Of a stretch of DNA of 64,000 nucleotides, positions 1 to 64,000 are shown one piece after another; within the stretch, counting starts at the first letter, position 1; each line of letters opens with the position of its first letter. Position numbers and translations under genes: made by a program. This DNA is from Jiangella asiatica. Its GTDB lineage: Bacteria > Actinomycetota > Actinomycetes > Jiangellales > Jiangellaceae. The notes under the pieces were generated by a model, which was given only the letters and a program-made list of their open reading frames with translations, did no database searches and was not told the origin of the DNA. The stretch spans positions 62,001 to 126,000 of the forward strand of contig NZ_SMKZ01000014.1 of NCBI RefSeq assembly GCF_004349065.1, given 5' to 3'.

Positions 1-1422
1 AAGGGCCTGGTCGACCTGGTTCGGGTGCGCGCCAGCGACCTGCCGCGGGTGCCCGACGCCATCGTCTACCCCGCCGACGAGGACCAGGTGCGCCAGGTGG
101 TCGACGCGGTGGTCGCGGCGGACGGCGTGCTGATCCCGTTCGGCGGCGGCTCCAACATCTCCGGGTCGCTGACCCCGCCGGTGGACGAGAAGCGCGTGGT
201 CGTCTCGCTCGACCTCGGCCGGCTCAACCGGGTGCTCGAGGTCGACGAGGCCGCCGGGCTGGCCCGCGTCCAAGCCGGCGTGCTCGGACCGGACCTCGAG
301 GACCAGCTCAACTCCCGCGGCTGGACCACCGGCCACCAGCCCGACAGCTTCCGTCACTCCACCCTCGGCGGCTGGGTCGCGACGCGCAGCAGCGGCATGC
401 AGTCGGACAAGTACGGCGACATCAGCGACATCACCCGGGGCATGCGGGTCGTGCTGCCCGGCAAGGTCATCGCGTTGCGGCCCCTGCCCAGCACCTCCTC
501 GGGGCCGAGCGTGCGCGAGATGATCCTCGGCTCGGAGGGCCGCCTCGGTGTCATCACCGAGGTCTGGGTCAACGTGCACCGGCTGCCGAAGAACCGCGAG
601 ATCGTCGCCTACCTCTTCCCCACCTGGGCGGCCGGGCTGGCGGCCATGCACGCCATCACCGAGTCCGACGCGTCGCCGACGGTCACCCGGGTCTCCGACG
701 CCAACGAGACCGCGTTCTCGCTGTCCATGCAGAAGCCGTCGAAAGGGCTGGCCGCGAAGGCCGGGCCGATCCTCTTCAACGTCCTGGAGCGGCGCGGCTG
801 GGACCTGAACGCGGCCTGTCTGTCCTACATCGGCTACGAGGGCGACGACGACCACCTCAAGTACGAGAAGTCCATCGTCGGCAAGATCGTGCGCAAACAC
901 GGCGGCATCAAGCTCGGCAAGGGCCCGGGCGCGTTGTACGACCAGAAGAAGTTCGACACCCCGTACATCCGCGACTTCCTGCTTGACATCGGCGCCCTCG
1001 GCGACGTGTCGGAGACCGCGGCGCCGTGGTCCAAGCTGATGGACCTCTACGCCAACACCGTCCGCGCCGCCACCGACGCCTTCGCCGAACTCGGTGTCAT
1101 GGGCTTCGTGATGTGCCACCTGTCGCACAGCTACCACTCCGGCGCGTGCCTCTACTTCACCTTCGCCTTCCCGCCCAGCAGCGACGTCGCCGCCGAGCAG
1201 ATCGAGCAGTACTGGGTGGTGAAGCGGGCCATCCAGCAGTCCTTCGTCGACAACGACGCCACCATCTCGCACCACCACGGCGTCGGGACCGACCACGCCC
1301 ACTGGCTGGAGGACGACATCTCCAGCGCCGGCACCGAGGTCATGGCCGGGTTGCTGCGCGCCGTGGACCCGGGCCGCAACCTCAATCCCGGGACGTTGCT
1401 GCCAGCGCACCGCGAGTGGTGA
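1..1422 (+). CDS. FAD-binding oxidase, alkyl-DHAP-synthase-like (5' partial)
   Basis: The reading frame is open from the first base, so the true start lies upstream; 473 codons are visible. The PP-loop type FAD-binding segment (residues LIPFGGGSNISG) is followed by GWTTGHQPDSFRHSTLGGW and a long C-terminal FAD-oxidase domain with a His-rich HHHGVGTDH stretch near the end. This order matches the family of alkyldihydroxyacetonephosphate synthases and related flavin-linked oxidases. Actinobacterial members often oxidise hydroxy acids or are unassigned, so the substrate is not established. Its 3' end overlaps the convergent transporter gene by about 40 bp. Family assignment is firm; the ether-lipid role is only a possibility. 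Confidence 0.85.
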   Translation, partial: KGLVDLVRVRASDLPRVPDAIVYPADEDQVRQVVDAVVAADGVLIPFGGGSNISGSLTPPVDEKRVVVSLDLGRLNRVLEVDEAAGLARVQAGVLGPDLEDQLNSRGWTTGHQPDSFRHSTLGGWVATRSSGMQSDKYGDISDITRGMRVVLPGKVIALRPLPSTSSGPSVREMILGSEGRLGVITEVWVNVHRLPKNREIVAYLFPTWAAGLAAMHAITESDASPTVTRVSDANETAFSLSMQKPSKGLAAKAGPILFNVLERRGWDLNAACLSYIGYEGDDDHLKYEKSIVGKIVRKHGGIKLGKGPGALYDQKKFDTPYIRDFLLDIGALGDVSETAAPWSKLMDLYANTVRAATDAFAELGVMGFVMCHLSHSYHSGACLYFTFAFPPSSDVAAEQIEQYWVVKRAIQQSFVDNDATISHHHGVGTDHAHWLEDDISSAGTEVMAGLLRAVDPGRNLNPGTLLPAHREW

Positions 1423-2641
1423 CGGCGGGAGTCTCCGCACCGCGTTCCGTCGTGCCCCGTGCCCGGACGGCCGCCGCGACCAGTGCCACCGTCGCGGCGG
1501 TCACCGTGACGGCGAACGCCGGCCGGTGGCCGCCGAGGTCGGCCAGCCGGCCGGCCACCCCGGAGCCGATGGCGTAGCCGATGCCGGTGGCGCCGGCCAG
1601 CACGGTCATGGCAGCGCCGACGCGGTAGGGCGGCACCAGGTGCTCGGCGGCGGCGAAGACGCTGATCATGTACGGAGCGACCGCCAGCCCCAGCACCAGG
1701 ACCGCGGGCACGAGCGCCGCCAGCGAACCGACCAGCAAGAGCGGCGTCGACAGCATCATCAGCGCGCCGGAGAACACCAGGATGCGGCGCTGGTATCCGA
1801 ACCGCTCGGGCAGCGCCGCGGTGGCCAGGCCGGCCAGCACGCTGCCGACACCGAGCAGCGCGTGCACGAGCCCGGCCAGGCCCGGGCGCCCTTCGGCGGT
1901 GGCCAGGGCCGTCGTCCCGGTCTGGGTCGCGCCGAAGATCATCCCGATCAGCAGCTGTGCCAGCGCCAGGGCCAGGAACGCGGCGGTGACCAACCGCCCG
2001 GTGCCATGGTCGGCGGCCGGACGTAGAGTGTGTGCGAGCCGCGCGGTCGGATGCAGCGCGAACCACGACCCGAACACCATGAGCAGGCTGGCCGCGGCCA
2101 GCAGGGCGCCGCTCGGGCTGAGCAGGACGGCGCCGAGCCCGACCAGCGCGGGCCCCAGCACGAACGACGCCTCATCGGCGGCGCCCTCGTAGGAGAACGC
2201 GGCGTCGACCAGGCGCCGCTGGTGGGCCCCGGCACGGTGGGTGATGGGCCGCCAGCGGGTTCGCGCCAACGGACCCACCTGCGGCATGGTGAGGCCGGCG
2301 ACCGCGGCCGACGCCACCAGCGCCGGCGTGGACGCGCCGGCCTGGACGGCGGCGACGAGTACCGCGAGCGCCACGCCCGCGGCCAGCGACTGCGCCAGGA
2401 CCACCGGCCGCTGGCCGACGCGGTCGGCGAGGGCGCCGGCCATCGGGGCGCCGACGGCGTTGGCCACGGCCAGCGCGCCCGCGGCCAGCCCACCGGCGGT
2501 GTACCGGCCGGTGGCGTCGGAGACAAGCAGCAGGGTGCCGAGCTGGCTCATGGCGAGCGGCAGCCGGCCGAGGAAGGCGATGACGACGTAGCGCGGGCCG
2601 GCGAGGGCCAGCAGACGGCGGTAGGAGGTGAGAGGCGACAC
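1382..2641 (-). CDS. MFS transporter, 12-TM type
   Basis: This is a hydrophobic protein of about 419 residues with the repeated helix pattern of the major facilitator superfamily and a basic loop (GALADRVGQRP) between helices 2 and 3. Alanine- and leucine-rich helices run throughout, consistent with an inner-membrane exporter or solute carrier; no substrate can be read from the sequence. The frame can be extended to a GTG at 2686, but the GTG at 2641 has a GGAG about seven bases upstream and gives a normal N-terminus just before helix 1. The gene is divergent from the HD hydrolase and convergent with the flavin oxidase. Confidence 0.8.
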   Translation of the reverse strand: MSPLTSYRRLLALAGPRYVVIAFLGRLPLAMSQLGTLLLVSDATGRYTAGGLAAGALAVANAVGAPMAGALADRVGQRPVVLAQSLAAGVALAVLVAAVQAGASTPALVASAAVAGLTMPQVGPLARTRWRPITHRAGAHQRRLVDAAFSYEGAADEASFVLGPALVGLGAVLLSPSGALLAAASLLMVFGSWFALHPTARLAHTLRPAADHGTGRLVTAAFLALALAQLLIGMIFGATQTGTTALATAEGRPGLAGLVHALLGVGSVLAGLATAALPERFGYQRRILVFSGALMMLSTPLLLVGSLAALVPAVLVLGLAVAPYMISVFAAAEHLVPPYRVGAAMTVLAGATGIGYAIGSGVAGRLADLGGHRPAFAVTVTAATVALVAAAVRARGTTERGAETPAVTTRGALAATSRD

Positions 2642-2739
2642 GACAGGGCTCCACAGCGGACACTTCAGCGGCGTGCCTCCCTCCACCAGGTCACGCCGTA
2701 GCCCTGTGCTGTGTCGAAGTGTACCGCGATGATGGCTTC

Positions 2740-3366
2740 ATGGACGATTTGCGGCAGCGATGGTCCGCGCTGGCCGGCACCGCACCGGCTGCCACGGCAG
2801 CGGCGGAGGAGCTGCTCACCCGCTGGCGGGAGCCGCATCGGCACTATCACTCGATCGGCCACCTGCGGGCGGTGCTGGACGCCGTCGACGAGCTGGCCCA
2901 CTGCGCGGACGACGCCGACGCGGTCCGGCTCGCCGCCTGGTTCCACGACGCCGTCTACGAGGGACGTCCCGGCGACGACGAGCGGGCCAGCGCCGCCCTC
3001 GCGCGTGACGTGTTGGCCTCGCTCGGTGTGTCATCCGAGCGGGTCGACGAGGTGGAGCGCCTGGTCCTGGCCACCATCGAGCACGACCCCGCGCCCGGCG
3101 ACGCCAACGCCGCGGTGCTGTGCGACGCCGATCTCGCCGTCCTGGCCGGTGCGCCGAGCGAGTACGCGGCATACGCGGCCGCCGTCCGCGACGACTACGC
3201 GCACGTGTCCGACGCCGACTTCGCCGCCGGCCGGGCCGCCGTCCTGGAGGGCCTGCTGGGCCGGCCGGAGCTGTACCGCACCGAGCACGGGCGGCGGCGC
3301 TGGGAGCAACCGGCGCGGCACAACCTCCAGACCGAGCTGGTGCTGCTGCGCGCCGCCGCGCCGTGA
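2740..3366 (+). CDS. HD-domain metal-dependent phosphohydrolase (COG4339-like)
   Basis: The protein has about 208 residues. The N-terminal HYHSIGHL and the WFHDAVYEG motif supply the His and His-Asp metal ligands of the HD superfamily, and a second part carries the helical bundle with DADLAVL. Size and order match the predicted metal-dependent phosphohydrolases of COG4339, whose substrate is unknown. ATG 2740 is preferred; a GTG at 2719 in the same frame would add seven residues. The stop codon lies inside a 14-bp palindrome (3363-3376). The function beyond a phosphohydrolase is not known. Confidence 0.8.
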   Translation: MDDLRQRWSALAGTAPAATAAAEELLTRWREPHRHYHSIGHLRAVLDAVDELAHCADDADAVRLAAWFHDAVYEGRPGDDERASAALARDVLASLGVSSERVDEVERLVLATIEHDPAPGDANAAVLCDADLAVLAGAPSEYAAYAAAVRDDYAHVSDADFAAGRAAVLEGLLGRPELYRTEHGRRRWEQPARHNLQTELVLLRAAAP

Positions 3367-3376
3367 CGTACGTCAC
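3363..3376. promoter_or_regulatory. CRP-like palindrome at the 3' end of the HD gene
   Basis: GTGACGTACGTCAC is a perfect palindrome that fits the GTGA-N6-TCAC core of actinobacterial CRP sites. It overlaps the HD gene stop codon and no promoter is obvious beside it, so it may be fortuitous. Two closely related sites occur in real promoter regions at 45234 and 48858. Confidence 0.3.
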
Positions 3377-3423
3377 GCCGTGATATGAGGCTGTGCTGCT
3401 GCCGCCGTGGGTCCGCGGTACCC

Positions 3424-3515
3424 CGAAATGATCACGTTCAGCACGAGATCTCGTGTCACACCATGCTCGCAATCATGGTGAGGCTCGGGTGATCCTGCTG
3501 AACGTGATCATTTCG
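3424..3515. repeat. Palindromic intergenic repeat, copy A (type 1 / type 1 arms)
   Basis: A perfect 20-bp inverted repeat (3424-3443 and 3496-3515, CGAAATGATCACGTTCAGCA and its complement) encloses a 14-bp palindrome CACGAGATCTCGTG (3442-3455) and a second hairpin CACCATG/CATGGTG (3459-3465 and 3474-3480), giving a potential cloverleaf. The same left arm and core recur at 12108-12185 and 29814-29893. It lies between the convergent HD and DUF4031 genes. The rest of the 3367-3784 gap shows nothing recognisable. Confidence 0.85.
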
Positions 3516-3784
3516 AGGCCACGGTGTGAGATTGCTGCGGTTGACCAGGCGCCGGATCCACGGCCCAAGGCCCCCGGGGCGGAAACCGGGTCGACGCGGC
3601 CGCTGACGTGACCGGCCGGGTCACGGCACCAGTCCGCACCGGCATCGCGATGCAAACGGCACCGACCTACGAATGCGGCAGAAGGGCGTGACATGACGCG
3701 CCAAGGGCGGCACAGGGCGAGCCGAGGGCCGGCGCGCAGCCCACCGGTGCGCGGCACCGGCCGGGTCGGCGTCGTGCCCCGGGG

Positions 3785-4060
3785 TCAGTGCTGGCGGCGC
3801 TTGCGGCGGCGCAGCCCAGCCGCGCGCAGGCGGGCGACGATCTCGCGGCTGCGCACCGGCAACGCGCCGGCGTCGACGGCCCGCTGGTAATCGGAGGCGG
3901 GGATGTCGTAGTGGTCGCCGTCGAAACCCCGCGGCGGCAGGCCGAGCCGCGCCGCGAACTCGTGCAGCTCGTCGAAGGAGTGGTCCGAGACCAGGTGCGA
4001 CCACAGCCGGCCGTGCGCCGGCCAGGCCGGCGGGTCGATGAGGATCATGCCTACATTCAC
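3785..4060 (-). CDS. DUF4031 family protein
   Basis: This 91-residue protein carries the whole conserved pattern of DUF4031: a start ILIDPPAWPAHGRLWSHLVS, then FDELHEFAARLG, GFDGDHYDIP and a basic C-terminus. The family is widespread in actinobacteria and of unknown biochemical function. The start is set at the ATG 4060; an internal ATG four codons later is equally possible. It lies on the same strand as cutC, which ends its own frame 67 bp away, so the two may be co-transcribed with cutC first. Confidence 0.85.
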   Translation of the reverse strand: MNVGMILIDPPAWPAHGRLWSHLVSDHSFDELHEFAARLGLPPRGFDGDHYDIPASDYQRAVDAGALPVRSREIVARLRAAGLRRRKRRQH

Positions 4061-4127
4061 CCCTGGCCGTTCGGGTCAGGCAACCACTGCGTGCGCTCCC
4101 CAGAGAACCTCAGATCTTGACCGACCC

Positions 4128-4832
4128 TCACAGGGCCGCGCCGACGGCGTCGTCGATCAGGTTGCGCCACGACCGCACGAGGGCGGCGTCGACGTAGGCC
4201 CGCCACGAGCCGCTGGGCCGGACCCGGCTGCCGACGTGGAACTGCCGGACCCCGGCTCGCGCCAGCCACGGCACATGGCCAGGCTCCAGGTCGCCGCCGG
4301 CCATGATGAGCCGGGCGGCCTTGGCATCACCGGTGGCACGGGTGCACAGCTCGTCCAGGCCGGAGCCGACACCGCGCGGGGAGCCGGCGGTGAGGATGGC
4401 GTCGAGGCCGGGCAGGCCGGGCACGATCTCCCACGCGTCATCGTGGTCGAGGCTGTGGTCGATGGCGCGGTGGAACGTCCACGGCCGTCCGCCGAGCTCG
4501 TCGACCAGGGCGAGCGTGGCCTCCACGTCGACCTCGGCGTTCAGGCCCAGGAAGCCCAGCACGAACCCGTCGGCGCCGGCGGCGGCCAGCTGATACGCGG
4601 CGATCTTGAGCCGGGCGAGCTCCGACCCGCTGGTGGAGAAGCCGTCGTTGGCCCGCAGCATGACACGCAGCGGCAGGTCGCAGGCGCGCTTGAGATCGCG
4701 CACGGTCTCGAGGCTGGGCGTCAGGCCGTCGGAGTCCATGTCGGCGACGACCTCGAGCCGGTCGGCACCCCCCTCGACCGCGCCGGACGCGTCGCCGGGA
4801 CCCAGCGCGATGATCTCCAGGAGCGGACGCAC
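4128..4832 (-). CDS. cutC: CutC family copper homeostasis / TIM-barrel protein
   Basis: The 234-residue protein matches CutC over its full length: LEIIALGPGDASGAVEGGADRLE at the N-terminus, RVMLR, the barrel strand WTFHRAID and the phosphate-loop-like segment ILTAGS, then IMAGGDLEPGHV. CutC was named for copper tolerance in E. coli, but the real activity is unsettled and later work questions a direct copper role. No copper-responsive operator is visible. It is divergent from the small cysteine-containing protein at 4871. Family assignment is secure; the cellular role is open. Confidence 0.9.
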   Translation of the reverse strand: MRPLLEIIALGPGDASGAVEGGADRLEVVADMDSDGLTPSLETVRDLKRACDLPLRVMLRANDGFSTSGSELARLKIAAYQLAAAGADGFVLGFLGLNAEVDVEATLALVDELGGRPWTFHRAIDHSLDHDDAWEIVPGLPGLDAILTAGSPRGVGSGLDELCTRATGDAKAARLIMAGGDLEPGHVPWLARAGVRQFHVGSRVRPSGSWRAYVDAALVRSWRNLIDDAVGAAL

Positions 4833-4870
4833 GTGGATAAGTGTGCCAGCGAAATGGCACGATCGACATC

Positions 4871-5212
4871 GTGGTCGACGATGTGATCCTCACGGCACGG
4901 GCGCTGGTGCTGCGCGACCTCGGCGCGCGCCGGCTCGACGTGCCGGCGGCGGTCGACGCCCTGGACTCCGCCGTCACCGAGCGGCGCTGGTGGGTCGAGC
5001 AGTGGCCCGACGGTGCCGACCTGGTGGCCGGCCAGGTGGCGCAGGACGTCCAGGACCGACTGCTGGACGGCGGGGTGGGGCGGTGGCCGCGCTGCCGCTC
5101 GTGCAATGAGACGGACCCGCACGAACTGCGGATCGAGCCCGAGCTCGGACCCGATCCGCAGTGGGTGTGCGAGAAGTCCGGCGTGCACGTCGCGCCACTC
5201 GGCGCCTTGTGA
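4871..5212 (+). CDS. Hypothetical protein with Cys-x2-Cys pair
   Basis: This protein of about 113 residues is not recognised. It begins with a helical region (ALVLRDLGARRLDVPAAVDALDSAV), has a Trp-rich RRWWVEQW stretch, and a C-terminal part with CRSCNE followed by a later Cys in WVCEKSG. The cysteines could form a small metal-binding ribbon but one ligand is missing for a classic four-Cys site. The GTG at 4871 is preferred because the alternative ATG at 4841 lies nine bases from the cutC start. No function is proposed. Confidence 0.55.
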   Translation: MVDDVILTARALVLRDLGARRLDVPAAVDALDSAVTERRWWVEQWPDGADLVAGQVAQDVQDRLLDGGVGRWPRCRSCNETDPHELRIEPELGPDPQWVCEKSGVHVAPLGAL

Positions 5213-5467
5213 GCCGGTCACGCCGCGCGTACGCTCCCACGCCGAGTGTCGGCCTCGGCCGGGGCGACGACCCAGCGCAGCTCCGTCCGCTCGTGCCCGG
5301 AGATGTCCGTCACCATCACCCACCGGGCCACGAGTCCGGTGCGCCGGACCAATGCTTGCGTCGCCATACCCGCTCCCTTCGGCCATCTCTGCGTCAGGCG
5401 TTGTTCACCTTCTGTTCACTTAGAATACCAGAGTTGTTCCGGGTCCGGGTTCGGGCGGAGGCCGGCG
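5213..5467. other. Intergenic region, no gene seen
   Basis: The stretch holds no convincing reading frame. A lower-GC patch around 5401-5440 has TTGTTC and TAGAAT hexamers, but the spacing (14 bp) is poor and no gene follows on that strand before 7845, so no promoter is called. Confidence 0.4.
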
Positions 5468-6628
5468 TCAGCGCCGGCCGCTGAAGAACCCGACGACGTC
5501 CGCAGCCAGCAGATCCGGCGCTTCCAGCGCGGCGAAGTGCCCGCCGCGCTCGAACTCCGTCCAGCGCACCACCGACCCCATGGGGTCGACGAGGTGCCGG
5601 ATCGAGGTGTCGGCGGCGAAGACGGCGACCGCACCCGGCGGCGGCACCGGCCGCTCGCCATCGCTCACCGCGTCGTGACCGTCGCTCGCCGCGGCGGCCA
5701 TGAACTGCTTGAACGCCTGCATCCCCTCGTAGACGATGTGCGCGGCCGACGCGCCGCTGGCGGTGAACCAGTAGACGCTCACGTTGGTCAGCAGGCGGTC
5801 ACGGCCGACGGCGTCCTCAGGCAGCTCGGCGGCCGGGTCGGTCCACTCCCGGAACTTCTCCGCGATCCACGCGAGCTGCTCGACCGGTGAGTCGCTGAGT
5901 CCGTACGCCAGGGTCTGCGGGCGGGTCGCCTGCTGGGCGAGGTATCCGATTCCGTCCTCGCGGAAGGTGTTGAAGCGCTCCGCCCGCACCCGATCCGCGG
6001 CGGACAGTCCGTCCGTCTCGACCGGTGGCCCGAACGGATACGGTGCCGGTCCGTTGATGTGCGTGCCGACCAGCCGGTCGGGGTGCGACATCGCCAGCAG
6101 GCTCACCACGCCAGCACCGACGTCACCGCCCTGGGCGCCGAAGCGTGGGTAGCCCAGCCGCGTCATCAGCTCGGCGACCGCGCCGGCGACCCGCGTCAGG
6201 TCGCCCCAGCCGGCCTCCCGCAGCGGCGTGGAGAACCCGAAGCCCGGCAGGGACGGGATCACCAGATGGAACTCGTCGGTGAGCAGCGGGATCACGTCGA
6301 GGAACTCGACGACCGAGCTCGGCCAGCCGTGCAGCAGCACCAGCGGCGTCGCGGCCTCGTTCGCCGAGCGGACGTGCAGGAAGTGCAGGTCCATCCCGTC
6401 GACGGTGGTCACGAACTGCGGGTGCGCGTTGAGCTCGGCCTCACGGGCGCGCCAGTCGAAGCCGTCGCGCCAGTACTCGGCCAGCTCTTTCAGGTAGCTG
6501 ACCGGGACACCGCGCTCCCAGCCGGTGCCGGTCATCTCGGCCGGCCACCGGGTCGCGCCCAGCCGGTCGTGCAGGTCGTCGATGTCGGTCTGCGGGATCT
6601 CGATGCGGAACGGGCGGATCTCGGTCAT
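5468..6628 (-). CDS. Epoxide hydrolase, EHN/alpha-beta hydrolase type (copy 2)
   Basis: The 386-residue protein begins with the epoxide-hydrolase N-terminal domain ([16 protein letters not shown], residues about 1-110). The alpha/beta hydrolase core follows, with the oxyanion motif LLHGWPSS, the nucleophile Asp in GAQGGDVG, a Tyr in YWFTASGA expected to polarise the epoxide, and the catalytic His in ERGGHFAA. These match microsomal/juvenile-hormone-type epoxide hydrolases that open epoxides to diols. ATG 6628 is chosen because the EHN domain starts there; the longer frame upstream is the shadow of its paralogue. It is 23 bp downstream of that close paralogue, so both sit in one operon. Confidence 0.9.
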   Translation of the reverse strand: MTEIRPFRIEIPQTDIDDLHDRLGATRWPAEMTGTGWERGVPVSYLKELAEYWRDGFDWRAREAELNAHPQFVTTVDGMDLHFLHVRSANEAATPLVLLHGWPSSVVEFLDVIPLLTDEFHLVIPSLPGFGFSTPLREAGWGDLTRVAGAVAELMTRLGYPRFGAQGGDVGAGVVSLLAMSHPDRLVGTHINGPAPYPFGPPVETDGLSAADRVRAERFNTFREDGIGYLAQQATRPQTLAYGLSDSPVEQLAWIAEKFREWTDPAAELPEDAVGRDRLLTNVSVYWFTASGASAAHIVYEGMQAFKQFMAAAASDGHDAVSDGERPVPPPGAVAVFAADTSIRHLVDPMGSVVRWTEFERGGHFAALEAPDLLAADVVGFFSGRR

Positions 6629-6651
6629 GACTTCTGGTCTCCTCGACGAGT

Positions 6652-7782
6652 TCAGCGGGTCAGGTCGGCGAAGAACGCGCGGACGTCGGCGGCGAGCAGG
6701 TCCGGTGCCTCCATCGCGGCGAAGTGGCCGCCGCGGTCGAACGTCGTCCAGCGGACGATGGTGTGGTCGCGTTCGGCCAACCGCCGGATCGCGATGTCGG
6801 TGGCGAAGTTCGCGACGGCCGTCGGGACGGTGGATCGCTTCCGCGGCGCCCAGAAGGCGGGATCGTGGAACCGCTCGTAGTACGAGTGCGCGGTCGACGC
6901 GGCGGTCCCGGTGAACCAGTAGATACTGACGTCGGCGAGCAGCCGGTCGCGGTCGACGGCGTCCTCGGGCAGCTCGGCGGCCGGGTCGCTCCATTCCCGG
7001 AACTTCTCGACGATCCAGGCCAGCTGCGCCACCGGCGAGTCGGTGAGCCCGTACGACACCGTCTGCGGTCGGGTGCCCTGCAGCCGCAGGTAACCACTCC
7101 CATCGTCCTGGAACTGCTGGAACAGCGCCAGGCGCCGCTGCTCGTCCTCGGTCAGCCCGGCGAGGTCGGACGGGTCGTCGGAGGGGAAGGTCACGAACGC
7201 GTTCGCGTGCACACCGACGACGCGGTCCGGCACAAGCCGGCCGATCTCCGGGCCGAGGAAGCCGCCGACGTCGCCGCCCTGCACGCCGTAGCGGTCGTAG
7301 CCGAGCCGGTCCATCAGCTCCACCAGCGCTGCCGCGGACCGGCCGTCGGTCCAGCCGGCGGTGGTGACCCGGCCGGAGAACCCGTAGCCGGGCAGCGACG
7401 GGACCACCAGATGGAAGTCGTCGGTGAGCAGCGGGATCACGTCGAGGAACTCGACCACCGAGCCGGGCCAGCCGTGCAGCAGCAACAGCGGCGTGGCGGC
7501 GTCGTTCACGGAGCGGATGTGCAGGAAGTGCACGTCCTGCCCGTCGATCGTGGTCACGAACTGCGGGTGGGCGTTGAGTGCTTTCTCCTGCGCGCGCCAG
7601 TCGAAGCTGCCGCGCCAGTACTCGGCCAGCCGTTTCAGGTAGGCGACCGGCACCCCGCGCTCCCAGCCAGTGCCGGCGACCTCGACCGGCCAGCGGGTCC
7701 GGGCCAGCCGGGCGCGCAGCTCAGCGAGGTCGGCGTCGGGGATCTCGATGCGGAAGGGCCGGATGTCCGTGGAGTTCGTCAT
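6652..7782 (-). CDS. Epoxide hydrolase, EHN/alpha-beta hydrolase type (copy 1)
   Basis: This 376-residue paralogue of the adjacent gene has the same domain order: EHN domain, [10 protein letters not shown] oxyanion segment, nucleophile Asp in GVQGGDVGG, Tyr in IYWFTG and His in RGGHFAAM. Long blocks such as [15 protein letters not shown] and [15 protein letters not shown] are shared, pointing to a tandem duplication followed by divergence; the cap region differs most, suggesting different epoxide substrates. It is first in the two-gene operon and divergent from a WYL regulator 62 bp away with a palindrome between them, so that regulator probably controls the pair. Confidence 0.9.
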
Positions 7783-7799
7783 ACCCCTACTGTCTCGGC

Positions 7800-7826
7800 A
7801 ATCGCGGCCAGATTCGGGCCGCGATT
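7800..7826. promoter_or_regulatory. Candidate operator between epoxide hydrolases and WYL regulator
   Basis: A perfect 10-bp inverted repeat (AATCGCGGCC, 7800-7809, and its complement, 7817-7826) with a 7-bp spacer lies in the 62-bp divergent gap. Its position suggests binding by the product of the 7845 gene; this is inference from placement only. Confidence 0.5.
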
Positions 7827-7844
7827 ACTGCCAGAATCGACGGC

Positions 7845-8825
7845 ATGGTGGAAACCTCTGCCCGGCTGCTGAAGCTTCTGTCGTTGTTGCAACTGCGCCG
7901 CGAATGGGCCAGCGCCGACCTCGCCGACCGGCTGGGCGTCGCCCGGCGGACCGTCCGCCGCGACGTCGAGCGGCTGCGGTCGCTGGGGTATCCGGTCGAA
8001 TCCACCCCCGGCGTGTCCGGCGGTTACCGCCTCGGGTCCGGCGCGGACATGCCGCCCCTGCTGCTGGACGACGAGGAGGCGGTGGCCGTCGCGGTCGGGC
8101 TGCGGACGGCGGCGGGCGGGTCGGTCACCGGCATCGAGGAGATGTCGGTGCGCGCGCTGGCCAAGCTGGAGCAGGTGCTGCCGGCGCGGCTGCGGCACCG
8201 CGTGGCGGCGCTGTCGTCGGCGACCGTGCCGCTGACCGGCGGCGGCCCGACCGTCGATGCGGACGTGCTCACGGCCATCGCGGCCACTGTCCGCGACAGC
8301 CAACGGCTGCGCTTCGACTACGTCGGCCACGACGGCAACTGGTCGCGCCGCGAGGTCGAGCCGCACCGGCTGGTCAACCGCGGCCGCCGTTGGTACCTCG
8401 TCGCCTGGGACGTCGGACCGTCGGACTGGCGCACCTTCCGGGTGGATCGCCTGACGCCGAAGATCCCGACCGGGCCGCGGTTCACCCCGCGCGAGGCCCC
8501 GTCGGGTGATGTCGCCGACTTCGTCGCCCGCGGGCTGGACTACGCACTCTGGGACTACCGCGCGAGCCTGCGGCTGCACGCGTCCGCCGACGCCGTCGCG
8601 AACCGGCTGCCGTCGTCGATCGTCGTCGAGCCCGGGGACGAGCACACGTGCGTCATCCACGCCGGTGCCGACAGCTTCGAGATGATCGCCGTCTACGCCG
8701 CCATGCTCGACGTCGACTTCGACGTGCTCGACCCGCCGGAGTTCGCCGACCACCTGCGGAAGCTTGCCGCCCGTTACCTCCGCGCCGCCCTTGATCCACC
8801 CGACCAGGGCGGGGACCGGGCTTGA
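7845..8825 (+). CDS. HTH / WYL-domain transcriptional regulator
   Basis: The 326-residue protein has an N-terminal DeoR-like helix-turn-helix (residues about 5-60, DLADRLGVARRTVRRDVERL) followed by a wing with VSGGYRLG. A WYL domain covers roughly residues 145-220 and includes LRFDYVGHDG, HRLVNRGRRWYLVAWD and FRVDRL, the region that binds small ligands or nucleic acid in this family. A C-terminal WCX-type extension follows. ATG 7845 begins just before the HTH. It is divergent from two epoxide hydrolases and probably regulates them and itself. A strong hairpin terminator follows. Confidence 0.88.
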   Translation: MVETSARLLKLLSLLQLRREWASADLADRLGVARRTVRRDVERLRSLGYPVESTPGVSGGYRLGSGADMPPLLLDDEEAVAVAVGLRTAAGGSVTGIEEMSVRALAKLEQVLPARLRHRVAALSSATVPLTGGGPTVDADVLTAIAATVRDSQRLRFDYVGHDGNWSRREVEPHRLVNRGRRWYLVAWDVGPSDWRTFRVDRLTPKIPTGPRFTPREAPSGDVADFVARGLDYALWDYRASLRLHASADAVANRLPSSIVVEPGDEHTCVIHAGADSFEMIAVYAAMLDVDFDVLDPPEFADHLRKLAARYLRAALDPPDQGGDRA

Positions 8826-8837
8826 TCGTGAGACGCG

Positions 8838-8878
8838 GACGAGGGCGGAACCCCGGCTGGGGTACCGCCCTCGTCTTT
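8838..8878 (+). terminator. Rho-independent terminator after the WYL regulator
   Basis: An 11-bp perfect stem (GACGAGGGCGG with CCGCCCTCGTC) extended by an inner ACCCC/GGGGT stem is followed by TTTCG. It lies between the convergent regulator and groEL genes and could stop both. Confidence 0.75.
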
Positions 8879-8900
8879 CGTGCTGGTGAAGCGGCGGGAC

Positions 8901-10671
<1,771 letters not shown>

Positions 10672-10679
10672 GCACGTGT

Positions 10680-10706
10680 TTAGCACTCTGCCCTGGAGAG
10701 TGCAAG
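10680..10706. promoter_or_regulatory. CIRCE element 2 (HrcA operator)
   Basis: TTAGCACTC-N9-GAGTGCAAG has a perfect left half and the canonical spacing. It begins nine bases after element 1, and the two inner half-sites alone form an outward-facing GAGTGCTAA/TTAGCACTC pair. It also lies just ahead of the divergent 10729 promoter. Confidence 0.85.
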
Positions 10707-10714
10707 CTCGCCCG

Positions 10715-10720
10715 TATACT
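10715..10720 (+). promoter_or_regulatory. -10 hexamer TATACT for a probable leaderless transcript
   Basis: TATACT ends eight bases before the GTG start at 10729, so transcription would begin at or next to the start codon. No clear -35 hexamer is seen. CIRCE element 2 ends nine bases upstream, so HrcA could affect this promoter. Confidence 0.45.
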
Positions 10721-10728
10721 CCTGCCCT

Positions 10729-11193
10729 GTGGGCTCCGAACCGGCCGTCAGGAAGATCTCCCGAGTGGGCGTCGGGTGGCGGTTGGGCGTGACCGCCGTC
10801 GCGCTGACCGTCCTCACCTTCGGGCAGCTGCACGACACCAACGACTACTTCCCGCTCGGCTCGCTCTCGCAGTACGCCACGCCGCGCGACATGGACGGCA
10901 CCGTGCGCTCGGTCTACATGCTGGCCGACACCACCGGCGGCGACCAAGTCCGGGTGCCACTCAACCCCGGCGGTGTCGGCGTGGGACGCGCCGACATCGA
11001 GTCGCAGCTGGACCGCATCGTCGCCGACCCGTCGCTGTTGCAGGGCATCGCCGACGCCTGGTCCGAGCTGCACCCCGAGGCCGACCCGTACGTGCGGCTG
11101 TACGTCATGCGCGACACCTTCCAGTTGGAGGACGGCTTGCAGCAGGGCACGCCCACCACCGAGGAGCTGACGACGTGGGAGGTGCGGCGATGA
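10729..11193 (+). CDS. Hypothetical membrane-anchored protein
   Basis: This 154-residue protein has a basic N-terminus, one hydrophobic helix (about residues 18-34, LGVTAVALTVLTFG) and a predicted extracytoplasmic remainder with LSQYATPRDMDGTVRS. No known family is recognised with confidence. Its stop codon overlaps the start of the next gene (ATGA), so the two are translationally coupled; the partner is a multi-pass HTTM protein, and proteins of this kind often sit beside HTTM genes in actinobacteria. The GTG start follows a -10 box closely and appears leaderless. Function unknown. Confidence 0.75.
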   Translation: MGSEPAVRKISRVGVGWRLGVTAVALTVLTFGQLHDTNDYFPLGSLSQYATPRDMDGTVRSVYMLADTTGGDQVRVPLNPGGVGVGRADIESQLDRIVADPSLLQGIADAWSELHPEADPYVRLYVMRDTFQLEDGLQQGTPTTEELTTWEVRR

Positions 11194-12077
11194 GCCGGCT
11201 GAGCGACACCGCACACGCCGTCGTCGGCTGGTGGCTGCGCCCGGTCCCGCTGGCCCGGGTGGCCGTACTGCGCGTCGGGATCTACCTGTTCCTGCTCTAC
11301 GACATCTTCGCGCTCACCAACGACGTCGTCCCGATGGCGCACGCGCCGGAGTTCTACCAGCCCACCTGGATCGGCCGGACGCTGCCCCTGCCGGAGCCGT
11401 CGGTGCCGCTGGCGCAGACCCTGCAGATCGTGATCGTCGTCGGCGCCCTGGTGGCGGCCACCGGGCTGCTCCCCAGGGTGGCCGGCTGGATCGTCGCCGT
11501 CGCGTACTTCCAGTGGATGGTGTTCAGCCAGGGCTACGGCTACGTCTCGCACGACCACCTGGCCCTCATGGTGGCCGTCACCGTCCTGCCCACCATCGGC
11601 CCGGCCCGCTTCACCGAGCGCGACTCCAGCGAAGCCGCCGGGTGGGCCTTCCGGTGCATCCAGGTGGCGACCATCGCCACCTACTTCGCCTCGGCCGTCG
11701 TCAAGTGGGTGCGCAGCGGCTCACCGGCCGCGTGGGCCAACGGCGCGGTGTTCATCTGGGCGCTCATCCGCCGCGGCTCCGACCTGTTCCGCTGGACCAC
11801 CGACTACCCGTGGCTGCTGATCATCGCCCAGTGGGGGCTGATCACCATCGAGTTCCTGTCGCCAGTGGTGCTCTGGCTCAAGGGCAAGGCACTGTACCTG
11901 GCCGTGGTCACGTTCATCGGCTTCCACCTGATGACCTACCTGGCGCTGGGCATCCACTTCCTGGCCACGGTCATCTGCTGGCTGGCGTTCCTGCCGCTTG
12001 AGCGCCTCGTGCCGCTGACGCAGCGCGCGCTGAGCGGCCTGCGTCGCCGTCCGCCGGTCCAGACCGCGGCGAGCTAG
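11190..12077 (+). CDS. HTTM-domain membrane protein (vitamin-K-carboxylase-like)
   Basis: The protein has 295 residues with about six to eight membrane helices. The first helix region (ARVAVLRVGIYLFLLYDIF), the loop YVSHDHLALM and the helix ITIEFLSPVVLW fit the HTTM family, whose eukaryotic relative is the vitamin K-dependent gamma-carboxylase. Bacterial members are mostly uncharacterised and usually lack the carboxylase lumenal domain, as here. Start and stop overlap by ATGA with the upstream gene, with which it forms an operon divergent from groEL. An enzymatic role cannot be assigned. Confidence 0.75.
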   Translation: MSRLSDTAHAVVGWWLRPVPLARVAVLRVGIYLFLLYDIFALTNDVVPMAHAPEFYQPTWIGRTLPLPEPSVPLAQTLQIVIVVGALVAATGLLPRVAGWIVAVAYFQWMVFSQGYGYVSHDHLALMVAVTVLPTIGPARFTERDSSEAAGWAFRCIQVATIATYFASAVVKWVRSGSPAAWANGAVFIWALIRRGSDLFRWTTDYPWLLIIAQWGLITIEFLSPVVLWLKGKALYLAVVTFIGFHLMTYLALGIHFLATVICWLAFLPLERLVPLTQRALSGLRRRPPVQTAAS

Positions 12078-12107
12078 CCGGCAGCGTCGGCGCTGGACAG
12101 CCCGGGC

Positions 12108-12185
12108 CATCACGAGGATTACCCGCGCGTCACCAGGCTTGCGAGCATGGTGCGACACGAGATCGCGTGCTGAACGTGATCAATC
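12108..12185 (-). repeat. Palindromic intergenic repeat, copy B (mixed arms)
   Basis: Read on the minus strand it begins GATTGATCACGTTCAGCACG, continues with GATCTCGTGTCGCACCATG and CTCGCAAGCCTGGTGA, and ends CCTCGTGATGG. The first part matches the arm and core of copy A, while the last matches the other arm type seen in copies D and E. The TGA inside TGATCA supplies the stop codon of the FAD gene at 12180. Confidence 0.8.
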
Positions 12186-13667
12186 GGAGTCGACCGACGG
12201 GGCGAGGGAGGGCAGGGAGCGGATGCCGAAGCGCGCTCGCAGGGCCCGTTGCGCGGCGTTGAGGCCGCACATGCCGTGCACCGCCGGCCCTGGCGGCGTG
12301 GAGCCCGAGCAGAGGTAGACCCCGTCCACACCGGTCGCGTAGGGGTTCCAACGCAGCGTGGGCCGCTTGAACAGCTGCCAGAAGCTCATCGCGCCCGCTG
12401 CGATGTCGCCGTCGACGTAGTTGGCGTTGTGGTCTGCCATCTTGGCCGCCGGGATGGTGTGCCGCTCGACGACGAGGTCGCCGAAGCCGGGCGCGAACCG
12501 CTCGATCTGTGCCTGCACGGTGTCGCCGACGTCGACGGTGGAGCCGGCGGGCACGTGGGTGTAGCTCCAGAACGGACGGAGTCCGCCGACCACGCGACCA
12601 GGGTCGAACAGCGCCGGATCCGACGCGAGGATCATCGGCCGCTCGGCGTGCCGCCCGGCCGCCACCTCCGCCTCGGCGTACGACATCTCCGCGAGGGTGC
12701 CGCCGAGGTGGACGGTGCCGGCGCGCCCCACCTCGGGGTGCGCCCAGGGCACCGGCCCGGACAGCACAAAGTCGACCTTTGCGGCGGCGTTGCCGTACCG
12801 GAACCGGTCGAAGGCGCGCCGATACGCCGCCGGCAGGCGGTCGCCCAGGACCCGGGCGAGCGCGCGCGGCGTCGTGTCGAAGAGGTAGGCGCGTGCCTTG
12901 GGCAGCTGGTCGAACGACGTGACCTCGGCTCCGGTGAGGACGGTGCCGCCGTGCGCCTCGAGGTCGGCGACCATCGCGTCGATGACGGCCTGGCTGCCGC
13001 CGACCGGCAGCGGCCAGCCAGGCGAGTGCGCCAGCGCGCCCAGCGACAGCGCCGTACCGGCCGCGGTCAGCGTCGGCAGCCGGCAGATGGAATGTGCGGC
13101 CACCCCCATCAACAGCGCCGGCGCCACCTCGTCCTTCCACCGGATGCCGTTCAGGCGGGTGCCCTGCTCCAGCATCGACAGCGCGAACTGTGCCGCGGTC
13201 AGCAGGTCGGTGGGCAGGCTGCGGCGGTCGAACAGTGCGACGTCGACGACGGCGGGCGAGTGGCGGGCCAGCGGGCCCATCAGCCGGCGCCAGGCCGGGC
13301 CGTCCGGGCCAAGGCCGTCGACGGTGTCGTCGAGGTCGCGGTAGGCGATGCCCGCCCGTCCACCGTCCAGCGGCTGGGCGTACGACACGTCGGGGTAGTT
13401 CAGCTGGACACCGCGGGCGGCCAGGTCGAAGGCCCGGAAGAACGGCGACGCGGCCGCCATGGGGTGCACCGCGGAGCAGATGTCGTGGACGATGCCGGGC
13501 GCCAGGCCGAGATCGAGGGTTCGCGCGCCGCCGCCGATGGTCCGCTGGGCCTCATGGACCTGGACACTGAGCCCGGCCCGGGCCAGCACCACCGCTGCCG
13601 CCAGCCCGTTCGGGCCGGAGCCGACGACGACGGCATCGCACTGCTCGGATGCCTGCACGCGACTCAT
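12180..13667 (-). CDS. FAD-dependent oxidoreductase, phytoene-dehydrogenase-like (COG1233)
   Basis: The 495-residue protein opens with the dinucleotide fold VVVGSGPNGLAAAVVLARAG and the acidic strand end VHEAQRTIGGGAR, typical of FAD binding in the phytoene desaturase/amine oxidase clan. The C-terminal flavin motif region (GVYLCSGSTPPGPAVHGMCG) is intact. COG1233 members include carotenoid desaturases and many unassigned oxidoreductases; no carotenoid genes are nearby, so the substrate is unknown. ATG 13667 sits 14 codons before the glycine-rich loop. It converges on the HTTM gene, and a repeat element provides its stop codon. Confidence 0.85.
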   Translation of the reverse strand: MSRVQASEQCDAVVVGSGPNGLAAAVVLARAGLSVQVHEAQRTIGGGARTLDLGLAPGIVHDICSAVHPMAAASPFFRAFDLAARGVQLNYPDVSYAQPLDGGRAGIAYRDLDDTVDGLGPDGPAWRRLMGPLARHSPAVVDVALFDRRSLPTDLLTAAQFALSMLEQGTRLNGIRWKDEVAPALLMGVAAHSICRLPTLTAAGTALSLGALAHSPGWPLPVGGSQAVIDAMVADLEAHGGTVLTGAEVTSFDQLPKARAYLFDTTPRALARVLGDRLPAAYRRAFDRFRYGNAAAKVDFVLSGPVPWAHPEVGRAGTVHLGGTLAEMSYAEAEVAAGRHAERPMILASDPALFDPGRVVGGLRPFWSYTHVPAGSTVDVGDTVQAQIERFAPGFGDLVVERHTIPAAKMADHNANYVDGDIAAGAMSFWQLFKRPTLRWNPYATGVDGVYLCSGSTPPGPAVHGMCGLNAAQRALRARFGIRSLPSLAPSVDSD

Positions 13668-13680
13668 CCTACGGCGGCGG

Positions 13681-14103
13681 TCACTCCGACGTGGCAGGAG
13701 GCGTCATGGTGTCCTCGTACATCAGCCGCCCGCTCGGACTGACCAGGAGGGTGGCGTCGCGCAGCAGCAGGTCGCGCAGCTCGTCGACGGTGGTGTTGTT
13801 GATCTCGGCGACCCGCTCGAGATCCTCCTCGCCGAGGGCGTCGATGGCCTCCTGGCCGCCCATCGGCGACGGCAGCAGCTGCAGCGGCTCACCCGTGCGC
13901 AGCGAGCCGTCGGGGGTCGCGGAGTCGTCGCTCGCGCTCCGGTCTCCGGAGCCGTCGGCTGAGGGCACGGCCACGGCACCGGAATCGTCGTCGTCGCCGC
14001 GGCCGGTGAGCCAGACCGCGAGGACCACCGCGACCGCGACCACCACGACCGCGGCCATGACAGCGAGCACGCTGTTCCGCCTCTGCTGTGGTGCGTCGGT
14101 CAT
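13681..14103 (-). CDS. Membrane-anchored hypothetical protein
   Basis: The 140-residue protein has one N-terminal membrane helix (about residues 12-33, SVLAVMAAVVVVAVAVVLAV), an acidic Ser/Asp-rich linker (GDDDDSG), and a C-terminal globular part EEDLERVAEINNTTVDELRD ending LLVSPSGRLMYED. That part has the look of a small helical domain followed by a beta hairpin. No family is recognised. It ends 13 bp before the FAD oxidoreductase start on the same strand, so the two probably form an operon. Confidence 0.65.
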   Translation of the reverse strand: MTDAPQQRRNSVLAVMAAVVVVAVAVVLAVWLTGRGDDDDSGAVAVPSADGSGDRSASDDSATPDGSLRTGEPLQLLPSPMGGQEAIDALGEEDLERVAEINNTTVDELRDLLLRDATLLVSPSGRLMYEDTMTPPATSE

Positions 14104-14236
14104 CGGTCCGGTCCTCCCGTGAGCCGGTGGCTGTCTCTCAAGGATGAGACGGGCCGCGGGCCGCCCTGGTTTCGCATGCCGCGAACTCGGCCGTCACCAG
14201 CGTCGACCCAGGCCGCGGACCAGGGCGGAGACGCGG

Positions 14237-14270
14237 CTGGGGCCCGGGACGACAGTGTCCCGGGCCCCAG
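14237..14270 (-). terminator. Hairpin terminator after the LPDTG metalloprotease
   Basis: A perfect 14-bp stem (CTGGGGCCCGGGAC and its complement) with a six-base loop lies 30 bp beyond the protease stop codon. It lacks a T run, which is common for actinobacterial terminators. Confidence 0.6.
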
Positions 14271-14299
14271 CGTCTACGCGGTTTGACGCTTCAGGCGCG

Positions 14300-16642
14300 T
14301 CAGCCGGTCACGTTGCGACGGGTGCGAGCGTAGAGCACCGCGCCCAAACCGAGCAGAAGCAGCCCGGCCGCCATGACCAGCGAGTTGGTGGAGGCACCGG
14401 TGTCGGGCAGGTCCTCGCCGTCCTCGTCACCGTTCTCGTCGCCACCGTTCTCCTCACCACCGTCGTCGCCATTCTCGTCACCGGACGAGACGTCGATGGT
14501 GAAGTTGACCGGGCCGGCCTCCGGGGAGGTCACGCCGTTGATCGTCTGCACGGCGGTCACGGAGCACTCGCCGTTCGGCAGGCTCTCCTCCGGGGTGAAC
14601 GACCAAGCACCCTCCTCGTCGACCTCGGCGCTACCGGCCCAGGTGTCCTCGCCGCAGGCGATGGAGACCTCGACGGTGGCGCCCGGCACGCCCTCACCGC
14701 TGAAGGTGGGCGTCGCCGTGGTGGCGGTGTCACCCTCCTCCGGGCGGACGATGGTCGGCGCGTCGACCGGGACGACGACGGTGACCTCGGCGGTCTCCGG
14801 GACCTGGATGCTGCCGACGGTCTGCTGCGCGGTGATGGTGGTCTCACCGTAGGGCAGGTCGCCCTCGAGCACGATGCTCCAGGTGCCCTCGTCGTCCGTG
14901 GTGCCGGTGCCGACGGTGCCGTCACCGACGCTCAGGGTCACGGTCGAGCCGGGCTCCGCCGAGCCGGTCACCTCGACCGAGGACGGGTCGACCTCGTCGC
15001 CGTTCTCGGGCGAGATGATCGTGATCGGGTCGGCGTCGAACGCCGGCGCCGAACCGGTCAGCGCGTAGTTGCCCAGGCTGCCGTACGAGGTGTAGCCGGC
15101 GCCGTTGCTCGGCGTGTTCGAGGCCGGGTCGCCCTGGCCCGCGCCGCTGACGCGCACGGAGTAGACGCCGGTCTCGACCTCGGCCTCGACCGAGGCGCCC
15201 AGACCGTTGGCCTGGCGGTCGGTCGGCGAGCTGGCGATGTCGGTCGACGTCTCCGGGTTGGCCTCGGCGACGATGTTGCCCTCGGAGTCGATCAGCTCGA
15301 TGTGCAGGTCGACGTTCGGGCCGACGGTGGCCGGCTCGGCCGTGATGGAGACCGGGCCGCCGTTGGTGACCAGCTCGAACACGTCGCGCTCGTCGGTTGC
15401 ACCGATGACACCGGTGGCCTGGAAGTCGCCGCTGGAGTTGTCCAGAGCGGTGCCCTCACCGACCGAGTCCGAGTGGTCGTCGGCCGCATAGGCTGCGCGC
15501 CCGCCGTAGTAGAACTGCAGCGTCAACTCTTCACCGGGAGGGTTGCACGTCCCGTCCGGGCCGGGCTTGTAGACGGTGTCCCCCGGCTGCGGGTTGTTCG
15601 GGTCCTCGGCGTCGGTGCAGAAGCCCTCGAGCCACATCTGGTCGCCGTCGAACACCATGAACGACTGGTAGGCGCCGTCGGCGAGGGTGATCTCGGCGAG
15701 GTCGTCCTGCTCGGGGTTCGTGGTGTCGGCGTACTGGCCGTTGTCCCACTGCGACAGCGGCGCGGACCACGGCGCGCCCATGATCGGCGCCCACAGCGAG
15801 GTGGGCTCGGCCAGGGTGTCGCCGTAGTACTCGTCGTCGCCGATACCGTCGTGGTTGAGGTTGAACGTGTGGCCGACCTCGTGCGACACGATGTTGCCCA
15901 CGTCGGACGGGTTGCTGTCGCGCGCGACCGGGGCGAAGATCAGCGCCGGCGAGTAGAACTGGTTGCCGAAGCCGCCCAGCCACGCCCGGCCGCTGGCCTG
16001 GTCGGCCGGCGCCACGTCAGTGGTGTCGGTGACGACCGCTGTCATGCCGTACTCGGCGTCGTCCATCGACGTCTTGTGCAGTGCGTCCGCACCCGGGTCG
16101 GTGGTGGTGACGTTGATGTCGAACGGAGCGAAGTCCTCTGCGACCCGCGCCCACACCTGGTAGACGTAGTCGGCGTCCGAACCCGCGGCGTTCGCGTCGA
16201 ACTCGAACACGTCCTCCTGGTAGTACCGGTTCCACTCGGTGTTCGTGACAGTGGCACCGTCGAAGTCGAGGTAGACGGTGTACGGCGCGCCCGGCTTCGA
16301 GCCGCCCGCGGGGTCACCCGGGACGTCCGCGGCCGGTGCGAGGTCAGCCGCCTCGTGGTCGTGCTCGTCAGGAGCCTCGAAGCGGTCGGTGTAGGAGAGC
16401 ACGCCGGACTGGCCGACGATGGCCTGGTCGGAATCGACCAGCTCCTGCACCTCCTGCAGGCTGAGGTCGGCGCGGTCCGCGGCCGTCTCGAGCAATCGCT
16501 CGCTGGCAGCCGTGGCCTGCTCGACCAATTCGGGCAGATTGTCGGAGGCGCTGGCCGGCGACGCCGTGCCGGCGGCCGTGAGGGCCGCGACACCGGTGGT
16601 CGCCACCGCGGCCAGCAGCCGCCGTGGGGTTCTCGAACTCAT
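14300..16642 (-). CDS. Sortase-anchored metzincin-type zinc metalloprotease (LPDTG)
   Basis: This is a 780-residue secreted, cell-wall-anchored protein. It has a signal peptide (residues 1-33), a propeptide-like helical region, and a protease domain with HEVGHTFNLNHD at 254-265. That spacing is the HExxHxxNxxH zinc site of metzincins, and a following PIMGAPW fits the Met-turn. A PPC-like beta domain comes next (around DVFELVTNGGPVSITAEP), then two Ig-like repeats, a highly acidic Asp/Glu/Gly/Asn linker, LPDTG at 745-749, a membrane helix and a basic tail. It probably cuts extracellular proteins. The sortase gene is divergent and adjacent, an obvious enzyme-substrate pair. Confidence 0.88.
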   Translation of the reverse strand: MSSRTPRRLLAAVATTGVAALTAAGTASPASASDNLPELVEQATAASERLLETAADRADLSLQEVQELVDSDQAIVGQSGVLSYTDRFEAPDEHDHEAADLAPAADVPGDPAGGSKPGAPYTVYLDFDGATVTNTEWNRYYQEDVFEFDANAAGSDADYVYQVWARVAEDFAPFDINVTTTDPGADALHKTSMDDAEYGMTAVVTDTTDVAPADQASGRAWLGGFGNQFYSPALIFAPVARDSNPSDVGNIVSHEVGHTFNLNHDGIGDDEYYGDTLAEPTSLWAPIMGAPWSAPLSQWDNGQYADTTNPEQDDLAEITLADGAYQSFMVFDGDQMWLEGFCTDAEDPNNPQPGDTVYKPGPDGTCNPPGEELTLQFYYGGRAAYAADDHSDSVGEGTALDNSSGDFQATGVIGATDERDVFELVTNGGPVSITAEPATVGPNVDLHIELIDSEGNIVAEANPETSTDIASSPTDRQANGLGASVEAEVETGVYSVRVSGAGQGDPASNTPSNGAGYTSYGSLGNYALTGSAPAFDADPITIISPENGDEVDPSSVEVTGSAEPGSTVTLSVGDGTVGTGTTDDEGTWSIVLEGDLPYGETTITAQQTVGSIQVPETAEVTVVVPVDAPTIVRPEEGDTATTATPTFSGEGVPGATVEVSIACGEDTWAGSAEVDEEGAWSFTPEESLPNGECSVTAVQTINGVTSPEAGPVNFTIDVSSGDENGDDGGEENGGDENGDEDGEDLPDTGASTNSLVMAAGLLLLGLGAVLYARTRRNVTG

Positions 16643-16722
16643 TCGTCATATCTCCCGTGTTCTGGTGATCTCCAGCAGTCCGGACCCCGTCTGACGACGC
16701 GAACCGGACACACGCCCGCCGC

Positions 16723-16750
16723 ACGCTAGCAGATGTGACAGCCGAATCAA
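16723..16750 (-). promoter_or_regulatory. Candidate promoter of the metalloprotease
   Basis: On the minus strand TTGATT (16745-16750) and TAGCGT (16723-16728) are separated by 16 bp, about 80 bp upstream of the ATG at 16642. Confidence 0.4.
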
Positions 16751-16820
16751 CCGAATGGACAAGGGTTCGGACAAACGGTCCGGTCCCAGCCACCCTCGAC
16801 GGCCGGTTAGGCTCTTGGCC

Positions 16821-17633
16821 ATGCATCGCAAGGCGACCCGGGGGCGCCGTAGAGCCCCACGCCGGAGGAATGCTCCTCAGCACAGCGCGAACAACGCTCC
16901 CCAGCGCAGCGTGAACCAGGCTGCCGAGGGCGGCGTCAGGAATGCTCCGCAGCGCGGCGTGAAGAGTGCTCCCCAGCGCAGCGTCGCGGCACTGGTCGCC
17001 GGCGGCGTGGGCGAGTTCATGCTCACCGCGGGCGCCATCGTGCTGCTCTTCGTCGTCTATACGCTGTGGGGCACCGGCATCCAGACCGCCAACGCCCAGG
17101 ACGACCTGCGCGACCAGCTGGGGTTGGACACCGGCCAGCTGGAAAAGGACCCGATTCCGCTGGACCAGCTGGAGCTCGGCGACGCCTACGGCATCATCCG
17201 CATTCCCCGCTTCGGCGACGACTGGGAGTGGATCATCGTCCAGGGCACCGAGGACGGGGACCTCAAGAACGGCCCGGGCCACTACCTCGACAGCGTCGAC
17301 CCCGGCCAGCTCGGGAACTTCGCCATCGCCGCCCACCGTTCCGGTCACGGCGAACCGATGGCGGAGTTCCCGGAGCTCCGGGTCGGCGACGTCGTGGAGA
17401 TCGAGACCGCCACCGGTACGTTCGTCTACCAGCTGGACGATGCGCCGAACGGCGATCCCGACGGCAACAGAATCGACATCACCGAGACCTGGGTGGTGGA
17501 TCCGGTTCCTGGGGAACCGGAGGACACGAAGCCCACCGAGCGGCGCATTACGCTCACCACGTGCTGGCCACGCTGGGGCTCGTCACACCGTATGTACGCG
17601 ACCGGAGTCCTGATCGGCGGAGAGGAAGTCTAG
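16821..17633 (+). CDS. srtE: Class E sortase
   Basis: This 270-residue membrane-bound transpeptidase joins secreted proteins to the cell wall. It has a basic cytoplasmic N-terminus with five tandem 8-residue repeats (residues 17-56, type NAPQRSVN), a membrane helix around 62-82 and a sortase domain. Catalytic His172 lies in AAHRSGHG, Cys248 in TLTTCWP and Arg257 in SSHRMYA, the class E pattern. Class E enzymes usually prefer LAxTG, yet the neighbouring protease carries LPDTG. The ATG at 16821 is chosen; an in-frame ATG at 16755 would add 22 residues. A tiny membrane protein gene follows at once. Confidence 0.9.
   Translation: MHRKATRGRRRAPRRRNAPQHSANNAPQRSVNQAAEGGVRNAPQRGVKSAPQRSVAALVAGGVGEFMLTAGAIVLLFVVYTLWGTGIQTANAQDDLRDQLGLDTGQLEKDPIPLDQLELGDAYGIIRIPRFGDDWEWIIVQGTEDGDLKNGPGHYLDSVDPGQLGNFAIAAHRSGHGEPMAEFPELRVGDVVEIETATGTFVYQLDDAPNGDPDGNRIDITETWVVDPVPGEPEDTKPTERRITLTTCWPRWGSSHRMYATGVLIGGEEV
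16869..16988 (+). repeat. Five tandem 24-bp in-frame repeats in the sortase gene
   Basis: Five 24-bp units encode NAPQHSAN, NAPQRSVN, QAAEGGVR, NAPQRGVK and SAPQRSVA. Units 2 and 5 share a run of sixteen identical bases (GCTCCCCAGCGCAGCG), while unit 3 has diverged. The array encodes a basic, disordered cytoplasmic stretch ahead of the membrane helix. Confidence 0.9.
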
Positions 17634-17637
17634 ACAG

Positions 17638-17793
17638 ATGTACGCCTGGATATGGCGACACCTGCCGGGACCATGGCCGGTTCGGCTGCTCATCTACCTG
17701 ATCCTCATCGCGGCCCTGGTGTACGCCCTGTTCATATGGGTGTTCCCGTGGGCCGAGGACGCGTTCAACATCAGCGAGGTCACCGTCGGCTGA
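17638..17793 (+). CDS. Small membrane protein next to sortase (51 aa)
   Basis: The 51-residue reading frame begins MYAWIWRHLPGPWPVRLL four bases after the sortase stop codon. It has a single hydrophobic helix (LLIYLILIAALVYALFIWVF) and an acidic end WAEDAFNISEVTVG. Proteins with a Trp-rich RHLPGPWPVR start next to sortase genes are a recurring sight in actinobacteria, so I consider it real despite its length. It may help position or stabilise the sortase, but no function is shown. It ends 33 bp before the convergent MoaD-like gene. Confidence 0.7.
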   Translation: MYAWIWRHLPGPWPVRLLIYLILIAALVYALFIWVFPWAEDAFNISEVTVG

Positions 17794-17826
17794 CGGTGAC
17801 CTCGCCGATGGCCGACTAGAGCGGGC

Positions 17827-18111
17827 TCAGCCGCCGGCGACCGCCGGGATGACGGACACCTTCGTGCCATCCGGCGTCGGCGTCGCGAGTCCGGAGGCGA
17901 ACCGGACGTCGTCGTCGTTCACGTAGACGTTGACGAAGCGCCGGATCTGGCCGGTGTCGTCGAGGACGCGCGCACCGATGCCCGGGAACTGCGCGTCCAG
18001 CGCGGCGAACACGTCGACGAGCGTGGCGTCGGCTGCGACCTCCACCGTGACGTCGGACTCGCCCTTGGTGTAGGTGCGCAGGATGGTTGGGACGCGTACC
18101 GCTACGCTCAT
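17827..18111 (-). CDS. MoaD/ThiS-family sulfur-carrier protein (CysO-like)
   Basis: The 94-residue ubiquitin-like protein ends in the Gly-Gly that is adenylated and thiocarboxylated in MoaD, ThiS and CysO. It begins MSVAVRVPTILRTYT, and FVNVYVNDDDVRF fits the central strands of the fold. It starts three bases after the threonine synthase stop codon and so is in one operon with thrC. In mycobacteria the related CysO supplies sulfur for cysteine synthesis with CysM and the protease Mec; neither is nearby, so a CysO role is likely but not shown. Confidence 0.85.
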   Translation of the reverse strand: MSVAVRVPTILRTYTKGESDVTVEVAADATLVDVFAALDAQFPGIGARVLDDTGQIRRFVNVYVNDDDVRFASGLATPTPDGTKVSVIPAVAGG

Positions 18112-18114
18112 GGC

Positions 18115-19359
18115 TCAGCCTCCGTTGACGAGGCGGTGGAACGCCTCGGTAGTGGGTTCGATCGTGCCAGCCGGGCCGACGACCGGCGAGACGGCGTCGA
18201 GCGTCTTGAGCCCGTCGCCGGTGTTGAAGACGACGGTCTCCGCCTCCGGGTCGAGCTTGCCCTCACGCAGCAGCTTCGCCAGGACGGCGACGGTCACCCC
18301 GCCGGCGGTCTCGGCGAAGATGCCCTCGGTGCGGGCCAGCAGCCGGATGCCCTCGACCACCTCGTCGTCGCTGACGTCCTCGACCGCGCCGCCGGTGCGC
18401 CGGGCGACGTCGAGCACGTACGGGCCGTCGGCGGGGTTGCCGATGGCCAGCGACTTGGCGATGGTGTCCGGACGCACCGGGCGGACGACGTCGTGGCCGG
18501 CTTTGAACGCCTCGGCCACCGGGGAGCAGCCGGTGGCCTGCGCTCCGAAAATGGCTGGCGCGTCACCCTCGACCAGGCCGAGCCGCACCAGCTCATGGAA
18601 CGCCTTGTCGACCTTGGTGAGCTGCGACCCGCTGGCGACGGGGATGACCACCTGGCGCGGAAGCCGCCAGCCCAGCTGCTCGACGGTCTCGTAGCCGAGG
18701 GTCTTGGAGCCCTCGGCGTAGTACGGGCGCACGTTGACGTTGACGAAGGCCCAATCGTCGTGCTCGCCGGCCAGCTCGGAGGCGAGCCGGTTGACGTCGT
18801 CGTAGTTGCCGTCGACGGCGACCAGCGTGGTGCCGTAGACGGCGCTGGTCACGATCTTGGGCTGCTCGAGGTTGCTGGGGATGAAGACGTAGCTGCGGAT
18901 GCCGGCGCGGGCAGCGGCCGCGGCGACAGCGTTGGCGAGGTTGCCGGTGGACGGACAGGCCAGCACCGTGAAGCCCAGCTCGCGGGCCGCCGCCAGCGCG
19001 ACCGCGACCACGCGGTCCTTGAAAGAATGCGTGGGGTTGGCGGCGTCGTTCTTGATCCACAGCGCTCGCAGCCCCAGCTCGCGGGCCAGGTTGTCCGCGC
19101 GGACCAGCGGCGTGAAGCCGGGGTCGGTGTTCGGGATCTCGGCTACGTCGGCCGGCACCGGCAACAGGTCGCGATAGCGCCAGATGGAGCGGGGCCCGCT
19201 CTCGATGCGCTCGCGGGTGATGGTGCCGTAGTCGTAGGCGACCTCCAGCGGGCCGAAGCACTCCAGGCAGGCGTAGTGCGGCCCGAGCTCCACGGTCGCG
19301 CCGCACTCACGACATGACAGGTGCGTAGCCCGCCCCAGGGAGGTGGTGGTGACAGTCAT
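18115..19359 (-). CDS. thrC: Threonine synthase
   Basis: The 414-residue PLP enzyme converts O-phosphohomoserine to threonine and phosphate. The N-terminus has a zinc-ribbon-like pair (LSCREC and YACLEC) found in one threonine synthase subgroup. SFKDRVV carries the PLP lysine, and TGNLANAVAAAAARAG forms the phosphate-binding region. ATG 19359 has an AAGGGA ribosome site. A SAM-I riboswitch fills the leader immediately upstream, so expression should respond to S-adenosylmethionine, the end product of the competing branch from homoserine. It is followed by the MoaD-like gene. Confidence 0.95.
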   Translation of the reverse strand: MTVTTTSLGRATHLSCRECGATVELGPHYACLECFGPLEVAYDYGTITRERIESGPRSIWRYRDLLPVPADVAEIPNTDPGFTPLVRADNLARELGLRALWIKNDAANPTHSFKDRVVAVALAAARELGFTVLACPSTGNLANAVAAAAARAGIRSYVFIPSNLEQPKIVTSAVYGTTLVAVDGNYDDVNRLASELAGEHDDWAFVNVNVRPYYAEGSKTLGYETVEQLGWRLPRQVVIPVASGSQLTKVDKAFHELVRLGLVEGDAPAIFGAQATGCSPVAEAFKAGHDVVRPVRPDTIAKSLAIGNPADGPYVLDVARRTGGAVEDVSDDEVVEGIRLLARTEGIFAETAGGVTVAVLAKLLREGKLDPEAETVVFNTGDGLKTLDAVSPVVGPAGTIEPTTEAFHRLVNGG

Positions 19360-19371
19360 GCGAGATCCCTT

Positions 19372-19480
19372 CTCATCTCTCCCACCGTGTTCCGGCGGGC
19401 CGGAATTGGCACCGTCGTCGCGCGTGCGCGGACGGTTGCCGGAGCTTCATCGGGCCGGTCCCTCAGCTCCTCTGGATGAG
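19372..19480 (-). ncRNA. SAM-I riboswitch (S-box leader) of thrC
   Basis: On the minus strand the leader starts CTCATCCAGAG and contains the conserved S-box blocks GAGGGACCGGCCC, GATGAAGCTCCGGCAACC and GGTGCCAATTCC. It closes with GATGAG that pairs with the first bases as P1 (19475-19480 with 19372-19377). The AAGGGA ribosome site lies directly after P1 and no terminator hairpin is seen, so control is probably at translation start. A small GAGAT/ATCTC pairing could place the ribosome site in a loop as the alternative structure. Confidence 0.92.
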
Positions 19481-19530
19481 GACAACTGCCAGTCACTTTA
19501 CGGTGCAAGCTTCGGCGCGAGCACCGACTG

Positions 19531-19566
19531 TCCGCGATGCGAGACAGTTTTGTCCCGCATCGCGGA
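19531..19566. repeat. 16-bp inverted repeat upstream of the thrC riboswitch
   Basis: TCCGCGATGCGAGACA and its near-complement (one mismatch) are separated by four bases. It lies 27 bp beyond the decayed Doc gene and upstream of the thrC leader, so it may terminate the toxin transcript or act as an operator. GCACCG (19521-19526) and CGGTGC (19580-19585) could extend it to a cruciform. Confidence 0.6.
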
Positions 19567-19592
19567 CGTTCTAGCTGTGCGGTGCGACGACG

Positions 19593-19975
19593 TCAGCTGG
19601 CCGGTTCCACATGGTCGGCCAGCCAAGACGCGAGGTCCGCCAGCTCCAGCCTTCCCTCGGCGACCGCGATCACGAAGTCGTACGCCTCGTCCTCATCAGG
19701 CGCCAGCAGGAACCCGTTGAGGGGTGAAAGTCGTAACAGGCCATCCAGCCCAGACGTTTCTCCCCGTCGATCAGGGCGTGGTTGCGGACCAGCGACTCCA
19801 GCATGGCAGCCGCCTTGGTGTGCAGATCCGGATAGGCCTCGGCCCCGAAGAGACTGGTTCGCGGCCGATGAACCGCCGCATCCAACAGACCGAGGTCCCG
19901 GACCTCCGGCCGTCGCCCGAGCGTGAGTCGGGCGATGTCGAGCACCTCCTCGAGCGTCAGGAATACCGTGCTCAT
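19593..19975 (-). pseudogene. Doc/Fic-family toxin, frameshifted
   Basis: The first frame gives the normal Doc start (VFLTLEEVLDIARL..., VRDLGLLDAAVHRPRTSLFG, NHALIDGEKRLGWMACY) and then runs into an unrelated tail stopping near 19676. From about 19740 the next frame continues the family pattern with LNGFLLAPDEDEAYDFVIAV and a plausible end at 19593, so one base appears to be lost. The catalytic HxxxDGNKR motif reads HALIDGEKR, with Glu in place of the expected Asn, which also points to inactivation. A sequencing error could explain the frameshift but not the Glu. Its start overlaps the antitoxin stop (ATGA). Confidence 0.8.
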
Positions 19976-20175
19976 TCGGCCAGGCGGGCCAGCAATCCCG
20001 CGTGCCGCTCGATGCCCTCGCGAGTGATCTCCTCGATATGACGGGATCGCTCGGCTCGCCCGATGTGTTCCCGGATGGCCAATCGGGCCTCTTCTTGCAT
20101 GGATCTGTGCTCGCGCTCGGCCTGCCGGCGCAGCGCCTCGGTCTCTTCCTCGGTGAGTCGCAGAGTCATCGCCAT
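19972..20175 (-). CDS. Ribbon-helix-helix antitoxin of the Doc module
   Basis: This 67-residue protein begins MAMTLRLTEEETEALRRQA, the beta strand and first helix of a CopG-type ribbon-helix-helix DNA-binding fold, followed by a charged helix that probably wraps the toxin. It overlaps the Doc-like gene by four bases, the usual antitoxin-first arrangement. Because the toxin appears broken, the antitoxin may persist as a repressor or anti-addiction remnant. Confidence 0.8.
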   Translation of the reverse strand: MAMTLRLTEEETEALRRQAEREHRSMQEEARLAIREHIGRAERSRHIEEITREGIERHAGLLARLAE

Positions 20176-20239
20176 GGCTCGGTGATACCGCCGCGATACC
20201 ACGCTCGCTAGCGCGCGGCCGGCGCGCCGGATGGAGGGC

Positions 20240-20330
20240 GGCCCACTGGGCGAGTTCGCGCTTGTCCCGGCAAGCATCCCTGGTGAAGCTGGGGCACCCA
20301 TACTTGACGTGATCATTCGGGTGGGAGGAG
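20240..20330 (-). repeat. Degenerate palindromic repeat, copy F
   Basis: On the minus strand GAATGATCACGTCAAG resembles the type 1 arm, and CACCAGGGATGCTTGCC resembles the core of the other repeats. Similarity is partial and the second arm is not clear. Confidence 0.35.
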
Positions 20331-20356
20331 GCGGCGAGGTGCGGCGAGGTCACCGG

Positions 20357-20770
20357 GTGCGTCAGGTAGTGAACTGGCTGAACCTGTCCACTCCGCTCGG
20401 CCTGCTGATCGGGCTGCTGGGCCGCGCGCGGTTCGCCGCCGGCCCGGACGGGCTCATCCTCGGCCGTGGGTACCGGCTGCCGATCCCGCCGGCACCGGCG
20501 TTCACCGTCGGCAACGTGGTCCTGCTCCGTATCGACGATGCCGCGCTCGCCCGCCGGCCGGCACTGCTGGTCCACGAGGCACGGCACGCCACTCAGTACG
20601 CCTGGTTCATCGGCCCGGTGATGCTGGTGCCGTACGGACTGGCCGCCCTGTGGTCGTTGCTGCTCACCGGCGACCCGGCGTCACGGAACGCGTTCGAGCG
20701 GCAGGCCGGGCTCGTCGACGGCGGATACGTGGAGCGTCCACTGCGCCGGTGGCGCCGGCGCGGCCGCTGA
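20357..20770 (+). CDS. Small membrane protein with HExxH motif, putative metallopeptidase
   Basis: This protein of about 137 residues is not placed in a named family. It carries LVHEARHATQYAWF, an HExxH zinc-binding signature, then a hydrophobic stretch GPVMLVPYGLAALWSLLL and NAFERQAG, where the Glu could be a third zinc ligand as in gluzincin-like enzymes. The GTG at 20357 is preferred because GCGAGGT lies eight bases upstream and because the longer frame runs through a degenerate repeat. Proteolytic activity is an inference from the motif only. Confidence 0.6.
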   Translation: MRQVVNWLNLSTPLGLLIGLLGRARFAAGPDGLILGRGYRLPIPPAPAFTVGNVVLLRIDDAALARRPALLVHEARHATQYAWFIGPVMLVPYGLAALWSLLLTGDPASRNAFERQAGLVDGGYVERPLRRWRRRGR

Positions 20771-20777
20771 GTCGCCG

Positions 20778-21554
20778 TCAGGAGAGAGCGGCCAGCTCGC
20801 GCAGCAGCGCCTGGACCCCCGGCGGGCCGAGCACGACGATGTCGGCGGCGGCGCGCAGCTCGGCCGAAGCCTCCTCGGCGTCGCTGCAGACCACCAGCCC
20901 GAGCACACCGTCCTCGGCGAGCTCGCGGACGGCCGCGACGGCCGGCAGGTCACCGATGTCGTCGCCGGCATAGACGACGGCGGCGGCCGCGGTCTCGGCG
21001 ACCAGGGACCGGATGGCCACACCCTTGTCCATGCCGACGGGGCGCAGCTCCAGCACGAAGCGGCCCGGCGTGACCTGCAACCCGGAACCGGCGGCGACGG
21101 CGTCGGCGTACGGCCGCAGCTCGGCCAGGGCGGCCCCGGGGTCCGGCGCGTTGCGGGTGTGCAGCGCGACCGAGTGGCCCTTGTCCTCGACGGTGACGCC
21201 GGGGCGGTCCGCGGCCAGCTCGGCCACGCGCCGGCGGGCGACGTCTACGCCGTCGTCGGCGCCGGGGGCGTCGAGCCGGCCGTCCTCCCAGCGCTCCAGG
21301 CCGTAATGGCCGAGCACGGTGAGCCCGGGCACCGCGGCCAGCCCGCCGAGGCGGACGGCGTCCGCGGCGGCCCGCCCGGTCACGATGGCGACCTTGGCCA
21401 CCCGGGCGGCCACCGCGGTCAGCACCTCGACCGTCCCGGGCAGCGCCACGGCGTTCTCGGGCCGCGGCACGATCGGCGCGAGCACGCCGTCGAAGTCGAG
21501 CGCGACGACGGTGCTGTCGAGCTGCCCGGCGAGCTGGCGCAGCTGCGTCGTCAC
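20778..21554 (-). CDS. otsB: Trehalose-6-phosphate phosphatase
   Basis: The 258-residue HAD-superfamily hydrolase removes phosphate from trehalose 6-phosphate, the last step of the OtsA-OtsB route. The catalytic motif LDFDGVLAPI lies near residue 19, IVTGRAA gives motif II, and VYAGDDIGDLPAV gives the acidic motif IV. GMDKGVAIRSLV matches the cap/linker of trehalose phosphatases. It overlaps the LytR_C protein gene upstream by four bases. The matching synthase otsA lies about 1 kb away on the other strand, so both steps are encoded together but transcribed separately. Confidence 0.92.
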   Translation of the reverse strand: MTTQLRQLAGQLDSTVVALDFDGVLAPIVPRPENAVALPGTVEVLTAVAARVAKVAIVTGRAAADAVRLGGLAAVPGLTVLGHYGLERWEDGRLDAPGADDGVDVARRRVAELAADRPGVTVEDKGHSVALHTRNAPDPGAALAELRPYADAVAAGSGLQVTPGRFVLELRPVGMDKGVAIRSLVAETAAAAVVYAGDDIGDLPAVAAVRELAEDGVLGLVVCSDAEEASAELRAAADIVVLGPPGVQALLRELAALS

Positions 21555-22111
21555 TCCGGTTCTCCGACCTCGTCGACGTAGTCGTCGACCAGGATGACGA
21601 TGACGCGTTCCTGGTTGATGCCCTCGAACGTCGGCATGATGCGGCCGATCTCCGGGAACTGGGCCATCAGCGCCTCGGCTACCTCCTGCTGGTCCTCGGG
21701 GTAGTAGACCGTGGTCTCGGGCACGCTGCCGTCCCAGCTGCCGATGGCGGGGACCTCCCAGCCGCCCTCCTCGAACCGCTGCTGGGCGAACTCGGCCAGG
21801 CCGGTGACGCCGGTCTGGTTCAGCACCCCGATCGGCTCGCGGAGCTCCTCTGGGGCGGTCTCGCCCTCGGTCGGCTCGTTGGTGGGATCGCCGGTCGGCT
21901 CGTCGGTGGGCGTGTCGGTGGGAGGCTGGGTCGGCGGCGGCTCAGCCGCTTCGTCGTCGCCGCCCGCGTCACCGCTCGCGGCAGCGTCGTCAGAGGGGCT
22001 GTCGGAGGTGTCGTCGCCGAACTGCCACAGCAGGACCAGCACCACCGCCACGACGCCCACGAGCGCGACGAGGGACGGCCAGAGCCGCTCCAGTCGTTCA
22101 CCCATGGTCAC
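21551..22111 (-). CDS. LytR C-terminal-domain membrane protein
   Basis: The 186-residue protein has a short cytoplasmic start, one membrane helix (around residues 12-30, LVALVGVVAVVLVLLWQF), a long Pro/Thr/Asp/Glu-rich linker with repeated PTDEPTGDPT units, and a C-terminal LytR_C domain. The domain is recognised by VLNQTGVTGLAEFAQQRF and TTVYYPEDQQEVAEAL. LytR_C domains occur outside the membrane in actinobacteria, sometimes attached to cell-wall glycopolymer ligases; here the catalytic LCP domain is absent. Its stop overlaps the otsB start (ATGA), implying co-transcription. Confidence 0.85.
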   Translation of the reverse strand: MTMGERLERLWPSLVALVGVVAVVLVLLWQFGDDTSDSPSDDAAASGDAGGDDEAAEPPPTQPPTDTPTDEPTGDPTNEPTEGETAPEELREPIGVLNQTGVTGLAEFAQQRFEEGGWEVPAIGSWDGSVPETTVYYPEDQQEVAEALMAQFPEIGRIMPTFEGINQERVIVILVDDYVDEVGEPE

Positions 22112-22214
22112 AGGACCAGCACACTACGCCACAGGCATCCGTCCATGCGACACGTCCGGCTCTGGCATTGATGATCAAGATCGGCGAAACTGGCTTATGG
22201 CCCGGCGACGTTGC

Positions 22215-22460
22215 TCAGATCCGAGTCCTGGCACGGCGCCCCGTCCTGGCCTGCTGGCGGACGGCGCGCTGCCGGCGCAGCCGCCTGACCAGCAAGGGAT
22301 CGTGCGCGAGCGCCTCGGGACGGTCGATCAGCGAGTTCAGCACCTGGTAGTAGCGGGTCGCCGAGATGTCGAACGTGGATCGCACGGCTTGTTCTTTCGC
22401 TCCGGGGTACTTCCACCATCGTCGCTCGAAGTCGAGGATCGCGCGCTCCCGGTCGTCCAT
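22215..22460 (-). CDS. DUF3263 family protein
   Basis: This 81-residue protein shows the typical pattern of DUF3263: RERAILDFERRWWKYPGAKE, ISATRYYQVLNSLIDRPEAL and DPLLVRRLRRQR, ending with a strongly basic tail. The family is restricted to actinobacteria, helical and DNA-binding-like in composition, and has no proven role. ATG 22460 begins at the conserved start. The gene is just upstream of and divergent from otsA, as is often the case in this phylum. Confidence 0.85.
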   Translation of the reverse strand: MDDRERAILDFERRWWKYPGAKEQAVRSTFDISATRYYQVLNSLIDRPEALAHDPLLVRRLRRQRAVRQQARTGRRARTRI

Positions 22461-22536
22461 GCCGCCATCGTAGACACGGGCTGTGACAAGCACGCAACGC
22501 AACTCGGTTACCGTTGACAGCACGAGGAGGCCCCAT

Positions 22537-23936
<1,400 letters not shown>

Positions 23937-23937
<1 letters not shown>

Positions 23938-23963
23938 CCCGCCGTGACCTGTCAGCGGCGGGT
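23937..23963. terminator. Hairpin between otsA and the convergent 91-aa gene
   Basis: ACCCGCCG and CGGCGGGT form an 8-bp stem with an 11-base loop. It overlaps both stop codons and could act on either strand. Confidence 0.45.
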
Positions 23964-24227
23964 GTTCGGGTCGTGGTCCGGGTCGACCTCGGTGTAGGCC
24001 AGCCAGGCCTGGGTGTCGGCGGAGTCCAGCGGCTCCGGCCCCGGCGCCTGCTGGGACAGCGAGGCCAGGCGCTGCTCGGCGGCCTCGGCCGTGCGCAACT
24101 CCATCGTCGCGACGGCGATCAGGTCGCGCAGACCCTCGGCTCCGAACCGGTCACGGACGTTCTTCACGGCGGCGGTGACCATCGGGTCGACCTCCGGGGT
24201 CTTCGGCTGCAGTCGTGGGTCCATCAC
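23952..24227 (-). CDS. Hypothetical protein, helical, 91 aa
   Basis: This acidic 91-residue protein has no signal or membrane segment. The central part (PMVTAAVKNVRDRFGAEGLRD) is helical and is followed by VATMELRTAEAAEQRLASL and a Pro/Asp-rich end. Similar short proteins occur beside trehalose genes in actinobacteria, but I cannot name the family. The start may be the ATG at 24227 or the next codon, also ATG. The 180 bp upstream, before the 24408 gene, holds no recognisable site. Confidence 0.55.
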   Translation of the reverse strand: MMDPRLQPKTPEVDPMVTAAVKNVRDRFGAEGLRDLIAVATMELRTAEAAEQRLASLSQQAPGPEPLDSADTQAWLAYTEVDPDHDPNTRR

Positions 24228-24407
24228 GCGATCACTCCTGAAGATTTCACTCGAAGTCGAGTGGTACCGTAACCCGCCGCGCCGCGCAGCTCACGGCGGG
24301 CCGCCGTGACAGGAACGACGCACATCGACGATGATGTGGCTGCACAGGCCTGAGTAACACGGGGGTGACGTCCGGCCTGCCCGGAGACTCTACGTAACGG
24401 TGGTCGC

Positions 24408-25031
24408 TTGCTCCCACGCCGGTTCGCGCTCGTCCGTCACGTCGACTACACCGGCGTTTCCGGTGTCGGCGTGGTGGCATACGGCGTCGTTTTCGGCGAC
24501 GGTCAGGTGGCGCTGCGGTGGTCGTCGACCCATCCCGCCACCAGCCTGTGGGCATCCCTCGACGACCTCATGGCCGTGCACGGGCACGGTGACGCCACCA
24601 GCATCGAGTGGCTCGACCCCGCCGCCGATCCGTTCGGCCAGCCGGCGCACGCGCCGCCACGCCTCCAGCCGCTGCGCCCGGCGCCGGAACAACGGTCCGC
24701 TCCCGCGCCCGCGCCCGCCCCGTCCCCGGCACCAGCACCGCAACCCGACCCTGCACCCGACCGGGAGCCCGAGCCGACGCCGGCCACGGCGCCGCCGGCC
24801 GAGCCGGACCCGTCGACGGCCGACACCGCACCCCAGCAGCGCATCACCGGCCGCCGGGCTCGCCGCGTCGCCGTCGAGACGCCAGGACCGCCACCGCCGC
24901 CCGACGGCAACGGCGGCTGGCCGCCGCACGCCCGGGTGCCCAGCCAGCGCCGGACCGGGCGGCACCGTCGATCCATGCCCGACCAGGAAGCCCGAGCCAG
25001 CAGCCCGCCGATCGAAAGAGACGCACCATGA
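24408..25031 (+). CDS. Hypothetical protein with Pro/Ala-rich tail
   Basis: The 207-residue protein starts with a compact domain of about 65 residues (RFALVRHVDYTGVSGVGVVA, DGQVALRW, MAVHGHGDATSIEWLD), a pattern I have seen in short actinobacterial and phage proteins of unknown role. A long disordered tail follows, made of Pro, Ala and Glu (PAPAPAPSPAPAPQ). The start is a TTG at 24408; no in-frame ATG lies before the conserved domain. The last four bases overlap the ATG of the first DUF202 gene, so it heads a three-gene operon with two DUF202 proteins. Confidence 0.6.
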   Translation: MLPRRFALVRHVDYTGVSGVGVVAYGVVFGDGQVALRWSSTHPATSLWASLDDLMAVHGHGDATSIEWLDPAADPFGQPAHAPPRLQPLRPAPEQRSAPAPAPAPSPAPAPQPDPAPDREPEPTPATAPPAEPDPSTADTAPQQRITGRRARRVAVETPGPPPPPDGNGGWPPHARVPSQRRTGRHRRSMPDQEARASSPPIERDAP

Positions 25032-25414
25032 CCGGACCCGCCGACCGGAACGACGCGCCCCGCCGCTGGCCGCGCAGCGTCTACGCCGCCGGCCGCGAGC
25101 CCGACCCTCGGTTCACGTTCGCCAACGAGCGCACCTTCCTCGCCTGGATCCGCACCGCGCTCGCGCTGCTGGCGGCCGGCATCGCGCTCGAGGCGCTCGA
25201 GATCCCCGACCAGCGTGTGCTGCGACTCACCCTCGTGGTGGCGCTCGCGTTGCTCGGCGCGGTCAGCAGCGTCCTGGCGTTCTTCCGGTGGGCGCAGGCG
25301 GAGAAGGCACTGCGGGAGTCCCGGCCGCTGCCCTCGCCGGCGCTGGCCCCGGTGCTGGCGTTCGGCCTGGCGGTGGCCGCGATCGTCATCGTCGTCGTGC
25401 TCGCCGCGTCGTGA
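25028..25414 (+). CDS. DUF202 membrane protein (first)
   Basis: The 128-residue protein contains the DUF202 signature FANERTFLAWIRTALALLAAG followed by two more hydrophobic helices (LRLTLVVALALLGAVSSVLA and VLAFGLAVAAIVIVVVL). DUF202 proteins such as E. coli YidH are small inner-membrane proteins of unknown function. It overlaps the upstream gene by ATGA and its own stop overlaps the next start by one base (TGATG), so translation is coupled through the operon. Confidence 0.88.
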   Translation: MTGPADRNDAPRRWPRSVYAAGREPDPRFTFANERTFLAWIRTALALLAAGIALEALEIPDQRVLRLTLVVALALLGAVSSVLAFFRWAQAEKALRESRPLPSPALAPVLAFGLAVAAIVIVVVLAAS

Positions 25415-25734
25415 TGATCGACCGGGCCTTCGACGACGGCGCGCAGAACGAGCGGACCTCTCTGGCGTGGACCCGCACGGCGCTGTCGCTGCTGGTCGGC
25501 GTGGTGCTGGCCAGCCGCCTGGCCGCCGAGCCGCTGGGCGCGGCGGCCTTCGTGTTCGGCCTGGTCGTCGTGCCGTTACCGGTGGCCATCCTGCTGCTGG
25601 CACGGCGCCGCTACCGCCGCTCGCACGAGGCGCTGCACGCCGACCGCACCCTGCCCGACGGGCGCCTGCCGGGCCTGGTCGCCGTCGTCACCCTCCTGCT
25701 CGCCGTGCTGGAGATCGCCTACGCCATCGCATGA
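25414..25734 (+). CDS. DUF202 membrane protein (second)
   Basis: This 106-residue protein shows the same DUF202 core (NERTSLAWTRTALSLLVGVV) and three hydrophobic helices. It resembles the E. coli YidG type, as its neighbour does YidH; such pairs are common and may form a hetero-complex. A GTG one codon earlier (25411) is an equal start candidate. It is the last gene of the three-gene operon. Confidence 0.88.
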   Translation: MIDRAFDDGAQNERTSLAWTRTALSLLVGVVLASRLAAEPLGAAAFVFGLVVVPLPVAILLLARRRYRRSHEALHADRTLPDGRLPGLVAVVTLLLAVLEIAYAIA

Positions 25735-25773
25735 CATCTTGACGCTCAAGCTCGTGCGCATCATGATGTCACC

Positions 25774-26034
25774 ATGCGTACCACCTTGACGCTCGATCCG
25801 GAGGTAGCCCGACTGGTCGAGGAAGCGATGCATCGTGAGCGGCGCCCCATGAAGCAGGTGGTCAACGACGCGCTACGGCGGGCGCTGGCACCGGAACGAA
25901 GCCGCGCGACGCCGTTCCGTGTCGTCCCGCACGAGTCGGCTGTCCGGCCCGGCTTCGACCTGGCGGGATTCAATCGACTTGCCGACGAGTTGGATGACGA
26001 GGCGGTCATGCACCACACCCGGCCGTCCTCGTGA
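25774..26034 (+). CDS. VapB-like antitoxin (ribbon-helix-helix)
   Basis: The 86-residue protein begins MRTTLTLDPEVARLVEEAMH, a strand plus helix of the ribbon-helix-helix fold, followed by VVNDALRRAL and a flexible C-terminal half (GFDLAGFNRLADELDDEAV) expected to thread across the toxin. It overlaps the PIN-domain gene by four bases in antitoxin-first order. The pair should autoregulate through its own promoter, though no clear operator was identified in the 39 bp upstream. Confidence 0.85.
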   Translation: MRTTLTLDPEVARLVEEAMHRERRPMKQVVNDALRRALAPERSRATPFRVVPHESAVRPGFDLAGFNRLADELDDEAVMHHTRPSS

Positions 26035-26468
26035 TCGTTCCGGACGTCAACCTCCTCCTTTACGCGACCATCACGGGCTTTCCTCAGCACGTCCGAGCGC
26101 GCCGCTGGTGGGAAGAGGCTGTCAACAGTGCGGCCTCGATCGGCCTGACTCCGCCTGCGGTCTTCGGCTTCCTCAGGCTTGCGACCAATGCGCGTATCTT
26201 CGAGTACCCGATGCCGGTCGAGGACGCCACCGGGCGAGTCAACGAATGGTTCGAGCAGCCGAACATCGCCCTCCTCACCCCCGGACGCGCACATATGGAC
26301 ATCGCGCTGGACCTCCTCAGAGGCCTGGGGACGGCTGGCAATCTCACCACTGACGTCCAGCTTGCCGCGTACGCGATCGAGCATCGGGCACAGCTCCACT
26401 CGAACGACACCGACTTCGGCCGGTTCAAGGGCCTTAGCTGGGTAGACCCGCTGGCGACCGAGTCCTGA
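26031..26468 (+). CDS. VapC-like PIN-domain toxin (ribonuclease)
   Basis: The 145-residue PIN-domain protein is a probable Mg-dependent ribonuclease. Acidic site residues are visible: Asp in MIVPDVNLLLY, Glu in WWEEAV, Asp in LTTDVQLAAYAIEH and Asp in LHSNDTDFGRF. These are the four positions expected of an active PIN fold, so unlike the Doc module nearby this pair looks intact. The GTG start overlaps the antitoxin stop. It converges on murQ with a gap of nine bases. Confidence 0.9.
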   Translation: MIVPDVNLLLYATITGFPQHVRARRWWEEAVNSAASIGLTPPAVFGFLRLATNARIFEYPMPVEDATGRVNEWFEQPNIALLTPGRAHMDIALDLLRGLGTAGNLTTDVQLAAYAIEHRAQLHSNDTDFGRFKGLSWVDPLATES

Positions 26469-26477
26469 CGCGGCCAA

Positions 26478-27383
26478 CTACAACGCGGCGATCGCGTCGC
26501 GGACCCGGCCGCCGGTCGCGGCGAGCCGCCGCCTGGCCTCGTCGGCGTCGACCCCGGCCAGGAGCATGACCGTGGCCGCCTTGGTGTCGTCGCCGCTGTC
26601 GCGCAGCGCAGCGGCGACGGCGGTGTCGCTCTCGCCGGTGGCGTCGGTGACGATGCGCTGGGCCCGCCGGCGCAGCTTCTCGTTGGTGGCACGGACATCG
26701 ATCATCAAGTCGCCGTACGTGCGCCCGAGCTGGACCATGACCAGCGTCGAGATGGTGTTGAGCACGAGCTTCGCGGCCGTGCCAGCCTTGAGCCGGGTGG
26801 AGCCGGCCACCACCTCCGGCCCGGTCAGCGCCTCGACGGCGACGTCGCTGGCCGCGGCGATCGGCGAGCCGGGGTTGTTGACGACGGCGACGGTGTACGC
26901 GCCGGCCCCGCGGGCGGCGGCGAGCGCACCGAGCACGTAGGGCGTGCGGCCGGACGCGCTGACCGCCACCACGACGTCGTGGGGCCCGGGTGTCAGCGAG
27001 AGCAGGTCGGCACGGCCGCCCTCCTCGTCGTCCTCGTCGTGCTCGGCGGCGGAGCGGACCGCGCCGAAGCCGCCGGCCATCACGGCGACGACCTGGTGCT
27101 CGTCGACGCCGAAGGTGGGGCCGCACTCGGCGACGTCGAGCACCGCGAGCCGGCCCGGTGTGCCCGCGCCCACCTCGATGAGCCGGCCGCCACGGCGCAT
27201 CCTCGCGACGATGGCGTCGATGGCCTCGACCAGTCGGTCCTGGGTGGCCGCGACGGCGTCGACGGCAGCCCGGTCCTGCGTGGCCATGAGCGCGACCTGC
27301 TCGCGAGTGCTGCGCAGGTCGAGATCGGCGGCCGCGGGCAGGCGCCCCTCGGTGGCAAGCCCGTCCAGCTCGGCGTTCCTCAC
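26478..27383 (-). CDS. murQ: N-acetylmuramic acid 6-phosphate etherase
   Basis: The 301-residue SIS-domain enzyme cleaves the lactyl ether of MurNAc 6-phosphate to give GlcNAc 6-phosphate, the key step in recovering cell-wall muramic acid. Diagnostic segments are GRLAVLDVAECGPTFGVDEH, VVAVMAGGF, VVAVSASGRTPYVLGAL and LNTISTLVMVQLGRTYGDLM. Its ATG overlaps the stop of the GntR regulator (ATGA), so both are one transcript. Two DasR-type operators lie in the common upstream region. Confidence 0.93.
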   Translation of the reverse strand: MRNAELDGLATEGRLPAAADLDLRSTREQVALMATQDRAAVDAVAATQDRLVEAIDAIVARMRRGGRLIEVGAGTPGRLAVLDVAECGPTFGVDEHQVVAVMAGGFGAVRSAAEHDEDDEEGGRADLLSLTPGPHDVVVAVSASGRTPYVLGALAAARGAGAYTVAVVNNPGSPIAAASDVAVEALTGPEVVAGSTRLKAGTAAKLVLNTISTLVMVQLGRTYGDLMIDVRATNEKLRRRAQRIVTDATGESDTAVAAALRDSGDDTKAATVMLLAGVDADEARRRLAATGGRVRDAIAAL

Positions 27384-28099
27384 TCGGCCGCCCCGATCCG
27401 GTGCGCCGGCTGTAGCTCGACCCGGAACTGGTAGCGGTCGCCGCGGTAGACCGAACGGACGAACTCCACCACCCGGCCCTGGGCGTCGCGGGAGATGCGC
27501 TCGAACAGGAACGCCGGCGAATGCAGCGGCACGCCGAGCATCTCCGACTCGGACTCGTCGGTCACCGTCGCCTCGATCGTCTGGACTCCCCCCGACAGCT
27601 CCAGACCGTACACGTCGTGCAGCAGCTCGTAGAACGAACCGTCCGCGAGAATCTGCCCGTCCAGACCGGGCGCGATGTGGGCCGGCACGTGCAGGGTCTC
27701 GACGGCCATCGGGGCGTCGTCGGCCAACCGCAGCCGGACCACCCGGACCACCCGCTCGCCCGGTGAGATCTCCAGGCGGCGGCCCAGCGGCGCGCCGGCC
27801 AGCACGTCGTCGACGGCGAGCGTCCGGCTCGACGGCACCGCGCCGCGCTGGCGCATGTCCTCGGAGAACGACGTGACCGCGAGGCCTTGGGCGATCTTCG
27901 GACCGGCGACGAACGTGCCGGCACCCTGCCGGCGCACCAGCCGCCCCTCCCTGACCAGCTCCTCCACCGCCCGGCGCAGCGTCATCCGAGACACGCCGAA
28001 GCGTGGCGCGAGGGCGCGTTCGGCCGGCAGCGCGTCGCCGACGCTCAGCTCGGCCACCAGGTCGAGGATCTCGTCACGGATCGAGTGATATTTCGCCAC
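27380..28099 (-). CDS. GntR/HutC-family regulator, DasR/NagR-like
   Basis: The 239-residue protein has a winged helix at the N-terminus (RFGVSRMTLRRAVEELVREG followed by RRQGAGTFVAG) and a C-terminal UTRA ligand domain (from about residue 85, ending FEFVRSVYRGDRYQF-like VEFVRSVYRGDRY). DasR and NagR regulators of this type bind amino-sugar phosphates. The GTG at 28099 follows AAGGGG by nine bases and is preferred over the GTG at 28108. It is transcribed with murQ and divergent from a secreted glycosidase; two GGTCTAGA-type sites lie between, so it probably controls all three genes. Confidence 0.88.
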   Translation of the reverse strand: MAKYHSIRDEILDLVAELSVGDALPAERALAPRFGVSRMTLRRAVEELVREGRLVRRQGAGTFVAGPKIAQGLAVTSFSEDMRQRGAVPSSRTLAVDDVLAGAPLGRRLEISPGERVVRVVRLRLADDAPMAVETLHVPAHIAPGLDGQILADGSFYELLHDVYGLELSGGVQTIEATVTDESESEMLGVPLHSPAFLFERISRDAQGRVVEFVRSVYRGDRYQFRVELQPAHRIGAAE

Positions 28100-28112
28100 G
28101 CCCGCCACCCCT

Positions 28113-28124
28113 TTTGGTCTAGAC
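28113..28124. promoter_or_regulatory. DasR-type operator (site 1)
   Basis: TTTGGTCTAGAC contains the palindromic core GTCTAGAC of the dre consensus TGGTCTAGACCA, with a degraded right flank. It lies just before the regulator start, so it fits autoregulation. Confidence 0.65.
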
Positions 28125-28159
28125 GTATCGGGCAAAGTCTTCCAGACTTGGCGCCCATA

Positions 28160-28173
28160 TTGGTCTAGTCCAA
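28160..28173. promoter_or_regulatory. DasR-type operator (site 2)
   Basis: TTGGTCTAGTCCAA matches the dre consensus TGGTCTAGACCA at all but one central base and is nearly palindromic. It lies 15 bp ahead of the secreted glycosidase start. A further inverted repeat AAGTCT-TCC-AGACTT (28135-28149) lies between the two sites. Confidence 0.75.
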
Positions 28174-28188
28174 CGAGGAGGCACCAGC

Positions 28189-29769
28189 GTGACACGATCG
28201 CGTCGCAGTTCCCTCGTCACCGCGGCGGCGGCTTTGGGCCTCATCGGGGCCGCCCTGACCGCGACCACACCGGCCACCGCGAGCACCGACATGCCCGAGC
28301 AGTGGCGCAGCTACTGGGTCGACGCCTTCAACGAAGGCATCTACACCTCAGCACAGGTCGAAGAGCTGGTCGGCGACGCGCTCGAGGTCAACGCCAACGC
28401 TCTGATCGTCCAGGTGGCCCGCCGGTACGATTGCTTCTGCAACCGGGCGCTCTACCCGCGCACCGACGCCGCCATCGCGCCCGCACCGTACGACCCGCTG
28501 GACGAGGTCATCAAACAGGCCCACGCCGCCGGCCTGGAGGTCCACGCTTGGGTCAACGTCGGCACGCTGTGGAACTCCGCGACCGCGCCGAGCTCTCCCG
28601 ACCACGCCTTCAACGCGCACGGCCCCAGCGCCACCGGCGCCGACCGCTGGCTCAACAAGCGCCACGACGGCACCGAGCTGGTCGGCGCCAACGCCTTCAT
28701 CGACCCGGCCAACCCGGCCGCCGTCGACTACATCGTCGACGCCATCCAGAGCATCACCAGCGAGTACGACGTCGACGGCATCAACCTCGACTACATCCGC
28801 TACCCGGACTACAACTCCACCACCACGCACAGCGACTGGGGCTACAGCGAGACCTCGATCGCCCGCTTCCAGGCAGCCACCGGCCGCACCGACGTGCCGG
28901 CACCGTCGGACCAGCAGTTCACCGACTGGCGCCGCGAACAGATCACCAACCTCGTGCGCAAGATCTACCTCGGCATGCTCGAGGCCGACCCGACCGACCG
29001 GCTCACCAACGACGGCATCACCTACGGCTTCGGCCCGCAGAGCGTCGGCGGCTGGGAGAAGACGCGCACCTACGCCGAGGTCCTCCAGGACTGGAAGGGC
29101 TGGCTGGAAGAAGGGATCATCGACACCGTCGTCGCGATGAACTACAAGCGCGAGTGGATGCCCGACCAGGCGCAGATGTACGCCGAGTGGAACGAGGTCC
29201 TGGCCGACTGGCAGGGCGAGCGGCAGACCGTCTCCGGTCCGGCGCTGTACCTCAACGAGATCGACGACAGCGTCCAGCAGGTCCGCGACCTGTTGACGCC
29301 GACCGCCGCGGGCAACACCGTCGTCGGCTGGAGCGGCTACTCCTACGCCAACCCCAGCCTCACCGCCGCCGCCGGCTCCGCCGCGGTCAAGGACGCCGAA
29401 CGCGCCGCGCTCGCCGCCGCCCTGACCACCGGCGCGGACGCGCCGTTCGCCGCGGACGCCGCCGTCCCGTCGATGCCGTGGAAGGAAGACCCGACGACGG
29501 GGAACGTGACGGGCACGCTCGCCCTGCGCGACGGCGTTCCACTCGACGGGGTCACGGTCACCCTCGAGCCGGTGATGGGCGGCGAGGAGCAGTCGCACGC
29601 CAGCGACGGCTCTGGGTGGTTCGGCTTCGTGGACGTCGAACCCGGCCTCTACCTGGTGCGGGTGGACCTGCCCGACGGCGTGGTGGGACAGCCCGTCTCC
29701 GCGGTCCGCGTCCGGGCCGGGCAGATCGCACCGGCCCGCCTGGCGCCGTACGTCGCGCAGCCGAGGTAG
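28189..29769 (+). CDS. Secreted GHL10-family glycosidase (DigH/YngK-like)
   Basis: The 526-residue exported protein has a signal peptide (about residues 1-32) and a glycosyl-hydrolase-like family 10 barrel: EQWRSYWVDAFNEGIYT at the start, ANALIVQVARRYDCF, and the hallmark DGINLDYIRYPDY. A C-terminal Ig-like carboxypeptidase-regulatory domain follows (about 440-510). E. coli DigH, of the same family, cuts peptide-free peptidoglycan glycan. The GTG start has GAGGAGG eight bases upstream. A DasR-type operator and the divergent murQ operon point to release and reuse of cell-wall sugars. Confidence 0.85.
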   Translation: MTRSRRSSLVTAAAALGLIGAALTATTPATASTDMPEQWRSYWVDAFNEGIYTSAQVEELVGDALEVNANALIVQVARRYDCFCNRALYPRTDAAIAPAPYDPLDEVIKQAHAAGLEVHAWVNVGTLWNSATAPSSPDHAFNAHGPSATGADRWLNKRHDGTELVGANAFIDPANPAAVDYIVDAIQSITSEYDVDGINLDYIRYPDYNSTTTHSDWGYSETSIARFQAATGRTDVPAPSDQQFTDWRREQITNLVRKIYLGMLEADPTDRLTNDGITYGFGPQSVGGWEKTRTYAEVLQDWKGWLEEGIIDTVVAMNYKREWMPDQAQMYAEWNEVLADWQGERQTVSGPALYLNEIDDSVQQVRDLLTPTAAGNTVVGWSGYSYANPSLTAAAGSAAVKDAERAALAAALTTGADAPFAADAAVPSMPWKEDPTTGNVTGTLALRDGVPLDGVTVTLEPVMGGEEQSHASDGSGWFGFVDVEPGLYLVRVDLPDGVVGQPVSAVRVRAGQIAPARLAPYVAQPR

Positions 29770-29813
29770 CCGTCGGCGCTGCGCACTACCAGCCATTCGC
29801 TGCGCGGGACCTC

Positions 29814-29893
29814 GGAATGATCACGTTCAGCACGAGATCTCGTGTCGCACCATGCTCGCAAGCCTCGTGAGGGTCGGGCAGGCCTGGTGATGA
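29814..29893 (+). repeat. Palindromic intergenic repeat, copy C (mixed arms)
   Basis: It begins GGAATGATCACGTTCAGCA, continues CGAGATCTCGTGTCGCACC and ATGCTCGCAAGCCTCGTGAG, and ends CCTGGTGATGAG. The first 50 bases are almost identical to copy A and the last resemble copy D. It follows the GHL10 gene in a 299-bp gap whose remainder has no recognisable feature. Confidence 0.82.
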
Positions 29894-30068
29894 GACGGGG
29901 GCCGGAAGCCTCCTCTCATCGCCGGTGCGTGACGAAGGTGAGGGTGATCGTGGCTGGGGCCTGCCCGGCCCGACGACACAGGGTGAATCGTGATGCACAC
30001 GAAGTCCTCGTGACGGCCGCCGGCGCGACACCTCATTTCACCCGCGAGTGCGGTTGTAGGCTGCGACG

Positions 30069-30629
30069 ATGAGCGGCTTCGGCGCGATCACCGCCCGCTT
30101 CTACGCGTGGTTCAACCGGAACCCGCCGTCCAACCGCATCGTCATCGACGTCGCGGAGTTGGGCCCCGACGACCGGGTGCTCGAGGTCGGCTGCGGTCCG
30201 GGCGCAGCGCTCGAGCTGGCCGCGAGCCGCATCGGCGCCGAGCGCGTGGCCGCCGTCGACCCGTCGCCCACCTTCGCGGCCATGGTGGCCAAGCGGGTGC
30301 CCGGCGCCGACGTGCGGGTAGCCGGCGCGGAGGACGTCCCCTTCGACGACGGCGCGTTCACCGTCATCTACACCATCATGTCGATGCACCACTGGGACGA
30401 CCGCGACGACGGCCTGGCCACGCTGACCGCGAAGCTCGCCCCCGGCGGCCGGCTGCTGCTGGCCGAACGGCTGCTCGAGAAACCCGGCCACGGCATCACG
30501 CCGGCGCAGATCGCGGCGGTGGAGGCACGACTCGGCGAGCTCGGCCAGACCGGCGTCCACACGGTCCGGCGGCCGGACCGGCGCAAGACGCTGGCCGTCG
30601 TCGTCTCGACGCGGCCACTCGCCTCTTGA
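30069..30629 (+). CDS. Class I SAM-dependent methyltransferase
   Basis: The 186-residue protein has the SAM-binding motif I VLEVGCGPGAAL near residue 37, the acidic end of strand 2 in VAAVDPS, AEDVPFDDGAF as motif III/IV and LAPGGRLLLAERL as the post-core. It corresponds to the Methyltransf_11 type that acts on many small molecules. The substrate cannot be read. It stands alone between a repeat element and a disrupted gene, with no obvious pathway context. Confidence 0.85.
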   Translation: MSGFGAITARFYAWFNRNPPSNRIVIDVAELGPDDRVLEVGCGPGAALELAASRIGAERVAAVDPSPTFAAMVAKRVPGADVRVAGAEDVPFDDGAFTVIYTIMSMHHWDDRDDGLATLTAKLAPGGRLLLAERLLEKPGHGITPAQIAAVEARLGELGQTGVHTVRRPDRRKTLAVVVSTRPLAS

Positions 30630-30654
30630 CATAAAACACTGTTGCACGTTGTGT
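30626..30654 (+). promoter_or_regulatory. Candidate promoter ahead of the gene remnant and GH116
   Basis: A perfect -35 TTGACA (30626-30631) is followed after 17 bp by TTGTGT (30649-30654), a weak -10. It lies about 230 bp upstream of the GH116 start. Confidence 0.35.
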
Positions 30655-30711
30655 GGGTGCGAACGCAGCCCGGGCACACGATCTACGACGTTCGACTCGT
30701 AAGAGGTTCCC

Positions 30712-30890
30712 ATGAACCGACCCACCGTCGTGTCCACGTCCCTGTCCCTCGTCCTCCTGCCGCTGGCCGGACTCGCGGGCGCGGCCGAGCCGGGCGCCAC
30801 CGACGGCACCGCTGGTAGCCGGCGACGGCGGACGCCGCCGGCATCTCGTTCCTCGACGAACCGCAGGTCTACGCACGGGAGCATCCATGA
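30712..30890 (+). pseudogene. Remnant: signal peptide joined to an out-of-frame C-terminus
   Basis: The ATG at 30712 opens a good signal peptide (VVSTSLSLVLLPLAGLAGAA) that soon turns into arginine-rich nonsense. In another frame, from about 30812, the bases read PATADAAGISFLDEPQVYAR followed by EHP and a TGA that overlaps the GH116 ATG. The simplest reading is a secreted protein gene that lost its middle by deletion and once was translationally coupled to GH116. The original family cannot be told from these ends. Confidence 0.45.
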
Positions 30891-33346
30891 CCGACTGGCC
30901 GGTCCTCCGCCGGTACGACACCGACCACTCGCTGCGCATCGCCCTGCCGCTCGGCGGCATCGGCACTGGGACCGTCTCGCTCGGCGGCCGTGGCGACCTG
31001 CGCGACTGGGAGATCATGAACCGGCCCGCGAAGGGATGGACACCGCGCGACAGCTTCTTCGCCATCCGGGCCGGCGACACCGTCCGGGCGCTCGAGGGAC
31101 CGATCGACCCCGTCCTCTATGAGGGCTGGGAAGGTGCGGCCGTCGCCAACCACAGCCTGCCGCGGTTCTCCCGATCGGCGTTCCTGGCCGCCTACCCGCT
31201 CGGGCAGGTGCTGCTGAACGACCCCGCCGTGCCGGTGTCGGTGCGCCTGCGCGCGTTCAACCCGCTGGTCCCCGCCGACCTCGACGCCAGCTCGATCCCG
31301 GTCGCGGTACTGCGCTACGCCGTGACCAACACCGGCGGCGAGCCGCTCGACGTCACCGTCGCCGGCAGCGTTCGCAACCTCGCCACGGACGACCACCGCA
31401 ATGCCGCCCGCCGCGAGCCCGGACTCGACGGCGTCCTGCTCGCCGCCGGCGGCGACGAGCGGGACGAGAGGTGGGGCTCGATCGCGCTGGCGGTGCTCGA
31501 CGAGGACGACATCAGCCTCCGCACCGCCTGGGCCGGGTCCAGCTGGGGCGGTCCGCTGCTTGACTTCTGGGACGACCTGCGCGCCGACGGCCGGCTGGAC
31601 GAACGGCCCGCCGCGGCCGGCGAGCCGGTGGCGTCCGTCGCCGCCATGCGCACGCTCGCGCCCGGTGTGACGCACACGTTCACGTTCCTGCTGACCTGGC
31701 ACTACCCGAACCGGATGGACTGGCGCGGCGAGAACGTCATCGGCAACCACTACACCCAGGCCTACCGCGACGCCTGGGACGTCGTCGCACGCATTGCGCC
31801 GGCGCTGGCGAACCTGGAGGACCGCACCGTCGGATTCGTCGATGCGCTGGCCGGCAGCGACCTGCCCGGCACCGTCGTCGAGGCGGCCCTCAGCAACGTC
31901 AGCACGCTGCGCAGCCAGACCTGCTTCCGCACCCCCGACGGCCGGTTCTACGGCTGGGAGGGCTGCCTCGACGACCACGGCAGCTGCCACGGCAACTGCA
32001 CCCACGTGTGGAACTACGAGCTCGCCACGCCGTACCTGTTCGGCGAGCTGGCCAGGTCCATGCGCGAGCTGGAGTTCCTCCACGCCACCGGCGACGACGG
32101 CCACATGAGCTTCCGGCTGGACCTGCCGCTGGACCGCGCCCGCGCACACGGCGTGGCCGCGGCCGACGGCCAGATGGGCTGCATCGTCAAGCTTTACCGC
32201 GAGTGGCGCCTGTCCGGCGACGACGACCTGCTGCGCTCGCTGTGGCCCGCGGCGCGCCGGGCACTGGAGTTCGCGTGGATCCCCGGCGGCTGGGACGCCG
32301 ACCGCGACGGCGTCATGGAGGGCTCGCAGCACAACACCATGGACGTGGAGTACTTCGGCCCCAACCCCGAGATCGGAACGTGGTACCTGGCCGCGCTGCG
32401 CGCTTGCGAGGAGATGGCGCGGCACCTCGGCGACGACGCCTTCGCCGACATCTGCGCCGACCTGTTCGCCCGCGGCAGCTCCTGGATCGACGAGCACCTG
32501 TTCAATGGCGAGTACTACCGGCACGAGATCCGCCCGCCCGGCAGCGAGGACGCCATCGCGCCCGGGCTGCGGCTGCCCGGCATCGGCGCCCGCGACCTGG
32601 TCGAGCCGGAGCTGCAGATCGGCGACGGCTGCCTCACCGACCAGCTCGTCGGGCAGAACCTTGCCCACCTCACCGGCCTGGGCCACCTGCTCGACCCGGA
32701 CAACGAACGAACCACGCTGCGCAGCATCCTGCGCCACAACGACCGCACCGGACCGGCCGCCGAGTTCAACCCGAAGCGCAGCTACGCCCTGGCCGACGAG
32801 CCGGGACTCGTGGTCGCGTCCTACCCCCGGGGCAACCGGCCGGCCCGGCCGTTCCCCTACTACGCCGAGGTGTGGACCGGCCTGGAGTACACCGCGGCCA
32901 TCGGGCTGATCCAGGCCGGCCTGGCCGACGACGGGGTGCGCGTCGTCGATGCGGTGCGCAGCCGGTTCGACGGCCGCCGGCGCAACCCGTTCGACGAGGC
33001 CGAGTGCGGCCACCACTACGTCCGGGCCATGGCCTCCTGGGGAACCGTCCCAGCGCTGACCGGCTTCGACTACGACGGCGTCACCGGCACGCTCCGCATC
33101 GCCGCGGCGTCCGGGACCGACCGGCCGGTCCGGTGGTTCTGGTCCAGCGGCGACGCCTGGGGCACCCTCACCCAGCGACCCGCCGACGACGGCGTCGAGG
33201 TCACCCTGGCGGTGCGAGGTGGGCGGCTGCGGCTGCGGTCGATCGCGCTGACCGGCGTCGGCGCGACGGAGCTGCCGGAGCGCACGCTGGCCGCCGGCCA
33301 CACCGTCGAGGTCACCGTACCCGCCGGAGCGTCTGTCGGCGGGTGA
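30887..33346 (+). CDS. Glycoside hydrolase family 116 (glucosylceramidase/beta-glucosidase-like)
   Basis: The 819-residue protein has the GBA2-type N-terminal beta domain (IALPLGGIGTGTVSLGGRGD, DWEIMNRP) and an (alpha/alpha)6 catalytic barrel. THVWNYE carries the Glu expected as nucleophile and QHNTMDVEYFGPN the Asp expected as acid/base, by comparison with characterised GH116 enzymes. No signal peptide is seen, so it acts inside the cell. Family members act on beta-glucosides, beta-xylosides or N-acetylglucosaminides. It converges on a secreted GH78 protein, fitting plant polysaccharide or glycoside use. Confidence 0.9.
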   Translation: MTDWPVLRRYDTDHSLRIALPLGGIGTGTVSLGGRGDLRDWEIMNRPAKGWTPRDSFFAIRAGDTVRALEGPIDPVLYEGWEGAAVANHSLPRFSRSAFLAAYPLGQVLLNDPAVPVSVRLRAFNPLVPADLDASSIPVAVLRYAVTNTGGEPLDVTVAGSVRNLATDDHRNAARREPGLDGVLLAAGGDERDERWGSIALAVLDEDDISLRTAWAGSSWGGPLLDFWDDLRADGRLDERPAAAGEPVASVAAMRTLAPGVTHTFTFLLTWHYPNRMDWRGENVIGNHYTQAYRDAWDVVARIAPALANLEDRTVGFVDALAGSDLPGTVVEAALSNVSTLRSQTCFRTPDGRFYGWEGCLDDHGSCHGNCTHVWNYELATPYLFGELARSMRELEFLHATGDDGHMSFRLDLPLDRARAHGVAAADGQMGCIVKLYREWRLSGDDDLLRSLWPAARRALEFAWIPGGWDADRDGVMEGSQHNTMDVEYFGPNPEIGTWYLAALRACEEMARHLGDDAFADICADLFARGSSWIDEHLFNGEYYRHEIRPPGSEDAIAPGLRLPGIGARDLVEPELQIGDGCLTDQLVGQNLAHLTGLGHLLDPDNERTTLRSILRHNDRTGPAAEFNPKRSYALADEPGLVVASYPRGNRPARPFPYYAEVWTGLEYTAAIGLIQAGLADDGVRVVDAVRSRFDGRRRNPFDEAECGHHYVRAMASWGTVPALTGFDYDGVTGTLRIAAASGTDRPVRWFWSSGDAWGTLTQRPADDGVEVTLAVRGGRLRLRSIALTGVGATELPERTLAAGHTVEVTVPAGASVGG

Positions 33347-33377
33347 CCAGCCGTCTCAGGCCGGCCGACCAGCCGGC

Positions 33378-36300
33378 TCAGCCGGTGAACCGGTGCCGGC
33401 CGGAGCCGACCTCGCGACCGGACCCGTCCGGCAGCACCACCTCGGCGACCGCGTTGACCGGGACGGACAGGTCGACGGCGAGCACGCCGCCGTCGCGGCG
33501 GCGCCACGCCAGCCCGACCGGGCCGCGCACCGTCCGCACGGTGATGCTCGCCGCCGGCAGCGTCTCGACGGCGCCCGGACGGACCCGGAACCGCGCCCAG
33601 CCCGGCTCCAGCGGCTCGACCCCGGCGGCGCGCTCCACCAGCCACTGCACCGCCAGGCTGAGCGTGGCGTCGTTGTTGCCGCGGGAGTCGACCTCCCACG
33701 ACTCCCAGAACGTGGAGGCACCCAGCGATCGCAAGAACCCGTACGACGGGTAGGTGCGCCGGTTGAGCACCGCGTGCGCGAGGTCGGACCGGCCGTGGTC
33801 GGACAGCGCGAACGGCAGCGCCCCGGTGCCCAGCGCCCCGGTGTCCAGGTGCCGGCCGCGAGCCTGCACGTCAGCGGCCAGGTTGGCGGCCACGGCGGCG
33901 GCATGCTCCGGCGGCACCAGTCCGAACGCGAGCGGCACGGCGTTGCTTGTCTGCCGGTAGCCGGCCGCCGGAAGCGAGGTGGTGTAGACACCGGTCGCGG
34001 GGTCGAGGAAGCGCTCGGTCAGCAGCGTCGTGAGACGGTCCAGCCGGGCCTGCCAGCCGGCCGCACGGCCGTCGTCGCCCACCAGCTCGGCGAGCGCGAC
34101 CGCGTCGCGCAGGGTCTGGATCGTGTAGACGGTACCGACGATCTCGCCGCCCTCCGGCGCCTGCGGTGACCCGTGCTCCGCGCCGTGCAGCGGCGGGTAC
34201 CAGTCGCCGAAGTGGTCCGGCGCCGGCTCGTCGCCGATGCGTCCGAGCAGCCAGTCGACGTAGCGGGCGACGGCGTCGAAGTGCCGCTCCGGCACCGTCC
34301 GGTCGCCGTAGGTCAGCCAGTACCTTCGGACCAGGTAGGGATAGACGCCGGTCGAGCTGGGCGTCAGCAGCCCGCCGTGCCACGGGATCCCGTGCGGCGC
34401 GTAGACCGTGACCTCGCCGTCGGGCTCCTGGCACAGCCGGATGTCGTCCAGCCACTTCGCGAACAGCCCCGCCATCCCGAGCTGGTAGAGCATGGGGGCG
34501 GTCGCCCGGTACGTGGAGCTGGTCCAGCCGATCTTCGTGTACATCGGCGCGTTGTCCGGGTAGCCGTGCAGTCCGTTGATCGCGGTCTGCCGGAACGCGT
34601 CGGCGATCCACTGCAGCTCGGGGTCGTCCAGCCGCAGGTCCATCGTCTCGGCCAGGTCGCTCTGGACCGTGACGGCGACGACGTCGACCTCGCGCGGCGC
34701 CGTCACCTCGACGTAGCGGAAGCCCTTGTAGGTGAACGACGGCTGCCACGTCTCACGGCCGCGGCCGGCGGCGACGTACTCGTCGACATTGAAACGGCCG
34801 ACGATGGACGGGTTGTTCACCCCACCGGGCGCACCCACCTCGATCCGGCCGCTCGGCCCGATCTTCTCGCTGTACAGCGCGCTGACGACGGCGTCGGCGG
34901 GCAATCGGCCGGAGATGCGCACCCAGCCGGCCAGCACGACCCCGAAGTCGTACAGCCGCGTGTGTTCGTCGAGCCGCCGCACCTCGACCGGCTCCACCTC
35001 GTCCGCGGCCCGGATCACGTCGAGCGGGTGTGCGACGAGGCGGCCACCCGGCCCCGGCACCTCCGGCGCCGCGCGCCAAGCACCGTCGTCGTAACCGGGC
35101 TCGGACCAGCCGTTCAGCCGCACCGCCACCCGCGCGTCGTACGTCTCGCCGGTCAGCACGCCGTCGTAGGTGGTCGGGCCCTCGATGACCCGCCAGTCCG
35201 GCCCGCTGGTCACGATCACCCGGTCGCCGCCGGCCAGCGTCACCTCGAGCACGGCGGTCAGCCGCGGCTCGGTCACCCAGCGGGCGAGGTTGCTGCCGTC
35301 GCTGTCCGGTGCCCGGGTGGCGAAGAAGCCGCGGCCCAGTGCCACACCGATCGCGTTGCGGCCGGTCCGCAGCAGCCCGGTGACGTCGTGGGTGGTGTAC
35401 AGCACCCGCCGGTCGTAGTCGGTGGGCGGCGGTGAGAGTCGCGCGTCGCCCGCGCGCTCGCCGTTGAGCCACGCGACGGCCAGTCCCAGCCCGCAGAGGC
35501 GGAGACGGGCCGACTCGACCGGGCCGGGCAGGTCGAACTCGTGCCGCAGCAGTGGATCGGCCGGCGGGTCCGGCGGCAGCCCATACAGCCAGCGGTCCGG
35601 GACGGTCTCGTCCGCCTCCCCGTCGACGACGGCGGCACCGTACGGGTAGTCGTCGGGGCTCGACCCGCCCTGCCAGCCGAGCTCGCCGGCCGCCTCGGAC
35701 AGCTCGAGGTAGAACGTGCCCGGCTGGGCCTCGACGGGGAGGTCGAGCCGGCCCTGCGCCTCACCGCCGCCGAGACCGGTGACGACGTCGCTGGCCACCA
35801 GCTCACCGTCCGGGCCGTCGCGGCGCAATGTGATGCGGCAACCCGCGGACTCGTCCGCGGTGCTGAGCAGGACGGCCACCGCGGCCAGCGGCGAGACGGA
35901 GACGAACGTCTGGCCGAGCGTGTGGCCCGGCAGCAGCGGGACGGCCTCGTACCCGCCGGGCGCCAAGGTGCGGGTGGGACGGGGGACCTCGAGGCCGGTA
36001 CCGATCCAGCGGCCGCTCCACTCGTCCTCGGTCAGCAGCGCGGTCTCGAACCAGGCCGGCTCGCTCCACGGGCCCCGCCGCCCGGACTCGTCCCACACCC
36101 GGACCGCCCAGTGGTAGCGGGTGCGGGAACGCAGCGGCGGACCGGCGTAGACCTGAGCGGTCTGCTCGCCGGACTCCACCCGGCCGGAGTCCCAGACGTC
36201 GCCGCGGCCGTCTCGCAGCCGGCCGGTACCGCTCGCGACGAGGAGCTGGTAGGCGCTCTGGTACCGGTCGGACCCGCCGCCCTCGAGCAGCCAGCCGAAG

Positions 36301-36500
36301 CGAGGCGCCGTCGTATCGATGCCCAGCGGGTCGCTCAGGTGGTCGGTGGTGAGGCCGGCGGCACGGAGCGGGCCGTGGCCCGCCGCCGGCTGGCTCGACT
36401 CCGTCTGGCCGGCTGCCGGCTGACCGGCGGCTGCCGGGGACGGCGTGGCGGCCAGCGCCGCGGCACCGGCGACGCCACCGACGAACGTTCTCCGGCTCAT
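33378..36500 (-). CDS. Tat-exported GH78 alpha-L-rhamnosidase-like protein
   Basis: This protein of about 1040 residues starts with a Tat signal (MSRRTFVGGVAGAAALAA). Fibronectin-like and rhamnosidase N-domains follow (TTDHLSDPLGIDTTAPRFGW, YHWAVRVWDESG), then the barrel and a C-terminal beta domain. The active-site loop reads DNAPMYTKIGWTSST, where most GH78 enzymes have acidic residues (DxxxRDERLGWTGD); this may change or abolish activity. ATG 36500 is chosen because the frame upstream is occupied by a 27-bp palindrome. It may attack rhamnosides outside the cell. Confidence 0.85.
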   Translation of the reverse strand: MSRRTFVGGVAGAAALAATPSPAAAGQPAAGQTESSQPAAGHGPLRAAGLTTDHLSDPLGIDTTAPRFGWLLEGGGSDRYQSAYQLLVASGTGRLRDGRGDVWDSGRVESGEQTAQVYAGPPLRSRTRYHWAVRVWDESGRRGPWSEPAWFETALLTEDEWSGRWIGTGLEVPRPTRTLAPGGYEAVPLLPGHTLGQTFVSVSPLAAVAVLLSTADESAGCRITLRRDGPDGELVASDVVTGLGGGEAQGRLDLPVEAQPGTFYLELSEAAGELGWQGGSSPDDYPYGAAVVDGEADETVPDRWLYGLPPDPPADPLLRHEFDLPGPVESARLRLCGLGLAVAWLNGERAGDARLSPPPTDYDRRVLYTTHDVTGLLRTGRNAIGVALGRGFFATRAPDSDGSNLARWVTEPRLTAVLEVTLAGGDRVIVTSGPDWRVIEGPTTYDGVLTGETYDARVAVRLNGWSEPGYDDGAWRAAPEVPGPGGRLVAHPLDVIRAADEVEPVEVRRLDEHTRLYDFGVVLAGWVRISGRLPADAVVSALYSEKIGPSGRIEVGAPGGVNNPSIVGRFNVDEYVAAGRGRETWQPSFTYKGFRYVEVTAPREVDVVAVTVQSDLAETMDLRLDDPELQWIADAFRQTAINGLHGYPDNAPMYTKIGWTSSTYRATAPMLYQLGMAGLFAKWLDDIRLCQEPDGEVTVYAPHGIPWHGGLLTPSSTGVYPYLVRRYWLTYGDRTVPERHFDAVARYVDWLLGRIGDEPAPDHFGDWYPPLHGAEHGSPQAPEGGEIVGTVYTIQTLRDAVALAELVGDDGRAAGWQARLDRLTTLLTERFLDPATGVYTTSLPAAGYRQTSNAVPLAFGLVPPEHAAAVAANLAADVQARGRHLDTGALGTGALPFALSDHGRSDLAHAVLNRRTYPSYGFLRSLGASTFWESWEVDSRGNNDATLSLAVQWLVERAAGVEPLEPGWARFRVRPGAVETLPAASITVRTVRGPVGLAWRRRDGGVLAVDLSVPVNAVAEVVLPDGSGREVGSGRHRFTG

Positions 36501-36508
36501 CCGCGCGC

Positions 36509-36535
36509 GGTTGTATCGCATGATGCGATACAACC
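36509..36535 (-). promoter_or_regulatory. 27-bp perfect palindrome, operator of the GH78 gene
   Basis: GGTTGTATCGCAT and its exact complement flank a single G. It lies nine bases upstream of the GH78 start, where a repressor would block transcription or initiation. The shape TTGTATC...GATACAA suits GntR- or LacI-type regulators. No second copy was noticed in the window. Confidence 0.8.
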
Positions 36536-36626
36536 AAGCGGCGCCTTCAGATCGGCGTCAGATCGACGTCATGCGGCTTTACAGCAGGTCACCGCCGGGC
36601 ATCGAGGCTCGGCGGGCCGGTGAGGT

Positions 36627-36926
36627 CTACGGGGTGGGACGCGGCTGCGGGTCGGCGCTCGGCGTGGCCGGCTGCGCCGGGGCGGCAGGCGTGTCGGCCA
36701 CCGTGTCCGCGGTCGGCGGGACTGGGGCGTCCGGGGTGACCGGCGGGGCCTGGGTGGTCGGCGCGGGCGTGGTGCCGGCCTCGGCGGGACGCTGCTGCAT
36801 CTCGGTCTTGAAGATCCGCAGCGACTGGCCGATGCCACGGGCCATGTCCGGCATCCGCTTGGCGCCGAAGAGCAGGAACACGACGATGAGTCCGATGATC
36901 AGCTCAGGTGTACCGATGCTGGGCAT
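36627..36926 (-). CDS. tatA: Twin-arginine translocase subunit TatA
   Basis: The 99-residue protein begins [20 protein letters not shown], a single membrane helix, followed by the hinge [20 protein letters not shown], the amphipathic helix diagnostic of TatA/B. A Pro/Thr/Ala-rich tail follows. The short length and FGAKRMPD favour TatA over TatB. It is a component of the export channel for folded, RR-signal proteins. Its neighbour downstream is a Tat-exported GH78 protein, though the operator between them suggests separate control. No tatC is nearby. Confidence 0.92.
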
Positions 36927-37034
36927 GTGGTCACTTCTTCCTGACAGGTACCGGTCCACCCCATCGTACGCCGCCACCGGCACGGGTAAGGTTGGCGCCG
37001 ACCAGGGGGACACCGTCGGAGGGAGGTCGAGGCC

Positions 37035-37463
37035 GTGACCGGACACCGGTCCGGACGACGCCTGCTCCCCAGGAGCGGGTCGTTCTCAGCCGTCCTCTTC
37101 TCCGGCGTCCTGATGATCCTGTCCGGTGCGTTGGTGCTGCTCTCGGCCGCCCTGCCGGCAGCTGCGGGCCAGGGCTCCGGGTCACGCGGCAGCGCCGTCG
37201 AGGTCGGCGGCGGCGCCGAAGACACCACCGCACCGCCAGCCGCACCGTCCGTCGACGGAGTCGACGAGCGCGCCGGCACCGTCACGGTCACGGCGCCCAC
37301 CGGCAAGCTGGGCTACGCACCGCCGGCCGCGGCCGGCACCGAGGTCGACCCTCTCGACCTGTTCACCCTCGGGGCCGGCGACGGTCGCGGCGACGATGCG
37401 CCGGCCGAGGTCTCCTGGGCCGCCACCGACCCCGACCGGGGACCGCCGGCGAACCGGCAGTAG
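37035..37463 (+). CDS. Hypothetical secreted or membrane-anchored protein
   Basis: The 142-residue protein has a basic N-terminus, one hydrophobic segment (about residues 18-40, [20 protein letters not shown]) ending in ALPAAAGQ like a signal peptide, and a low-complexity Gly/Ala/Asp-rich rest without cysteines. No family is recognised. It lies 78 bp upstream of the fused secDF gene on the same strand and may share its transcript. Its GTG start is divergent from tatA. Confidence 0.6.
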
Positions 37464-37541
37464 ACGCTCCCTGCCCTCGCTTTCCTCCCCTGCCTGGCCG
37501 CGCCACTACAGCCCGCCGGGCACGCTTCCTGGAGACCCACT

Positions 37542-39980
37542 GTGGATCGCATGTCCGCGCTCTACCTCTTCATAGGTGCCATTGCCGTCATCCTCGGCAC
37601 GTACAACCTGCTGCGCCATCGTGCCAAGCGTCGCGGCACCGACCCGCCGGACGGCAGCCGGGTGTTCCGCGCCGTCGTCGCGTTCCTGGTCCTGACCGGG
37701 TCCGCGTTCGTCACCCTGACCAGTAGCCCCAACCTCGGGCTCGATCTGGAGGGCGGCGCCCAGATCGTCCTGGAGACGCAGGACTCCGACACCGTCCAGG
37801 CCGACGCCGAGTCCACCGACCGGGCTCTGGAGGTGCTGCGCCGCCGGGTCGACGCGCTCGGCGTCTCCGAGCCGTCGTTGAGCCGGTCCGGCGACCGGCG
37901 CATCATCGTCGAGCTGCCCGGCGTCTCCGACCCGCGGGACGCCTCGGAAGCCCTCGGCCAGACGGCCCAGCTGACCGTCCACCCCGTCCTCGGCTACGAC
38001 ACCTCGAGCATCCCGACGGAGACCCCGACCGAGACCCCCGCGCCGACGGAGACCCCCGCGCCGGAGACCCCGAGCGAGGACTCGATCGTGCTGCCCGACG
38101 AGTCGGGGCAGCCGCTGCTGCTGGCCCCGTCGGCGATGACCGGTGAGGAGATCAGCGGCGCCGACGCCGTCTTCGACGTCAACCAGGGCGGCTGGCTGGT
38201 CACCATCGACTTCACCGGCAGTGGCGGCGACACCTGGGCGCAGCTGACCAGCGACGCGGCCTGCCAGCCGGAGGGCGACCCGACCCGTCGCATCGCCATC
38301 GTGCTGGACAACGAGATCATCTCCTCGCCCAACGTCACCAGCTCGGTGGCGTGCGGCGTGGGTATCCGCGGCGGCCAGACCCAGATCACCGGCGACTTCG
38401 AAGAGGACGAGGCCAAGGACCTGGCCGCCCTGATCAAGGGCGGCGCGCTACCCGTTCCCGTCGAGGTCGTGGAGCAGCGCGTCGTCGGCCCCACGCTCGG
38501 CGACGCGGCCATCGAGGCCAGCGCCTGGGCCGCGATCATCGGCATGGGCCTGACCGCCGTCTTCATCGCGATCGCGTACCGGCTCTTCGGTGTCATGGCC
38601 ATCCTCGCCCTGGTCGGCTACGCGGCCATCGCCTACGCCGCGCTCAGCGCGCTGGGCGCCACGCTGACCCTGCCCGGCCTGGCCGGCTTCGTGTTGGCCA
38701 TCGGCATGGCCGTCGACGCCAACGTGCTGATCTTCGAACGAGCACGGGAGGACTACGTCGACGGCAAGACCAAGAGCCTGCGCGGCGCGGTCCAGAGCGG
38801 CTTCAAGAACGCGCTGTCGGCCATCGCCGACTCCAACGTCACCACCCTGCTCGCGGCGGCCCTGCTGTTCTTCCTCGCCTCCGGACCGGTCCGCGGCTTC
38901 GGCGTGACGCTGACCATCGGTGTGCTCGCGTCCCTGCTGTCGGCCCTGGTGCTGAGCCGGGTGCTGTGCGAGTGGCTGGCCGACCGGAAGTGGCTGCGCA
39001 ACCACCCCGACGCGAGCGGTCTGGCCCACCACGGTCGGGTGCGTCTGTGGCTGCGCCGGCGCAACCCGCAGCTCATGGCCCGGCCGGGCCGGTGGCTGAT
39101 CATCTCCGCGCTCGCGGTGGTTGTCGGTGGCGCGGGCATCTTCGTGCGCGGGCTGGACTACGGCATCGAGTTCACCGGCGGCCGGCTGGTCGAGGTCTCC
39201 ACCACCGAGCAGCTGGACGTCGACGACGCCCGCGACGCGGTCGCCGAGGCCGGGTTCCCGACCGCCATCGTCCAAGAGTCCGGCGACGACGACATCACCG
39301 TCCGCGCCAGCGACATGGACGACGACGGCGCCGCCGCCGTCGTCGAGACCCTCGGCGAGCTCGGCGGCGGCTCGGAGCTCATCCGCGACGAGCTGGTCGG
39401 TCCGAGCCTCGGCGACGAGCTGCGCCGCAACGCGATCATCGCGCTGTCGGTGGCCCTGGTCGCCCAGCTGGCCTATCTGGCGATCCGGTTCCGCTGGACC
39501 TTCGGCACCGGCGCCGTCATCGCGCTGTTCCAGAACGCCATCGTCACCCTGGGCATCTTCGCCTGGATCGGCAAGCCGATCGACGGCATCTTCCTGGCCG
39601 CGATGCTGACGATCATCGGCTACACGGTCAACGACTCCGTCGTCGTCTTCGACCGCATCCGCGAGACCTGGACACGCAAGGAGGGCGAGGACTTCGCCCA
39701 GGTGGCCAACACCGCGATCCTGAACACGCTGCCACGCTCGGTGAACACTGGCGCCAGCACGCTGTTCATCCTTCTCGCGCTGCTCTTCCTGGGCGGCGAC
39801 TCCCTGTCCGACTTCGCCCTAGCGCTGGTGCTGGGCATCCTGATCGGCACCTACTCGTCCAACTTCACCGCAACGCCACTGGCGATCACACTGGAGCGGA
39901 AGAAGCCCGCCCCGCCGCCGCCGGTCAAGAAGGCCGACAAGCGTAGTCGGGAAGACCCCAACTACGGCGCCGTGGTCTGA
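37542..39980 (+). CDS. secDF: SecDF fusion, protein translocation accessory (RND type)
   Basis: The 812-residue protein joins SecD and SecF in one chain. SecD elements are PNLGLDLEGGAQIVLET, LRRRVDALGVSEPSL and the helix block around residues 320-480. SecF elements are GLDYGIEFTGGRLVEVST and the C-terminal helices with TVNDSVVVFDRIRE. It uses the proton gradient to pull secreted proteins outward after the SecA step. The periplasmic P1 region holds a Thr/Pro/Glu repeat (TETPTETPAPTETPAP). An extra N-terminal helix (residues 6-22) precedes the normal first helix. GTG 37542 or ATG 37551 may start it. A strong terminator follows. Confidence 0.93.
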   Translation: MDRMSALYLFIGAIAVILGTYNLLRHRAKRRGTDPPDGSRVFRAVVAFLVLTGSAFVTLTSSPNLGLDLEGGAQIVLETQDSDTVQADAESTDRALEVLRRRVDALGVSEPSLSRSGDRRIIVELPGVSDPRDASEALGQTAQLTVHPVLGYDTSSIPTETPTETPAPTETPAPETPSEDSIVLPDESGQPLLLAPSAMTGEEISGADAVFDVNQGGWLVTIDFTGSGGDTWAQLTSDAACQPEGDPTRRIAIVLDNEIISSPNVTSSVACGVGIRGGQTQITGDFEEDEAKDLAALIKGGALPVPVEVVEQRVVGPTLGDAAIEASAWAAIIGMGLTAVFIAIAYRLFGVMAILALVGYAAIAYAALSALGATLTLPGLAGFVLAIGMAVDANVLIFERAREDYVDGKTKSLRGAVQSGFKNALSAIADSNVTTLLAAALLFFLASGPVRGFGVTLTIGVLASLLSALVLSRVLCEWLADRKWLRNHPDASGLAHHGRVRLWLRRRNPQLMARPGRWLIISALAVVVGGAGIFVRGLDYGIEFTGGRLVEVSTTEQLDVDDARDAVAEAGFPTAIVQESGDDDITVRASDMDDDGAAAVVETLGELGGGSELIRDELVGPSLGDELRRNAIIALSVALVAQLAYLAIRFRWTFGTGAVIALFQNAIVTLGIFAWIGKPIDGIFLAAMLTIIGYTVNDSVVVFDRIRETWTRKEGEDFAQVANTAILNTLPRSVNTGASTLFILLALLFLGGDSLSDFALALVLGILIGTYSSNFTATPLAITLERKKPAPPPPVKKADKRSREDPNYGAVV

Positions 39981-39999
39981 GCCCAGACTGGTTGGAGGG

Positions 40000-40026
40000 A
40001 CGGTACCCGCTCGGGTACCGTTTCCT
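40000..40026 (+). terminator. Rho-independent terminator of secDF
   Basis: ACGGTACCCG and CGGGTACCGT form a perfect 10-bp stem with a CT loop, followed by TTCCTC. It lies between secDF and the tRNA gene. Confidence 0.8.
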
Positions 40027-40031
40027 CTCCT

Positions 40032-40108
40032 GCCCGAATAGCTCAGCTGGTCAGAGCAACCGCCTTGTAAGCGGTAGGTCGTCGGTTCGAATCCGACTTC
40101 GGGCTCCA
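40032..40108 (+). tRNA. tRNA-Thr(TGT)
   Basis: The gene folds as a full cloverleaf: acceptor GCCCGAA with TTCGGGC, D arm AGCTCAGCTGGTCAGAGC, anticodon arm CCGCC-TTGTAAG-CGG with anticodon TGT, and T arm GTCGG-TTCGAAT-CCGAC. Discriminator T and an encoded CCA end follow. TGT reads ACA and other ACN threonine codons. Confidence 0.97.
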
Positions 40109-40242
40109 CCTGCGCAGACGCTGGTGGCGCCTGCGCGACAAGATCGCCAGACAGCCAACGGGTGGAGCAGGGCTGTCGCATGAATGCTTGCTGTAGCAAG
40201 CGCGCCGGAGGATCACGGCGGGACACGCCCGTGCGGCGCCGT

Positions 40243-40331
40243 TGATCATCAACGTTGGGCGACATCACCAGGACTTCTGGTGCGTCACCATGCTTGCATC
40301 CCTGAGGAAGCACCAGAAGCCCTGGTGATGT
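40243..40331. repeat. Palindromic intergenic repeat, copy D (type 2 / type 2 arms)
   Basis: ACATCACCAGGACTTCTGGTGC (22 bp, 40262-40283, written here only for position) pairs with 40310-40331 with one mismatch, around a core CACCATGCTTGCATCCCTGA. The left flank TGATCATCAACGTTGGGCG (40243 on) also occurs in altered form at copy E. It lies between tRNA-Thr and the convergent MFS gene. Confidence 0.82.
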
Positions 40332-40434
40332 GCGCTCCCCCTCGCACCATAGGCGGCATCGGCCCACCTCCGAGCGTTACACGATGCGACGCGGGGAAGC
40401 CGGCTGGCGGAGCGGCACGAACGGTAGCGGTTCT

Positions 40435-41748
40435 TCACGGCCGCTCTCGACGACGGCGGCGGCGGGCGGCGATGACGTCGCGGATGGGCGGGACGACGAC
40501 GCCGTGTTCGGCCATCCGGCGGCGGACCAGGTGGCGGGAGCGCAGGATGCCGGCCAAGCCCACCGTCCACACCACGTACTGCACGCACAGCGCGATCCGG
40601 AAGTCGTCCAGATCGTACTGACCGGAGCCGCCGGTGCGGGCGTCGAGGACCAGGCCGATGGCGAGGATCGTCAGCAGCGAGGCCAGGAAGCCGCCGACGT
40701 TGACGATGCCGGTGGCCGTGCCCAGCCGGTTGGCCGGGTTGAACGTGCGGGCGAAGTCGAACCCGATCATTGATCCCGGTCCGCTCAGTGCCAGAGACAG
40801 CACGAGCAGCACCAGCAGCCAGGCCGGCGCCTTGCTCGGCCACAGCAGCACCGCCGTCCACGCGCCGGCGTTGGTCCCGACGACGCCGAGTACCAACCAC
40901 GACCGCCGCAGCGGATGCCGCTGCACCATGACACCGATGAGCGGGCCGGCCATCACGCCGGCGACGACGGTGAGGGTGAGCATCGCGCCGGCGAACGACG
41001 GTGACATGGCCTCGCCCGAGACCAGGAACGGGTATCCCCACAGCAGCGCGAAGACAGTGCCGGAGAACTGGGTGGTGAAGTGCGCCCACATCCCCAGCCG
41101 CGTGCCAGGGTGCTGCCACGCCGTCACGAGGTCGCGGCCGAGATGCCGCATGGAGCCGTCCTGGACCGGCGCAGACCGTGTCGACGGCGAATCGCGCAGC
41201 GCCGAGAAGGCGAGGACCCCGACCAGCACACCCAGGGCCGCCGCCGACCCGAACGCCGAGCTCCAGCCGTACGCGTGCAGCACCGCGACGAACGGCACCG
41301 CCGAGAGCACCTGGCCCGCCTGGCCGACCAGTCCGGTCAGCTGGGTCATCACCGGCACCCGGCCGGGCGGGAACCACCCGGCCACGATCCGCAGCACGCT
41401 CACGAACGTCAGCGCGTCCCCGGTGCCGACGAGCACCCGGCCGGCCGCGGCAACCGGCACCGACGTCGCCAGCGCCAGCGTGACCTGCCCGGCGGCCATC
41501 AGCACGGCACCGGCAGCGACCAGCAGCCGGCCGCCGACCCGGTCCAGCAGCAGCCCGATCGGGATCTGCAGCCCGGCGTAGACGAGCAGCTGCAGGACGA
41601 CGAACGATGCCAGGACGCTGGCGGAGAGGTCGAACCGCTCGACCGCGTCCAGCCCCGACACCCCGAAGGATGTCCGGTGGAGCACGGCCACGATGTAGGC
41701 GGAGACGCCGACGGCCCAAATGGCCCAGGCCCGGCGTGGAATCGACAT
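40435..41748 (-). CDS. MFS transporter
   Basis: The 437-residue protein has twelve predicted helices. GLLLDRVGGRLLVAAGA matches the MFS loop 2-3 signature, and the second half contains FNPANRLGTATGIVNVGGF, a pattern close to anion/organic-acid or nitrate-type carriers of the superfamily. ATG 41748 precedes the first helix (AWAIWAVGVSAYIVAVLHR). The substrate is not identifiable. An arginine-rich C-terminal tail ends the protein. Confidence 0.88.
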   Translation of the reverse strand: MSIPRRAWAIWAVGVSAYIVAVLHRTSFGVSGLDAVERFDLSASVLASFVVLQLLVYAGLQIPIGLLLDRVGGRLLVAAGAVLMAAGQVTLALATSVPVAAAGRVLVGTGDALTFVSVLRIVAGWFPPGRVPVMTQLTGLVGQAGQVLSAVPFVAVLHAYGWSSAFGSAAALGVLVGVLAFSALRDSPSTRSAPVQDGSMRHLGRDLVTAWQHPGTRLGMWAHFTTQFSGTVFALLWGYPFLVSGEAMSPSFAGAMLTLTVVAGVMAGPLIGVMVQRHPLRRSWLVLGVVGTNAGAWTAVLLWPSKAPAWLLVLLVLSLALSGPGSMIGFDFARTFNPANRLGTATGIVNVGGFLASLLTILAIGLVLDARTGGSGQYDLDDFRIALCVQYVVWTVGLAGILRSRHLVRRRMAEHGVVVPPIRDVIAARRRRRRERP

Positions 41749-42105
41749 CAGACGCACATTGTCCAATGGCGTGCGAAGGACCCGGCACCCCGGGATGGAG
41801 TGCCGGGCCCTCCGACGTCGGTCACGAGGGCATGTGACCATCCCGGCCGCGGGTTTGATTTCAGGCGGTCCCCGCGACCGGACATGGCGATCCAAGGACC
41901 ACCACGATCAGGAATGCGTCTTTCCGTTCGTACGCACGACAAATCCGCACCGCCGGATTCGGCCCGGATCAGGTTTGCAGAAAGAGCACGGACACGCATG
42001 CCGACGCGCCCGCCACAATCGCCGTGTTGCCCGTTTTCGCGGCAAAGGTCAGAAAAGATCGGCCGATCGGATGATGTCCGGCGGGCCCGATTTCACGGCC
42101 CGAAT
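41749..42105. other. Intergenic region with a hairpin, no gene seen
   Basis: The 357-bp gap contains a hairpin GACCCGGCACC...GGTGCCGGG-like stem at about 41788-41816 (GACCCGGCAC with GTGCCGGGCC), which could be part of the MFS leader. The rest is relatively AT-rich near 41930-42060 and shows no conserved frame or motif. Confidence 0.4.
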
Positions 42106-43470
42106 TCACAGCGACGAACGGTCGGCGAGCAACGACGCGTCCGGGACGGGGAGGTCGTCGACGACGGGCCGCTCGGGGGTGTCCGGCAGCAGCTCCGGCA
42201 CGGCCTCGAGGTCGCCGGCCAGGCCCGGCTGGTCCACGGGCATGGTGACGTCCAGGTACGGCACCCCTGGCGGCGCGGCAGGCACCTCGTATGTCACCCC
42301 CGGCGCCGACGGCGTGCCGTCCGGGCAGACCGCGGCGGCCAGCGCGTCCGGCGCGACCGAGGCGGCACCGTTGTCGAGCAGGCAGGTCCCCGACGACGGC
42401 GTCCGCTCGCTCGACGCGTCCACGATGTCAACGCCGTTGCCGGCGAACCGGTTGGAGCGGAACTGGTTGTCCAGGGCCGGCACGTCCTCCGCGCCACTGA
42501 GCACGCTGCCGGCCGCTGCGTTGCCGCCGATCAGGTTGCGCTCGATGACGTTCTCCTGACCGCCGCTGATCCCGATGCCGACACCGAAGCCGCCTTCGGC
42601 CTGCGCCGGCGAGTCGGCCTGGACGTTGTCGGTGACGACATTGGCGACGACGAGGTTGTCGCGTTGCGGGACGAACGCCTCCTGGTAGTCCGAGGTCAGC
42701 GTCAGCCCGACGCGGTTGCCGGAGAGCCGGTTGCCGGTGATCAGCACGCCGCCGCTGGCGTTGGCGTTCTCGAAGCCGACGGCGTTGCGCTCGGCGACGT
42801 TGCCGGTGACGACGGCGTCGCACTCGATGCACTGACCCAGGTAGAAGCCGGAGTCCGCGCCGCCGGAGGCGTAGCTGTCGACGATGGCGCCGTGCTGGGC
42901 GTGGAACGCGTAGATGCCGTACAGCCCATTGTTGCTGGCCGTGACGTTTCGCACCTCGTAACGCTGCAGGAGCTCGGCCTCCGGGTCTTCGCTGGAATAG
43001 ATGTCACCCGGCACGTTGCCCTGCGCGTCGTGCACGCCGGAGATCAGCACCCCGGCCAGTGTGTTGCGCACCGCGGTCAGGTTCTGCACCCGCACCCCGT
43101 CCGCCACCCCGAGCACCCCGATGGCGCGCTCGCCCTCACCGTCGATGACGACGGCATTGCGGTCGGCGCCGCGGATGGTGACGTCGGCGGTGTCGACGAC
43201 GACCGACTCGCGGTAGGTGCCCGGCCCGATGAGCACCATGCCGCCGGCCGCGACCTGCTCGACCGCCTCGCCGATCGTGGCCGCGTCCTCGGGCACCCGC
43301 ACCAGACTGGACCCGCCTCCCGTGGCGGACGGGTCCGCGGAATCACCGCCGGGGTTTTCGTCGCCATCGTCTGAACAAGCGGCCAATGGCGACAACAGCA
43401 GAACGGAGATGACGACAAGAGGGGACAATCGGCGCACGGAGACCCCCGCGCCGCGCACGTGACGATTCAC
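42106..43470 (-). CDS. Lipoprotein with right-handed parallel beta-helix (NosD-like)
   Basis: The 454-residue protein has a lipobox ending in Cys32 (LLLSPLAAC), an acidic linker, and a domain built of short beta-helix coils. GGMVLIGPGTYRESVVV, DVTIRGADRNAVVIDGEG, VTASNNGLYGIYA and GVLITGNRLSGNRVGL are typical PbH1/NosD coils. It is displayed outside the membrane as a lipid-anchored protein and may bind or cleave polysaccharide; no catalytic residues can be singled out. The 123 bp upstream are AT-rich with TAAAAT-like hexamers suitable for a promoter. Confidence 0.85.
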   Translation of the reverse strand: MNRHVRGAGVSVRRLSPLVVISVLLLSPLAACSDDGDENPGGDSADPSATGGGSSLVRVPEDAATIGEAVEQVAAGGMVLIGPGTYRESVVVDTADVTIRGADRNAVVIDGEGERAIGVLGVADGVRVQNLTAVRNTLAGVLISGVHDAQGNVPGDIYSSEDPEAELLQRYEVRNVTASNNGLYGIYAFHAQHGAIVDSYASGGADSGFYLGQCIECDAVVTGNVAERNAVGFENANASGGVLITGNRLSGNRVGLTLTSDYQEAFVPQRDNLVVANVVTDNVQADSPAQAEGGFGVGIGISGGQENVIERNLIGGNAAAGSVLSGAEDVPALDNQFRSNRFAGNGVDIVDASSERTPSSGTCLLDNGAASVAPDALAAAVCPDGTPSAPGVTYEVPAAPPGVPYLDVTMPVDQPGLAGDLEAVPELLPDTPERPVVDDLPVPDASLLADRSSL

Positions 43471-43593
43471 CAGATGTTTTCCCTATTGGACGGGTTCACT
43501 ATTAGTTATTTTACCCATCCAGGAAATTGCGGAAGGCAGTTCGCGGCATTCTCGAATGCCCGGAATGCACGCGCGCCGGACCGGCGCCAGCCG

Positions 43594-44034
43594 TCAGGTC
43601 GCGGCGGCGCGGATGTAGGAGGAGAGGGAATCGCGCTCGACCTCGAGCTCGGTGATGCGGATCTTGACGACGTCGCCGATACTGACGAGTCCGTCCAGCC
43701 GGCCCTCGTCGGTGATCACCGGCACGTGCCGGAACCGGCCCTCCGTCATGGCCGCGGCCAGCTCGTCGATGTGCGTCCCGAGCACGCAGGTCTGGACCTC
43801 CGACGTCATGATGGCCGAGACCGGCTCGGAGAGGATGGCCGCACCGCGGGCGGCCAGCGCGCGGACGATGTCGCGCTCGGAGACGATTCCGTTGATCGTG
43901 CTGCCGTCGGACGACACGACCACCGCGCCGATGCGGTTCTCGGCCAGCACGGTCAGAAGGCTGCGGACGTCGGTGTCGGGCGGCACGGTGACAACAACCT
44001 TGCCCTTGTTCCGGATGATGTCGGAGATTCGCAT
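43594..44034 (-). CDS. Two-CBS-domain protein
   Basis: The 146-residue protein consists of a tandem CBS pair: VPPDTDVRSLLTVLAENRIG to GIVSERDIVRAL is the first, and IMTSEVQTCVLGTHIDELAA to LVSIGDVVKIRI is the second. A C-terminal helix follows. Such stand-alone modules bind adenine nucleotides and sense energy state or act as small regulators. ATG 44034 has GAGGAGG six bases upstream. It is divergent from nothing and follows the LacI gene on the same strand after a hairpin, so it is probably transcribed alone. Confidence 0.9.
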   Translation of the reverse strand: MRISDIIRNKGKVVVTVPPDTDVRSLLTVLAENRIGAVVVSSDGSTINGIVSERDIVRALAARGAAILSEPVSAIMTSEVQTCVLGTHIDELAAAMTEGRFRHVPVITDEGRLDGLVSIGDVVKIRITELEVERDSLSSYIRAAAT

Positions 44035-44112
44035 CGGGGCCTCCTCGCCGGCACGGAGCACACCTGGTGCCTTTGAACCGTACGGCCAATCGGCCGATCA
44101 GGAAAGGGATCC

Positions 44113-44153
44113 GAACTTCCCGCGGGCGGTTTGCCCAGGTTTTTCGGAAGTTC
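44113..44153 (-). terminator. Hairpin at the 3' end of the LacI gene
   Basis: GAACTTCC (44113-44120) pairs with GGAAGTTC (44146-44153), with an inner GGGC/GCCC stem. It ends five bases beyond the LacI stop codon on the minus strand. Confidence 0.5.
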
Positions 44154-44157
44154 TCAG

Positions 44158-45180
44158 CTACGGAGCGCGCAAGCCCGGCGCCGGCCCGGTCGAGGCGCGC
44201 ACCACCAGATCAGGCGCGAACAGGAGCTCCGACCGCTCCGGCGCGACGCCCGCGATCTGCTCCATGAGCGCGTTGACGGCCGCGGCGGACATCGCTGGCA
44301 CCGCCTGCCGGACCGTCGTCAGCGGCGGGTCCGTGAAGGGCATGAGCGGCGAGTCGTCGTAGCCGACCACTGACACGTCACCGGGCACGTCCAGACCGCG
44401 GTTGCGCACGGCGCGGACCGCGCCCAGCGCCATCAGGTCCGAGCCGCAGACGATGCCGGTGCAGCCGGCGTCCAGAAGCTGTTCGGCGCCGGCCCGGCCG
44501 CCTTCGACGGTGAAGAACGAGGTGGCGACGGCGTTCTCGACGGCCGGCGCGCCCGGCACCGCACGCAGCGCCCGGGTGAAACCCTCGATCTTGCGGGCGG
44601 CGGGCACGAACCGCCGTGGCCCGATGACCAGCCCGATCCGGGTGTGCCCGAGGGAGGCGAGGTGCCCGACCGCGAGCCCGGCGGCGGCGACGTCGTCGGT
44701 GGAGACGAACGGCGCGTCCAGCCCGGCGACGTACCCGTTCACCAGCACGACCGGCACGCCGAGCTCGCGCAGCCGGACGTAGCGGTCCGGGCTGGCGGTG
44801 CTGTCCGCGTGCAGGCCCGATACGAAAACGATGCCGGCGACGCCACGGTCGAGCAGCATGTCGACGTACTCGTCCTCGCTCACCCCGCCCGGCGTCTGGG
44901 TGCACAGCAGTGGCGTGTACTGGCGCTGGGCCAGGATGGTCTCGATGACCTGGACGAACGCCGGGAAGACGGGGTTCTCCAGCTCGGGGACGACGAGCCC
45001 GACCAGCCCTGCGCCAGTGGTGCGCAACCGGCTGGGACGCTCATAGCCGAGCAGGTCGAGCGCGGCGAGCACCGCCTGCCGGGTCTGCACGGCGACACCC
45101 GGCCTGGCGTTCAACACCCGGCTGACTGTCGCCTCGCTGACACCCGCGTGCGTGGCGACGTCGCTGAGCCGCACCGTCAT
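44158..45180 (-). CDS. LacI-family transcriptional regulator
   Basis: The 340-residue repressor has the N-terminal helix-turn-helix and hinge (RLSDVATHAGVSEATVSRVL, then NARPGVAVQTRQAVLAALD) and a periplasmic-binding-like sugar domain with LVGLVVPELENPVFPAF, GYVAGLDAPFVSTDD and SVVGYDDSPLMPFTDPPLTT. The effector is likely a sugar. It is divergent from the msiK-like ATPase gene, 205 bp away. That suggests control of a sugar transport function, but no clear LacI-type palindrome was found in the gap. Confidence 0.92.
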   Translation of the reverse strand: MTVRLSDVATHAGVSEATVSRVLNARPGVAVQTRQAVLAALDLLGYERPSRLRTTGAGLVGLVVPELENPVFPAFVQVIETILAQRQYTPLLCTQTPGGVSEDEYVDMLLDRGVAGIVFVSGLHADSTASPDRYVRLRELGVPVVLVNGYVAGLDAPFVSTDDVAAAGLAVGHLASLGHTRIGLVIGPRRFVPAARKIEGFTRALRAVPGAPAVENAVATSFFTVEGGRAGAEQLLDAGCTGIVCGSDLMALGAVRAVRNRGLDVPGDVSVVGYDDSPLMPFTDPPLTTVRQAVPAMSAAAVNALMEQIAGVAPERSELLFAPDLVVRASTGPAPGLRAP

Positions 45181-45233
45181 GGACGGACCGTACCGCGCTC
45201 CCGTCGCCTGCCGGCGCGGTGGGCAGCGGCCAC

Positions 45234-45247
45234 GTGACCTACGTCAC
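45234..45247 (+). promoter_or_regulatory. CRP-like site upstream of the msiK-like gene
   Basis: GTGACCTACGTCAC fits GTGA-N6-TCAC and differs by one base from the site at 48858. A second inverted repeat ACGTCAC-N6-GTGACGT (45241-45260) overlaps it. Its centre is about 46 bp before the expected transcription start. Confidence 0.6.
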
Positions 45248-45252
45248 GCCTG

Positions 45253-45280
45253 GGTGACGTGTCGCGGCTCACCATATAGT
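45253..45280 (+). promoter_or_regulatory. Candidate promoter of the msiK-like gene
   Basis: GGTGAC (45253-45258) and TATAGT (45275-45280) are separated by 16 bp, followed by a leader of about 100 bp to the ATG at 45386. Confidence 0.5.
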
Positions 45281-45385
45281 GTCTCGTAACACCCGCAACC
45301 CAGTGGAAACCTGCGGGACAACTGAATACCCCGTCCACTTCACTACGGATCGTCCGGCACGTACCTGCCGGTGAAGGGAAGCACG

Positions 45386-46507
45386 ATGGCCACGGTCACG
45401 TACGACAAGGCAACCCGGATCTACCCGGGAACCGACAAGCCAGCGGTCGACAGTCTCGATCTCGCCATCGAGGACGGGGAGTTCCTGGTCCTCGTCGGCC
45501 CGTCCGGCTGCGGGAAGTCCACCAGCCTTCGCATGCTCGCCGGCCTCGAAGAGGTCGACGGCGGCTCCATCCGCATCGGTGACCGCGACGTCACGCACAT
45601 GCCGCCGAAGGACCGCGACATCGCGATGGTGTTCCAGAACTACGCGCTTTACCCGCACATGTCGGTCGCCGACAACATGGGTTTTGCCCTGAAGATCGCC
45701 GGCACGCCGAAGGACGAGATCCGCCGCCGCGTCGGTGACGCCGCCAAGCTGCTCGACCTGGCCGAGTACCTCGACCGCAAGCCGAAGGCCCTCTCCGGTG
45801 GCCAGCGGCAGCGCGTCGCCATGGGCCGGGCCATCGTGCGTGAGCCGCAGGTGTTCCTCATGGACGAGCCGCTGTCCAACCTGGACGCCAAGCTGCGCGT
45901 GTCCACGCGCACCCAGATCGCCTCGCTGCAGCGCCGGCTGGGCATCACCACCGTCTACGTCACGCACGACCAGGTAGAGGCCATGACCATGGGCGACCGC
46001 GTGGCCGTGCTCAAGGACGGCCTGCTGCAGCAGGTCGACAGCCCGCTGGGCCTGTACGACAAGCCGGCCAACGTGTTCGTCGCCGGCTTCATCGGCTCGC
46101 CGGCCATGAACATCGCGACCTTCGACGTCGCCGACGGCCGTGCCAAGCTCGGTGACGCCGACGTTGCGATCCCCAGCTCCATCAGTTCGCAGGTGGCCGC
46201 GGAGGGGTCCTCGACGGTCACCCTCGGCATCCGGCCGGAGTCGCTGATCCCGGCGTCGAGCGAGGACACCGGCGGCATCCCGGTGCTGGTGGACGTCGTC
46301 GAGGAGCTCGGCTCCGACGCCTACGTCTACGGCCGGCCCGCCGGCCCGGAGGCCGAGCAGCAGACCGAGAGGCTGCGCAGCGACCAGATCATCGCCCGCG
46401 TCGAGCCGCGCAACGCCCCGCAGAAGGGCGAGAAGATCACCTTCACGGTCCGGCCTGGCAGCGAGCACTTCTTCTCGGTCAAGACCGGGGAGCGTCTCGA
46501 CGCCTGA
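45386..46507 (+). CDS. msiK: ABC transporter ATP-binding protein, MsiK/UgpC type
   Basis: The 373-residue ATPase energises sugar import. Walker A is GPSGCGKST, the Q-loop lies in [13 protein letters not shown], the signature is [15 protein letters not shown], Walker B is [13 protein letters not shown] and the switch His is in [12 protein letters not shown]-terminal TOBE/OB domain (from about residue 240) marks the maltose/sn-glycerol-phosphate class. No permease or binding-protein genes are nearby. In Streptomyces a single orphan ATPase, MsiK, serves many sugar importers, and this gene fits that role. ATG 45386 has GAAGGGA upstream. CRP-like and LacI neighbours suggest carbon control. Confidence 0.92.
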
Positions 46508-46528
46508 CAGGCTCACGTCCAGCACACG

Positions 46529-46572
46529 ACGATCAGCGCCTGGCCGGCTCCCGGCCGGGCGCTGATCGTTCT
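46529..46572 (+). terminator. Terminator after the msiK-like gene
   Basis: ACGATCAGCGCC and GGCGCTGATCGT form a 12-bp perfect stem continued by TGGCCGG/CCGGCCG pairing, followed by TTCTG. Confidence 0.75.
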
Positions 46573-46717
46573 GCGGCTCATGATCATGGTTGATTCGGTA
46601 GCGCCAGAACCCCACCGAACCACCCGCCAGCACGCCGCGCCGGCCCGTACCCACGCCGTCGCCATCCGCCCCACCCACGGGTGGTTCCGGGGGTCGTCGG
46701 GTGCGTGGCGGTCGGCG

Positions 46718-46803
46718 ACATCACCGGGCGTTCCCGCGCTCCACCAGGCCTACAAGCACGGTGAAGCACACACGATCCTCGTGATGTACCCGATCGTTGA
46801 TCA
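46718..46803. repeat. Palindromic intergenic repeat, copy E (type 2 arms, diverged)
   Basis: ACATCACCGGG (46718-46728) and CCTCGTGATGT (46777-46787) are the two arms; the core reads CACCAGGCCTACAAGCACGG. The right flank, read backwards, is TGATCAACGATCGGGT, matching the left flank of copy D. It lies in a 371-bp gap that otherwise holds only the terminator. Confidence 0.7.
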
Positions 46804-46878
46804 CGAGGCACAGCAGGCCCCGCCCCCTGATCTTCGATTACCCCTGGGCCACGCGCGGGGTGCGGGACAATCGTGGGC

Positions 46879-48147
46879 ATGGAGCTCCGGATCCTCGCCG
46901 CGCCGCGGGAGCAGCAGGCTCTGCTCGACCTGCCGTGGGACATGCCGCTGGAGCAGTGGCCCGAGTGGTACCTGGTGGCGCTTCCCCGCGGCATCTCGCG
47001 GCACGTCGTGCGCTTCACCCGGCTCGGCGGCAATGTCTACGCGTTGAAGGAGATCGTCAAGCCGTTCGCCGACCGTGAGTACCAGATGCTGCGCGACCTG
47101 GCCCGGCTGGACGTGCCGTCGGTCAAGGCGGTGGGCGTGGTCAGTGGCCGTGAGGCGCCCGACGGCACCTCGCTGGACTCCATCCTCGTCACCCGGCACC
47201 TGCAGTTCTCTCTGCCCTACCGGGCGCTGTTCGCCCGCATGATGCGCCGCGACACCGTCGACCGGCTGATCGACGCCCTGGTCGTGTTGATCGCCCGGCT
47301 GCACCTCACCGGGTTCTACTGGGGTGACTGCTCGCTGTCCAACACGCTGTTCCGTCGCGACGCCGGCGCGTTCGCGGCGTACCTCGTCGACGCCGAGACC
47401 GGCGAGCTGCACAACACTCTCAGCGACGGGCAGCGCGCGCACGACCTGGACACCGCCCGCACCAACATCGCCGGCGAGATGATGGATCTGCTGGCCGCGG
47501 GCCAGCTGGACGAAAGCGTCGACCCCATCGCGGTCAGCGACCAAGTGGCCGATCGGTACGAGGCGCTGTGGGCCGAGCTGACCGACTGGGAGGCCTTCGA
47601 CGTCAACGAGCGCTGGCGCATCGCCCGGCGGGTCGAACGGCTCAACGAGCTGGGCTTCGACGTCGACGAGCTCGACATCGTCACCGACATCGGCGGCCGC
47701 ACCATCAGGGTCCAGCCCAAGGTGGTAGACCCCGGCCACCACTCGCGGCGGCTGCTGCGGCTCATCGGCATCGACGCACAGGAGAACCAGGCGCGCCGGC
47801 TACTCAACGACCTCGACACCTACGCGGCCGTCACCGAGCAACAGGGCGAGGACGAGGAGATCGTCGCCAATGCCTGGGTGCTCGACTCCTACGAGCCGGT
47901 GCTGCGTGCGATCCCGCGCGAGCTGCGCGGCAAGCTGGAGGGCCCGGAGATCTACCACGAGGTCCTCGAGCACCGCTGGTACCTCTCCGAGCACCTCGGG
48001 CACGACGCCGGCCTGGAAGAGGCCGCCCGCGACTACGTCGAGAACGTGCTGCGCCACAAGCCCGATGAGCTGGCGATCCTCGGCGGCACCGCGGCCGAGC
48101 CCGACGCTACCCAGCCGTTCCGCATCCTCTGGAACGACCTGCAGTAG
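46879..48147 (+). CDS. DUF4032 family protein (kinase-like N-terminus)
   Basis: The 422-residue protein starts with a lipopolysaccharide-kinase-like fold: VVRFTRLGGNVYALKEIVKP as the ATP-lysine region, LIARLHLTGFYWGDCSLSN as a catalytic-loop-like HxxGxxxxDxxxxN variant, and AYLVDAETGEL as a DxE-type metal site. The C-terminal DUF4032 domain follows from about residue 200. The family is conserved in actinobacteria without a known substrate. Two starts, GTG 46873 and ATG 46879, are possible. A bidirectional hairpin follows about 220 bp downstream. Confidence 0.85.
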   Translation: MELRILAAPREQQALLDLPWDMPLEQWPEWYLVALPRGISRHVVRFTRLGGNVYALKEIVKPFADREYQMLRDLARLDVPSVKAVGVVSGREAPDGTSLDSILVTRHLQFSLPYRALFARMMRRDTVDRLIDALVVLIARLHLTGFYWGDCSLSNTLFRRDAGAFAAYLVDAETGELHNTLSDGQRAHDLDTARTNIAGEMMDLLAAGQLDESVDPIAVSDQVADRYEALWAELTDWEAFDVNERWRIARRVERLNELGFDVDELDIVTDIGGRTIRVQPKVVDPGHHSRRLLRLIGIDAQENQARRLLNDLDTYAAVTEQQGEDEEIVANAWVLDSYEPVLRAIPRELRGKLEGPEIYHEVLEHRWYLSEHLGHDAGLEEAARDYVENVLRHKPDELAILGGTAAEPDATQPFRILWNDLQ

Positions 48148-48237
48148 CCGTTGCGCCGCAGCCTACCTCCAGTCATGCCACCTTACGGTGCTGCGCGCGG
48201 GCACATGACCTCTGGGAACGGGAAGCGGCACCACACC

Positions 48238-48342
48238 ATGCGTACCCGCCGGCGTGCCGCGCTGGCAGCGTGCGCGCCCGGGGCTGCCCTGATCATGGCG
48301 GCCGGCACCCCGGAGCGCCGCGTAGCGGCGCCGCCGCGCTGA
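48238..48342 (+). pseudogene. Possible signal-peptide remnant, 34 codons
   Basis: A short frame with a GGGAAG ribosome site reads MRTRRRAALAACAPGAALIM and stops 15 codons later. It resembles the start of an exported protein that lost its body. It may equally be chance. The rest of the 48148-48444 gap contains only the terminator. Confidence 0.25.
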
Positions 48343-48363
48343 CCGATCCCGGCGAACGCAAGC

Positions 48364-48408
48364 CACCCGCTCCACCTGGACTGCCTGACAGGTGGAGCGG
48401 GTGTTCGC
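48364..48408. terminator. Bidirectional terminator between DUF4032 and YCII genes
   Basis: CACCCGCTCCACCTG and its exact complement form a 15-bp stem with a 10-base loop (48379-48388), followed by TTCGCCGTTCT on the plus strand. It serves two convergent genes. Confidence 0.8.
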
Positions 48409-48444
48409 CGTTCTGGGGCCGGGCCCGCGACGCGGCGGTGCCGC

Positions 48445-48831
48445 TCAGCCGAGTCGATGTGGGGTGTCGCCTCGGACGGCGGTCGTGACCTCCTCGTCGA
48501 CCGGGCGGATCTCCACCGCCCCGCCGACGCCGCACGGAATCCGGCCGGCGATCTCCTTGGCCTCATCGAGCGAGTCGCACTCGACGAGGTAGTAGCCGGC
48601 CAGCAGCTCTTTGGCCTCGAGGAACGGCCCATCGGTGACGGTGGCGGTCCCGCCGCGCTCCAACATCCGGACCGTCGTGGCCGCCGACGGGTCGCGCAGC
48701 GCGGCGGAGCTGAGCACTGCCCCGGCGGCGTCGAGCTCGCGGAAGAGGGTGACGTGCCCCTGGAGTCGCCCCTCCGGGTCCGGATCGGGGCCGGCACCAG
48801 GGTTGTTGTAGATGAGCATCAGGTACTTCAC
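48445..48831 (-). CDS. YCII/DGPF-domain protein
   Basis: The 128-residue protein begins MKYLMLIYNNPGAG and contains TVTDGPFLEAKELLAGYYLV and LDEAKEIAGRIP. This is the DGPF pattern of YCII-related dimeric alpha-beta proteins that are often encoded next to ECF sigma factors; none is present here. Biochemical role unknown. A palindromic CRP-like site lies 24 bp upstream of its start in the region shared with the divergent efflux pump. Confidence 0.88.
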   Translation of the reverse strand: MKYLMLIYNNPGAGPDPDPEGRLQGHVTLFRELDAAGAVLSSAALRDPSAATTVRMLERGGTATVTDGPFLEAKELLAGYYLVECDSLDEAKEIAGRIPCGVGGAVEIRPVDEEVTTAVRGDTPHRLG

Positions 48832-48854
48832 GGTTCACACTCTCTCACGACATC

Positions 48855-48874
48855 GATGTGACCCACGTCACATC
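48855..48874. promoter_or_regulatory. CRP-like palindrome between YCII and the DHA2 transporter
   Basis: GATGTGAC-CCAC-GTCACATC has perfect 8-bp arms and contains TGTGA-N6-TCACA, the full CRP consensus. It sits in the 123-bp divergent gap and could serve both genes. Confidence 0.75.
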
Positions 48875-48954
48875 GCTTGTGCTCACAGTGATGTCGAGGA
48901 CGCGATGCCGGCCGCGACGTCTCAGGCGACACCACCATCGAGAGAGGGACTTCC

Positions 48955-50535
48955 GTGACGACCACATCCTTCGCGGCCCCCGAGGTCCGCGCCGGCAAGC
49001 GCGAATGGATCGGCCTCGCCGTCCTGGCGCTGCCCACGCTACTGCTCGCCCTGGACATGAGCGTGCTGTACCTGGCGCTGCCGCACCTCGCCGCGGACTT
49101 GCAGCCGACCAGCACCCAACTGCTCTGGATCACCGACATCTACGGCTTCATGGTGGCCGGCTTCCTGATCACGATGGGGACGCTGGGCGACCGGATCGGC
49201 CGCCGCAAGCTCCTGATGACCGGCGCGGTCTTCTTCGCCGCCGCCTCCGTCCTCGCGGCATACTCCACCAGCGCCGAGATGCTCATCGCCACCCGCACCG
49301 TGCTGGGCATCGCCGGCGCGACGCTGATGCCGTCGACTCTCGGCCTGATCACCAACATGTTCACCAACCCGAAGCAGCGCGGCGTCGCGATCGCGGTCTG
49401 GATGAGCTGCTTCATGGGCGGCACCGCCCTGGGCCCGGCCATCGGCGGCATCCTGCTGGAGAGCTTCTGGTGGGGCTCGGTGTTCCTGCTGGGCGTTCCG
49501 ATCATGGTGCTGCTGCTGGCCACCGGCCCGGTCCTGCTGCCGGAGCACCGCAATGCCGAAGCCGGCCGGATCGACCTGGCCAGCGTCGCACTCTCCCTGG
49601 GCACCATCCTCCCGGTCATCTACGGCCTGAAGGAGCTGGCCAAGGACGGCCCGTCCACCACGTCGCTGGGCGCCATCGCCGTCGGCGTCGCCGTGGGTGT
49701 CGCGTTCGTCCGCCGTCAGCTGCGGCTGTCGGACCCGCTGCTGGACCTGCGGCTGTTCGCCAACCGCCGTTTCACCTCCGCACTGGGCATCTTCTCCGTC
49801 GGCGGCTTCGCGATGGGCGGCATGTTCCTCTTCGTCAGCCAGTTCCTGCAGCTCGTCGAGGGCCTGTCCCCGCTGGAGGCGGGGCTGTGGCTGGTGCCGC
49901 CCGCGGTCGCGATGATCGGCGGGACGATGTTCGGACCGGCCCTGAGCCAGCGGCTCGGTGCCGGCCGGGTGATCGGCGGCGGGATGGCCATGGCTGGCAT
50001 CGGCCTGGCGGTGATGACCCAGGCCGGCGCCACCGGCGGGCTGGGCCTGATCGTGGCCGGACTCGTGACCGCGACCGTGGGCCTGGGCCCGGGCGCCGCG
50101 CTGACCGCCGACATCGTCGTCAGCGCCGCCCCGCCGGAGAAGGCCGGCTCGGCCGCGTCGGTCTCGGAGACCAGCGGCGAGTTCGGCATCGCGCTGGGCA
50201 TCGCGGCCCTGGGCAGCCTCGGAACCGCGATCTACCGTTCCGAGCTCACCGTTCCCGCGGGCACCCCGGCGGAGGTCGCGGCCACCGCCGAGGACACGCT
50301 GGCCGGTGCCGTCGCCGCCGCGCCGCAGCTGCCGCCCGAGGTGGCCGTGCCGCTGCTCGACGCCGCCCGGGATGCCTTCATGAGCGGACTGAACGTGGTG
50401 GCCGGAGTCGGCTCCGTGGCGATGCTCTGCTTCGCCGTGGTCGGGGTGTCCCTGTTCCGCCGGTTTCAGGCCACGACGGAACCTGTCGAGGACGGGCCCG
50501 AGATTCCTGAGGAAACTCTCATCGAAGCCGCCTAG
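48955..50535 (+). CDS. MFS drug efflux transporter, DHA2 (EmrB/QacA) family, 14 TM
   Basis: The 526-residue protein has about fourteen helices. WIGLAVLALPTLLLALDMSV, LLWITDIYGFMVAGFLITMG and TLGDRIGRRKLLM are the helix 1-3 signatures of DHA2 proton antiporters, and motif C appears near GGTALGPAIGGILLE. It pumps cationic or hydrophobic drugs out of the cell in exchange for protons. GTG 48955 has AGAGAGGG nine bases upstream. No TetR gene is adjacent; a CRP-like palindrome lies about 80 bp upstream. Confidence 0.92.
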   Translation: MTTTSFAAPEVRAGKREWIGLAVLALPTLLLALDMSVLYLALPHLAADLQPTSTQLLWITDIYGFMVAGFLITMGTLGDRIGRRKLLMTGAVFFAAASVLAAYSTSAEMLIATRTVLGIAGATLMPSTLGLITNMFTNPKQRGVAIAVWMSCFMGGTALGPAIGGILLESFWWGSVFLLGVPIMVLLLATGPVLLPEHRNAEAGRIDLASVALSLGTILPVIYGLKELAKDGPSTTSLGAIAVGVAVGVAFVRRQLRLSDPLLDLRLFANRRFTSALGIFSVGGFAMGGMFLFVSQFLQLVEGLSPLEAGLWLVPPAVAMIGGTMFGPALSQRLGAGRVIGGGMAMAGIGLAVMTQAGATGGLGLIVAGLVTATVGLGPGAALTADIVVSAAPPEKAGSAASVSETSGEFGIALGIAALGSLGTAIYRSELTVPAGTPAEVAATAEDTLAGAVAAAPQLPPEVAVPLLDAARDAFMSGLNVVAGVGSVAMLCFAVVGVSLFRRFQATTEPVEDGPEIPEETLIEAA

Positions 50536-50578
50536 CGCGTCGGCTACGTCCCGGACACCTCGCTGCTACCTTGCGTTC

Positions 50579-51340
50579 ATGACGGACCCTGCCGGTCGTC
50601 ACCGGACGATCGTCCCCGCGTTCTCGCAGGACGATCCCCGGTACGCGATCGGCAGGGTCCTGCTGGTGGTGTGCGCGGCCGTCATGACGCTTCACGTCGT
50701 GGCGGTCGCGGCCCGCAGCCTCATCCGTCCAAGCCCCGGCACGTTGGCCGACATCCTTGCCCTCCTGAACGCTGCGCAGGAACGCTCCGTTGCGAGCTGG
50801 TGGACGGCCGCGCTGCTGGTCGCTTCCTGCGCGACCGCCACCGTCGTCGCCCGGCTGGCCGCCGACAGCCAGGCGACGGCGCGCGTGTCGAGGTCATGGC
50901 TGGTCCTGGCCGTCGTCTTCGCACTCCTCTCTTTCGACGAGGTCGTCTCCCTGCACGAGCGCGGTGCCCGGTGGACGGCGTCGGTGTTCGACACCGGTTC
51001 CCTGCTGGCGTCCCTCGGATGGACCATCCCGGCCGCCGCGGTCATCGTCGCCTCCCTTCTCGTCCTGATCCCCGCGTTCCGAGCAATCCCGTTCCGGCCC
51101 CGCGGCATCATCGTCGGGGGCCTAGCGCTGTCGATCGCGGGCGCGTTGGGCATGGAGGTCGTGAACGTGCTCCTCACCGAGGTCGGCGTCCGCTACCTGT
51201 GGCGGCATCTCGTGATGGCCGTCGAGGAGGCAGCGGAGATGACCGGCGTCGTGATGATCCTGCTCGGCATGCTGAGCGCGGTGCGGGCGAGCTCGGCGAA
51301 CGGCCGCCTGACCCTGGCCTACGACGACGTCAGCCGCTGA
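50579..51340 (+). CDS. Integral membrane hypothetical protein
   Basis: The 253-residue protein has about six hydrophobic helices, among them VLLVVCAAVMTLHVVAVAA, SWLVLAVVFALLSFDEVVSL, IPAAAVIVASLLVLIP and IIVGGLALSIAGALGMEVVN. SFDEVVSLHERG between helices is a conserved-looking acidic loop. Similar proteins are seen in actinobacteria without assigned function. It lies 43 bp after the efflux pump on the same strand and may be its operon partner. Its 3' end overlaps the convergent rRNA methyltransferase gene by 11 bp. Confidence 0.65.
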   Translation: MTDPAGRHRTIVPAFSQDDPRYAIGRVLLVVCAAVMTLHVVAVAARSLIRPSPGTLADILALLNAAQERSVASWWTAALLVASCATATVVARLAADSQATARVSRSWLVLAVVFALLSFDEVVSLHERGARWTASVFDTGSLLASLGWTIPAAAVIVASLLVLIPAFRAIPFRPRGIIVGGLALSIAGALGMEVVNVLLTEVGVRYLWRHLVMAVEEAAEMTGVVMILLGMLSAVRASSANGRLTLAYDDVSR

Positions 51341-52148
51341 GGCCGGACCGCTGCCGCGACGCCTCGTACAGCACGACCGTCCCGGCAGCGGCGGCGTTGA
51401 GCGAGCTGGCGCTGCCGCCCATCGGGATGCGCACCACGACATCGCAGGCCTCGTGCCAGGCGCGGCTCATGCCGGCGGTCTCGTTGCCGACGACCACGAC
51501 GACCGGCCCGGTCAGCGGCGCCTCCGGCAGGTCGACCGTGCCGGACTCGTCCGTTCCGAGAACGATCACGGGCACCCCGGCACGCCGTCGCTCGTCCACC
51601 CATGACAACAGGGGCGCCTGCGAGGCGAGCCGGACGACGGGGAGGGCGAAGACCGACCCTGTGCTCGCCCGGACCGACTGCGGATCCCATACGTCCGCCG
51701 CGTGGCCGGTCGTCACCAGGGCGTGGGCACCCAGCGCGTCCGCGGACCTGGCCAAGGAGCCGATGTTGCCCGGGCTGCCCGGCCGATCGAAGACCACGAC
51801 CAGCGAGTCGGGGCTGGACGGCAGCCGCGAGAGGTCGTCGTCGGGCCGGCGCACGACCGCGAGGAGCTCCGGAACCCCGTCGGCGCGCTCGCCCAGCTCC
51901 GCGAGGAGCTCCGGCGCGACCTGGACCACCGGGGCCAGCCCTGCCGCCAGCAGCTCCTTGGCCCAGGCCGACGGGTTCGGACGGCCGTCGAACAGCAGCG
52001 TCCGGAACGTCAGGCCGGACTCGGCGGCCACGGTGATCGGGCGCACGCCCTGGACGATCAGCTCACCGGCGGCGTTGCGCTTGGCACGGTTGGTGAGCAG
52101 GGCCCGCCACTGCTGGAAGGTCGCGTTGCGGCGCTCGACCCGTCTCAC
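51330..52148 (-). CDS. SpoU/TrmH-family RNA 2'-O-methyltransferase
   Basis: The 272-residue protein has a substrate-binding N-domain and a C-terminal SPOUT knot. LVVVFDRPGSPGNIGSLARS is motif 1, VVVVVGNETAGMS motif 2, and VRIPMGGSASSLNAAAAG motif 3. Its GTG overlaps the stop of the acyl-CoA dehydrogenase (GTGA), so the two are co-transcribed. A second SPOUT enzyme, rlmB, is only 1.3 kb upstream in the same direction. The RNA target is not evident from the sequence. Confidence 0.9.
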   Translation of the reverse strand: MRRVERRNATFQQWRALLTNRAKRNAAGELIVQGVRPITVAAESGLTFRTLLFDGRPNPSAWAKELLAAGLAPVVQVAPELLAELGERADGVPELLAVVRRPDDDLSRLPSSPDSLVVVFDRPGSPGNIGSLARSADALGAHALVTTGHAADVWDPQSVRASTGSVFALPVVRLASQAPLLSWVDERRRAGVPVIVLGTDESGTVDLPEAPLTGPVVVVVGNETAGMSRAWHEACDVVVRIPMGGSASSLNAAAAGTVVLYEASRQRSGLSG

Positions 52149-53293
52149 TGCCCCTTCTCCAGGCCGCGGCTGACGACCATCCGCTGGATCTGGTTGGTCC
52201 CCTCGAAGATCTGCATGACCTTGGCCTCGCGGAAGTACCGCTCCACCGGGAAGTCGCGGGTGTAGCCGGCGCCGCCGAGGACCTGGACGGCGTCGGTGGC
52301 GACCCGCATGGCGTTGTCGGTGGCCACCAGCTTCGCGACGCTGGCCTGGTGCCGAAACGGCATGTCGGCGTCGCGGCGCCGGGCGGCGACGACGTAGAGC
52401 GCGCGGCCGCTCTCGACCGCCGCGGCCATGTCGGCCAGCAGGAACCCGAGGCCCTGGTGCCCGATGATGGGCCGGCCGAACTGCTCGCGCCCGCGGGCGT
52501 AGTCGATCGCCGCGTTCAGCGCCGCCTGGGCCAGCCCGGTCGCGATGGCCGCGACCCCGAGCCGGCCGGAGTTGAGCGCCCCCAGCGCCAGCCCGAAGCC
52601 GTCGCCCTCGTGACCGATGCGCCGCTCCTCCGGCACCAGGACGTCGTCGAGGTGCAACACGGTGGTAGGCGAGGCGGTCAACCCGAGCTTGCGCTCCGGG
52701 GCGCCGAACGACAGCCCGGACGCGTCGGCCGGCACCAGGAAGCAGGAGATGCCACGGGGCCCGTCGTCGGAGGTGCGGGCGAAGACGGTGTAGAAGTCGG
52801 CCACGCCACCGTGGGTGATCCAGGCCTTCGTGCCGGTCAGCCGGTAGCTGTCGCCGTCGCGGACCGCCCGGGTGGACAGTGCCGCGGCGTCGGAGCCGGC
52901 CTGCGGCTCGGACAGGCAGTACGCACCCAGCAGCTCGCCACCGATCATGTCCGGCAGCCAGCGCTTGCGCTGCTCCGGCGTGCCGTGACTGGCCAGCGGC
53001 CAGCAGGACAGCGTGTGCACGCTGACGGTGAGCGCCACCGTCGCCCAGCGCTCGGCCAGCTCCTCCAGGACCTGCAAGTAGACCTCGTACGGCTGCCCAC
53101 CGCCGCCGAGCGACTCGTCGTAGGGCAGGCCGAGCAGTCCGATGCGGCCGATGGTGCGGACGAGGTCACGGGGATACTCACCCGCGTCCTCGGCGTCGTC
53201 GGCGCGCGGACGCAGCTCACGATCGGCGATCTCGCGGACCAGGCCGACCAGATCGGCGGCCTCCGGGGTAGGCAGCATGCGCTCAACGGACAC
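52145..53293 (-). CDS. Acyl-CoA dehydrogenase
   Basis: The 382-residue flavoprotein oxidises acyl-CoA thioesters. LLGAYCLSEPQAGSDAAAL and YRLTGTKAWITHGGVADFY are the two PROSITE-type signatures; the C-terminal QVLGGAGYTRDFPVERYFREA and IFEGTNQIQRMV are intact, the Glu of FEGTNQ being the usual catalytic base. GTG 53293 has GGAGGT eight bases upstream; the longer frame would be unrelated to the family. It sits between rlmB and a SpoU methyltransferase, an unusual place for a lipid or branched-chain oxidation gene. Confidence 0.95.
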   Translation of the reverse strand: MSVERMLPTPEAADLVGLVREIADRELRPRADDAEDAGEYPRDLVRTIGRIGLLGLPYDESLGGGGQPYEVYLQVLEELAERWATVALTVSVHTLSCWPLASHGTPEQRKRWLPDMIGGELLGAYCLSEPQAGSDAAALSTRAVRDGDSYRLTGTKAWITHGGVADFYTVFARTSDDGPRGISCFLVPADASGLSFGAPERKLGLTASPTTVLHLDDVLVPEERRIGHEGDGFGLALGALNSGRLGVAAIATGLAQAALNAAIDYARGREQFGRPIIGHQGLGFLLADMAAAVESGRALYVVAARRRDADMPFRHQASVAKLVATDNAMRVATDAVQVLGGAGYTRDFPVERYFREAKVMQIFEGTNQIQRMVVSRGLEKGQ

Positions 53294-53420
53294 GGTTCGG
53301 GTACCTCCACGGCTCGCGCCGGCCAGGGATCGCCCGGCGCGACGTAGGTCGTCAAGACGCGGCCGGCCCACAGCGGAAGAGGCGGTGACCGCACCACACC
53401 GCGAGCCGGCGAGCCACAGC

Positions 53421-54386
53421 CTACCGTGGTGCCTGGCCGCCGCGGACCCGGGTGATCTCGTAGAGGGCAACCCCCGCGGCCACACCCGCGTTCAGCGACT
53501 CGACGCTGCTGACGATGGGGATGCGGACCACGAGGTCGCACGTATCGGTGACGATGCGCGACATGCCGGAGGCCTCGGACCCGACCACCAGACACAGCGG
53601 CCGATCGAGTACCTCGGCGTCGACGAGATCGGTGCGGCCGGCACTGTCCAGGCCGACCACGAACAGCCCGGCGTCCTGGTAGGCGCGCAGCGTCCGGGCG
53701 AGGTTGGTGGCCCGCGCCACCGGGACCCGGGCGGCCGCGCCGGCCGACGTCTTCCACGCCCCGGCGGTCATGCCGGCGCTGCGCCGCTCGGGCACGACGA
53801 CGCCATGCGCACCGAACGCGGCCGCCGAGCGCACGACGGCGCCGAGGTTGCGCGGGTCGGTGACGCCGTCGAGGGCGACGACCAGCGGCAGCTCGCCCGC
53901 CTCGTGCGCGGCCTCGACGAGGTCTGCGGGTTCCGCATACTCGTACGGCGGCAGCGCCAGCGCGAGGCCCTGGTGAACAGCGCCACCGGTGACGCGGTCG
54001 AGCTCCGAGCGGGGCGCCTCGAGCAGGGGCAGCCCGCGCTCGGTGGCGATCTTGAGCACCTCGCGGACGCGGTCGTCGCTGTCGATGCGCTCGGCCACAT
54101 AGAGAGCCTTGACCGGGACGTGCGCCCGCAGCGCCTCGACGACGGCGTTGCGCCCGGCCACCGTCTCCGCCGCGCCCGGCTTCCCGGGCGCACCACGTCG
54201 AGGCGCCGAAGCCTTCTCCGCCTTCTTCGCTCGCCGGGCGGCGGGATGACTCGGGCGGTCCTCCGCGCGCGGCGTCGGGCCCTTGCCCTCGAGGCCCTTG
54301 CGCCGCTGCCCGCCGGAGCCGACGACCATGCCCTTCTTGGTGCCGGACTTGCGCATGGCGCCGCGGCGCTGGGAGTTGCCGGCCAT
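53421..54386 (-). CDS. rlmB: 23S rRNA 2'-O-ribose methyltransferase RlmB type
   Basis: The 321-residue protein has a long basic N-terminal extension (about 75 residues, Lys/Arg/Pro-rich), then the SpoU substrate domain (VAGRNAVVEALRAHVPVKAL) and the knot domain with DGVTDPRNLGAVVRSA, CLVVGSEASGMS and IPIVSSVESLNAGVAAGVAL. It matches the RlmB group that methylates 23S rRNA G2251. The ATG overlaps the cysS stop by one base (TGATG), as in many actinobacteria, so the genes are coupled. Confidence 0.93.
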   Translation of the reverse strand: MAGNSQRRGAMRKSGTKKGMVVGSGGQRRKGLEGKGPTPRAEDRPSHPAARRAKKAEKASAPRRGAPGKPGAAETVAGRNAVVEALRAHVPVKALYVAERIDSDDRVREVLKIATERGLPLLEAPRSELDRVTGGAVHQGLALALPPYEYAEPADLVEAAHEAGELPLVVALDGVTDPRNLGAVVRSAAAFGAHGVVVPERRSAGMTAGAWKTSAGAAARVPVARATNLARTLRAYQDAGLFVVGLDSAGRTDLVDAEVLDRPLCLVVGSEASGMSRIVTDTCDLVVRIPIVSSVESLNAGVAAGVALYEITRVRGGQAPR

Positions 54387-55834
54387 CAGCGTCCATCCGT
54401 TCGGTCCGGAGCGGTGTCAGCCAGCTCCCAGCGAGTGCCGTCGGGGTTGTCCTCGACCACGATGCCGGCCGCCTTCAGCCGGTCGCGCAGCAGGTCGGCG
54501 GTGGCGAAGTCCTTGTTCTCGCGGGCCTGCTGCCGCTGCTCGATCACCGCCTGCACCAGGGCTTCGACGACGCCGCGCAGCCGGTCGCCGGAGGCGCCGA
54601 CGGTGTCCAGGCCCACCCACGGCTCGGACAACGGGTCCAGGCCGAGCACCCCGAGCATGGCCCGAACCGATGCGAGGTTGGCCCGTAGCTCCACACGCTC
54701 ACCGGCGGCGAGCAGCGTGTTGCCCTCGCGTACGGTGTCGAACAGCACCGCCAGGGCCTGCGGCACCGAGACGTCGTCGTCCATGGCCGCCCGGAACGCC
54801 GCCGGCACATCGGGTGCCGGCGCGACGTTGGTGGTGACGCCGGACGCGCGCACGACGTAGCCCTCGATGCGCCGGAACGCCGCTGCCGCCTCCTCCAGCG
54901 CGCCCTCGGAGAACTCGATGTGGCTGCGGTAGTGCGGCGCGACGAGGTAGTAGCGCAGCTCGATGGGCCGCACCCGCTGGACGACGTCGGCCACGAGCAT
55001 GGAGTTGCCCAGCGACTTGCTCATCTTCTCGCCCGAGGTGGTGACCCAGGCGTTGTGCATCCAGAACCGCGCGAACGGCTGCCCGGCCGCGCGGGACTGG
55101 GCCAGCTCGTTCTCGTGGTGCGGGAAGCGCAGGTCGATGCCGCCGCCGTGGATGTCGAACTCCGTGCCGAGGTACTTCACGGCCATCGCCGAGCACTCCA
55201 AGTGCCAGCCCGGGCGGCCGCGGCCGAACGGGGTGGGCCAGGAGGCGGTCTCGGGCTCCCCCGGCTTGTGGCCCTTCCACAGCGCGAAGTCGCGCGGATC
55301 GCGCTTGCCGCGCGGGTCGGCGTCGGCGGCCGGCTCCATCTCGTCGACCTTCTGCCCGGACAGCTCGCCGTAGGAGGGCCAGGAGCGCACGTCGAAGTAG
55401 ACGTCGCCGGACTCGTCGTGCGCCGCATAGGCGTGCCCGCGGTCGATCAGCACCTGCATGAGCTCGACCATCTCCGGGATGTGGCCGGTGGCCCGCGGTT
55501 GGTACGTGGCCGGCAGGCAGCCCAGCACCTCGTACGCCGCGTCGAGGGCGCGCTCGTTCTCGTACGCCCACGCCCACCACGGCCGCCCGGCCTCGGCGGA
55601 CTTCACCAGGATCTTGTCCTCGATGTCGGTGACGTTGGCGACGATGGTGACCTCGGAGCCGTTGTGCTCGAACCACCGGCGCAGCACGTCGAACACCACT
55701 TCCTTGCGGATGTGACCGATGTGCGGCGGTCCCTGCACGGTCAGCCCACAGTGGTAGATCCCGACCTTGCCCGGGACGACCGGGACGAAGTCGCGGATCT
55801 CACTGCTGGCGCTGTCGTACAGACGAAGACTCAC
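54386..55834 (-). CDS. cysS: Cysteinyl-tRNA synthetase
   Basis: The 482-residue class I synthetase charges tRNA-Cys. The zinc Cys and first motif lie in [20 protein letters not shown] (HIGH variant), [14 protein letters not shown] supplies the other zinc ligands, and [11 protein letters not shown] is the KMSKS loop. The DALR domain and C-terminal helical tail complete the normal length. The GTG at 55834 begins the conserved start [15 protein letters not shown]. It heads an operon with rlmB and probably the two genes after it. In relatives it usually follows ispF directly; here about 5.7 kb separates them. Confidence 0.96.
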
Positions 55835-55948
55835 CGGACAAGGGTAGCCACTTCGGCACACCCCGGGAGCCCGAGGCCGTACACACCTCGCACCAATGCG
55901 GCCGAGTTCGGTGTCCGGGCCCTCGATGGGGGACAATGGCAACTGACC

Positions 55949-56728
55949 ATGACCGCTGAACACACCACCCCGACGCCGCCGACGGAGCAGGCCCTCGTGA
56001 TCGAGACCGATCGCCCCGCCCGCCGGCGCGACAGACCGTGGTGGGTCCCGTCGGTACCGGCCGGGCTCGGCGCCGCCGCTCTGCTCGGGCTCATGACCTG
56101 GCAAGTTCTGGTCCGAGGGCCGTTCATCGCGTGGGACTGGGACGTCCACGTCTACGTCGACGCCCGCCAGCCCGAGGGCCTGGTGAGGTCGCTGCTGGAC
56201 GCACTGGCCAGTCTCGGCGGTCAGCGGCTGTACACGCTGCCCATCATCGCCACCGTCGGGCTCTACGTGGCCTACCGGCAGCGCCGGCTGCGCCCGCTCA
56301 TCGCGATCGCGGCCGGCCTGGCCACGGTGCTGTTCGTCGGATACTGGATCAAGTTCGGCCTGGGCCGGACGCCGCCGGCCAGCGGCCAGGACGTCCTGCA
56401 CGGCGTGGGCCAGGCGTTCCCCTCCGGTCACACCGCCAACGCCACCCTCACCTGGTTCCTGCTGGTCGTCGTGTTGTTCGGGGCCCAGGGGCTCAAGCCC
56501 GATCCGGTGCGGTTCCGCCGCTACCTGTGGCTGGCCCTGGCCGGCGTCATCGTCACCGGCGGCCTCATGACCACGCTCGACTACCACTGGCTCAGCGACA
56601 TCCCCGGCGGCTGGGTGCTGGGCCTGCTGGCGCTGATGGTGTCGGTGACGGTGCTGCGCGCGCCCGCAGTGTGGCCGTTCCGGCCGGTCGGCGACCGCGG
56701 CCGGGGCTGGCCGTCGCGCCACGACTAG
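55949..56728 (+). CDS. PAP2-family membrane phosphatase
   Basis: The 259-residue protein has about six helices and the acid phosphatase signature: [22 protein letters not shown] and the final motif [15 protein letters not shown], whose His is the expected nucleophile. The family removes phosphate from lipids such as phosphatidate, phosphatidylglycerophosphate or undecaprenyl pyrophosphate; the substrate is undecided. ATG 55949 precedes a short polar head. It is divergent from cysS and its stop lies two bases from the convergent aldo/keto reductase. Confidence 0.9.
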
Positions 56729-56730
56729 CG

Positions 56731-57723
56731 TCACCGGCGGACGCGGGCGCCCCGTTCGTCGTCCAGGAGCGGCTCCTCGTCAGGTATCAGACCCCGCCGC
56801 GCCAGCGACTCCCACAGCGCCGACGGGACGGGCTCGGCCAGCCGGGCCGCGTTCTCGGCAACCTCCGCCGGCGACCTCATGCCCACCACCGCCGAGCTCA
56901 CCAGCGGATGCCGCAGCGGGAAGCGCAGTGCCGCCCGCGGCAGGTCGACGCCATGGCCGGCGCAGACGGCGGCCAGCTCGCGGGCGCGCCGCAGCACCGG
57001 CGGCGGAACCGCACCGTACTCGTAGGTGGCGTCGGGGCCCGGCTCCGCCGTGGCGAGCAGGCCCGAGTTGAAGACCGCGGCCGCCACGACGCCAACCCGG
57101 CGCTCCGCGCACGCCGGGAACAGCGCGTCCTGGGCGGGCTGCTCCAGCAGCGTGTAGCGGCCGGCGACCATGACGGCGTCGAGGTCACCCTCGCGGACCA
57201 GCCGAGCCAGCGCCGCAGCGTCCTTGGAGCCGACGCCGACGGCGCGCACGGCACCCTCCGCGCGCAGTTCGGCCAGCGCGGGGAGCGCCGTCGCCATCGC
57301 CTCGTCCATCCGATCCTCGGGATCGTGCAGGTAGAGCAGGTCGACGCGGTCGAGTCCGAGCCGCTGGAGGCTCTCGTCGAGGCTGCGCCGGATGCCGTCG
57401 CGGCTGAGGTCCCAGAGCCGGCGGTGGCTGGCCGGGACGGCGAACCGCCCTTCGTCGTCGCTCCCCGCGGCTCCGTCGACAGGCACGAGCAGCCGGCCGG
57501 CCTTCGTCGACAGGACGTAGGAGTCGCGGTCGCGGCCGGCGAGCGCGGCGCCCAGCAGCCGCTCGGACCGGCCCAGCCCGTAGTGCGGCGCGGTGTCGAA
57601 GTAGCGGATGCCGGCGGCCCAGGCCGCGTCGACGGTGGCCGCCGCGGTGTCGTCGTCGACGGCGCTGTACAGGCCCGCGATGGGCGCCGCGCCGAAGCCG
57701 AGCCGGCTGAGGGCTAGGTCCAC
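56731..57723 (-). CDS. Aldo/keto reductase, L-fucose dehydrogenase-like
   Basis: The 330-residue barrel protein has [18 protein letters not shown] at the start, the catalytic Asp/Tyr pair in [20 protein letters not shown], a Lys in [10 protein letters not shown] and the His-like position in [10 protein letters not shown]. This matches the D-threo-aldose 1-dehydrogenase/L-fucose dehydrogenase subgroup. It overlaps the L-fuconate dehydratase gene by ten bases, which makes oxidation of L-fucose to its lactone a reasonable role. The GTG at 57723 is the start. Confidence 0.88.
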
Positions 57724-59006
57724 ACCGCACCGTCCGGGAACCGGTGCGCCGCCACCGACGGCGCGAGGATCTCGGTGCTGGCGCCGGACAGCTCGGGCGC
57801 AAGGTAGCGGCCGCGCTCGATGCGGACCGGGTCGGCGAAGTGCTCGTGCAGGTGGTCGACGTACTCGATGACGCGGTCCGTGGTGGTGCCACTGACCGCG
57901 ACGTAGTCGAACATCGCCAGGTGCTGGACCGCTTCACACAGTCCGACGCCGCCGGCGTGCGGGCAGACCGGGACGCCGAACTTCGCCGCCAGCAGCAGGA
58001 TGGCGATGTTCTCGTTGACGCCGGCGACGCGGGTCGCGTCGATCTGCACGAACCCGGTGCCGCGCGCCTGCAGCAGCTGCTTGAACACCACCCGGTTGGC
58101 GATGTGCTCACCGGTGGCCACCCGGATCGGCGCGATGCGCTCGGCGATCGCGGCGTGGCCCAGCACGTCGTCGGGGCTGGTCGGCTCCTCGACCCACCAG
58201 GGGTCGAACGGCGCGAGCTCCTTGACCCAGCGCACCGCCTCGTCGACGTCCCAGCGCTGGTTGGCGTCGATGGCGATGCGCACGTCCGGGCCGCAGATCT
58301 CGCGGGCGATGCCCAGCCGCCGCACGTCGTCGTCGAGGTCGCCGCCGACCTTGAGCTTGATCTGGGTGAAGCCGTCGGCGATGGCCTCCCGGGTCAGCCG
58401 GGCGAGCTTGACGTCGTCGTAGCCCAGCCAGCCGGGCGTGGTGGTGTAGCCCGGGTAGCCGTTTTCGAGCAGGTCGGCGGTGCGCTGCGCCCGTCCGGGC
58501 TCGGCGGCTCGGAGCAGCTCCAGGGCCTCGGCCGGGTCGAGGGCGTCGGTGAGGTACCGGAAGTCGACCAGGCCGACGATCTCGTCCGGTGAAAGCTCCG
58601 ACAACAGCCTCCACAGGGGCTTGCCCTCGCGCCGGGCCCGCAGGTCCCACAGCGCGTTGACCACGGCGCCGACCGCCATGTGCATGACGCCCTTCTCAGG
58701 GCCGAGCCAGCGCAGCTGTGAGTCGTGGACCAGCCGCCGCCACGTGTCGCCGAGGTCGGCCAGCATCGGTTCGACCTCGCGGCCCACGATGAACGGCCGC
58801 AGCGCCTCGATGGCCGCTACCTGCACGTCGTTGCCGCGACCGATGGTGAAGACGAACCCGTGGCCATCCGGGCCGTCGTCGTCGGTGCCCAGGACCGTGT
58901 AGGCCGCGGAGTAGTCCGGGTCCGGGTTCATCGCGTCGGACCCGTCCAGGAACCGCGAGGTCGGAAAGCGCAGGTCGAAGGTCTCGAGTGCGGTGATCTG
59001 GCTCAT
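57714..59006 (-). CDS. L-fuconate dehydratase (enolase superfamily)
   Basis: The 430-residue enzyme dehydrates L-fuconate to 2-keto-3-deoxy-L-fuconate. It has the mandelate-racemase-group elements: Lys in [12 protein letters not shown] near 216, metal ligands in [10 protein letters not shown] and [11 protein letters not shown], and the acid/base His in [13 protein letters not shown]. Long segments such as DFRYLTDAL and [20 protein letters not shown] match characterised fuconate dehydratases. ATG 59006 has a pyrimidine-poor GAGAAGGG upstream. It is in an operon with the aldo/keto reductase and is divergent from a dehydrogenase of the same pathway. Confidence 0.93.
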
Positions 59007-59039
59007 GGCAGCCCTTCTCCACGCGGCGCGTGCGGCAGA

Positions 59040-59050
59040 ACATCCGATGT
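59040..59050. promoter_or_regulatory. Candidate operator 1 of the fucose genes
   Basis: ACATCCGATGT is followed by ATG and lies 33 bp ahead of the dehydratase start. It is almost the same as the site at 59104 and the pair sits in the divergent promoter region. Confidence 0.5.
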
Positions 59051-59103
59051 ATGTGGGCCCAGTGTGCCACGAATCGTCGCCCGTCCCCCAGATGCGGGCC
59101 ATG

Positions 59104-59114
59104 ACATAGGATGT
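59104..59114. promoter_or_regulatory. Candidate operator 2 of the fucose genes
   Basis: ACATAGGATGT is a near copy of the 59040 site, centred 64 bp away. TAGGAT inside it could be the -10 box of the dehydrogenase gene, so a bound repressor would block that promoter. Confidence 0.5.
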
Positions 59115-59152
59115 ATCGCGCCAAAGTGCGAGCCCAAGAATCGGAGGGGACC

Positions 59153-59899
59153 ATGAGTGACTTCGACGGTCTGGCGGCGGTGGTCACCGGAGGCGCCTCC
59201 GGTATTGGCCTGGCCACCGCGACCCTGCTGGCCCGATCGGGCGCCGGGGTCGCCGTGCTCGACCGCTCCACCGACGGCGTCCCCGACTCTCTGGTGGCGC
59301 TGGAGTGCGACGTCACCGACGACGACACCGTCCGCGCCGCGATCGACCAGGCCGCGGACCGCCTGGGCGGCCTGGACGTCGTCGTCAACAACGCCGGCAT
59401 CGGCGCGCAGGGCACCGTCGAGGCCAACGACGACGACGAATGGCACCGCGTCTTCGACGTCAACGTCGTCGGCATGGTCCGGGTGGCGCGCGCGGCACTG
59501 CCCTGGCTGCGCCGGTCGTCACACGCCGCCATCGTCAACGTCTGCTCCGTCGCCGCGACCGCCGGCCTGCCGAACCGCGCCCTCTACAGCGCCACGAAGG
59601 GCGCCGTGCTGTCGTTGACCCAGGCCATGGCCGCCGACCACATCGCCGAAGGCATCCGCGTCAATTGCGTCAACCCCGGAACCGCCGACACCCCATGGGT
59701 GCAACGGCTGCTCGACGCCGCGCCCGACCCCGCCGCCGAACGTGCCGCACTCGAGGCCCGCCAGCCCACCGGCCGCCTGGTACCGCCGGACGACGTAGCC
59801 GCCGCCATCGCCTACCTCGCCGGACCCGCCTCGGGGTCGGTCACCGGCACCTCCCTCGCCGTCGACGGTGGCATGCAGGGCCTGCGACTGCGCAAGTAG
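59153..59899 (+). CDS. Short-chain dehydrogenase, probably of the L-fucose pathway
   Basis: The 248-residue Rossmann protein has [18 protein letters not shown] as the cofactor loop, NNAGIG, the catalytic YSATK (Tyr and Lys) and the serine in [26 protein letters not shown] in the C-terminal part resembles 2-keto-3-deoxy-L-fuconate 4-dehydrogenases and related L-fucose enzymes. ATG 59153 has GGAGGGG upstream. Its divergence from fuconate dehydratase and the shared operator pair support a role in the non-phosphorylated L-fucose route; exact substrate order is inference. No hydrolase for the final diketo acid is present. Confidence 0.85.
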
Positions 59900-59978
59900 T
59901 GAGCTCGATCGTCGTGGTGACGCCGGGCTCGAAGAACGCCAGGGGGCGGCGGCGACCACTGCCGCGTCGCGCCGTGGG

Positions 59979-60806
59979 TCAGGGCTTCCGGCGATCGAGC
60001 GTCGCCCGGACCGCCTGTTCCAGCGTGGTCGTCGCACGGCCGAGCAGCAGCTCCAGGTCGGGAGTCGCGGTGCCGAACTGATCGTGGCGCAACAGCGGCA
60101 GGATGAACCCCATCGGCCCGGCCTCCTCGTCGGCGATCTCGCGGTGGCGCACCGGCCGGCCAGTCACCGCGGACAGCGTGTCGGCCAGCTCGGGGTACGT
60201 CCAGCCCGGTCCGCGCAGCTCGTAGACAGCGTTCTCGTGGCCGCTGCCGGTCAGCACGGTGGCCGCTGCGTGTGCCAGGTCTCCGATCGTCGCGGTGACC
60301 AGCGGGTGCCCGATGGCCGGTGCCGTCAGCTCACCGCTGTCCACCGCGGTCGCGAGCGTCTCGGGCACCAACAGCTCCTCGGTATAGAAGGTGTTGCGCA
60401 GGAAGGTGTGAGTGAGCCCGGCGTCGCGGATCGCTCGCTCGGTGGTGGTGTGGTCGGCGAGGAAGCTCTGGCCGTCCTCGGCCGTGATCGCGCTGGTGTA
60501 CACGACATGACCGACTCCGGTGGCGGCCGCGGCGTCCACGATGGCGCGGTGCTGGCGCAGGCGCACGCCAGGCGTGGTGTCGGAGGCGGACACGAACAGC
60601 AGCGTGTCCGCGTCGGCGAAGGCCTTCTCGAGGCTGGCCGGGTCATCGTAGTCGCCGGGTCGGACGTCGACACCGCGCTCGGCGAGCGCTGCCGCCTTGG
60701 CGGGGTCGCGGGCGACGACGGCTATCTCATCGGCGGGCCGCCGGCCGAGCACGTCGTTTGTGACGACGGAGCCGAACCGTCCGGTGGCGCCGGTGACAAC
60801 GATCAT
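59979..60806 (-). CDS. NmrA/QorB-type NAD(P)H:quinone oxidoreductase
   Basis: The 275-residue atypical short-chain dehydrogenase starts MIVVTGATGRFGSVVTNDVL (nucleotide loop) and contains ADTLLFVSASD, VYTSAITAEDGQSFLADH and LRNTFYTEELL. These blocks match QorB (YtfG) quinone reductases and NmrA-like sensors. It is divergent from an HxlR regulator, the typical ytfG-ytfH-like arrangement, so quinone or thiol-reactive electrophile stress is the likely inducer. Confidence 0.9.
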   Translation of the reverse strand: MIVVTGATGRFGSVVTNDVLGRRPADEIAVVARDPAKAAALAERGVDVRPGDYDDPASLEKAFADADTLLFVSASDTTPGVRLRQHRAIVDAAAATGVGHVVYTSAITAEDGQSFLADHTTTERAIRDAGLTHTFLRNTFYTEELLVPETLATAVDSGELTAPAIGHPLVTATIGDLAHAAATVLTGSGHENAVYELRGPGWTYPELADTLSAVTGRPVRHREIADEEAGPMGFILPLLRHDQFGTATPDLELLLGRATTTLEQAVRATLDRRKP

Positions 60807-60871
60807 CAGTGGTTCCCGTCCTTGATGGTGTGACTGTTGACGGAACCGAAATTAAGCTGGAAGCTAACTCC

Positions 60872-60887
60872 GGGTAAGTACGTACCC
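60872..60887. promoter_or_regulatory. Candidate HxlR operator
   Basis: GGGTAAGTACGTACCC is a 16-bp palindrome with one mismatched pair inside the 104-bp gap between the quinone reductase and the HxlR gene. The GTAC-rich centre suits HxlR-type sites. Confidence 0.6.
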
Positions 60888-60910
60888 TGAGGTAACCATC
60901 GGAGGCAGAC

Positions 60911-61321
60911 GTGAGCATCCAGGTCAGCGATCGTCCGGCTGTCCCCGAGAGTGACGTATTCGACACCAACTGCCCGTCACGCGGCGTGCTGGAGCACGTG
61001 ACCAGCCGGTGGGGGGTGCTCGTCCTGGCCGCGCTGTCCGAGGGCCCCATGCGCTTCAGCGAGCTGCACCGGCGCATCGGCGGAGTCAGCCAGAAGATGC
61101 TCGCGCAGACCCTGCGCACGCTCGCGGCCGACGGATTCCTCCATCGAGAGGTCACGCCGGCCACGCCGCCCCAGGTGTCGTACCGCCTCACCGAGCTCGG
61201 GAGGGAGGTCACCCGGCACGTCGTCGGCCTCGTCGGCTGGATCGAGCGGAAGGTGCCCGAGATCCTCGAAGCCCGGTCGACCTACGAGACCAGCATCAGC
61301 AGGGATTCCGCCACCACCTGA
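60911..61321 (+). CDS. HxlR-family transcriptional regulator
   Basis: The 136-residue winged-helix protein has NCPSRGVLEHVTSRWGVLVL at the start, MRFSELHRRIGGVSQKMLAQ as recognition helices and a wing around FLHREVTPATPPQVSYRLT. A Cys in the N-terminal NCPS context is the redox-sensing position in QorR/YodB relatives of this family. It probably represses the divergent QorB-like gene and is released by quinones or oxidants. A fragment of an antiporter gene follows on the same strand. Confidence 0.92.
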   Translation: MSIQVSDRPAVPESDVFDTNCPSRGVLEHVTSRWGVLVLAALSEGPMRFSELHRRIGGVSQKMLAQTLRTLAADGFLHREVTPATPPQVSYRLTELGREVTRHVVGLVGWIERKVPEILEARSTYETSISRDSATT

Positions 61322-61360
61322 CCGACACCGAGGGGACCGCCATCATGGCGGCACCGGTGC

Positions 61361-61579
61361 GTGGTCATCACCCAGATCGCGCAGGACGTGGGAGCTCTGA
61401 CGGCGGGCATGGCCAGCGCCCTGGTCGGAGCCGGCGTGCTGTCGGTGCTGGTGTTCCCCACCATCGCGCTGCGGCTGCAGGACCAGGAGGTGAGCGGCAT
61501 GTGTGCCGGCGGCGTCAGCCGGCGGCTGGGAGCACGAGCGCGGACGCCAGAGCCGCCAGACCCTCGCCCCGGCCGGTGA
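61361..61579 (+). pseudogene. C-terminal remnant of a cation:proton antiporter
   Basis: A 72-codon frame opens with VVITQIAQDVGALTAGMASA and LVGAGVLSVLVFPTIALRLQ, the last two helices of CPA2/Kef-type antiporters. It then continues into a tail that overlaps the ispF 3' end. The first helices and any ribosome site are absent, so this is a deletion remnant. It suggests that the stretch between the HxlR gene and ispF once held a full antiporter gene. Confidence 0.6.
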
Positions 61580-61994
61580 GGCCGAGCCCGTCGGTGGTGG
61601 TGCCGCTGACGGAGACCGGCGCGCCGATGGCCTGCGACAGTGCCGTCTGCGCCTCCGCCCGCCGGGTGCCGATCTTCGGTCGGACCCCGACGACCTGAAC
61701 CGACGCGTTGCCGATCTCGAACGACGCCGCCCGAACCAGCCGGGCTGTCTCGGCCAGCAGCGCGACCCCGGACGCCCCGGACCACTCGGGCCGGTCCGTG
61801 CCGAACACGGCCCCGAGGTCACCGAGCCCGGCCGCCGACAGCAGCGCGTCACAGACGGCGTGTGCGGCGACGTCGCCGTCGGAGTGGCCCACGCAGCCGG
61901 CCGGCTCGTCGGGCCAGTACAGGCCGGCGATCCAGCACGGCCGCCCGGTCTCGAGCCGGTGCACGTCGGTGCCGACGCCCACGCGCGGCGTCAC
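61515..61994 (-). CDS. ispF: 2-C-methyl-D-erythritol 2,4-cyclodiphosphate synthase
   Basis: The 159-residue MEP-pathway enzyme forms the cyclodiphosphate intermediate of isoprenoid synthesis. GVGTDVHRL holds the zinc Asp and His, [17 protein letters not shown] the next His and the substrate loop, and [18 protein letters not shown] the C-terminal CDP-binding loop. It overlaps ispD by four bases (GTGA). The normal gene order carD-ispD-ispF is kept, but the following cysS has been separated. Confidence 0.95.
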
Positions 61995-62677
61995 AGCGCG
62001 GCCTTGGCGGCCAGGACAGCCTCGGCGAGCAGCAGGTCCATCGGCTGCGTGATCTTGAAGGCGTCCGGATGCCCGGGCACGACGTACACCGGCAGCCCGA
62101 GCCGCTCGACCAAGCCGGCGTCGTCGGAGGCCGGGGGGTCCGCGGAGCCGGCGCTCGCGGGGCCGGCCGCGGCATGGGCGCGCTCGAGCACCGAGCGGCG
62201 GAAGCCCTGCGGAGTCTGGACGGCGCGCAGTGCCTCGCGGTCTGGGGTGGCGATGACGCGGCCGCCGTCGTCGACCTGTTTCACGGTGTCGACGACGGCG
62301 AGGCCCGGCACCACGGCGTCGTGTCGGGCGGCGACGGCGTCGACGACGGCGTCGAAGAGCTCGGGCGGCGCGAGACACCGGGCCGCGTCGTGCACCAGCA
62401 CCACGTCGACCGAGCCGGGCAGCGCGCGAAGCCCCAGAAGCACCGACTCCTGCCGGGTGGCGCCACCGGCGACCACCCGCGTGGCGCCGTCGAGCGCTGG
62501 GTCGTTCTCGAGCCCGGCCGGCACGACGGCGACGACGTCGTGGGCTCGGGAGCGGGCCAGTGCCCGCAGCGCGTACTCCACCAGCGGGCGGCCGGCGAGT
62601 TCGGCGAACGCCTTCGGGCGGTCACCACCCAGCCGCTCACCACGACCGGCGGCAACCAGGATGCACGCAACCGTCAC
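61991..62677 (-). CDS. ispD: 2-C-methyl-D-erythritol 4-phosphate cytidylyltransferase
   Basis: The 228-residue nucleotidyltransferase joins CTP to MEP in the isoprenoid pathway. [21 protein letters not shown] is the CTP loop with the catalytic Arg and Lys, [13 protein letters not shown] carries the metal Asp, and [19 protein letters not shown] and [16 protein letters not shown] are conserved C-terminal blocks. It follows carD by 27 bp and overlaps ispF, forming one operon. Confidence 0.95.
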
Positions 62678-62704
62678 GGCACGATTGTGCCCGACCGGCG
62701 TGCG

Positions 62705-63187
62705 TCAGCCCGCGAGGACCTCGTCGAGCAGCGTCTCGGCCTTGTCCTCGTTGGTGTTCTCCGCCAGCGCCAGCTCGGAGACCAGCACCTGGCGCGCCTT
62801 GGCGAGCATCCGCTTCTCACCCGCGGACAGGCCGCGGTCGCGCTCGCGGCGCCACAGGTCGCGCACGACCTCGGCGACCTTGATGACATCGCCGGAGGCG
62901 AGCTTCTCCAGATTGGCCTTGTAACGGCGCGACCAGTTGGTCGGCTCCTCGGTGTGCGGCATGCGCAGCACCTCGAAGACCCGATCCAGCCCCTCCTGGT
63001 TGACCACGTCACGCACACCGACAAGATCAACGTTGTCCGCCGGAACACGAACGGTCAGATCACCCTGGGTGACCTTCAGGACGAGGTACTGGCGCTCCTC
63101 TCCTTTGATGACACGGGACTCGATCGCTTCAATGAGCGCAGCCCCGTGATGGGGGTAGACAACCGTCTCGCCGACCTTGAAAGTCAT
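62705..63187 (-). CDS. carD: CarD-family RNA polymerase-binding regulator
   Basis: The 160-residue protein has the RNA-polymerase-interacting N-domain ([20 protein letters not shown] to [15 protein letters not shown]) and the helical DNA-binding C-domain ([20 protein letters not shown], with the conserved Trp that wedges into the promoter). In mycobacteria CarD stabilises open complexes and is essential. ATG 63187 has AGGGGACAGGAA upstream. On the minus strand TATCAT at 63214-63219 is a plausible -10 box. It precedes ispD in the usual order. Confidence 0.95.
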
Positions 63188-63213
63188 GTGTTCCTGTCCC
63201 CTTTCCCCTATGG

Positions 63214-63219
63214 ATGATA
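63214..63219 (-). promoter_or_regulatory. -10 hexamer of carD
   Basis: TATCAT on the minus strand lies 26 bp ahead of the ATG. TCTGAC (63235-63240) is a weak -35 with 15-bp spacing. The rest of the 315-bp gap has only a GCGCCCGT/ACGGGCGC hairpin near 63302-63321. Confidence 0.45.
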
Positions 63220-63502
63220 GCACGGTTCTGGCGAGTCAGACGAGCATTTGCGCTGGTCAGCGCCAGCACTGAGGGTTGACAAAACGCCATTCGGCATGCT
63301 CGCGCCCGTCGTCACGGGCGCGGAACGGCCGACTCGGAGTGCCCGGTTCGCCCTTTTCCAAGGGTGCCGATCTTGAAGTCGCGGCAGGTGAGGCGGGTCA
63401 CGGACGAGGTCGGGAACGGCCTGCCGGTGCATGGGCCGCGAGGACGCGTCGGTAACCTTGTCGCTGGTCTGTCGAGATACCACCGTCGACGAGGAGCACG
63501 TG

Positions 63503-64000
63503 GTGAAGCTTGGTGTGCGGCGTCTGGCCCTGGCCGCTGTCCCGGTCCTGGCCCTGAGCGGCGTGGCCGGATGCAGCATTCAGGAACAGACCCAGCGGTG
63601 GTACACGGCGACCGATGGCGTCAACGCCAACGCCGGCGACATCGGACTGCGCAACGTCCAGGTGGTGTCCGACGGCGAGGGCCGGGCCACGCTGATCGCC
63701 ACGTTCGCCAACAGCGGCGACGAGGCGGACGAGCTGACCGAGGTCCTCATCGGCGACGTCCCGGCCGAGTTGTCCGCCGGCCTCGAGATCCCGGCCGGTG
63801 GCACCGCCGTCGTCGGACCCGACGGCGATCGCGTCGACGGCCAGGACGTCGAGGCCGAGCCCGGCCGCACGGTCACCGTGGAGTTCCGGTTCGGCAGCGC
63901 GCCGCGCACGACGGTTCAGGCCATCGTCGTCCCAGCCGAGGACGACTACGCCGACGCCCTCTCGGAGAGCGGTCCCACCGGCGAGGAGACCCCGACCGAC
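63503..64000 (+). CDS. Lipoprotein, copper-chaperone-like (3' partial)
   Basis: The frame is open to the window end; 166 codons are visible. A lipobox LALSGVAGC places the lipid Cys at residue 24. The mature part TDGVNANAGDIGLRNVQVVS and TLIATFANSGDEADELTEV resembles the PCu(A)C-like lipoproteins often found divergent from carD in actinobacteria. The Met/His copper ligands of true PCu(A)C proteins are not obvious in the visible portion, so copper binding is unproven. GTG 63503 has GAGGAG six bases upstream; a GTG one codon earlier is in frame. Confidence 0.8.
   Translation, partial: MKLGVRRLALAAVPVLALSGVAGCSIQEQTQRWYTATDGVNANAGDIGLRNVQVVSDGEGRATLIATFANSGDEADELTEVLIGDVPAELSAGLEIPAGGTAVVGPDGDRVDGQDVEAEPGRTVTVEFRFGSAPRTTVQAIVVPAEDDYADALSESGPTGEETPTD

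What the first reader, a model, noticed from the sequence alone, without database searches (positions are those of the whole stretch)
19372..19480. SAM-I riboswitch controlling threonine synthase
A textbook S-box leader stands directly before thrC, whereas these switches are best known on methionine and cysteine genes. Threonine and methionine compete for homoserine-derived precursors, so SAM would gate the competing branch. No terminator is visible and P1 abuts the ribosome site, pointing to translational control. The direction of the response is not fixed by the sequence.
Basis: partly seen in the sequence, partly recalled or inferred. Interest (0 to 1): 0.6.

Follow-up and report, generated by a model that had tools for sequence, protein, structure and literature searches.

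The report
SAM riboswitch on misnamed methionine gene
A real S-adenosylmethionine-sensing RNA switch sits in front of a gene that looks like threonine synthase but is most likely a methionine-making enzyme, so the arrangement is ordinary feedback control already described in related bacteria.

Summary
The riboswitch is real: Rfam SAM (RF00162), 85.1 bits against a cut-off of 44.4, minus strand 19482-19370, ending 10 nt before the next start codon. Its target is misidentified. The "thrC" at 19359-18115 is a second paralogue; the same genome (Jiangella, judged by nearest relatives) has a separate hom-thrC-thrB operon with the orthodox enzyme. The window gene lacks the orthodox GNAGN loop and is followed 3 nt later by a ThiS-like sulfur carrier ending in GG. 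That is the anatomy of metM-metO, which makes homocysteine from O-phosphohomoserine. A SAM riboswitch before metM of Streptomyces albulus is in print (PMC12172450), and S. lividans has a SAM leader labelled "threonine biosynthesis" (PMC8079986). In 197 genomes of the class, 136 of 145 SAM-I hits precede metM; none of the seven others with readable neighbours precedes thrC. The Shine-Dalgarno sequence begins inside P1, so SAM should shut off translation. Solirubrobacterales-side relatives mostly carry a terminator instead (32 of 42, against 0 of 30 on the window's side), pointing to an OFF switch. Ordinary methionine feedback; new member of a known kind.

The parts
19370..19482 (-). SAM-I (S-box) riboswitch aptamer, RF00162
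   Evidence: 85.1 bits, gathering score 44.4, full-length match; only one in the genome; upstream of the homologous gene in 72 of 80 relatives
19367..19372 (-). Shine-Dalgarno-like GAAGGG, first three bases inside the 3' strand of P1, 7 nt before the ATG
   Evidence: Sequence and script; in 85 of 89 leaders of the window's side an SD and start codon lie within 25 nt of the P1 end
18115..19359 (-). metM-like gene (414 aa, PLP enzyme, automatically called threonine synthase thrC); proposed homocysteine synthase using O-phosphohomoserine
   Evidence: PF00291; TIGR00260 280.1 bits; paralogue of the hom-thrC-thrB enzyme on contig C57; 37% identical to it; motif differences
17827..18111 (-). metO-like gene (94 aa), ubiquitin-like sulfur carrier ending in GG, 3 nt after metM
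   Evidence: PF02597 ThiS 53.0 bits; NF041918 SAMP1 61.6 bits, cut-off 60; homologue downstream in 72 of 80 relatives

Best explanation
A SAM-I riboswitch in the leader of a metM-metO operon gives ordinary end-product control of methionine synthesis. When SAM is plentiful the aptamer binds it and P1 closes; because the Shine-Dalgarno sequence begins in the 3' strand of P1, ribosomes are kept off and MetM/MetO synthesis falls. When SAM is scarce P1 opens and the site is exposed. MetM is expected to take O-phosphohomoserine, the substrate of threonine synthase too, and with sulfur from thiocarboxylated MetO turn it into homocysteine. Shown here: the aptamer, its position, the paralogy, the sulfur-carrier neighbour, the conservation of the arrangement and the SD/P1 overlap. 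Inferred: ligand binding, the OFF direction and translational mode in this species, and the reaction (by resemblance to the published S. albulus pair, whose paper I know by recall and through a citing paper).
For: Aptamer: only one in the genome. Second, orthodox copy in hom-thrC-thrB on C57. M. tuberculosis ThrC 2d1f scores 421.8 bits with the C57 protein and 166.4 with the window protein. Motifs differ. Sulfur carrier with C-terminal GG 3 nt downstream; homologue in 72 of 80 relatives. MoeZ-like activating enzyme in the genome. No MetA match and no full-length MetX match (weak control). SAM-I upstream in 72 of 80 relatives. In 197 genomes of the class 134 of 145 SAM-I hits precede a metM homologue, two more precede a metM cut by a contig end. 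SD and start within 25 nt of P1 in 85 of 89 leaders. Terminator with rival antiterminator pairing in Solirubrobacterales-side relatives. SAM riboswitch on S. albulus metM in print: PMC12172450.
Against: The window protein passes the threonine synthase model TIGR00260, so activity is not settled by sequence. I could not compare it directly with the S. albulus MetM. The genome also has a cystathionine gamma-synthase-like gene (664.5 bits against 513 for NF005871), so MetM may not be the only homocysteine route. Eight of 80 relatives have no metO-like gene next door, seven of 80 (Chloroflexi records) have no SAM-I. PMC12172450 reports threonine synthase and threonine deaminase activity, and no clear MetM role in cells, for a Microcystis homologue (passages). 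The free single-sequence fold of the window leader does not contain P1 and is 4.4 kcal/mol more stable than with P1 forced, though SAM binding is not modelled.
Confidence: 0.88

Rival explanations
1. One reading: the gene is a true threonine synthase, and SAM gates the threonine branch because it competes with methionine for homoserine-derived precursors.
For: TIGR00260 280.1 bits, cut-off 167.1. The 2021 S. lividans reannotation files a SAM leader under threonine biosynthesis (PMC8079986).
Against: A separate orthodox ThrC in hom-thrC-thrB; different active-site motifs; sulfur-carrier neighbour; no SAM-I hit before thrC among the seven non-metM hits with readable neighbours in 197 genomes.
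Confidence: 0.05
2. The switch acts on metM but by ending transcription (intrinsic or Rho-dependent), not by hiding the ribosome site.
For: Solirubrobacterales-side relatives of the same aptamer-gene pair carry terminator-like hairpins in 32 of 42 leaders.
Against: No terminator-like site in the window leader and 0 of 30 in L016-L045; SD and start within 25 nt of P1 in 85 of 89 leaders. Rho dependence was not testable.
Confidence: 0.12
3. The enzyme is bifunctional, making both homocysteine and some threonine (or deaminating threonine), and the switch matters for both branches.
For: A Microcystis homologue described as a possible MetM shows threonine synthase and deaminase activity in vitro (PMC12172450, passages).
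Against: Orthodox ThrC present in this genome and in 188 of 197 genomes of the class at E <= 1e-80, so threonine synthesis by metM is not needed.
Confidence: 0.1

Closest known systems
SAM riboswitch - metM - metO of Streptomyces albulus (Hasebe et al. 2024, Appl Environ Microbiol 90:e01247-24; paper not held, known by recall and through PMC12172450)
   Same: SAM riboswitch before a threonine-synthase-like gene with a sulfur-carrier gene downstream (riboswitch: PMC12172450; gene order: recalled).
   Different: Another genus (Jiangella). Sequences could not be compared directly; platform details of S. albulus not seen.
S. lividans TK24 SAM (S box) leader before SLIV_16930-SLIV_16925 (PMC8079986, Table 3)
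   Same: RF00162 before a gene pair called threonine biosynthesis. That the pair is metM-metO is my inference.
   Different: The authors file it under threonine; platform not described in the passages seen.
Translational SAM-I switch of Xanthomonas campestris met operon (PMC7270179, abstract and passages)
   Same: SAM-I acting mainly on translation of methionine genes.
   Different: There the SD and AUG lie in a separate platform hairpin that also senses initiator tRNA; here the SD begins in P1 itself and no tRNA element was looked for.
CysO-CysM of Mycobacterium tuberculosis (recalled)
   Same: A PLP synthase paired with a ubiquitin-like sulfur carrier activated by MoeZ.
   Different: Makes cysteine from O-phosphoserine; the PLP enzyme belongs to another subfamily (cysteine synthase B 3dwg scores only 26.3 bits with the window protein).

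Membership tests
SAM-I (S-box) riboswitch, RF00162 | Covariance score above the family's gathering score, full-length model | tested here: met
   85.1 bits against 44.4, positions 1-108 of 108
SAM-I (S-box) riboswitch, RF00162 | Lies in the 5' leader of a sulfur-metabolism gene, same strand | tested here: met
   Ends 10 nt before the start codon, same strand; gene identity as metM is inferred
SAM-I (S-box) riboswitch, RF00162 | Binds SAM and changes structure | not testable with these tools
   Needs in-line probing or a reporter
MetM (homocysteine synthase from O-phosphohomoserine) | Threonine-synthase homologue distinct from the orthodox ThrC of the same genome | tested here: met
MetM (homocysteine synthase from O-phosphohomoserine) | Partner sulfur-carrier gene metO downstream | tested here: met
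   ThiS-family gene 3 nt downstream; 72 of 80 relatives
MetM (homocysteine synthase from O-phosphohomoserine) | Close sequence match to the characterised S. albulus enzyme | not tested
MetM (homocysteine synthase from O-phosphohomoserine) | Converts O-phosphohomoserine and thiocarboxylated MetO to homocysteine | not testable with these tools
   Needs enzyme assay
MetO (sulfur carrier) | Ubiquitin-like ThiS fold family and C-terminal GlyGly | tested here: met
   PF02597 53.0 bits; sequence ends ...PAVAGG
Threonine synthase ThrC (orthodox, hom-thrC-thrB) | Score above the threonine synthase model | tested here: met
   TIGR00260 280.1 against 167.1 bits; but NF006050 295.9 against 303, just below
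Threonine synthase ThrC (orthodox, hom-thrC-thrB) | Neighbour of hom and thrB in the usual operon | tested here: not met
   That operon is on contig C57 with the other copy
Threonine synthase ThrC (orthodox, hom-thrC-thrB) | NPTGSFKDRG and GNAGN motifs seen in solved bacterial ThrCs | tested here: not met
   Window has NPTHSFKDRV and VASGSQ

The most novel reading that the evidence does not exclude
One aptamer-gene pair, SAM-I on metM, has changed its output device within one phylum. On the window's side the SD begins in P1 and a CCUC-type box just after it could pair with the P1 3' strand, holding the SD in a loop when SAM is absent; on the Solirubrobacterales side a terminator with a co-varying antiterminator does the work.
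Probability: 0.5. Interest if true: 0.35.

Novelty: new member of a known kind. Interest (0 to 1): 0.17.

Why it matters
It removes an apparent oddity (SAM switching threonine synthesis) in favour of plain methionine feedback. It also suggests that many actinobacterial genes labelled threonine synthase can be told as metM by three cheap signs: a SAM-I leader, a sulfur-carrier neighbour, and ASG[SA] in place of GNAGN. Two output devices on one aptamer-gene pair are a modest, testable case of platform turnover.

Tried and rejected
Threonine-branch gating was rejected on paralogy, motifs and neighbours. Chance match was rejected: 85.1 bits and SAM-I before 72 of 80 relatives.

Anti-P1 hairpin (P1 3' strand pairing with a CCUC-like box after the SD): of 66 distinct leaders 55 have a helix of 4 or more pairs against 35.9 expected when the segment after the SD is shuffled, 41 have 5 or more. 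A modest excess in related sequences, kept only in the novel case. In the window GAGA...UCUC could form it (free fold), but the six other named Jiangella leaders lack UCUC.

Single-sequence folding of 203 nt is suggestive, not decisive. The free minimum (-84.2 kcal/mol) has no P1; with P1 forced the minimum is -79.8. The GGG of the SD has unpaired probability 0.82-0.99 in the free fold and 0.23-0.35 with P1 forced; the two A bases of GAAGGG stay unpaired (0.96-1.0) with P1 forced. SAM binding is not modelled.

Start codons picked were implausible for five leaders (L040, L042, L043, L044, L066; start inside P1). One search used another rule and still missed four of 89 (L099, L101, L177, L178); L177 and L178 come from genomes where the SAM-I hit lies 284-297 nt from metM. 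In one search, 14 minus-strand loci were printed in the wrong orientation, corrected. In one search one of three ThrC rows (L138) was in a wrong frame and is not used. The first metO count (48 of 80) demanded an exact GG end; one search replaced it. The MetX control rang in 9 of 14 genomes but over the cut-off in none, so absence of MetX rests on a best score of 24.9 bits over 62 positions. No shuffle control was run for the antiterminator helices. The match lists are capped, so I did not cross SAM-I places with ThrC places; 'not before thrC' rests on reading the neighbours. No tree was built and no structure predicted.

Full report
Observation. The Rfam SAM model matches window 19482-19370 on the minus strand, full length, 85.1 bits against a gathering score of 44.4. 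It is the only such match in the 7.03 Mb genome. The next gene on the same strand starts at 19359. The finding is right in place to 2 nt; the strand, which it did not give, is minus.

What the gene is. Family models call 19359-18115 threonine synthase (TIGR00260 280.1 bits, cut-off 167.1). But the genome holds another match of like score on contig C57 (284.4 against 280.7 bits), standing between a homoserine dehydrogenase and a homoserine kinase: the usual hom-thrC-thrB operon. Against solved structures the C57 protein matches Mycobacterium tuberculosis threonine synthase 2d1f at 421.8 bits, the window protein at 166.4. The two are 37% identical over 350 columns. In 80 relatives of the window protein the lysine motif is NPT[HN]SFKDRV in 80 of 80, and the loop read PVASGSQLTK in the window is of ASG[SA] type in the six commonest variants printed (72 of 80; the rest not shown). 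The genome's own ThrC and a congener's have NPTGSFKDRG and PVGNAGNISA (a third ThrC row was mis-framed and dropped), and four solved bacterial ThrCs are of the same type (1uim, 2zsj, 6cgq, 2d1f). That the GNAGN loop holds the PLP phosphate is recalled. The window protein also has an N-terminal CxxC...CxxC stretch that its own ThrC lacks.

The partner. Three bases after the stop lies a 94-aa ThiS-family protein ending in PAVAGG. A homologue lies downstream in 72 of 80 related loci: 65 within about 100 nt and seven, all Chloroflexi records, about 370 nt away. The eight without one are L028, L029, L038, L039, L042, L045, L067 and L071; L038 and L039 have under 800 bases left after metM. The genomes of L071 (Conexibacter) and L045 (Micromonospora) have 3 and 5 ThiS-family matches elsewhere, so the carrier may be unlinked. 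The window's genome has a MoeZ-like activating enzyme (a 232-aa piece was tested). It has no MetA match and no full-length MetX match (weak control), but it does have a cystathionine gamma-synthase-like gene. This is the anatomy of metM-metO, a pathway that makes homocysteine from O-phosphohomoserine with a thiocarboxylated carrier. The original paper (Hasebe et al. 2024) is not held; its content is recalled and taken from passages of PMC12172450. That paper says that metM of Streptomyces albulus has an upstream SAM riboswitch, that the Microcystis homologue lacks one, and that the latter shows threonine synthase and deaminase activity without a clear methionine role in cells, which speaks for caution.

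How general. A scan of genome contigs found 97 relatives, of which the best 80 were kept: Jiangella, Haloactinopolyspora, Mumia, Nocardioides, Streptosporangiales, Micromonospora, Solirubrobacterales and Chloroflexi records, among others. The nearest six named isolates are Jiangella (93-94%). SAM-I stands upstream in 72 of 80 (20, 19, 20 and 13 of 20 each). The misses are L048, whose contig starts 112 bases before the match, and the seven Chloroflexi/Dehalococcoidia records. In 197 genomes of the class drawn by the tool there are 145 SAM-I hits in 140 genomes, three of them below the cut-off. Of the 145, 134 lie before a metM homologue of at least 64% identity, 131 of them within 150 nt, and two more before a metM-like frame cut by the contig end. 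Of the other nine, two are at contig ends; the seven readable ones precede ABC transporter genes (two), GNAT-like genes (two), a peroxiredoxin-like gene, an oxygenase-like gene and, for one hit below the cut-off, an acetyl-CoA-synthetase-like gene. These names are my reading of the translations; none is thrC. Conversely 134 of 136 such metM genes have SAM-I; the two misses are partial matches, one starting at the contig's third base. Orthodox ThrC was found in 188 of the 197 genomes.

How it works. In the window the SD-like GAAGGG begins in the last three bases of P1 and lies 7 nt before the ATG. In 85 of 89 leaders (the window, L016-L045 and 58 loci of the class survey; some near-identical) an SD and start codon lie within 25 nt of the end of P1, and in 51 of the 85 the SD picked overlaps P1. 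No terminator-like site is found in the window nor in 30 leaders from L016-L045 (0 of 30). In contrast, 32 of 42 leaders from L046-L089, mostly Solirubrobacterales by title, have a terminator-like hairpin with a T tract (0.48 expected from shuffles). In 27 of these 32 the P1 3' strand can form a helix of at least 5 pairs with the terminator's 5' arm or loop, and the strands vary together (TGTGGGG with CCCCACA, TGTGAGTGG with CTGCTCACA, TGCGAGTGG with CTGCTCGCA). So P1 formation and the terminator's rival exclude each other, as in known S-box attenuators (recalled): SAM closes P1 and lets the terminator form, an OFF switch. By orthology the window's switch should be OFF too, by masking the ribosome site. 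Single-sequence folding agrees in part: the SD's GGG is unpaired at 0.82-0.99 in the free fold and 0.23-0.35 with P1 forced, but the free minimum lacks P1. Ligand binding and response are not shown.

Literature. A 2021 reannotation of S. lividans lists RF00162 before SLIV_16930-SLIV_16925 under 'Threonine biosynthesis' in a table of elements checked with RNA-seq, of which 21 of 22 were found transcribed (PMC8079986, passages). PMC4365011 (passages) says that streptomycetes lack a SAM riboswitch on metE, metH and metK. A translational SAM-I switch on methionine genes is known in Xanthomonas (PMC7270179, abstract and passages). A survey notes a tendency to translational riboswitches in Actinomycetota (PMC12452182, passages). 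Listings searched for closer work. I did not see the terminator/translational split on metM in these, but the key paper could not be read.

Verdict. A real riboswitch and a known arrangement in another genus; the threonine link is most likely an annotation error. Interest is low; the platform split is the only mildly new point.

Noticed in passing
window 19670-20178 (-): A Doc/Fic-family gene (PF02661, 40.4 bits) with a ribbon-helix-helix antitoxin-like frame beside it (PF22513, 23.6 bits, below its cut-off of 27), just upstream of the riboswitch. By eye the end of the Doc-like frame looks frame-shifted; not tested.
   Followed up: no
window 45328-45386 (+): msiK RNA motif (RF01747, 58.7 bits, gathering score 33), a known actinobacterial leader element.
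   Followed up: no
window 14300-17633: A 780-aa protein with metallopeptidase, Ig-like and LPXTG anchor matches beside a sortase-domain gene on the other strand.
   Followed up: no
L085 3594-3836 (+); similar spacing in L090-L095: In the Chloroflexi record L085 an 80-aa NIL-domain protein (PF09383, 50.2 bits) lies between metM and metO; the other six Chloroflexi loci have a like gap of 363-388 nt but were not examined. These loci have no SAM-I.
   Followed up: partly
metO homologues in e.g. L025, L026, L030, L063, L069, L085: Several MetO homologues carry extra residues (C, R, A, E and others) after the GlyGly, which would need trimming before sulfur can be loaded.
   Followed up: no
L141 and L145: In two genomes of the class SAM-I precedes an ABC transporter set (ATPase, binding protein, permease) rather than metM.
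   Followed up: no
G000:C134:115356-115954 (L182): The window's genome has a second ThiS-like gene 42 nt before a weak PLP-enzyme match, a possible CysO-CysM pair.
   Followed up: no
L045, L067, L071 and others: SAM-I-controlled metM genes without a metO-like gene next door; two of the genomes have ThiS-family genes elsewhere.
   Followed up: partly
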